Shown piece after piece: positions 1 through 24,690 of a stretch of DNA of 24,690 nt (the stretch's first letter is position 1; the number at the start of each line of letters is the position of its first letter). The position numbers and the translations under genes are program-made. Under the pieces are notes generated by a model. The model was not told where the DNA came from. It was given only the letters and a program-made list of their open reading frames with translations, and searched no databases. Origin of the DNA: a virus; IMG/VR virus record IMGVR_UViG_3300030104_003497, positions 17,509 through 42,198 of that record; one strand, given 5' to 3'.

Positions 1-966
1 TTTATACAGAACGAGTTTGAAATAAATACTGACCTTACTCAAGGTCTTAAAAAGATTGGCGTAAATATTAAAGACTTAAAACGTGACCTTACTATTGCTA
101 TAAAACAAAAAAGCATGAATTATAAAGGTGAGGAAACGCCTTTAGAGGTAATAGAGAGATATGGCGTAAAAGATATAATGTTAAAGTATGGTGGTTTCTT
201 TATGCAACACTCAGAGAGAGTAAATCGCTTAAATGCATTTGCAGCACATGCTATGCAAGCTATTAATAGATATGGTGTAGAAGGCAGAGAATTGTCTGTT
301 GCTGATGATTTTGTATTTGATATGGCTATGCGTGGCATAGAAAACACACAGTTTTTATATCAAAATGCATCAAGACCTGCTTTTATGCGTACTGCAACAG
401 GAAAAGTTTTATCTAGGTTCAAATTATTTGTTTGGAACTCAATACGTACTAGAAAAGAATTTTATAGGCAAGCTAAGTTATATGGATTTAGAAAAGGTAC
501 TCCTGAATATGAAAAGTTTAAAGATACTTATATGATTGATATGTTTATGTTTGCAATGGCAAGTGCTTTTATGTTTAGCATATTTGATACTGCATTAGCA
601 CCGCCATTAGATACACTACAATCTATAGCTGATAGTCTATATGGTGATAAAAGAGAAAGAGATATGGCTTTCTTTGGTTCTAAGCTGGGTGCATTGAACT
701 TGTTAAAGCCACCAATCGCTAGAATACCAGACGCTGCTTGGGAGCTTTTAACTGGTGATTGGGAAAAGTTTAGTAGTTATACAGCATATACAATGTTTCC
801 ATTTGGTAGAGGTGTGAGGCAATTAAAACAATTTGCTGAAAAACCTGAAAAAGCAGGGGAGATATTTTTAAGATTACCTGTTAATCAAGTTAAGAATAAG
901 ATTAAACGTGCTCAACGTAGGTCAGAGCAAGAAGAAAATATAGAAGAATTACTGGGAGCTGCATAA
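1..966 (+). CDS. Large virion-associated (polyvalent-type) protein, C-terminal part, truncated by window edge
   Basis: The frame is open from base 1, so the ATG at 115 is an internal methionine and the visible 321 residues are the C-terminal end of a longer protein. A hydrophobic stretch (MFMFAMASAFMFSIF, bases 541-585) could be a membrane or helix-bundle segment. The surrounding helices, with text such as RPAFMRTATGKVLSRFKLF, resemble the C-terminal region of very large phage polyvalent or ejected proteins; this is a memory-level resemblance. The tail is charged (KIKRAQRRSEQEENIEE). The stop overlaps the next start (TAATG), so the two genes are co-translated. Its place at the end of the late module, before attP, fits an internal virion protein. 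The function is inferred. Confidence 0.6.
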   Translation, partial: FIQNEFEINTDLTQGLKKIGVNIKDLKRDLTIAIKQKSMNYKGEETPLEVIERYGVKDIMLKYGGFFMQHSERVNRLNAFAAHAMQAINRYGVEGRELSVADDFVFDMAMRGIENTQFLYQNASRPAFMRTATGKVLSRFKLFVWNSIRTRKEFYRQAKLYGFRKGTPEYEKFKDTYMIDMFMFAMASAFMFSIFDTALAPPLDTLQSIADSLYGDKRERDMAFFGSKLGALNLLKPPIARIPDAAWELLTGDWEKFSSYTAYTMFPFGRGVRQLKQFAEKPEKAGEIFLRLPVNQVKNKIKRAQRRSEQEENIEELLGAA

Positions 967-1811
967 TGGCAAAAAATAAAAAAGAAGAACTATCTCACGA
1001 ACAAAGACAATTTTACAAATTAGATCCTGATTTTGTATCAAGAGCTTGGTCTTACTTTCCTAAAGAAAACTTTGATAAATTTCAAAAGAAAATGAAAAAA
1101 CCTCAAAGAGCATTTGAGATACAAAATTTATTAGATACTCAAGCTATTAATATGTATGGTGGTATACCTGATAGTACGTATAGAAGAATAGATGATGCAC
1201 AAAATCAATCTAATTATAATAGCTTAGGGTTTTATAGATGGAATAGTCCAAATCCAGATAAACATTTTCCAGATGATATTCATTTATCTCCAGAAGCTAA
1301 AGGTCATACGTTTTTACATGAACCAGTACATGCATTTGGTACTCATCATCCAGATGTGGGAGACTATCATCATTTATCACCTCAAGATTCTACAGCACAA
1401 AAAATAGGTAGAACTAAATTAGGCACTTCTCTTGGTATTGGTGGAATTAAAACTAAAAGAGGTTATATAAAAGAATATGGTGAATATGCAGGATTGAGAC
1501 AATATAAAGATGTACATGAAAAAGGTTTGCATCCATACACTACACAAACTTTTTATGATAAATATTATGAAGATACTAGTAATATGCCTAAATCTTTATT
1601 AGATAGTTTAGATACTCAACAATATAAATATGCTGATAACACACCTGATGCACAGTATTTTAGACAACATGGAGAGCTACCTCAAAGTAAACCAAAACAA
1701 GCAATAAGAAGTGTACGTGGTTGGTTACAACAAAATGTACCTTGGATTAAAAAAGGTGAAGGTTGGTTACCTGATAATATTTACAAGCAAGGTAGCTGGT
1801 TTGGTATGTAG
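966..1811 (+). CDS. Putative metzincin-type zinc metallopeptidase of the late module
   Basis: 281 residues. Residues 118-128 read HEPVHAFGTHH, an exact match to the extended metzincin zinc-binding signature HExxHxxGxxH, with H118, H122 and H128 as candidate ligands and E119 as the catalytic base. A later methionine near residue 204 (SNMPKS) could serve as a Met-turn, but this is unproven. No signal peptide or membrane segment is visible. The N-terminus is highly charged, and the C-terminus is Trp/Gly-rich (WLQQNVPWIKKGEGW). It is coupled to the upstream virion gene by TAATG and ends inside the left attP arm repeat. It could be a virion-packaged protease acting on host or virion proteins. If the motif is coincidental, this is simply an unknown late protein. 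Confidence 0.5.
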   Translation: MAKNKKEELSHEQRQFYKLDPDFVSRAWSYFPKENFDKFQKKMKKPQRAFEIQNLLDTQAINMYGGIPDSTYRRIDDAQNQSNYNSLGFYRWNSPNPDKHFPDDIHLSPEAKGHTFLHEPVHAFGTHHPDVGDYHHLSPQDSTAQKIGRTKLGTSLGIGGIKTKRGYIKEYGEYAGLRQYKDVHEKGLHPYTTQTFYDKYYEDTSNMPKSLLDSLDTQQYKYADNTPDAQYFRQHGELPQSKPKQAIRSVRGWLQQNVPWIKKGEGWLPDNIYKQGSWFGM

Positions 1812-1831
1812 CCATATTTTAGCAGAAAGTG
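1806..1831 (+). repeat. Left arm-type direct repeat of attP
   Basis: ATGTAGCCATATTTTAGCA at 1806-1824 recurs with one mismatch at 2041-2059. Extended to 26 bases, 23 match. The two copies flank the tRNA-derived core in the same orientation, as integrase arm-binding sites do. This copy overlaps the last codons of the metzincin-like gene. Confidence 0.6.
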
Positions 1832-1859
1832 TTATAAATAGTTTTGTTTGTTAAATTTA

Positions 1860-1888
1860 TTAATTAATTTTGTCGGCTCATTTATAAT
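1860..1888 (+). promoter_or_regulatory. Possible promoter reading into the tRNA fragment
   Basis: A perfect TATAAT lies at 1883-1888, 17 bases after a weak -35 (TTAATT, 1860-1865). Transcription would start near 1895 and run into the tRNA-derived segment at 1928. After integration this would supply the rebuilt tRNA gene with a phage promoter. The -35 match is poor, so confidence is limited. Confidence 0.35.
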
Positions 1889-1911
1889 GGATTTACACTA
1901 TTAAATAGAGG

Positions 1912-2040
1912 GTAATGAGTGATGATTGGGGCTTTAGCTCAGTTGGGAGAGCGCCTGATTTGCATTCAGGAGGTCATCGGTTCGATGATTACTGCTTTCA
2001 CGAAGATAACACACGCCTACCACTAATAACTCACTATTAC
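1912..2040. repeat. Imperfect inverted repeat framing the tRNA fragment
   Basis: GTAATGAGTGA at 1912-1922 faces TCACTATTAC at 2031-2040; the arms pair apart from one extra base. The pair encloses the tRNA-Ala fragment and may be part of the recombination site architecture. Confidence 0.35.
1928..1986 (+). other. attP core: 5' 59 nt of a tRNA-Ala(UGC) gene, truncated in the T loop
   Basis: The sequence follows a bacterial tRNA-Ala exactly through the acceptor 5' strand GGGGCTT (1928-1934), D arm GCTC/GAGC (1937-1952), anticodon arm CCTGA-TTTGCAT-TCAGG (1954-1970, anticodon TGC at 1961-1963), variable loop and T-stem 5' strand ATCGG (1976-1980), then TTCGAT. After 1986 the expected CCGAT and acceptor 3' strand are missing (ATTAC and unrelated bases follow), so it cannot fold into a tRNA. 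With the integrase starting 98 bases downstream, it is best explained as attP. The phage carries the 5' part and the host would supply the 3' part. The exact crossover point within the identity block is not visible. Confidence 0.75.
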
Positions 2041-2066
2041 ATGTAGCCATATTTGAGCATAAACTG
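2041..2066 (+). repeat. Right arm-type direct repeat of attP
   Basis: ATGTAGCCATATTTGAGCA at 2041-2059 is the second copy of the repeat at 1806-1824; similarity continues to 2066. It sits between the tRNA fragment and the integrase start, where an arm site could also autoregulate the integrase promoter. Confidence 0.6.
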
Positions 2067-2083
2067 CATTAAAAGGAGTTAAT

Positions 2084-2956
2084 ATGTGGCTAAATAATAA
2101 CACTTGGTATGATTCAGTAACATTAAATGGTAAACGTAAAGTTTTTTCTTTAAAAACAAAGAACAAACGAATTGCAACTCATAGGTCTAAAAAATTAAGA
2201 GACTATTATTTATTAGAGCTTGCTAATCCTAATCGTAAAAAAATAGTAGACCAAAGTATAAATACTATTGTATCTGATTTTTTAAGTGCAGAACATAATT
2301 GGTCTGATAAGACTCGCAGTCATTATACTACGGTTTTGAAGCAGTATGCCAATGGAGTACCTTTTCCTACAAATAAAAGTAGTAAAGCTAATTGGCTTAG
2401 ACATATCAACGTATGTTTAAAATGGGGTTTTGAAAACGGGTATTTAGATAAATTAAAAAAATTAAAAGGAGACCAACAAGGTTTGCCTAGATTGCGTGTG
2501 TATAATAATACAGAAATGCAGATAATACTTAATGAGGTTAAAGATGAGCTATTTAACTTGTTTGTTAAATTTGCATATTATACTGGTGCACGCAGGGGAG
2601 AGTTATTAAATATAAAGTCCATTCAGATGGATCACATGCTTGTTACAGGTAAGAGTGGTGAAAGAATGGTTAAGTTAAATAATCAATCTCGTGCTATATG
2701 GATGGAAAAGGGTAGTAGGACATGGGAATATTTACCTACATATGTTACTAAAAAATTTAAAAAGGAGATGCGTAGATTAGAAATTAAAGATGCTCAATTT
2801 CATGATTTACGTAGAACTTTTGGTTACAACCTTATTAAAAGAGGTATGCCTATATATCAAGTGTCTAAATTATTAGGGCATAGTAGCGTATCAACTACTG
2901 AACGTCACTATGCCCCTTTATTAGTTACTGATGTTGATGAGTTTACTCTTCCTTAG
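2084..2956 (+). CDS. int: Tyrosine recombinase (phage integrase)
   Basis: 290 residues. The start is ATG with a strong Shine-Dalgarno (AAAAGGAGTT, 5 bases upstream). An N-terminal arm-binding region (WYDSVTLNGKRKVFSLKTKN) is followed by a core-binding segment near residues 60-125 and a catalytic domain. The catalytic set is visible: R170 in TGARRGEL, H240 and R243 in HDLRRTF, H266 in LLGHSS and the nucleophile Y276 in ERHYAPL. Length and motif order are normal for the family. It would recombine the adjacent attP with a host tRNA-Ala gene, which marks the phage as temperate. Its last 36 bases overlap a convergent small membrane-protein gene on the minus strand. Confidence 0.95.
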   Translation: MWLNNNTWYDSVTLNGKRKVFSLKTKNKRIATHRSKKLRDYYLLELANPNRKKIVDQSINTIVSDFLSAEHNWSDKTRSHYTTVLKQYANGVPFPTNKSSKANWLRHINVCLKWGFENGYLDKLKKLKGDQQGLPRLRVYNNTEMQIILNEVKDELFNLFVKFAYYTGARRGELLNIKSIQMDHMLVTGKSGERMVKLNNQSRAIWMEKGSRTWEYLPTYVTKKFKKEMRRLEIKDAQFHDLRRTFGYNLIKRGMPIYQVSKLLGHSSVSTTERHYAPLLVTDVDEFTLP

Positions 2957-3088
2957 TACTGTCTTTATTATCTCACTTAATATAAAAATGAATATTACAA
3001 AGCCAAATAAACTAAGTACGAATATAAACATAGATGTAGCTAGTAGGAATACATTAAAGACCCATTCCCAAATAGATAGTATTATCAT
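2921..3088 (-). CDS. Small single-pass membrane protein overlapping integrase 3' end
   Basis: 55 residues starting MIILSIWEWVFNVFLLATSM, with a hydrophobic run from about residue 5 to 40 rich in Phe, Ile and Leu, then a basic tail (KTVLRKSK). The ATG overlaps the TGA of the upstream gene as ATGA, the junction type used throughout this operon, which supports it as a real gene. It is the last gene of the leftward operon and converges on integrase with a 36-base overlap. Topology is one long or two tightly packed membrane helices. The function is unknown; a holin-like or envelope-acting role is possible but not shown. Confidence 0.6.
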   Translation of the reverse strand: MIILSIWEWVFNVFLLATSMFIFVLSLFGFVIFIFILSEIIKTVLRKSKLINISN

Positions 3089-3291
3089 ATCTTACTTATT
3101 TGTTGTTTTATGAATTTCTCTATAATATCGCAAGAATCTGACAACCCCTGTACATATCCCCAATGTGCTCCATCGTGATATTTTACTTTAGGGGTATCTG
3201 CGTTTTCTTCTTCATATGTTATTTTATCTATTAAAGAATTTCTAACTTTATGAAGAACTTGTGTTGCGTGATAGTTAGTTATTTTACTCAT
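3085..3291 (-). CDS. Hypothetical small early protein
   Basis: 68 residues, soluble, with a charged middle (YEEENADTPKVKYHDGAHWG) and an amphipathic C-terminal helix. The ATG overlaps the end of the upstream gene by 8 bases, and the stop is shared with the start of the membrane-protein gene at 3088. It belongs to the leftward early operon. I do not recognise the family. Confidence 0.65.
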   Translation of the reverse strand: MSKITNYHATQVLHKVRNSLIDKITYEEENADTPKVKYHDGAHWGYVQGLSDSCDIIEKFIKQQISKI

Positions 3292-3646
3292 TTTGTATTG
3301 CTTTCCATTTTATTGTTGTATTCTCTATAGCTAGGTTAGAGTAAACATATATATCATGTTCAAATGGTTCACCATACTGTGTATGATGTGCTCCATCTTC
3401 GCCTAATCCCACTAAGAATCTTTCATTGTTTTTTAAGATAAACTCTTCAAACTTATCTACATCAGGATATCCTTGATACCATTTCCAGTCATCAGCTCTC
3501 ATATAAAAGTATTTTTTATATATATCATCATCATAAGATGTGTATAGTTTTCCTTCACCTATTTCATCCCATTCATTTATTATAGATAGAGCTTCTTCTT
3601 TATCTTCTACAGGTACTCCTGATATCATTTGTGATCTATATCCCAT
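3284..3646 (-). CDS. Hypothetical protein of the 'MGYRS' phage type
   Basis: 120 residues. The opening MGYRSQM resembles a widespread group of uncharacterised phage proteins that begin MGYRS followed by a small hydrophobic strand. The composition is acidic and rich in aromatics (DDWKWYQGYPDVDKFEEF), suggesting a compact alpha/beta fold. The start overlaps the upstream stop as TAATG, and an SD (GTGGAGG) lies just upstream. No catalytic motif is recognised. Confidence 0.7.
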   Translation of the reverse strand: MGYRSQMISGVPVEDKEEALSIINEWDEIGEGKLYTSYDDDIYKKYFYMRADDWKWYQGYPDVDKFEEFILKNNERFLVGLGEDGAHHTQYGEPFEHDIYVYSNLAIENTTIKWKAIQNE

Positions 3647-3792
3647 TATATTTCCTCCACTTCTATTATTGTTGCAAACGGATCATCGTTAATTAGTTCT
3701 TTTTTAAGTTTATTAACAGCATGTTCTGCTTCTTTTTGATTTTTAGCTTCTATATAACCTGATGTTTCAATTATCCAATGATATTCTTTCAT
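3646..3792 (-). CDS. Hypothetical 48-aa early protein
   Basis: The ORF encodes 48 residues, beginning MKEYHWIIETSGYIEAKNQK. It looks like a beta-strand, helix, beta-strand mini-domain with alternating hydrophobic residues and a lysine-rich helix (NKLKKEL). The stop overlaps the next start (TAATG), and the start follows the upstream stop immediately, so it fills a gap in the operon that would otherwise be empty. Function unknown. Confidence 0.6.
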   Translation of the reverse strand: MKEYHWIIETSGYIEAKNQKEAEHAVNKLKKELINDDPFATIIEVEEI

Positions 3793-3794
3793 AA

Positions 3795-4010
3795 CTAATC
3801 CAGTAGTACCATATATGCTTTAGGATTATTTTCTGCAAACCATCCTAATGCTGTTCCCATATCTTTATAATTGCCTGTGTATTCACAGCCTTTAATAAAG
3901 TCATGTACCGCTACTTCTGTAGGGTCTAGTTCAATAATTTCTCCACTAAAAGGGTTTTCACGTGCTTCTGGTTTTGTCCCTATTAGTAGTTCCTTTAATA
4001 TTGCCTCCAT
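3795..4010 (-). CDS. Hypothetical 71-aa early protein
   Basis: 71 residues, acidic, with GCEYTGNYKDMGTALGWFAE in the middle. The ATG has an SD (AAGGAGT) about 7 bases upstream. Its first codons overlap the 3' end of the MazG-like gene in another frame by 53 bases, a long overlap that is nevertheless typical of this compressed operon. Function not recognised. Confidence 0.6.
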   Translation of the reverse strand: MEAILKELLIGTKPEARENPFSGEIIELDPTEVAVHDFIKGCEYTGNYKDMGTALGWFAENNPKAYMVLLD

Positions 4011-4197
4011 TATTTACTCCTTGTTTTATTTGTATTAAATAACATGCAAGATATATAGCATTGTCTAATGCCTCTTCTATTGATTCTTGCAGGAAATCTC
4101 TTTTATCGTTTATAGGTATGTCACGCCCATACTTTTGAGCACCTATGTCTAGGCGTTCTTGTATGAGCGTGGCAACCTCTTTATTTATGCTACGCAT
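3958..4197 (-). CDS. MazG-like / DUF1599-like small nucleotide-associated protein
   Basis: 79 residues from the ATG at 4197. A TTG start at 4224 is possible but less likely, because it increases overlap with the upstream gene. Residues 12-58 (LIQERLDIGAQKYGRDIP, RDFLQ, EEALDNAIYLACYL) match the helical pattern of small phage MazG-like or DUF1599 proteins. An ExxEExxD-like acidic cluster (E38, E41, E42, D45) could bind Mg2+. MazG-type enzymes hydrolyse NTPs or dNTPs to monophosphates, and the DUF1599 group is linked to nucleotide modification. It is shorter than active MazG domains, so catalysis is uncertain. Confidence 0.5.
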   Translation of the reverse strand: MRSINKEVATLIQERLDIGAQKYGRDIPINDKRDFLQESIEEALDNAIYLACYLIQIKQGVNNGGNIKGTTNRDKTRST

Positions 4198-4381
4198 CTT
4201 CTTTACAATGTGACATGTTCTCAAAGTCTCTAACTATTTGTATGTCTACTACGTAAGCTTTATCACATATAGTACAACAATACACTTCCCATTCAACTGC
4301 GTCACCGTAATGATATTCTAAATTCATTTCATTAGTGCAGCATAAATTGGGTTTTTTATTTGTTGTTTCAGGATATAACAT
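4190..4381 (-). CDS. Small Cys-rich, probable zinc-binding protein
   Basis: 63 residues with C14, C15, C35, C36, C39 and C59. LCC and CCTICDKAY suggest a compact zinc-binding knuckle. The start lies 14 bases inside the end of the upstream gene and is preceded by GGAGG. The stop overlaps the next gene's ATG region (GATGCGTAG). A regulatory or host-interaction role is plausible but not shown. Confidence 0.6.
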   Translation of the reverse strand: MLYPETTNKKPNLCCTNEMNLEYHYGDAVEWEVYCCTICDKAYVVDIQIVRDFENMSHCKEDA

Positions 4382-4682
4382 ACTCCTCCATCATTTTTTT
4401 GTTTTCTAATGGTGTTACATTTTCATTAAATGCTTGCTCAAACTCTATTGATTCGTCTAAGTCAGTATCCCAATCCCAAGTAATACCATATAGATAAGTA
4501 CCTTCTCCATCAGGATAATCCCAATTGAGACGTATATCAAACATATCCTCTTCGCTATGCAGACTGATCATCCACTTATCACCAAGTTTTAAATCTTGAC
4601 CATAGTACATATTCTTTAACATTTTTACTGTTATTTTATGAAATGGTAAGTCCTTGATTGCGTCTTTCCAGAATTGTTTCAT
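4368..4682 (-). CDS. Hypothetical 104-aa early protein
   Basis: The start is set at the ATG at 4682, which overlaps the upstream TGA as ATGA; a TTG 18 bases earlier is less likely. The protein (starting MKQFWKDAIKDLPF) is acidic and aromatic in its second half (GTYLYGITWDWDTDLDESIEF). No catalytic motif or membrane segment is seen. Member of the overlapping leftward operon. Confidence 0.65.
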   Translation of the reverse strand: MKQFWKDAIKDLPFHKITVKMLKNMYYGQDLKLGDKWMISLHSEEDMFDIRLNWDYPDGEGTYLYGITWDWDTDLDESIEFEQAFNENVTPLENKKMMEEYVIS

Positions 4683-5020
4683 GATGCAGCTAGTCCCCAA
4701 AAGTAAAATGCTTTGATATTGCGTTTGCCTTTATATCCGCTTTGTTCTTTTGCTTTCTTTAATGTTGCTCCTTTGAACTCAATACAATTCCATCTAGAAA
4801 ATTTTGTACCATCCATTGTATCGTCTACAAATTTCCAGAATTTTTTTGTACCATATCTAGGATGTTCATATATCATCTTAAATCCTTCAGATGTAGATAT
4901 TGTACCATTATATCCATCATGTCCATGTTCATATTCTGCATCTTCTACTAATTCGTCATATGCTTCTCCAGCAGACTTATATCTACCTATTGCATATTCT
5001 GTTTGTTCAAATGCTCCCAT
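4679..5020 (-). CDS. Hypothetical 113-aa early protein
   Basis: The protein starts MGAFEQTEYAIGRYKSAGEA after a strong SD (AGGAGGAAC). It contains a glycine/histidine-rich stretch (EYEHGHDGYNGTIST) and a basic C-terminal part (KKAKEQSGYKGKRNIKAFYF). The stop overlaps the next gene as ATGA. The fold is probably a small alpha/beta or beta-rich domain. Family not recognised. Confidence 0.7.
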   Translation of the reverse strand: MGAFEQTEYAIGRYKSAGEAYDELVEDAEYEHGHDGYNGTISTSEGFKMIYEHPRYGTKKFWKFVDDTMDGTKFSRWNCIEFKGATLKKAKEQSGYKGKRNIKAFYFWGLAAS

Positions 5021-5029
5021 TTGTTCCTC

Positions 5030-5176
5030 CTATTTATTATGTATTATTTTATCTATATGCAGTCTAGCAATTTGTTTTAATGTACCACTATCTGCATGTG
5101 TTGTTATTATTTCATCTAGTCCGTTAATAGCTAATTCAAGCTTTACCATTAACTGTTCTCTTGTAATCTTATGCAT
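5030..5176 (-). CDS. Hypothetical 48-aa helical protein
   Basis: 48 residues, starting MHKITREQLMVKLELAINGL, predicted almost entirely helical with a leucine-like heptad spacing. It starts inside the end of the upstream zinc-ribbon gene (28-base overlap) and ends 9 bases before the SD-led gene at 5020. The GGAGAT upstream is a plausible but distant SD. Function unknown. Confidence 0.5.
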   Translation of the reverse strand: MHKITREQLMVKLELAINGLDEIITTHADSGTLKQIARLHIDKIIHNK

Positions 5177-5409
5177 TTAGGGCACATCTCCTTTACTTTG
5201 CCAAATGATGGGAAATTATTATAATATGAAAACATATCTTTTTTACTTTTCTTATTATCAAAATTCAATGATTTCTCCCAACATAGATTGCATCTCTTGC
5301 AATGTTTAATCCTTGCGTCTGCCATTGCAGATGCATTACCACGTTTTCTTTGTTTACTAGTTATTGCATTAGTACTCTTTGCCAAATAACTCTCTATTAT
5401 ATGAGTCAT
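5149..5409 (-). CDS. Zinc-ribbon protein, 86 aa
   Basis: Two cysteine clusters, HCKRCNLC (C37, C40, C43) and CPKC (C76, C79), are separated by a basic linker, consistent with one zinc ribbon. The N-terminus is basic (KSTNAITSKQRKRGN), so nucleic-acid binding is plausible. An SD-like AAAGGA precedes the ATG, and the start overlaps the upstream 58-aa gene by 41 bases. Small phage zinc ribbons can act as transcription modulators or HNH-like scaffolds; no HNH residues are seen here. Confidence 0.65.
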   Translation of the reverse strand: MTHIIESYLAKSTNAITSKQRKRGNASAMADARIKHCKRCNLCWEKSLNFDNKKSKKDMFSYYNNFPSFGKVKEMCPKCIRLQENS

Positions 5410-5545
5410 CTATGTATTCCTTTACTTTTTTAAGTTTATGTAATAATAGTGGGACAGCAGTTTTAGTAACTGGCGAAACATCTTTAATGTGTTTAAGAAC
5501 ACTTGTTATTTCGTCTATTGTTTTATTAATTTCATTCACATTCAT
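5369..5545 (-). CDS. Hypothetical 58-aa helical protein
   Basis: 58 residues, starting MNVNEINKTIDEITSVLKHI, two amphipathic helices separated by a proline turn (VSPVTKTAVP). The ATG follows the exact leader GGGAGTTACAAATG that is also found at 13423, 17133 and, with one base deleted, 12465. That makes the start secure. It is the first gene after a 127-base gap containing a strong hairpin. Confidence 0.6.
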   Translation of the reverse strand: MNVNEINKTIDEITSVLKHIKDVSPVTKTAVPLLLHKLKKVKEYIDDSYNRELFGKEY

Positions 5546-5572
5546 TTGTAACTCCCAATTATAGATGATGTT

Positions 5573-5607
5573 AAGGGCAGCTTGACGCCAATCAGCTGCC
5601 CTTTTTT
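5573..5607 (+). terminator. Strong hairpin with T tract (plus-strand orientation)
   Basis: AAGGGCAGCT (5573-5582) pairs perfectly with AGCTGCCCTT (5594-5603), followed by a run of Ts to 5607. This is a textbook intrinsic terminator on the plus strand, although flanking genes are on the minus strand. It may stop antisense transcription, or act as an RNA hairpin 5' of the 58-aa gene. Confidence 0.6.
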
Positions 5608-5672
5608 ATATGTCAACTTCTAACTTTCCAACACGTACGAAAATAGTCCTTTCGTTAGTTTGTTAGTTAAAG

Positions 5673-6005
5673 TTATCCTGTTATCCTCTTAAATAGAGTC
5701 AACAAGTCTTTGTATCGTATAGTAACTAGGGCATCTTTACGATCTTCTTTGATTATTTGTCCATATACTTCATCACAAGGTTTGTATAAGTCGCCAATCT
5801 TTTTACGACCTTTAACTTGAAACTTAAATAAGTCGTGTTTTAGACTGTCACCTATAGTGATTGTCATATCTACTTCTTCATGCCAACCAAGTGACCTGCC
5901 ATCAGAACCCCACGCTCGTTTAGATTCAAAGCCAAAATCTTTAGCTTGATTTACACACTCACGTTCTATTCTATTGCCTTTTTGTTTAGGTGCTTTACCG
6001 CTCAT
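5673..6005 (-). CDS. PD-(D/E)XK-like nuclease, possible Holliday-junction resolvase
   Basis: 110 residues. The pattern KGNRIERE (E14, E16), RAWGSDGRS (30-38), then EEVDMTI (D46) and FQVKGR (Q63, K65) follows the layout of small archaeal-Hjc/phage endonucleases: acidic helix, GS loop, D, then (E/Q)xK. The usual glutamate before xK is glutamine here, a known variant in this fold. Likely role: cleavage of branched DNA during recombination or packaging, alongside the Sak-type recombinase and primase-helicase in the same operon. Start at 6005 overlaps the upstream stop (ATGA). Confidence 0.6.
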   Translation of the reverse strand: MSGKAPKQKGNRIERECVNQAKDFGFESKRAWGSDGRSLGWHEEVDMTITIGDSLKHDLFKFQVKGRKKIGDLYKPCDEVYGQIIKEDRKDALVTIRYKDLLTLFKRITG

Positions 6006-6208
6006 TTTATATCCTCCCGTTCATATGGATATGGATTTTTTTTATTTAAAGCATCTTTTATAATATAAGATATAGTTCTAGTTCTTTTCATAGATTCTTT
6101 AGGTACGTGCTCATCAGTTTCTCCTATAAATATAGATTGATACCCATTTGCTACGTGCATTTCATTACCGCCTTTTCTAAGGACTACATTCCATTCATTT
6201 TTAGCCAC
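6002..6208 (-). CDS. Hypothetical 68-aa early protein (GTG start)
   Basis: The frame is open further upstream, but those residues lie entirely within the preceding gene. The credible start is the GTG at 6208, one base after the upstream stop, with GGGAG 7 bases before it. The protein reads VAKNEWNVVLRKGGNEMHVA and later PKESMKRTRTISYIIKDALN, possibly a short beta hairpin followed by a helix. The stop overlaps the nuclease start as ATGA. Confidence 0.6.
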   Translation of the reverse strand: MAKNEWNVVLRKGGNEMHVANGYQSIFIGETDEHVPKESMKRTRTISYIIKDALNKKNPYPYEREDIK

Positions 6209-6209
6209 A

Positions 6210-6461
6210 TTAATCTCCCATACCAAGAACAGGTAAGACCCAATCCTTTTTATGATTAGTAAATAATGCACCGCCATTATTACCTTCATCATCTTGAGAT
6301 GGATATATCCAATTGCCATCATCTAATTGAAACATTACTGGTCTACTATACCAACCTAACTCTCCACATTCTTCTGATGTCATGTATTCTACTTTAACTA
6401 TTTGTTTACCGAGCAGCTGGTCTGCTGCAACTTCTGTCCATTTTTTTGTTACTTTATTCAT
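6210..6461 (-). CDS. Conserved-looking phage protein of unknown function
   Basis: 83 residues. The text LLGKQIVKVEYMTSEE, followed by LGWYSRPVMFQLDDGNWIYP and a GALF turn, resembles a recurrent uncharacterised small phage/bacterial domain with a beta-barrel-like core. The ATG overlaps the upstream stop (ATGA). No catalytic residues can be assigned. Confidence 0.7.
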   Translation of the reverse strand: MNKVTKKWTEVAADQLLGKQIVKVEYMTSEECGELGWYSRPVMFQLDDGNWIYPSQDDEGNNGGALFTNHKKDWVLPVLGMGD

Positions 6462-6727
6462 GCTTCTCCAATCTCCTCTTTAATATCACTTTTATATTTT
6501 ATGTTATGGTCATATCTTGATTCAAAGAAATCAATAACATCTTTTTTATCTGCTTTATTAAATGTAAATGTGTTTGCTAGTGTGTCTGCTAATACAGTAA
6601 CAACTACACCCATTTTTTCTGATTCATCTAATATTTTAGACTTACTTATATAACTATTAAGAATTGTTGAGATTCTCCCAGTTAGTTCTATACATTCTTC
6701 TGCAAATAATTGTTCTTCTTTACTCAC
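6458..6727 (-). CDS. Hypothetical 89-aa early protein (GTG start)
   Basis: The start is set at the GTG at 6727, which overlaps the upstream TGA (GTGA) and lies 5 bases after AGGTGG; a second GTG 9 bases upstream is in frame. The protein is helical and acidic (SKEEQLFAEECIELTGRI, later ADKKDVIDFFESRYDHNIKY). Family not recognised. Member of the leftward early operon. Confidence 0.6.
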   Translation of the reverse strand: MSKEEQLFAEECIELTGRISTILNSYISKSKILDESEKMGVVVTVLADTLANTFTFNKADKKDVIDFFESRYDHNIKYKSDIKEEIGEA

Positions 6728-6948
6728 ATTAACCACCTTTTCTTTATGCTAAAGCTCCAGAAAAGCTCTAGTTTTGTTATGCCTATACTTATATGTATAT
6801 GTTCTGCATGTTCATGAAGTGCGAATCCGCAGCCTACTAGTATTAGTTTTAATAAAATTATCTTATAGCTTCTATAATCTTTGTCATTTCTCCACAATAT
6901 CTTGATGAGTGGAATCCCTAAAATATTTATCTGCCGTGCCTTTTTCAT
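6724..6948 (-). CDS. Hypothetical 74-aa protein with central hydrophobic strand region
   Basis: Basic N-terminus (MKKARQINILGIPLIKILWR), then DKDYRSYKIILLKLILVGCG and the histidine-rich HEHAEHIHISIG. The pattern resembles small phage proteins with a conserved HEHxEHxH strand, but the function is unknown to me. An SD-like GAGGAAA precedes the ATG. It overlaps the upstream gene by 65 bases, which is long but within the habit of this operon. Confidence 0.5.
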   Translation of the reverse strand: MKKARQINILGIPLIKILWRNDKDYRSYKIILLKLILVGCGFALHEHAEHIHISIGITKLELFWSFSIKKRWLM

Positions 6949-7075
6949 ATATTTCCTCCTGACTTCTAAAAGTCATATAGTGAATTTGGTTTCCATCATG
7001 TATCTCTACTTCAGATGCAAGCCCATCTACACTATGTAGTCTGTCGTTTATTAGTTTTATTATAACCTTACCCAT
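6884..7075 (-). CDS. Hypothetical 63-aa protein, first gene after motif copy a
   Basis: 63 residues (MGKVIIKLINDRLHSVDGLA...), with alternating hydrophobics that suggest a small beta-sheet domain, then a charged helix. The ATG is preceded by AAAGG. The start is 28 bases downstream of the conserved 14-base motif at 7104-7117, the same spacing seen in the cassette region. It may therefore begin its own transcription or regulation unit. Confidence 0.65.
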   Translation of the reverse strand: MGKVIIKLINDRLHSVDGLASEVEIHDGNQIHYMTFRSQEEIYEKGTADKYFRDSTHQDIVEK

Positions 7076-7100
7076 TTAATACCTTTCGTATGTGATATGA

Positions 7101-7126
7101 GGGCACAAATAAAGGAATCTGTGCCC
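7101..7126 (-). promoter_or_regulatory. Motif copy a inside a hairpin
   Basis: On the minus strand GGGCACA and TGTGCCC pair, with the motif TTCCTTTAT exposed in the loop (motif span 7104-7117, plus-strand text CACAAATAAAGGAA). It sits between the helicase stop and the gene at 7075. It could end helicase transcription and set up the next gene. Confidence 0.55.
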
Positions 7127-7132
7127 ACCATA

Positions 7133-8971
7133 TTATGACCTTTTACTAAAATTGAATGTTCTCCAATCAAAGTTTACTGTTATATCGAAACCAGTTTCAT
7201 CACGTGAACCTAGTGCTTCAATTCTGCGTTTATTGCTCATATTTCTGTCACCTTCAAAACTGATGACTTTATCCGCTTTTTGTTCAATATCACTACTGCC
7301 TTTAGCACTATGAATATTTAAACGCTCGCCTTCATTTAATCGATATGACGCTCCTTTTGATATGTGAGATACACCTAGCATAATTATCTCTTCTTCCATT
7401 GCGATATCCTTGAGTTGATTAATGACGTATTCTTGTCTTTGCAAAGGGTCGTTTTTAGCGTACTTTGCCTTTACTCTGTCAATTGTATCAACTACAATTA
7501 TCTTAGGGCTATAATCAGATATTAGTTCTCTATATTCAGTTATATCTGGTGCATGTGCAGCAGTTATAATATCAATATGATTCATTCTGGATTTAGCTTT
7601 TTCCGTTATTTCGAGGTCATGATTTTTCAATGCATTTATTACAGGTTCTTTTTCCATCTTTAATACGATTTGAAAGAATCTTCTAATGATTGTTATATCA
7701 TCTACCTCTAACGATAGGAATAGAGTTTTTACTTTAGGTATGTTTGCTACTACATATTGCCATAATGCTGTTTTACCTAGTTTAGTATCTCCAATTAACA
7801 TAGCTAATTCTCCACCTTTAAAGATGTAACTACTAGGCATGAATGGAAATACTGTCTTTAAGTCAAATGATTTATTGGTAAAGTCTGTATTGTAATAGTT
7901 TGATAATGTATTTATCATATCTTCAGCATTTATAACCTTAGTTTCTTCATCTAAGTTTTTAAATCTGAATAACGTACATTTACTATCACAATATTGACTT
8001 AGTACCTCATCATTACAGCCATAGTTGTAGCCACCAGCTTTATAAGCATCAGCGACTATCCTACTGACTTCATCTGCAGGTAGTGGGTTTTCCATATTGG
8101 ACATATATGCTCTAGCAAGATTATCGCAAGCGATCTTGTCAAAGCCATAATATTTTATCCAGATACTTACAATACGTAATAGATTCTTATGTCTTTTGCC
8201 TTTTACTTCACCTTCACTATAAAGGTGTTGTGCACATGTAATGTACCTAGATGTTGTTCCTTGTCGTTTCTCAAATATCTTACGATGTTCTGTTGAGTTT
8301 TTACGACTAATATCCATTGGTTTAAAACTTTCTAATTTATAGTCTACCTCTACATCGAACTTTGGTGGATTATAATCAACACGTATAGACTTAGCGGAGT
8401 CCTTTATGTTATCATATGACCATTGTTCGATTTCTTGTAGAGATAGAGGTATTTTGTAGCAATTAGTTTTCTTGTTATAAGAATAACCTGTACGTATTAA
8501 TCTGCGACCATCATAGATTAAATCTATGTAATCACCAAAATCACGCTGCATTGTTGCTCTAACTATCTTTGCTACTGAATTAGATGGTTCAAACCCATAT
8601 ATATCAGGTATATGAATATGAAACCCTGAACCTGAGAACCATACTTGAATACTAGATTCTGGTATGGACATGGTTTTCATTTTATTTAACAATTCGATTA
8701 CTTTTACTCTAGTTTTTTCACCTGATTTTTCACCTGATAAATCAACATCAAGTACTAGTTTATCAACTGCTTGAATCCCATTGAAGTCTGAAACACTACC
8801 CGTTTTATTAACGTGTTCATTTATACTATGCTCATATAGAAACATGCTTCGATATATTTCTTTACCGATATGTTCTTGAGCAATAGTTGAGAACTCATTA
8901 ACAGGGCAGATATTCATTCTATTGGATATACCACCAACTGCGTATTCTATATACCAGTTTTTAATATCCAT
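7133..8971 (-). CDS. AEP primase-DnaB-type helicase fusion
   Basis: 612 residues. The N-terminal archaeo-eukaryotic-type primase shows the catalytic pair D75-x-D77 (LVLDVDL), the nucleotide-binding GSGFHIH (H118, H120) and DGRRLIR (154-160). A middle helical segment with C319, C328 and C332 may bind zinc. The C-terminal RecA-like helicase has Walker A GDTKLGKT (394-401), Walker B KIIVVD (D495) and a downstream GVSHISKGASY motif. One protein would both unwind and prime the replication fork. It is long, complete and overlaps the upstream gene by 25 bases. It is followed by a hairpin that holds motif copy a. Confidence 0.88.
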   Translation of the reverse strand: MDIKNWYIEYAVGGISNRMNICPVNEFSTIAQEHIGKEIYRSMFLYEHSINEHVNKTGSVSDFNGIQAVDKLVLDVDLSGEKSGEKTRVKVIELLNKMKTMSIPESSIQVWFSGSGFHIHIPDIYGFEPSNSVAKIVRATMQRDFGDYIDLIYDGRRLIRTGYSYNKKTNCYKIPLSLQEIEQWSYDNIKDSAKSIRVDYNPPKFDVEVDYKLESFKPMDISRKNSTEHRKIFEKRQGTTSRYITCAQHLYSEGEVKGKRHKNLLRIVSIWIKYYGFDKIACDNLARAYMSNMENPLPADEVSRIVADAYKAGGYNYGCNDEVLSQYCDSKCTLFRFKNLDEETKVINAEDMINTLSNYYNTDFTNKSFDLKTVFPFMPSSYIFKGGELAMLIGDTKLGKTALWQYVVANIPKVKTLFLSLEVDDITIIRRFFQIVLKMEKEPVINALKNHDLEITEKAKSRMNHIDIITAAHAPDITEYRELISDYSPKIIVVDTIDRVKAKYAKNDPLQRQEYVINQLKDIAMEEEIIMLGVSHISKGASYRLNEGERLNIHSAKGSSDIEQKADKVISFEGDRNMSNKRRIEALGSRDETGFDITVNFDWRTFNFSKRS

Positions 8972-9219
8972 GTAGTTTCAGTTCTCCCGTTTTTAATTGG
9001 TTCAATCGTTTTAATGTCAATTTCTTCTATTTCATCACTTGCTTTGAATTGTCTCCACGCTCTCGAATAAGTACTGGGAGTGTGTAACCGCCCCCAGTAC
9101 TCTTTTCCATAAGCAACAAGGTCAGTCTCAATTTCGTGTGACATAATCTTGTAGTTGCCCTGATCCATACGATTGCGTATCCACTTTTTAAGGATGAACC
9201 CAATAGTAGGAACAGACAT
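8947..9219 (-). CDS. Hypothetical 90-aa protein between SSB-like and primase genes
   Basis: Starts MSVPTIGFILKKWIRNRMDQ. The stretch KIMSHEIETDLVAYGKEYWG, followed by LHTPSTYSRAWRQFK, reads like a small winged-helix domain with a recognition helix at TPSTYSRAWRQF; this is pattern-level inference. Start and upstream stop overlap as TAATG. Its location suggests a replication accessory role, perhaps helicase loading or DNA binding. Confidence 0.65.
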   Translation of the reverse strand: MSVPTIGFILKKWIRNRMDQGNYKIMSHEIETDLVAYGKEYWGRLHTPSTYSRAWRQFKASDEIEEIDIKTIEPIKNGRTETTWILKTGI

Positions 9220-9794
9220 TATAGTTCGAGTCCTACTGTATTTAACTCTGGTTTAGTAGTGTTAGTGACTGTATTAGAATCCATATCAGATAATGGGTCA
9301 TCAGAAGAATAACTCTTCACATAACCAGCATTAACAGATTTCATAAAATCAGCTTTATGAGCATCTGAACCTTTATCTGGGTGCATTACTACATCCCATT
9401 GGTTCCAATATGGTTTACCATTATCTTTTAAGTTAGTTGAAGGGTAGGAGATTACTGAAAACTCTTTACCTATAGACTTATCTAACCAAGAATCTGGTAT
9501 TGTCCAATCATCATTAACATGTTCGGTGTTGATTCCACATACATTAAAGAATCGTTCTATTTTAAATGCAGAACCCCAACTTTCATCCTTACGATTAAAG
9601 TTGCCATATATCTTTAATGTTTTATCAAAATCCTGTCCATCATTGTATAATACTTCCAAGTAAATATCGCTGGGATACTTTTGCCAAGATTCTTTATGTT
9701 CGTATTTAATGTTTGTAGATTTAACTGTACCAACTGTACGGAAACCTCCACCTTTAGAACTTGAATTAGATGATGATTTTTTACCTAGTCTCAT
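9219..9794 (-). CDS. Candidate single-stranded DNA-binding protein
   Basis: 191 residues: a low-complexity Ser/Lys/Gly N-terminus (KKSSSNSSSKGGG), a beta-rich central part (DIYLEVLYNDG, KTLKIYGNF, EFSVISYPSTNL), and an acidic, Ser/Asp-rich tail region (SYSSDDPLSDMDSN). Position between a Sak-type annealing protein and a primase-helicase is where phages usually encode their SSB. No family signature is certain, so the SSB call rests on context and composition. ATGA overlap with the recombinase gene upstream. Confidence 0.45.
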   Translation of the reverse strand: MRLGKKSSSNSSSKGGGFRTVGTVKSTNIKYEHKESWQKYPSDIYLEVLYNDGQDFDKTLKIYGNFNRKDESWGSAFKIERFFNVCGINTEHVNDDWTIPDSWLDKSIGKEFSVISYPSTNLKDNGKPYWNQWDVVMHPDKGSDAHKADFMKSVNAGYVKSYSSDDPLSDMDSNTVTNTTKPELNTVGLEL

Positions 9795-10480
9795 GCAGCC
9801 TCCTTCGCTGTTTGTTTTGTTTCTTTTATTTTAGTTTTTAGTTTTTCGATAGCTTCTTCAGCTTTCTCTTCAGTAGGCATTGTGTCAATAAATGTTCTAA
9901 TAATCGACTGTGTATCTGTGCCTTTTAATGCAGGGTCACGTGACAATCTATCTAGCTTAACATTTTGTTCTACTGTTATGCCACCTTCTACTGGTTTTTT
10001 ACCATTAAGTAGTGTCTCTGGTCTTGAATAGACTTCTTCTACTTTTTCTTGAGCTTCTTCTTCTTTAGTAAGAACTGGAAGATCTTCACCTTGATAGATG
10101 TATAACCCTAGACCATGTAAACTAAGACATTTAGCTAAACAACGCATTTGTGCTGTGTTAATAGCAAATGCGTCAGGTTTAGAAATTGGTTTGTTTAAAT
10201 GGTTAAGTATAGGATGTGTTTGTTCTTGAGAGTGTCCTTCAATGGTTACTGTACATTTTACAAAACCATGACCTGTTATTGGGTCTAACATATAAGGTAC
10301 TGTATATTTACCTCCGTTATGCTCTAAAACAAACTCATGATTTTTCCATGTAGTATCTGGATATTTGCTTTTAACTGCGTTAACTGCATGTGCCCAAGAT
10401 AAGTATGTAAAACGACCTTTCTTTTCTGTCATATCGTTTACATCTATTGCTTTTAAGATGTTAAATACTCTTTCTTTCAT
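9791..10480 (-). CDS. Sak-type single-strand annealing recombinase (DUF1071 family)
   Basis: 229 residues. The family pattern is clear: YLSWAHAVNAVKSKYPDTTW (26-45), a VPYMLD strand, NKPISKPDAFAINTAQMRC (96-114) and the end signature LHGLGLYIYQGEDLP (121-135). The family is Rad52-like and anneals complementary strands in phage recombination and recombination-dependent replication. The C-terminal third is charged and probably flexible (KTKIKETKQTAKEAA). It works naturally with the downstream SSB candidate and with the nuclease at 5673-6005. Confidence 0.8.
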   Translation of the reverse strand: MKERVFNILKAIDVNDMTEKKGRFTYLSWAHAVNAVKSKYPDTTWKNHEFVLEHNGGKYTVPYMLDPITGHGFVKCTVTIEGHSQEQTHPILNHLNKPISKPDAFAINTAQMRCLAKCLSLHGLGLYIYQGEDLPVLTKEEEAQEKVEEVYSRPETLLNGKKPVEGGITVEQNVKLDRLSRDPALKGTDTQSIIRTFIDTMPTEEKAEEAIEKLKTKIKETKQTAKEAA

Positions 10481-10496
10481 ATTTACCTTTTATTGT

Positions 10497-10580
10497 TTAG
10501 TTGTTAAGTTTATTATGCAGGAGAGTTTTGATAGCTTTGAGGTCGACATCTCGCACCAGCCACTTCACTGAGGCACTCAT
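10497..10580 (-). CDS. Tentative 27-aa small protein following motif copy b
   Basis: The ORF starts MSASVKWLVRDVDLKAIKTL and ends LLHNKLNN, preceded by AAGGT. Its ATG is 28 bases after motif copy b, the same spacing as the cassette genes, which is the main support. It would be a single amphipathic helix. The DNA is less AT-rich than its surroundings. It could instead be a leader of the recombinase gene. Confidence 0.35.
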   Translation of the reverse strand: MSASVKWLVRDVDLKAIKTLLHNKLNN

Positions 10581-10608
10581 ATTACCTTGATAGTATAAGT
10601 TTTCCCTG

Positions 10609-10622
10609 CATAAATAAAGGAA
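10609..10622 (-). promoter_or_regulatory. Conserved 14-base motif, copy b
   Basis: Plus-strand CATAAATAAAGGAA, that is TTCCTTTATTTATG reading leftward. It lies 5 bases after the DUF932 stop and 28 bases before a small ATG. It is identical to copy c at 13447. Confidence 0.55.
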
Positions 10623-10626
10623 TCTG

Positions 10627-11616
10627 TTAATTCATTGATACTTGTAGTGAATTAGCACTTGCTGATGCTATTTTACTAGCAACTCTAAATGCTTTTACTT
10701 TATAATCATAACCAACTCCAAACTGTGTAGTTTGTACCCAGTCTTTATATTGTTTATCATGAGTATAGTATTCTGTAATAGCATTATAAGCATCCCATAA
10801 TGTGCGACCTTTGTTGCCTCTACCATTGTAGAAATTGTCAAGGATCTTTTCATATACGGGCTTTGCTGTATTTCGTACAAATATCTTCATTTCAGGTATA
10901 CTTTCTTTGTTCCTATCTTTTAGAAATGGGATAACTGTTTCTAGATATAGGTCTAACATCTCTGGTGTCATATCTGTATCTTGAAACCTTTCCATATCAT
11001 CAATAGCATTACGAAAGTCACCATCGCATTTTTCTAGTATATTCGTAAGATTCTTTACTCTTTCTTTAATACTAGCTGTATGCTTAAGTGTGTAATTCCA
11101 CTTACTTTGTTTAGATAGAGCTAATTCAATAGTATTTTGACATACTACACGAATACCTGTAGGTCTAAAGACACTACCTGTACTGCCATCATGTGATGTG
11201 TATAGTAATACATATTTTTCTATTTCATCATCTCCAGCCATATAAGTATCTGGTGATTTAGCAAGTATCCACACTTTACGACCTTGCTGTGTAGCACCTG
11301 CAGTTTCCAATTGAAACCCCATATCTAATAGTGGTTCAAATGGTGCAAACGCTTCACTATTCTGTAACACTCCGTATTTAGCAGATACATTTCCCAATAT
11401 TTCATGTGTATCTTCACGGATAGTTACAAAATGGTTTGTTTTTATCCCTCCATACCCATTGTTAGGATATATAAAGGTTGGTTCTTTTTTGATTGTCCAA
11501 TCTAAGCCTGAAAGACTTAAAGCTTCTTTAATAGTAGGTGGTTTTTCTAATTTTATACCTTGTTTGTGCCAAGGTTGTTCACCTACATACATCATTGTGT
11601 CAATAAATGCTGGCAT
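10627..11616 (-). CDS. DUF932 (phage/plasmid-like) protein
   Basis: 329 residues. The N-terminus (EQPWHKQGIKLEKPPTIKEA, then LSGLDWTIKK) is the family's usual PWHxxG...AL..LDW opening, followed by YGVLQNSEAF and the typical central and C-terminal region. DUF932 proteins are frequent in phages and plasmids near replication and recombination genes; biochemical activity is unknown. SD AAGGAGG precedes the ATG. Upstream is a 47-aa gene overlapping by 25 bases. Motif copy b follows its stop. Confidence 0.85.
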   Translation of the reverse strand: MPAFIDTMMYVGEQPWHKQGIKLEKPPTIKEALSLSGLDWTIKKEPTFIYPNNGYGGIKTNHFVTIREDTHEILGNVSAKYGVLQNSEAFAPFEPLLDMGFQLETAGATQQGRKVWILAKSPDTYMAGDDEIEKYVLLYTSHDGSTGSVFRPTGIRVVCQNTIELALSKQSKWNYTLKHTASIKERVKNLTNILEKCDGDFRNAIDDMERFQDTDMTPEMLDLYLETVIPFLKDRNKESIPEMKIFVRNTAKPVYEKILDNFYNGRGNKGRTLWDAYNAITEYYTHDKQYKDWVQTTQFGVGYDYKVKAFRVASKIASASANSLQVSMN

Positions 11617-11735
11617 ATGCCCTCCTTATATTTTTTATTCATTGCTTTTTTTAATTCTTCTTCCTTTATGTATTCATCTTCACTGTTAATCCAAGCTTCT
11701 TGTTCATCAATGTCTATTTCTGATATTTTACCCAT
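11592..11735 (-). CDS. Hypothetical 47-aa acidic protein
   Basis: Starts MGKISEIDIDEQEAWINSED, then a lysine/glutamate helix (KEEELKKAMNKKYKEG). The start overlaps the upstream stop (TAATG), and the end runs 25 bases into the DUF932 gene, in a pattern typical of this operon. Function unknown. Confidence 0.55.
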   Translation of the reverse strand: MGKISEIDIDEQEAWINSEDEYIKEEELKKAMNKKYKEGICQHLLTQ

Positions 11736-11989
11736 TATCTAATTATCCTTGTTTCTATTATAAATCCTGTTTTTAACTTTGTGAGTCTTTCTAATTCATC
11801 AAGTAAATTTTCAGCAGCGAATTGAACAAATAATTTAATTTTCTCTTCTTCAGATTTATCTTCCCATTTTTCATCATCTATTAGTCCGTATTCTTTAATA
11901 TCATCTAGAATGTATTCTTTACTTATCCATGAAACCTGATTCCAAATCATATTTATTTCTATTTGTTTGTAATATTCCTTAAATGTCAT
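11735..11989 (-). CDS. Hypothetical 84-aa acidic helical protein
   Basis: Starts MTFKEYYKQIEINMIWNQVS with a strong SD (AAGGAGGT). It is rich in Glu, Lys and Leu (EEKIKLFVQFAAENLLDELE), so probably a helical bundle. No motif is recognised. Adjacent genes overlap by a few bases at both ends, placing it firmly in the leftward operon. Confidence 0.65.
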   Translation of the reverse strand: MTFKEYYKQIEINMIWNQVSWISKEYILDDIKEYGLIDDEKWEDKSEEEKIKLFVQFAAENLLDELERLTKLKTGFIIETRIIR

Positions 11990-11998
11990 TTTACCTCC

Positions 11999-12127
11999 TT
12001 ATATTTCATTGTTTTCTATTGGTAAGCTCTCTAAGCATTCCACACAAATCAGATCTTCAATTACATTGTTTTCTGGTTCTGCTGGAATCCATTCTATTTC
12101 CGAGTGCTTACATTCTTTATTAGTCAC
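11999..12127 (-). CDS. Small Cys/His protein, 42 aa (GTG start)
   Basis: From the GTG at 12127 the frame encodes 42 residues with C6, H8, C28 and C31 (ECKH and LICVECLES), a minimal zinc-knuckle arrangement. It starts 8 bases inside the end of the upstream gene and ends 10 bases before the next ATG, so it exactly fills a gap in the operon. The SD is weak. Probable but not certain. Confidence 0.5.
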   Translation of the reverse strand: MTNKECKHSEIEWIPAEPENNVIEDLICVECLESLPIENNEI

Positions 12128-12326
12128 ATACTTCACAAGATTCCTCCATAGTGGGTATATCTTGCTGTTTTAATTTTATTTGAGCCTTGCTTCTTATATA
12201 TTGTATATCAGCAGCAAGAGACATTTCATCAACTTTTAATAAAGCGTCTATAATTTTTTTTGACTCTTTAAAATCAACCCAAATACCAAATTGATGCGTA
12301 CCATCCTTTTTGGTTTTATTCATCAT
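12120..12326 (-). CDS. Hypothetical 68-aa early protein
   Basis: The start is taken at the ATG at 12326; a GTG at 12335 and an ATG at 12323 are also in frame. Text MMNKTKKDGTHQFGIWVDFK then two helices (SKKIIDALLKVDE, SLAADIQYIRSKAQIKLKQQ) and a terminal CEVC. The start overlaps the end of the upstream 49-aa gene by 11 bases. Function unknown. Confidence 0.6.
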   Translation of the reverse strand: MMNKTKKDGTHQFGIWVDFKESKKIIDALLKVDEMSLAADIQYIRSKAQIKLKQQDIPTMEESCEVCD

Positions 12327-12465
12327 TTGTAGCACCCGTACGGTTCTCTATATGTACTGAAATAAGTGTTGATAGCTCTTTTGCTTTTGATACGTTTAGT
12401 TTTCTACCTGTTCCAAGGCTATTTAAAAATGTATGTATTTCTTTAAGTAATTCACGTGTACTCAT
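12316..12465 (-). CDS. Hypothetical 49-aa early protein
   Basis: Starts MSTRELLKEIHTFLNSLGTG; two short helices around a glycine turn, then KLNVSKAKELSTLISVHIEN. The leader AAGGGAGTTACAATG is nearly identical to the leaders at 13423, 5545 and 17133. It is the first gene after a hairpin-bearing gap, so it may begin a sub-operon. Confidence 0.6.
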   Translation of the reverse strand: MSTRELLKEIHTFLNSLGTGRKLNVSKAKELSTLISVHIENRTGATNDE

Positions 12466-12490
12466 TGTAACTCCCTTATTGAAACTCGCA

Positions 12491-12546
12491 GGGAAGAAGG
12501 TCGAGGTACTGAGTCTGATCTTGACGTTCCCTCTAGTGTTCTTCCC
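12491..12546 (-). terminator. Hairpin between small early genes
   Basis: GGGAAGAA (12491-12498) pairs with TTCTTCCC (12539-12546), with a further partly paired inner arm. It lies just after the stop of the gene at 12554 and 25 bases before the next ATG. No clear T tract, so termination may be partial. The TTCTTCCC that closes it vaguely recalls the conserved motif. Confidence 0.4.
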
Positions 12547-12553
12547 TTATGAG

Positions 12554-12859
12554 TTATAGTTTTATGATTTCATGCTCCATATTTAGATGCATTTTTTCAC
12601 ATTTTTCTTTTACAGTATTTGCAATATCTAACGATTCATATACACCTATTAATCTTTTATAGAATACAGGTACAGATTCTGTTAGTTCTTTTCTGTCTTG
12701 CATTAATACTTTTGCTGTAACTATTGCACCGTTATAAAAGCCAGATTTTGTTTCTCTATTTAAACAACTAAGAGCTTCTTCCCAGTATTGTCTAAATGTG
12801 TCATTTTTCCATATTCTAGTATTACCCTTAGTTTTTTTCTTTTGTATCAGTTGAAACAT
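12554..12859 (-). CDS. Hypothetical 101-aa early protein
   Basis: Starts MFQLIQKKKTKGNTRIWKND; positively charged N-terminus followed by helices (YWEEALSCLNRETKSGFYNG, ESLDIANTVKEKCEKMHLNM). It overlaps the preceding gene by 32 bases. No recognised domain. A hairpin follows its stop. Confidence 0.65.
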   Translation of the reverse strand: MFQLIQKKKTKGNTRIWKNDTFRQYWEEALSCLNRETKSGFYNGAIVTAKVLMQDRKELTESVPVFYKRLIGVYESLDIANTVKEKCEKMHLNMEHEIIKL

Positions 12860-13136
12860 AATCTTCCTTTTTATCTTTGGTTATTATTACTTCTGTTATA
12901 CCAAAGTTGTCCATCGTTGTAAGTAACCTTGATAACTGTGCAGCTGATTGTTTTTTATGTTCTACTACTGTAGCTCCATTTACTAGTATCTCTATATTAT
13001 ATCTATCTGTACTAGTAACACGGTCTGCTACGCTTTGCGTAACATTCCCTGCAAATCGTAGTATGTTGTTTAAGCCAAATGCTATGTAACCCATTGTTTT
13101 ACTTAGCTGACTTACAAATGCCATTTTACTCATCAT
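12828..13136 (-). CDS. Hypothetical 102-aa early protein
   Basis: Starts MMSKMAFVSQLSKTMGYIAF; a moderately hydrophobic N-terminal helix (GYIAFGLNNILRFAG) could be membrane-associated. A mixed C-terminal part follows, ending in a charged tail (KDKKEDYVSTDTKEKN). Start overlaps the upstream stop as ATGA. Function not recognised. Confidence 0.65.
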   Translation of the reverse strand: MMSKMAFVSQLSKTMGYIAFGLNNILRFAGNVTQSVADRVTSTDRYNIEILVNGATVVEHKKQSAAQLSRLLTTMDNFGITEVIITKDKKEDYVSTDTKEKN

Positions 13137-13423
13137 GACATCCTTTCTTGCACTTGATGTTCTACATGTCTACCTATATCATTTTCTATTTGACGTAGTT
13201 CATCAGGTGTAATTATGTATTCAAAGTGGTCTGCAACGAGATTTTGTTCCATTGCAGTTCCTGTATTGGCATGCTCCTCAAAACATTTAGGGCAATACAG
13301 TATATCTTGAATACGAGTTGTAGATTCCCCCAGTATTTCATGAATCATCTGGGGCTTAGTGTAATCTTTATACTTAACTTCTTGATGCTGTAGGGTAGCA
13401 TCTGGATGATAATAACATTTCAT
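13133..13423 (-). CDS. Zinc-binding protein, first gene of the leftward early operon
   Basis: 96 residues. C3 and H6 (CYYHPDA) plus C44, C47 and H51 (YCPKCFEEH) suggest one zinc site bringing the N-terminus to the middle of the chain. The C-terminal helix is acidic and glutamine-rich (DELRQIENDIGRHVEHQVQE). Leader GGGAGTTACAAATG fixes the start. As the first gene behind the switch region it is expressed earliest, a position where phages often place host-takeover or regulatory proteins. Function unproven. Confidence 0.7.
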   Translation of the reverse strand: MKCYYHPDATLQHQEVKYKDYTKPQMIHEILGESTTRIQDILYCPKCFEEHANTGTAMEQNLVADHFEYIITPDELRQIENDIGRHVEHQVQERMS

Positions 13424-13446
13424 TTGTAACTCCCATAGTTTAAATG

Positions 13447-13478
13447 CATAAATAAAGGAAGCAGTTTGTAAACTACTT
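13447..13478 (-). promoter_or_regulatory. Conserved motif copy c with hairpin
   Basis: Plus-strand CATAAATAAAGGAA (13447-13460), then a short imperfect hairpin AAGCAGTTTGTAAACTACTT (13459-13478). The motif is 23 bases upstream of the ATG at 13423. It therefore lies in the leader of the early operon, downstream of the predicted promoter at 13513-13541. Confidence 0.55.
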
Positions 13479-13512
13479 CTATTTATTATCAGAACTTTTG
13501 TTAAGTGTATTT

Positions 13513-13541
13513 AAATTAGTAAAGCTAGACAATAGTGTCAA
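13513..13541 (-). promoter_or_regulatory. Predicted leftward early promoter
   Basis: On the minus strand a perfect TTGACA (13536-13541) is followed 17 bases later by TAATTT (13513-13518). It would start the leftward operon about 80-90 bases before the first ATG. The -35 overlaps the palindrome GACAATAGTGTC (13528-13539), a likely repressor site. Confidence 0.5.
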
Positions 13542-13593
13542 GTTTGTTTATTATAATTAGACATAAATTTGATAAAAGCGTATATTATGTCTA
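13526..13593. promoter_or_regulatory. Operator half-sites of the switch
   Basis: TAGACATAA (13558-13566) and its exact inverse TTATGTCTA (13585-13593) flank the -35 of the rightward promoter. A third related site, TAGACAATA (13526-13534), is part of the palindrome GACAATAGTGTC that covers the leftward -35. The shared core TAGACA is the probable recognition sequence of the regulator encoded at 13621. Confidence 0.5.
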
Positions 13594-13597
13594 TATT
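13569..13597 (+). promoter_or_regulatory. Predicted rightward promoter of the regulator gene
   Basis: TTGATA (13569-13574), 17-base spacer, TATATT (13592-13597). Start of transcription near 13604, just before GGAGG and the ATG at 13621. TTATGTCTA overlaps the -10 region, suggesting autorepression. Confidence 0.6.
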
Positions 13598-13620
13598 TAA
13601 CGTATACAATGGAGGCGTGT

Positions 13621-14358
13621 ATGAGTAAAAACAACCTTTTAAGTTGGTTAAAATCAACTGAGATTCCTTTAACTGTAATATCTAAAAAAACAAATATTAG
13701 TAGAGCTACGTTATATAACTGGATCAATGGAGGAGAGATTCGTAATAAATCTTACAATAAAGTATGGTCTTATTATGAAGAAGATATAAAAATAACAACT
13801 AATGACATAGAGATTGAAGGAGCTACTGATTTGAAAGCACAATACATAATTGATTTACAAAAAGATAAAATACAAACTCTTGAAAAAGAAAATTGTAAAT
13901 TACAAGAAACTTTACAAGGTAAAACTCCTGAATCATCACATTGGGATGATTTATCGTATCACTATAAAGCCGAAGTAGATTTACATTTCTCTGGATTTGG
14001 AGTAATTGGCAGAACAATTAATAGTGTGTCAGACATAGATAAACAATCTGAAGTATTAGGATATTCAGAAAAAGAATTAAATGCTTTATGGGATGTTGGA
14101 GTAAAACATAAAGAGATGAGCAAACATCCAATAAATAAAATATTACATAAAAGTACAACAAATGAATTAGATACTATTGGGAAAACATTGCCAACTGTAT
14201 TTAATGCTATTAAAGATATGATTGGTAATCATTACATACCTACTAGACTAATGTATATATGTAAAGATGGTAGTCACATAGGTGCTATTTCTTATAACAA
14301 AATTGATTGGAAAAATCAAAAAGTATATTCTAAAATAGCTTTTTTAATAAAAGATTAG
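13621..14358 (+). CDS. HTH regulator with coiled coil and PAS-like domain (probable lysogeny repressor)
   Basis: The start is the ATG at 13621, with GGAGG 5 bases upstream; an in-frame ATG at 13609 would lie ahead of this SD. Residues 6-36 form an HTH (LTVISKKTNISRATLYNWIN). Residues 72-98 form a heptad-like coiled coil (IIDLQKDKIQTLEKENCKLQ). Residues about 118-228 look PAS-like: EVLGYSEKELNALWDVGV, a helical middle, then LMYICKDGSHIGAISYNKID. It stands alone on the plus strand opposite the early operon, with paired operators between, as a CI-type repressor does. It lacks an S24 LexA-like protease, so induction would work differently, perhaps by ligand sensing. The PAS assignment is inferred from local pattern. 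Confidence 0.65.
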   Translation: MSKNNLLSWLKSTEIPLTVISKKTNISRATLYNWINGGEIRNKSYNKVWSYYEEDIKITTNDIEIEGATDLKAQYIIDLQKDKIQTLEKENCKLQETLQGKTPESSHWDDLSYHYKAEVDLHFSGFGVIGRTINSVSDIDKQSEVLGYSEKELNALWDVGVKHKEMSKHPINKILHKSTTNELDTIGKTLPTVFNAIKDMIGNHYIPTRLMYICKDGSHIGAISYNKIDWKNQKVYSKIAFLIKD

Positions 14359-14386
14359 GTGAACTATACGTTCACATAGTTTTTTT
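14359..14386 (+). terminator. Intrinsic terminator after the regulator gene
   Basis: AACTAT (14362-14367) pairs with ATAGTT (14376-14381), which runs straight into a T tract; an alternative stem GTGAAC/GTTCAC overlaps it. It directly follows the stop codon. Confidence 0.65.
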
Positions 14387-14407
14387 ATGCTAGACGCATC
14401 ATTTTTT

Positions 14408-14527
14408 ATAAACTATACACAACCCTAATATTTATAAGATTTCGAGTTCTTCCTGTACTTATAAATATTGCTATTAAGCTGTCGGCTAGTGTCATGACGT
14501 TAACGAATGTTAATGTGTATAGTTTAT
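14408..14527. repeat. Nested perfect inverted repeats, structured element
   Basis: ATAAACTATACACA (14408-14421) and TGTGTATAGTTTAT (14514-14527) form a perfect 14-bp outer stem. Inside, AATATTTATAAG (14427-14438) and CTTATAAATATT (14458-14469) form a perfect 12-bp stem. The remaining inner arm has a small TTAAC/GTTAA hairpin and the palindrome GTCATGAC. It lies between convergent genes. Options: bidirectional terminator, multi-branched ncRNA, or a DNA cruciform site. Confidence 0.6.
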
Positions 14528-14533
14528 TATATT

Positions 14534-15946
14534 TTACTTAGAATATTTACGACCGCCTGCAGTCAGTTTATATTCTTTGACTAACTCAACACCTTCTCCT
14601 TTATAAAATGGTTCTACCCATTTAATGCAACGCACCATTTTCTTTCCATAATCATCGTATTTCTCTTCTTGATGCATGTGTTGAGGTATTTGTGCTATTT
14701 TGTTCTGATCTTTATACCAGAACGAATGCCAATGACCTTTAACACGTATAAGGTGTTTTAGTTTTCTAGTTACTTTAGTGCCATCTCTCTTACTATAATA
14801 GATAGCATTGTTTTTTTGACCATTGATATAAGCAGTTCTAGTACTACCTAATACTGTATGGTCAGTTTGTGTTAGTTCTCTATCAATGAATTTTCTAACA
14901 CGATTCTTAGCTATTGGTTTTTCATCCATTTTAACAAATACTGCGTCTGTGTTTACAGAAGTAATGTATAGTACAGTTTGTATAGCTAGATTAGAATATT
15001 TATATATTCTAGCATTACTTTCTTCTTCTTTTTCATGCATTTCAATATCAATACATACTACTTTATCTATAGAATTTTGTAGTTGTTGTTTTATATTGTT
15101 TCCATGAGGTATCTTTAATTCCCAGTACACTGTTTCTGGGTCAATAGGACTTATATACTTCCCGTGTTTGTTATTTTTTGGAGGTTTTGCATACATTGAA
15201 ATTCTCAATATATTGCAGTCAACCATTTCTTCTAAATTAACAAACATTCCTTCAAACTCTATTTTATCATCACAACAAGTACAACTTTCCATTGAAAACT
15301 TAGGTGGAAACATTAAGTAAAATGACCTATTAGGAGATTTTATATAATCTGTGCTTGTTGGAAACTCAGTATCTAGCAATGCATTTGCTAAATCTTCTGT
15401 AAGGATAAATAGATTGTTTTCTTCTTGAGCAAACATGTGAAAATGAAACATAGTACGTGCCATCTTATTTAACATATTTTCTACACTAAGTAAATTTTCA
15501 CCACCTAGTTTACCTTCAACTTTTTCGTTTAATTTCTTACTATCTCTTACTTTTTTTATGTTTTTTATAAAATCTATAGCTAGTAATTGAGTGTATAATT
15601 GATGTGCTAAAAGAAACATAATAGACCTAAATGCTTTTGTTTCTGCAAAAGCAACTGGAAGCCAACTAGTATCTGATTTTACTTTTTGGTCTGTAGGTAT
15701 TTCTATATTTCTTACTTCAACAAGATTTTCCAATCCTGTTTGTTTTAATGCAGCGTCTATATACTTGTCTATATGGTCTAAAGGTATTTCTATTACTGTA
15801 TCAGATTTTATTAATTCCTGATGTTTTTCCCAGTTATAACTATTACCTATATCTCTAATTGCAGTAGGTACATCTTTAAAGTTATTGTCAAATTCAGCAC
15901 TACGCATGAATCTTTCATATATCATCATTCTTGGTACGTGGATCAT
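14534..15946 (-). CDS. AcrVA2-like protein (putative anti-CRISPR family member)
   Basis: 470 residues, SD AGGAGG before ATG. The C-terminus carries RVKGHWHSFW (401-410) followed by KWVEPF (442-447). This closely matches the end of the Cas12a inhibitor AcrVA2 as I remember it (RRGHWHGYW, then RW.P). An upstream SFYLMFPPKF segment also corresponds to its FLNLPDW region. AcrVA2 is about 322 residues, so this one has a longer N-terminal part. A CTCC cluster (SMESCTCCDDKIEF) may bind metal. AcrVA2 reduces Cas12a at the level of its synthesis. The wider family is common in phages whose hosts have no known Cas12a, so the target here is unknown. It stands alone between two structured noncoding elements. 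Confidence 0.6.
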   Translation of the reverse strand: MIHVPRMMIYERFMRSAEFDNNFKDVPTAIRDIGNSYNWEKHQELIKSDTVIEIPLDHIDKYIDAALKQTGLENLVEVRNIEIPTDQKVKSDTSWLPVAFAETKAFRSIMFLLAHQLYTQLLAIDFIKNIKKVRDSKKLNEKVEGKLGGENLLSVENMLNKMARTMFHFHMFAQEENNLFILTEDLANALLDTEFPTSTDYIKSPNRSFYLMFPPKFSMESCTCCDDKIEFEGMFVNLEEMVDCNILRISMYAKPPKNNKHGKYISPIDPETVYWELKIPHGNNIKQQLQNSIDKVVCIDIEMHEKEEESNARIYKYSNLAIQTVLYITSVNTDAVFVKMDEKPIAKNRVRKFIDRELTQTDHTVLGSTRTAYINGQKNNAIYYSKRDGTKVTRKLKHLIRVKGHWHSFWYKDQNKIAQIPQHMHQEEKYDDYGKKMVRCIKWVEPFYKGEGVELVKEYKLTAGGRKYSK

Positions 15947-16040
15947 ATGACCTCCTTTCTTGTTAATTGTTGCTTGTTAAAGTATGTTAAATATTTAAGA
16001 AACTGCATCTGTCCCCGTTGGTAAGATATTCCAGTTACGG

Positions 16041-16160
16041 TCAAGATATAGCAATGCGTGCTTTAGAATCACGTTTACATTGCGTAGAACATCCATAGCA
16101 ACTGCTAGCTAAACAGTTGAGATGAATTATTAAGTTCTCCGATACATAGGACTTCTCCAT
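16041..16160 (-). CDS. Tentative 39-aa Cys-rich mini-protein
   Basis: Starts MEKSYVSENLIIHLNCLASS with C16, C21, C24 and C28 followed by a basic helix (KRDSKARIA), a pattern compatible with a metal knuckle. There is no good SD and the DNA lies in a hairpin-rich block, so chance is possible. Confidence 0.3.
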   Translation of the reverse strand: MEKSYVSENLIIHLNCLASSCYGCSTQCKRDSKARIAIS

Positions 16161-16202
16161 CTTCGGTAATGAGAGATATAATTTATACGACCTAACGATA
16201 GG

Positions 16203-16292
16203 TTAACATTCCTTGTGCTCATCACATCTCTTTAGGAGACCAACTGACAACACTACAGTTACAACAACTGTTATCGTTTTTATGCACACCAT
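16203..16292 (-). CDS. Tentative 29-aa hydrophobic peptide
   Basis: Starts MVCIKTITVVVTVVLSVGLL and ends KRCDEHKEC: a short membrane helix plus a charged Cys-containing tail, like small phage or toxin-type membrane peptides. No SD is seen, and the ORF overlaps hairpins. Confidence 0.25.
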   Translation of the reverse strand: MVCIKTITVVVTVVLSVGLLKRCDEHKEC

Positions 16293-16397
16293 TATATCAG
16301 TGGTGATAGCATACATAGGAAGGCACTAAAGATTAGTTTAGTTTGTTCTCACTATATCTTGGTAGTTACACATATCAAATGCAGTTTCCAATAATTC

Positions 16398-16430
16398 TAT
16401 AAATAGAGGAAGCAGTTCTTGTTACTGCTT
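16398..16430 (-). promoter_or_regulatory. Conserved motif copy d with hairpin
   Basis: Plus-strand TATAAATAGAGGAA (16398-16411), a slightly diverged copy, joined to hairpin AAGCAGT/ACTGCTT (16410-16430). A 10-codon ATG mini-ORF begins 25 bases further along the minus strand (16373), but no gene follows, so it may head a noncoding transcript. Confidence 0.5.
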
Positions 16431-16511
16431 GTTAGGTATACGTTTTGGGGGCAACTTGCAAGAGTTGACCTTATGATAATGAGCCTCGTAAGAGGCACCT
16501 CGTTTAGAGAA

Positions 16512-16537
16512 GTATAGGGCACTTTCGTACCCTATAC
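16512..16537 (-). terminator. Hairpin after the 115-aa gene
   Basis: GTATAGGG pairs with CCCTATAC, eleven bases past the stop of the gene at 16549. The following minus-strand bases (TTCTCT) are only weakly T-rich. Confidence 0.45.
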
Positions 16538-16548
16538 AACCAATCAAC

Positions 16549-16896
16549 CTAAAATGGTGATTCTTCTGCTGTTGCAGTAGCAGGTGATGGTAACCCTCTG
16601 TCTACCAAATACCTAACAACACCATTTTTACAGTCTTGCTTGGTTTCTTCGACTAGGTGAAAGCCATGCTTACCTAATTCTGTTACAACAGTTTTAAACT
16701 CATCAACCGCACCCTCTCCATCTTTAATAAACATATTCACAAACCAATCTTCATCAGTAGTAGCAATATCTTTCATCTGTATTGCTTGATTAATCCATCC
16801 GTTATCAGTATCCTGAGATTTATTAAACCAAACAAACTGAGGTCTGCTTTCTTTAATCTTCTTAAAATAACTGTTTAATATTGTGCTTAGTTTCAT
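16549..16896 (-). CDS. Hypothetical 115-aa protein with SSB-like C-terminal tip
   Basis: Starts MKLSTILNSYFKKIKESRPQ with SD AAGGAGT. The core alternates helices and strands (DEDWFVNMFIKDGEGAVDEF, VVTELGKHGFHLVEE). It ends in a flexible segment, SPATATAEESPF; acidic residues followed by P-F at the extreme C-terminus recall the tip bacterial SSBs use to recruit partners. It is the first of a row of single-gene cassettes. Function unknown; DNA metabolism or competition for SSB partners is a hypothesis. Confidence 0.65.
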   Translation of the reverse strand: MKLSTILNSYFKKIKESRPQFVWFNKSQDTDNGWINQAIQMKDIATTDEDWFVNMFIKDGEGAVDEFKTVVTELGKHGFHLVEETKQDCKNGVVRYLVDRGLPSPATATAEESPF

Positions 16897-16942
16897 ACTA
16901 AATACTCCTTACTTATGGTTTGATATATCGTTGTTGATATAC

Positions 16943-16988
16943 CAGAGATAAAGGAAGAAGTTTAGCCCACGACACGAGGTCATGGGCT
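16943..16988 (-). promoter_or_regulatory. Conserved motif copy i with hairpin
   Basis: Motif CAGAGATAAAGGAA at 16943-16956, preceded on the minus strand by hairpin AGCCCATGAC/GTCGTGGGCT (16964-16988). It lies 46 bases before the ATG at 16896. The hairpin ends the cassette of the 45-aa gene. Confidence 0.55.
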
Positions 16989-16995
16989 AGTATGG

Positions 16996-17133
16996 CTATT
17001 CTTGGAAATATTTATTAGCCTCTTCTAAAGCAAGTATCTCTGTAGGATACTCTTCTTTATTAACTCCAATTAATGAGCCATTTTCAGAAATGAATTGAAA
17101 GAACTCTTCGGTAATAGAATGTAATCTTACCAT
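16996..17133 (-). CDS. Hypothetical 45-aa cassette protein
   Basis: Starts MVRLHSITEEFFQFISENGS, acidic and helical, ending EEANKYFQE. Leader GGGAGTTACAAATG fixes the start; motif copy e is 27 bases upstream and a hairpin closes the unit 8 bases after the stop. Function unknown. Confidence 0.6.
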   Translation of the reverse strand: MVRLHSITEEFFQFISENGSLIGVNKEEYPTEILALEEANKYFQE

Positions 17134-17160
17134 TTGTAACTCCCTGTTGTTAAAGAATAT

Positions 17161-17205
17161 CATAGATAAAGGAAAAAAAGAGCCTAGTACGAAGTACTAG
17201 GCTCT
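17161..17205 (-). terminator. Motif copy e with perfect 12-bp terminator
   Basis: AGAGCCTAGTAC and GTACTAGGCTCT (17179-17205) form a perfect stem with a three-base loop. On the minus strand a run of seven Ts follows, then motif TTCCTTTATCTATG (17161-17174). A clear terminator for the 50-aa gene, joined directly to the motif that precedes the next gene. Confidence 0.75.
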
Positions 17206-17210
17206 AAGTG

Positions 17211-17363
17211 TTACTTTTTTATGTGTTTAGTCACAGATGTTTTGAAAGGCTCTCCTTTACGATTCTTTTTATTAGGGATGGTCTTTTGAATTACGACCAT
17301 CTTCATTTTATTATTAGAAGAGATTACTTTAGTTGTGCTTTTATTTTTCTTTTTTTTAGACAT
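17211..17363 (-). CDS. Very basic 50-aa cassette protein
   Basis: Starts MSKKKKNKSTTKVISSNNKM; roughly one residue in three is Lys or Arg, with none of the acidic helices seen in neighbours. SD TTGGAGG precedes the ATG; motif copy f is 25 bases upstream; the terminator at 17173-17205 follows 5 bases after the stop. Likely binds nucleic acid or ribosomes, or is a small DNA-compaction protein; this is inference from composition. Confidence 0.6.
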   Translation of the reverse strand: MSKKKKNKSTTKVISSNNKMKMVVIQKTIPNKKNRKGEPFKTSVTKHIKK

Positions 17364-17388
17364 ATGTCCTCCAATTATTAAATATTAT

Positions 17389-17427
17389 CAGAAATAAAGG
17401 AAGAGGCTAGTACGAAGTACCAGCCTC
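17389..17427 (-). terminator. Motif copy f with hairpin
   Basis: GAGGCTAGTAC/GTACCAGCCTC (17403-17427, loop GAA) is almost the same hairpin as the one at 17179-17205. The motif CAGAAATAAAGGAA (17389-17402) abuts it. Confidence 0.65.
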
Positions 17428-17475
17428 TATATTACCACAACTTCATTCCATTGCTGAGAAGGACTTTTACGTGGT

Positions 17476-17748
17476 TTAGTGTTCCTGTATTGTCAATTCA
17501 TGACATGGGTTACATACACCATAATCTGTGACTATGGAATCGTAACCGCATGATGGACAATCTTCATTTGATTCATCTTTAGACATCATTTCGTTAAAGG
17601 TAGCTTTACCTTTATCAATGGTGTAAGATGTGAGCTTAGTGATACGTTTACTACCTTTAGCAACGTAGATACCAGCTATAACAGTTGTACCTATAGCAAA
17701 GTAGCCAGTATTCTTTGCAAGGTCTTTGGTTTTATTAATTAGTTTCAT
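17476..17748 (-). CDS. Membrane-anchored zinc-ribbon protein
   Basis: 90 residues. A basic N-terminus, one membrane helix at about 15-30 (GYFAIGTTVIAGIYVA), a basic linker (KGSKRITKLT), then a C-terminal zinc ribbon with C64, C67, C79 and C82 (CPSCGYD and CNPC). SD AGGAGT precedes the ATG; motif copy g lies 26 bases upstream. This would put a zinc ribbon on the cytoplasmic face of the inner membrane, fitting a host-interaction or superinfection-exclusion role, which is unproven. Confidence 0.65.
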   Translation of the reverse strand: MKLINKTKDLAKNTGYFAIGTTVIAGIYVAKGSKRITKLTSYTIDKGKATFNEMMSKDESNEDCPSCGYDSIVTDYGVCNPCHELTIQEH

Positions 17749-17774
17749 AAGAACTCCTATTTATTGATAATTAT

Positions 17775-17807
17775 CAGAGATGAAGGAAAGGGGAGCTTTA
17801 GCTCCCC
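17775..17807 (-). terminator. Motif copy g with perfect hairpin
   Basis: GGGGAGC/GCTCCCC (17790-17807, loop TTTA) forms a strong GC-rich stem; on the minus strand it runs into TTTCCTT. Motif CAGAGATGAAGGAA is at 17775-17788. Confidence 0.65.
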
Positions 17808-17819
17808 CTCTTATTATAT

Positions 17820-17951
17820 TCATCCAATAGTTGATAAACATATAGCTTGATAATCAACTACGTGCTGAGAATATGGTTCATCAACTACTATTGCTGGTGT
17901 TTGATTCATATTGTATTCATATTTTTCTATTATTTCTTTTATTGTATTCAT
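17820..17951 (-). CDS. Hypothetical 43-aa cassette protein
   Basis: Starts MNTIKEIIEKYEYNMNQTPA, a short helix followed by IVVDEPYSQHVVDYQAICLS. AAGGAAA about 10 bases upstream acts as SD; motif copy h is 22 bases upstream; the hairpin at 17790-17807 follows the stop. Function unknown. Confidence 0.55.
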   Translation of the reverse strand: MNTIKEIIEKYEYNMNQTPAIVVDEPYSQHVVDYQAICLSTIG

Positions 17952-17973
17952 AGTGTATTTCCTTAAGTTAATT

Positions 17974-17987
17974 CATAGATAAAGGAA
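17974..17987 (-). promoter_or_regulatory. Conserved 14-base motif, copy h
   Basis: Plus-strand CATAGATAAAGGAA, identical to copy e. It sits 22 bases before the ATG at 17951. Only a weak CTAA/TTAG hairpin precedes it. Confidence 0.55.
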
Positions 17988-18065
17988 ATATATATGGTGG
18001 CTAATTGTTGTTAGGTATTGATAAAGATAAAAGATACTGAGCGAGCGTAAGCAAGCACATCCTTT

Positions 18066-18097
18066 AAAAAAAAGCACAAAGGAGCTACCTCTGTGCT
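18066..18097 (-). terminator. Strong minus-strand intrinsic terminator
   Basis: AGCACAGAGG pairs with CCTTTGTGCT (one mismatch), followed on the minus strand by eight Ts (18066-18073 as As on plus). It marks the end of a leftward transcript starting near 18260. Confidence 0.75.
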
Positions 18098-18206
18098 ACT
18101 CATCTAGTAGTATGGAATATTCAACTGATAGGTGAGTACTATCAGTATCCACGGAGCACACCTGAGAGATTGAGAAGCTAGTCTCATATCTGGTGGTCTC
18201 TACCAT
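18096..18206 (-). CDS. Tentative 36-aa ORF within possible ncRNA
   Basis: Starts MVETTRYETSFSISQVCSVD and stops inside the terminator stem. There is no clear SD (AGAGA 9 bases upstream), and the composition is Ser/Thr-rich. It may be a real cassette gene or chance within a structured RNA. Confidence 0.25.
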   Translation of the reverse strand: MVETTRYETSFSISQVCSVDTDSTHLSVEYSILLDE

Positions 18207-18265
18207 ACCAAGTGTATCTCTATCACTTGCTCTTTAGCAAAGTAATGCTAAGAAGGTATGTATAC

Positions 18266-18279
18266 CATAGATAAAGAAT
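18266..18279 (-). promoter_or_regulatory. Degenerate motif copy l
   Basis: Plus-strand CATAGATAAAGAAT matches the first eleven consensus bases plus one more. It lies at the head of the hairpin-rich segment that ends in the terminator at 18066-18097. Confidence 0.4.
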
Positions 18280-18300
18280 TTCAACTACATTAGGTAACTG

Positions 18301-18669
18301 TAAGGATTAGTAATAGATATGCGTGTGAGTGTGTGTATATGGGGGTGTATCTGGATACGGTGGTAGTACGAGGTGTAGCAAGGCTGCGAGGAACGAGCAG
18401 GGGTATGCTACCTCTGTACGTAAGGGTGGGTGTATAGTTACGGGTGAGTTAACTTTAACGTAACTAGAAATAGTTAACGAACTCAATCTCAATCATTGAA
18501 CTCAACGAGATCAAACCCAAGCACCCCGATTTCAAGGGGGTAGGGTAACGTATACATCCCTCACACACATTCTACTACTATTTTCTACAAGAGTACGGAA
18601 CATTATATTAAAGATAAGCGTTGTAATAAAGTATCTTACAACTTTAACTTAAAGTAGAACTTTAATATT
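18301..18669. other. Divergence region, G-skewed, possible origin or master control region
   Basis: All genes to its left (to 14534) run leftward and all to its right run rightward. By hand count 18321-18440 has 49 G and 14 C, while the following 60 bases turn C-rich. A bulged hairpin GTACGAGGTGTAGCA (18366-18380) with TGCTACCTCTGTAC (18406-18419) is present. GTGTGTATATGGGGGTGTAT (18331-18350) imperfectly pairs with ATACATCCCTCACACAC (18552-18568). No convincing ORF. Could be a replication origin, a packaging site, or both. Confidence 0.45.
18641..18655. promoter_or_regulatory. Palindrome before the first late gene
   Basis: ACTTTAACTTAAAGT is a perfect 7-bp inverted repeat around a central C, 14 bases before the ATG at 18670. 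A related site, ACTTTTTAGTTAAAGT, precedes the portal gene. Possible late regulator binding sites. Confidence 0.4.
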
Positions 18670-18873
18670 ATGAAAACCAAACGTATTTATGAGATATTTA
18701 ACATGAGCACAGGAAAATGGGAGCCTACAGAGATGACTGAGGATGAATATATTGATATGCAATGTAAAATGGATACTCAATCTGACCTCTTAGAAGCAGA
18801 GTACGAAATTATAACCAAAATCATTACGCAACAAATGGGTTCAGATGAGTCTAATAAAAAGAGTATGGATTAA
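18670..18873 (+). CDS. Hypothetical 67-aa protein at the head of the late module
   Basis: Starts MKTKRIYEIFNMSTGKWEPT, then an acidic helical half (EDEYIDMQCKMDTQSDLLEA). No SD is visible before the ATG; the palindrome at 18641-18655 lies immediately upstream. First rightward gene of the packaging block, two features before terminase. Function unknown. Confidence 0.6.
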   Translation: MKTKRIYEIFNMSTGKWEPTEMTEDEYIDMQCKMDTQSDLLEAEYEIITKIITQQMGSDESNKKSMD

Positions 18874-18948
18874 AGTACTTAGTATATATAAGTATCTAGT
18901 ACTAGTAAGTGTAACTAGTACTTATATAGTAACTAGTACTATAGTACT
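18874..18948. repeat. Cluster of five AGTACT palindromes upstream of terminase small subunit
   Basis: AGTACT occurs at 18874, 18898, 18917, 18935 and 18943, mostly within CTAGTACT or ACTAGTACT. It is embedded in an AT-only-like context that can fold in several ways. The last copy directly abuts the ATG at 18949. Candidate recognition site for the small terminase (pac/cos-like) or for translational control. Confidence 0.55.
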
Positions 18949-19728
18949 ATGGTAGAAATTAAAAGAAGAATTAATCATAAAACAGCTATGTACCCTATCT
19001 ACACGAAAGATGAGGCAGATAAGAAAAAGCTGAAATATGTGTATTGGAAAGAGTGTGATACAGGGGATTGGGGGCTAACAGATGATGGTTACGTATCCGA
19101 ATGTATCTCTCGCTCTGATTATACAGATAAAAATGGAAATGCACGTACATTTATCAAATTAAGCTGCGGTGTAGGCTGGTGTTCGCAGTTTTCTAAGATA
19201 GAATTTGAGCTAAATAGAGCATATAATGTCTATTCTAAGACAAATCCAGCAAAAGACTGGAAAGAGCAGGAAGCTGGCACAACCAGAGCTAAGAATACAG
19301 TGAACGCATACGCAAATATGCTGTTATCAGGGGATAAGGTGGACTTTTCTACATTAGGCAACATCTATCGCCCAGACCAAAAGGTTCCTGAAGCAACAGT
19401 ACGTAGGTTTTTAAAACAAAAGGTGGCAAAACGCATGGTAGAAAAGAAATTAAAGGATTTATTAACGCAGAAGAGTGTTAATAAGGAGTTTGCAGTAGAT
19501 AACCTACTGCGTGCTCTGCATATGGCAGAAGGAAAGGGTGATGTAAACAACTTTCTCAAGGCAAATGATGCCATTATGGACTTACTAGAGATGAAACCTA
19601 GTAAAAAGGTCACTACGGATACCGTACAGATCGATTTAACCAAACAAATAGCTGATACGATAGCAACGGAGGAAAAGAAACTCGTATTACAAAGGAAAGA
19701 AGAAACAAATGAGCAGGACACTACCTGA
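18949..19728 (+). CDS. Probable terminase small subunit
   Basis: 259 residues, two genes and 645 bases upstream of the large terminase. The first 100 residues are mixed (LTDDGYVSECISRSDYTDKN, FIKLSCGVGWCSQFSKIEFE). The second half is helical (ATVRRFLKQKVAKRMVEKKL) and ends with ALHMAEGKGDVNNFLKANDA and IMDLLEMKP, a pattern seen in small terminases whose C-terminal helices precede a disordered tail. No SD: the ATG is glued to the AGTACT cluster, so translation may be leaderless-like or regulated. Role: recognises packaging sequence and loads the large subunit. The call depends on context and pattern. Confidence 0.65.
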   Translation: MVEIKRRINHKTAMYPIYTKDEADKKKLKYVYWKECDTGDWGLTDDGYVSECISRSDYTDKNGNARTFIKLSCGVGWCSQFSKIEFELNRAYNVYSKTNPAKDWKEQEAGTTRAKNTVNAYANMLLSGDKVDFSTLGNIYRPDQKVPEATVRRFLKQKVAKRMVEKKLKDLLTQKSVNKEFAVDNLLRALHMAEGKGDVNNFLKANDAIMDLLEMKPSKKVTTDTVQIDLTKQIADTIATEEKKLVLQRKEETNEQDTT

Positions 19729-19909
19729 AGATGACTACGACAACACATATGAACATATTAACGAAGATCAATTGGAGATTGCAGTAAGGGCATTACATGT
19801 TATATCTGCAATGCCTACAGCAGAGCCTGAGTTTCTGTCTAGTGTAGCATTGGATGCATTACAAGAGATGGAAACATATGGGATGTTATACGATGAGATT
19901 TATTTATGA
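19709..19909 (+). CDS. Hypothetical 66-aa acidic protein
   Basis: Starts MSRTLPEDDYDNTYEHINED; helical (DQLEIAVRALHVISAMPTAE) and acidic. SD-like AAAGGAAAG lies upstream within the terminase small gene, which it overlaps by 20 bases; its stop overlaps the next start as ATGA. Function unknown. Confidence 0.65.
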   Translation: MSRTLPEDDYDNTYEHINEDQLEIAVRALHVISAMPTAEPEFLSSVALDALQEMETYGMLYDEIYL

Positions 19910-20229
19910 AAAAAGAACATGAGTGGATAGATGATGATAAGCGATATATCCTAAGAGCTGATAAATGGAACTGGATATTAATATCTGGTAATTCAGAGTT
20001 AGATGATGAAGCTTATTTCAGTAATGCAGAAAGATGGTATTTTACAGATTTTATCGAGTTCTCTAAAAAATTATTTAGTATAAAATCTAGGGAAGAGGTC
20101 TTAAAGCTAGGTTTTGACAAATTACCTCAAGTATTTACCAATGCAGAAAAGAAATTAGAAAGAATCTACTCTATTATAAGTAGTGTAGATGAAAAAAAGA
20201 AGTTAGGTGTTAAAAATAGTAAGCGATAA
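19906..20229 (+). CDS. Hypothetical 107-aa protein
   Basis: Starts MKKEHEWIDDDKRYILRADK; aromatic strands (WNWILISGNSELDDEAYF), then ERWYFTDFIEFSKKLFSI and a lysine-rich tail (DEKKKLGVKNSKR). Coupled at both ends (ATGA upstream, TAATG downstream). No family recognised; lies in the packaging block. Confidence 0.65.
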   Translation: MKKEHEWIDDDKRYILRADKWNWILISGNSELDDEAYFSNAERWYFTDFIEFSKKLFSIKSREEVLKLGFDKLPQVFTNAEKKLERIYSIISSVDEKKKLGVKNSKR

Positions 20230-20387
20230 TGTTCGCATATTGCCCCTTAATCGAGAGAACGTGTGCTTATGCAACAGATTGTAAGGATCACAAACATTGC
20301 GGGCTAAAAACAGGCGATTATGAGTTTACAAAGATTCATAATATAAGCAAATGCCCTAAACCTAAGAAAAAAAGTGGAAGAAGATAG
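20229..20387 (+). CDS. Cys-rich small protein, 52 aa, probable zinc-binder
   Basis: Starts MFAYCPLIERTCAYATDCKD with C5, C12, C18, C24 and C42 plus H21 and H23, then a very basic tail (PKPKKKSGRR). It overlaps the upstream stop (TAATG) and runs 14 bases into the terminase large gene. Probably a small metal-stabilised DNA- or protein-binding partner in packaging or expression; function unproven. Confidence 0.65.
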   Translation: MFAYCPLIERTCAYATDCKDHKHCGLKTGDYEFTKIHNISKCPKPKKKSGRR

Positions 20388-21849
20388 AAAAAAAGTATTT
20401 AATAAATTAAAAAATAATATGATAATGTTTGGAAAAGTAGCTATGCCAAATATGTTTACAGCTCCTTCTCCAGACTTTCATTATCAAATTGCTGATGCTT
20501 TACTTGACAACGCCTCCAAGCAAGTGAACATCATTGCCCCTCGTGGTCATGCTAAATCCTCCATTGTTGGTGGTGTATTTCCACTATATCATATCATGCA
20601 TCACGAGGGTGCAAAACTTATAGTCCTTGTATCAAGAACACAAGACCATGCTATTAAGCTATTGGGTACAATTAAAGATACATTAGACTATAGCCAAACA
20701 TTTAGAGCCATATATGGGTATTGGGGGCAACATTCTGCTAGGCAATGGGCTAAGTCAGAAGTTGAATTAAAAGATGGTTCTATGATAATCTGCAAAGGGA
20801 CAGGTCAGCAGTTACGTGGTATAAAAGTAGGCTCTCAAAGACCTACGCTTATTATTGTAGATGACCCTGAAGATGAAAATAATACGAAAACCGCAGAAGC
20901 GATGGAGCAGAACCTTCGTTGGTTATTGCAGTCAGCAGTACCATCACTAGACCCAAAGAAAGGTAAGATAATTGTTATTGGTACGCCACAGCATCAACGC
21001 TGTTTAGTAGAAGTACTAAAAGAAATGAAAGGTTGGAATAATATGCATTTTGCTCCCGATATGGATAGAAAGATAGCATTATGGGAAGAGTGGCAACCAA
21101 TTAAGAAATTGCAGCAAAAGAAAGAAGAGTTAGAGTCTATTGCACGTGTTAGTGTCTTTTACAGAGAATATCTATGTCAAATTGTAGGAGATGAAGATCA
21201 GCTCTTTAAAGAATCCTATATTAAATATCATAATTATAAATTAGAGTTAGATAGTGAAAAGCAGCACTACCTAACAGACGGGGAAGAAAAAATACCTGTT
21301 AACGTCTTTATGGGGGTTGATCCTGCATCCTCAATACGCAAGACAGCTGACTACTCGGTTATTATGCCAGTAGCAGTTGACAATCAAAACAATCGGTATA
21401 TTCTAGAATATTACCGCAAAAGAGCAACTCCCATGAATTTAGCTGAAAGCATCTTAGAGTATTTTAAAATGTATAGACCAGTAAAGGTGCGTATTGAATC
21501 TGTTGGTTATCAGGAAATGCTAAGAGATTATTTAAGACAAAGAACAGAAGAAGAAAACTTATTTATTTCAGGATTAGAAATAAAAGAAATACCAAGAACT
21601 AGTAAATCCTCTAGATTGGAAACAATGGAGCCTTACTTTGCTCAAGGCAAGGTATATATGAAGAAGTCTATGTTAGAGATGAAAGATGAGTTATTACTAT
21701 ATCCTAGAGGAAAGCATGATGACCTGTTAGATGGGTTATATTATGCAATGAAAAAGTGTTATACACCAAATCATGTGGTAGAGCACCAAGAAAAGAATGA
21801 GCGTAAGTATAATGAGAAAAATGATGACATAAGTTGGAAAATTGCTTAA
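20374..21849 (+). CDS. terL: Terminase large subunit (packaging ATPase-nuclease)
   Basis: 491 residues from a GTG start. Walker A-like APRGHAKS (55-62) and Walker B TLIIVDD (158-164) are followed by a GTP motif (IVIGTPQHQR). The RNase H-like nuclease has D316 in GVDPASS, a middle acidic RIESVGYQ (E375) and the terminal HDDLLDGLYYAMK (D449, D450, D453). Length is normal. It cuts concatemeric DNA and drives it through the portal encoded next. The GTG is weakly supported by an A-rich SD; an ATG 45 bases on is an alternative start. Confidence 0.93.
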   Translation: MEEDRKKVFNKLKNNMIMFGKVAMPNMFTAPSPDFHYQIADALLDNASKQVNIIAPRGHAKSSIVGGVFPLYHIMHHEGAKLIVLVSRTQDHAIKLLGTIKDTLDYSQTFRAIYGYWGQHSARQWAKSEVELKDGSMIICKGTGQQLRGIKVGSQRPTLIIVDDPEDENNTKTAEAMEQNLRWLLQSAVPSLDPKKGKIIVIGTPQHQRCLVEVLKEMKGWNNMHFAPDMDRKIALWEEWQPIKKLQQKKEELESIARVSVFYREYLCQIVGDEDQLFKESYIKYHNYKLELDSEKQHYLTDGEEKIPVNVFMGVDPASSIRKTADYSVIMPVAVDNQNNRYILEYYRKRATPMNLAESILEYFKMYRPVKVRIESVGYQEMLRDYLRQRTEEENLFISGLEIKEIPRTSKSSRLETMEPYFAQGKVYMKKSMLEMKDELLLYPRGKHDDLLDGLYYAMKKCYTPNHVVEHQEKNERKYNEKNDDISWKIA

Positions 21850-21855
21850 GATGGA

Positions 21856-21871
21856 ACTTTTTAGTTAAAGT
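21856..21871. promoter_or_regulatory. ACTTT/AAAGT inverted repeat between terminase and portal
   Basis: ACTTTTTAGTTAAAGT resembles the palindrome ACTTTAACTTAAAGT at 18641-18655; both are followed by A and sit just before late genes without a clear SD. Confidence 0.3.
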
Positions 21872-21917
21872 AATCGTTTAAGTAACCAAATGTCTAATCT
21901 TTTCGCATATACGTATA

Positions 21918-24128
21918 TTGTCTCATAGCAAGAACCCAGAAGTACAACTAACACACGACCTTTTAAAAGACTACAGCTCATCTAGAGATAATTGGGCAAA
22001 GCAGGCTGTTGAGGATAATGAATTTCGTAATGGGAAGCAATGGACAGAAGAGCAGGCAAAAGTTCTTCGTTCACGTGCCCAAGAGCCAATTGTAGTTAAT
22101 GTAGTTCATTCTGCAGTAGAGCAAGCAAAAGCAATGCTTACTGCTAACAAACCACGATTTCAGTCTACAGGTAGAGAGACCAGCGATACAGAAGTTGGTC
22201 GTATTTTTTCTGATTTGATGTCCTACATATGGGATCATTCAAATGGTAATGTAGAACTCAAGCAAAGCATTGATGATTACTATGTCAAAGGCATGGGAGT
22301 ATTAATGGCATATACTGATCCCGATAAAGACTTTGGTCGTGGTGAAGTTTGTTTAAAGTCAATAGACCCACTAGAAGTCTATTTTGACCCAAGTAGTAAA
22401 GACCCTTTTGCAAGGGATTCTGGGCATATCATTATTGGCAAGATAATGACAGAAAATCAGCTTGTTGATTATTATCCTGAATATGAGGAAATGATTCAAC
22501 AGGCAACAGAAACCAAGTATATCAATACAACGCCTGAATCAAGGTATGGACGTGAGAGTCAAGACGTAACCTTAAAGTCTCGTTTATCAGGTGAAACAAT
22601 GACAGGTGATAGAGAGCTAGAGTTGTTTGAAAGATATACAAAAATACGGATTCCATATATGAAGATATATGACCCATTTAGTAATGAGGAAAAGGTATTA
22701 AACGAGCAAGAATTTGAAGAGTATAAGCAAGAGCCTATTGTTATTATAACTTCAGCAAATGAGCAAACGATTCACACGGATGCAGCAACAGTAACTGGTT
22801 ATGTACAGATGCACGAGCAGTTTGGAGATACATTCCATATGATGCCAGACCCTATAACGGGTCAACCGATTCCTATGGCTGGGAAAGAACATGAAGGTTC
22901 TATTCCTAACTCAACAACACATATTGATGTTGCAACCAAAAGTCATTTAATTGACGATAAAAAGATTTTAGTAAATCCAATAGAGATTACAAACATAAAG
23001 CAATGTGTTGCTATTGGAGATAAGATGCTGTATGAAGCTGTGCTACCAGTAGAAGAGTATCCAATTGTGCCTATAATGAATGGATTCAATCGTAATCCAT
23101 ATCCTGTTAGTGATGTAAGACTTGTAAAAGGGCTACAAGAGTATATAAATAAAATACGTTCTTTAATTGTAGCTCATGCATCTAGCAGTACTAACGTAAA
23201 ACTTTTAATACCTCGTGGTGCAGTTAATAAAAATCAGGTTGAGCAAGATTGGGGCAGAGCAGGTACAGCCGTTATAGAGTTTGACCCTGAATTAGGTAGT
23301 CCTATTGTAGCATCTCCTGTACCACTTCCAAATGAGTTGTACAAAAACGAAGCAGACGCAAAAGCAGACATTGAGCGAATATTAGGCATATATGCTTTAA
23401 TGCAAGGAGATCAGGGAGCTGCACCACAAACCTTTAAAGGTACTGTCGCAATGGATGAATATGGTCAGAGGCGTATTAAGTCCAAGAGAGACGATATAGA
23501 AGAATCGTTAAATCAATTAGGAAAAGTTATTGTTGGCTTGATTCAATATGTCTACACAGATCAAAAGATTATGAGGATTATGCAACCTAACAATAAACCA
23601 AAAGAAGTGGTTGTTAATAGTCCTTTATATGATGACATAGGGAATGTAGTAGGAAAAATGAATGATATAACTATTGGAAAATACGATATCATTGTTCTTT
23701 CTGGCTCTACTTTACCAAGTAATCGTTGGGGCAGGTTTGAGTACTATATGCAATTATATCAAAGCGGTCTTATAGACCAAATAGAAGTACTAAAGCAGAC
23801 AGATGTTGCAGACATGGAAGGAGTACTTGAACGAGCAGGGCAAATGCAGCAATTACAAGGACAGGTACAACAACAAGAAGAAGAAATTAAAAAGCTTAGA
23901 GGCGACTTACAAACTGCACAAAGAGAATCATTACATGATAGAAAACGTGTTGAGGTCAAAGAATTTGAAAAGAAGCTTGCCAAGGCTGAAGCAAAAGTAG
24001 AAATGGCAGCTAAACTATATCAGACACGATTAGGCGATGAGCTAAAAAATGCTAAGAATGAGATGGATGTTGGAGATAATCCACAACGTCAAATGAATGA
24101 GCGCATATTAAGTCTGGAGGAAAACTAA
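21918..24128 (+). CDS. Portal protein (P22-type, long C-terminal coiled coil)
   Basis: 736 residues, directly after the large terminase. N-terminal text DNWAKQAVEDNEFRNGKQWT, VNVVHSAVEQAKAMLTANKP and the later MNGFNRNPYPVSDVRLVKGL and SGSTLPSNRWGRFEYYMQLY are typical of P22-like portals. Residues about 643-716 form a glutamine/charged coiled coil (MQQLQGQVQQQEEEIKKLRG). It forms the ring at one capsid vertex for DNA entry and exit. The start appears to be TTG: no in-frame ATG or GTG lies between an in-frame stop at 21879 and this codon. A 12-codon ATG ORF at 21890 overlaps it in another frame. Confidence 0.88.
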   Translation: MSHSKNPEVQLTHDLLKDYSSSRDNWAKQAVEDNEFRNGKQWTEEQAKVLRSRAQEPIVVNVVHSAVEQAKAMLTANKPRFQSTGRETSDTEVGRIFSDLMSYIWDHSNGNVELKQSIDDYYVKGMGVLMAYTDPDKDFGRGEVCLKSIDPLEVYFDPSSKDPFARDSGHIIIGKIMTENQLVDYYPEYEEMIQQATETKYINTTPESRYGRESQDVTLKSRLSGETMTGDRELELFERYTKIRIPYMKIYDPFSNEEKVLNEQEFEEYKQEPIVIITSANEQTIHTDAATVTGYVQMHEQFGDTFHMMPDPITGQPIPMAGKEHEGSIPNSTTHIDVATKSHLIDDKKILVNPIEITNIKQCVAIGDKMLYEAVLPVEEYPIVPIMNGFNRNPYPVSDVRLVKGLQEYINKIRSLIVAHASSSTNVKLLIPRGAVNKNQVEQDWGRAGTAVIEFDPELGSPIVASPVPLPNELYKNEADAKADIERILGIYALMQGDQGAAPQTFKGTVAMDEYGQRRIKSKRDDIEESLNQLGKVIVGLIQYVYTDQKIMRIMQPNNKPKEVVVNSPLYDDIGNVVGKMNDITIGKYDIIVLSGSTLPSNRWGRFEYYMQLYQSGLIDQIEVLKQTDVADMEGVLERAGQMQQLQGQVQQQEEEIKKLRGDLQTAQRESLHDRKRVEVKEFEKKLAKAEAKVEMAAKLYQTRLGDELKNAKNEMDVGDNPQRQMNERILSLEEN

Positions 24129-24442
24129 TGGATGTAAATGAAAAAAGCTTTAATGAAGCCTTATCAAATGAATATGGGATGATGCAATTTATTATGAATA
24201 AGGGAGATGATTGGGATGCTGAGTTAAATCCAAACAGAGAAAACTTAGAGACTATCTATCATTTCGGTTTAAAAAATCCAGATAAACTTGCTCAATCATT
24301 TAACAATATTAAAAAATTTCAAAAAGAATTTATTGAACATTTATCTCCAGTATTAATGGCAATTAGTAAAGATTTAGATAACAATCCTTACACAAAAGGA
24401 TTGCCTGCAAAAGGCATAATGAAATCAAAAGATTTTGAGTAA
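24128..24442 (+). CDS. Hypothetical 104-aa late protein
   Basis: Starts MDVNEKSFNEALSNEYGMMQ with SD TCTGGAGGAAA. Helical and acidic (NIKKFQKEFIEHLSPVLMAI). Coupled to the portal stop. It stops at a TAA at 24440, after which the same frame stays open through 17 codons into the following gene. Possibly head-assembly related by position. Confidence 0.65.
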   Translation: MDVNEKSFNEALSNEYGMMQFIMNKGDDWDAELNPNRENLETIYHFGLKNPDKLAQSFNNIKKFQKEFIEHLSPVLMAISKDLDNNPYTKGLPAKGIMKSKDFE

Positions 24443-24493
24443 AAAATTGAGGAAGCGGTTGCTGGAATTAACCAAATCGCAAAGGAAATAATA

Positions 24494-24690
24494 ATGGATA
24501 ATTTAGAAGTACGTGATGCTGGTAGTGCTCCTACACAAGATGTAGAGATGTTTCAAGGTGAAATAGCCAATGAAATACCTTCTGGTGACATCCCACAAGA
24601 TGCACCTTCTACACCTACACAGGAAGCAGCACCAATTACAGAAACTACAGAAAATGGAGTCGAATCAACAGACGACTCTAAACGGTATGA
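24494..24690 (+). CDS. Probable scaffolding protein, N-terminal part, cut by window edge
   Basis: 65 codons visible, starting MDNLEVRDAGSAPTQDVEMF and followed by a disordered Pro/Thr/Glu/Asp-rich stretch (TPTQEAAPITETTENGVES). SD AAAGGAAAT precedes the ATG. An acidic, low-complexity N-terminus right after the portal is what phage scaffolding proteins usually look like; the assignment rests on position and composition. Confidence 0.5.
   Translation, partial: MDNLEVRDAGSAPTQDVEMFQGEIANEIPSGDIPQDAPSTPTQEAAPITETTENGVESTDDSKRY

Follow-up and report, generated by a model that had tools for sequence, protein, structure and literature searches.

The window analysed here is a stretch of 24,690 nucleotides, corresponding to bases 17509-42198 of the 42,198-base virus record IMGVR_UViG_3300030104_003497. 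Its minus strand encodes a 470-residue protein, and the gene, its parts and the features next to it are as follows (residue numbers refer to this protein).

14534..15946, minus strand: coding sequence of 470 aa with an ATG start, a divergent AcrVA2/FinQ-superfamily protein
15951..15957, minus strand: Shine-Dalgarno sequence AAGGAGG, ahead of the ATG of the 470-residue frame
15665..15946, minus strand: extra N-terminal region, residues 1-94, lacking in AcrVA2 and helical by low-confidence prediction
14597..15664, minus strand: AcrVA2-like core, residues 95-450, by the AlphaFold core model, Foldseek and structural Z-score
15302..15322, minus strand: FYLMFPP, residues 209-215, counterpart of the family strand P-x-W-C/S-x-Y-I-E-x-P
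15272..15283, minus strand: CTCC, residues 222-225, a loop insertion confined to the window clade
15230..15253, minus strand: EGMFVNLE, residues 232-239, counterpart of the family motif GFF-x-x-L-E
14942..14992, minus strand: NLAIQTVLYITSVNTDA, residues 319-335, counterpart of the family helix LLLYLCS-x-N-A-E-I
14717..14755, minus strand: HLIRVKGHWHSFW, residues 398-410, counterpart of the family signature PHxRR(A/G)HWHxYW and two residues longer
14606..14623, minus strand: KWVEPF, residues 442-447, counterpart of the family motif KWLPP
13609..14358, plus strand: convergent neighbour of 249 aa, a possible repressor with an HTH-like N-terminus
14359..14375, either strand: hairpin GTGAACTATACGTTCAC between the convergent genes, terminator-like on both strands

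The 470-residue frame is a real gene, as it is preceded by a strong ribosome-binding site and has evolved under purifying selection, with dN/dS values of about 0.1-0.16 (0.11 against L001 and 0.16 against L002). The initial annotation, which had placed a frame of this length at these coordinates and on this strand, had also singled out GHWHSFW (residues 404-410), KWVEPF and FYLMFPP as AcrVA2 landmarks; all three are present, their order in the alignment is that of the AcrVA2 family, and the likeness goes beyond chance according to profiles built without the window clade. P205, shortly ahead of FYLMFPP, is near-invariant. The greater length claimed for the protein is likewise borne out, the surplus over the 323-residue chain of 7ci1 being about 94 N-terminal residues plus loops, and structural alignment to 7ci1 starts at residue 67-104. 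The CTCC cluster noted at the same time does occur in the frame and in its clade (as CICC in L002), but it is a clade-specific loop and not a family feature, the run being absent from the wider family. A metal site formed by its three cysteines (C222, C224 and C225), found in the window clade only, was considered as a possibility.

Homology to AcrVA2 was assessed with profiles from which the window clade had been left out, comprising 15 or 91 AcrVA2-family sequences. The 15-sequence profile matches the window protein with an E-value of 9.2e-12 and the 91-sequence profile with one of 5.7e-16 (2.1e-12 among 3,418 targets), while a broader family profile gives 5e-10 among 1,418 ORFs and 2,000 shuffled sequences; none of the 2,000 shuffles or the non-family ORFs matched the family profile at E <= 10, only the family and the window clade doing so. 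Comparison of the window clade with the family by hhalign gives a probability of 96.5% (E 8.7e-10), and the sole notable PHROG for the frame is phrog_6160 (E 2.6e-4). Searches of Pfam, NCBIfam and PADLOC returned no family match, and tblastn against the phage collection returned no relative. A chance motif match would be in keeping with pairwise BLASTP, which recovers the short motif only (E 3e-4), and with the failure of phmmer against the PDB to find 7ci1, which a three-sequence profile also missed. However, residues 150-394, from which the C-terminal motif is excluded, reach 1.5e-10 when searched as a single target, and the profile match therefore does not depend on the HWH motif; coincidence is contradicted by the profile, profile-profile and fold evidence, the motif-free part included, and is very improbable.

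The window protein keeps 16 of the 23 columns that are shared by at least 80% of the family. It contains the signature HxRR(A/G)HWHxYWxG...W in the form of H398, R401, H405, W406, H407, W410 and W443, where H398, H405, W406, H407 and W410 are conserved in 96-100% of the family and W443 in 97%, with a two-residue insertion and with the loss of one conserved Arg and of the Gly that follows the last Trp. Outside the clade, family members are only about 11-22% identical to it, and the target, or even the activity, may therefore have changed. The 470-residue phage protein is a remote homologue of AcrVA2 and belongs almost certainly to the AcrVA2/FinQ superfamily.

The AcrVA2 fold is matched by prediction. 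Modelled in full with 22 sequences, the protein gives a weak AlphaFold2 prediction, with a pLDDT of 48 and a pTM of 0.51, while that of residues 95-470 (78 sequences) reaches a pLDDT of 70 and a pTM of 0.74, the C-terminal module being near 90. Searched against the PDB with Foldseek, both models retrieve only AcrVA2 (7ci1/7ci2) below an E-value of 0.001, with 3.8e-8 for the full-length model and 8.4e-9, to 7ci2, for the core. VIA-align gives a Z-score of 12.8 between the full-length model and AcrVA2 (250 residues, rmsd 5.3; next entry Z 5.7) and of 12.6 between the core model and 7ci1 (228 residues, rmsd 4.9; next unrelated entry Z 3.3). Both models are of moderate confidence and had family sequences in their input alignments, so they back the alignment and are not an independent proof of homology. 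The C-terminal strands also weakly resemble ribosome-bound HflXr (Z 2.4), a likeness that was put down to chance. The initial annotation had proposed a profile or structural comparison with AcrVA2 as its check, and the similarity holds by profile, profile-profile alignment and predicted fold, exceeding the short motif.

Phrog_6160, which carries no assigned function, is the AcrVA2 family. The phage-borne ORF43 product of Shewanella phage vB_SbaS_Y11, annotated as AcrVA2 (OQ927986; PMC10846135), matches phrog_6160 at 1.1e-58 and the crystallised AcrVA2 7ci1 at 1.5e-72; with this protein as query, relatives were found in phages of Moraxella, Leptospira, Pasteurella, Lactobacillus, Erwinia and Dickeya in the phage collection and in 607 records of the plasmid collection, many of them annotated as FinQ. 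Two HWH patterns identified about 105 contigs in IMG/VR, and all of the ORFs extracted from them (94/94) belong to the family. FinQ itself is a member, with E-values of 4e-15 to the Y11 AcrVA2 and 4.1e-18 to 7ci1. The family is large and mostly unannotated, spanning plasmids and the phages of many hosts. None of the papers searched names AcrVA2 together with FinQ, and priority is not claimed. Two annotations in the family deserve mention: FinQ of the E. coli IncI plasmid NZ_CP123589 (L017:2962-4053) has an annotated start at 3277, which omits about 100 open codons that align with the family, and gp126 of Erwinia phage RisingSun (L013:2701-3702) is labelled "putative mycothiosynthase", yet is an AcrVA2-family protein.

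The window clade comprises three close IMG/VR members, and a search of viral contigs for intermediates returned this clade alone. In a quick maximum-likelihood tree its stem measures 3.4 changes per site and lies apart from FinQ and from the Moraxella AcrVA2-type proteins, which form their own clade with Shewanella phage Y11 (SH-aLRT 100); the window clade falls outside that clade, its exact placement being uncertain. With AcrVA2 of Moraxella (PDB 7CI1 and 7CI2) the window protein shares the predicted fold, the order of the landmarks, the C-terminal H...HWHxxW...W module and carriage by mobile elements, whereas it differs in its separate clade, in an identity of about 9-15% and in its length (470 aa against about 322), the addition consisting of the ~94 N-terminal residues and loops, one of which holds CTCC. 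FinQ shares the superfamily and the C-terminal signature, and both are accessory genes of mobile elements; however, FinQ is borne by IncI-type plasmids and targets the F tra genes in enterobacteria, while the window gene lies in the record of an uncultured tailed phage that encodes terminase, portal and integrase, and there is little identity beyond the signature. The Y11 protein is phage-borne like the window protein, but clusters with the proteins from Moraxella (38% to those of Mcat phages), which the window clade does not.

The convergent gene at 13609-14358 corresponds to what had been called a lysogeny regulator. A neighbour with a weak N-terminal HTH is indeed present, which makes the claim plausible, but the identity of a regulator does not follow from an HTH_17 match of E 8e-4, which is under the Pfam cut-off. 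This protein is 49% identical to its L047 counterpart and much more diverged than its neighbours; immunity repressors are often strongly diverged in this manner. Elsewhere in the window, positions 16900-18000 contain leftward small genes with upstream terminator-like hairpins and the shared element TTCCTTTATCTATGATATT, a possible phage promoter, while 15983-16540 and 18000-18650 are long stretches lacking listed genes, for which an Rfam search gave no match. A search for tRNAs found none. One giant frame of about 2,830 aa, containing a short run of undetermined bases, extends from L006:10004-17533 to position 966 of the window and may encode a virion protein.

The history of the gene differs from that of the phage backbone, and the exchanged segment can be delimited as follows.

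14533..15982, no strand assigned: mobile cassette, by 96.5% blastn identity to L047 with flanks of 77-80%, and by comparison of dS

In L047, a close relative of the window phage, the gene shows 96.6% identity and a dS of 0.13, against 0.99 for terL and 0.84 for portal, and the highly identical stretch runs from 36 bases upstream of the start to the stop codon. In the distant relative L046, where the terL and portal proteins are 66% and 54% identical to those of the window, the gene is 92.6% identical in DNA, with a dS of 0.26 against 1.93 for terL and 2.98 for portal. The low dS of the gene beside the high dS of terL and portal indicates that it has moved between backbones as a cassette; purifying selection alone, considered as the cause of its similarity between phages, was ruled out by dS. 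The gene is exchangeable accessory cargo in at least two lineages of an uncultured tailed phage. As to the host, none was found in genome contigs searched for the terminase and the 470-residue frame. Among isolated phages, the matches to the terminase, portal, capsid, integrase and primase-helicase reach no more than about 20-31% identity and come from mixed hosts.

According to a review (PMC13131331), AcrVA2 acts on Cas12a by reading an N-terminal motif of the nascent protein and setting off the decay of its mRNA, and is the first case in bacteria of a specific mRNA being removed via the nascent peptide, while FinQ is an IncI fertility inhibitor, for which F tra transcription is reported to be cut short at several sites (PMC8744291). 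The mechanism proposed here is drawn from these two accounts. As the C-terminal HWH...W module is common to all members while the remainder varies, we infer a common effector module combined with a variable reader: by analogy with AcrVA2, the variable alpha/beta core would recognise one nascent polypeptide, whereupon the conserved C-terminal HWH...W...W module would cause loss of the corresponding mRNA, the target being possibly a host defence protein or a protein of a rival element. The reading as a whole, in which a divergent AcrVA2/FinQ-superfamily protein, carried as mobile phage cargo, silences one mRNA via its nascent peptide, is given a probability of about 0.6. The odds for mRNA silencing by the window protein, taken by itself and argued from analogy, are roughly even, and Cas12a is improbable as the target. 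Decay of an mRNA has been described for one family member, which counts against the reading.

The initial annotation had called the protein an AcrVA2-like anti-CRISPR candidate, of which the AcrVA2 homology stands and the anti-CRISPR step is neither supported nor refuted. A true anti-Cas12a protein, directed against a type V-A system of the phage's host, would agree with the homology, the fold match and the position as mobile phage cargo; however, the long stem that separates the window clade from the well-supported Moraxella/Y11 clade, the wide occurrence of family members in phages and IncI plasmids, and searches that found neither a host nor cas12a make it unlikely. Activity against Cas12a does not follow from membership, since the superfamily holds FinQ and many phage proteins and the clade is not nested in Moraxella AcrVA2. 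The label anti-CRISPR is accordingly not yet earned, and AcrVA2/FinQ-superfamily protein is the apt name for now. A superinfection or fertility-inhibition factor, silencing a transcript of a competing phage or plasmid as FinQ may do, is conceivable as a lesser possibility, as FinQ is a family member reported to shorten F tra transcripts (PMC8744291) and the gene passes from one phage backbone to another, but both the target element and expression in a lysogen are putative. It is rather doubtful that the protein is an early phage product regulating phage or host genes and not a counter-defence factor: its place in the leftward array, among small genes having their own terminators and promoter-like repeats, and the purifying selection on the frame accord with such a role, whereas a history unlike that of the backbone (dS 0.26 against 1.9-3.0) is cargo-like.

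What is new here is the 470-residue clade, with its about 94 extra N-terminal residues, and its cassette carried between phage backbones. For the family at large, a tentative extension, held to be less likely than not, is that AcrVA2, FinQ and many unannotated phage relatives may all be mRNA silencers of one superfamily, guided by nascent peptides and interchangeable in their targets, in which the window clade would be an enlarged and far-diverged branch with a protein target other than Cas12a, and the "transcription termination" ascribed to FinQ would be a loss of tra mRNA during its translation. Standing at the far edge of the family, the window clade reveals residues that are dispensable for the fold. 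If the mechanism is common to the superfamily, the latter would offer many such silencers from nature, each kind with its own target, and FinQ, a poorly explained plasmid inhibitor, would gain a testable mechanism.
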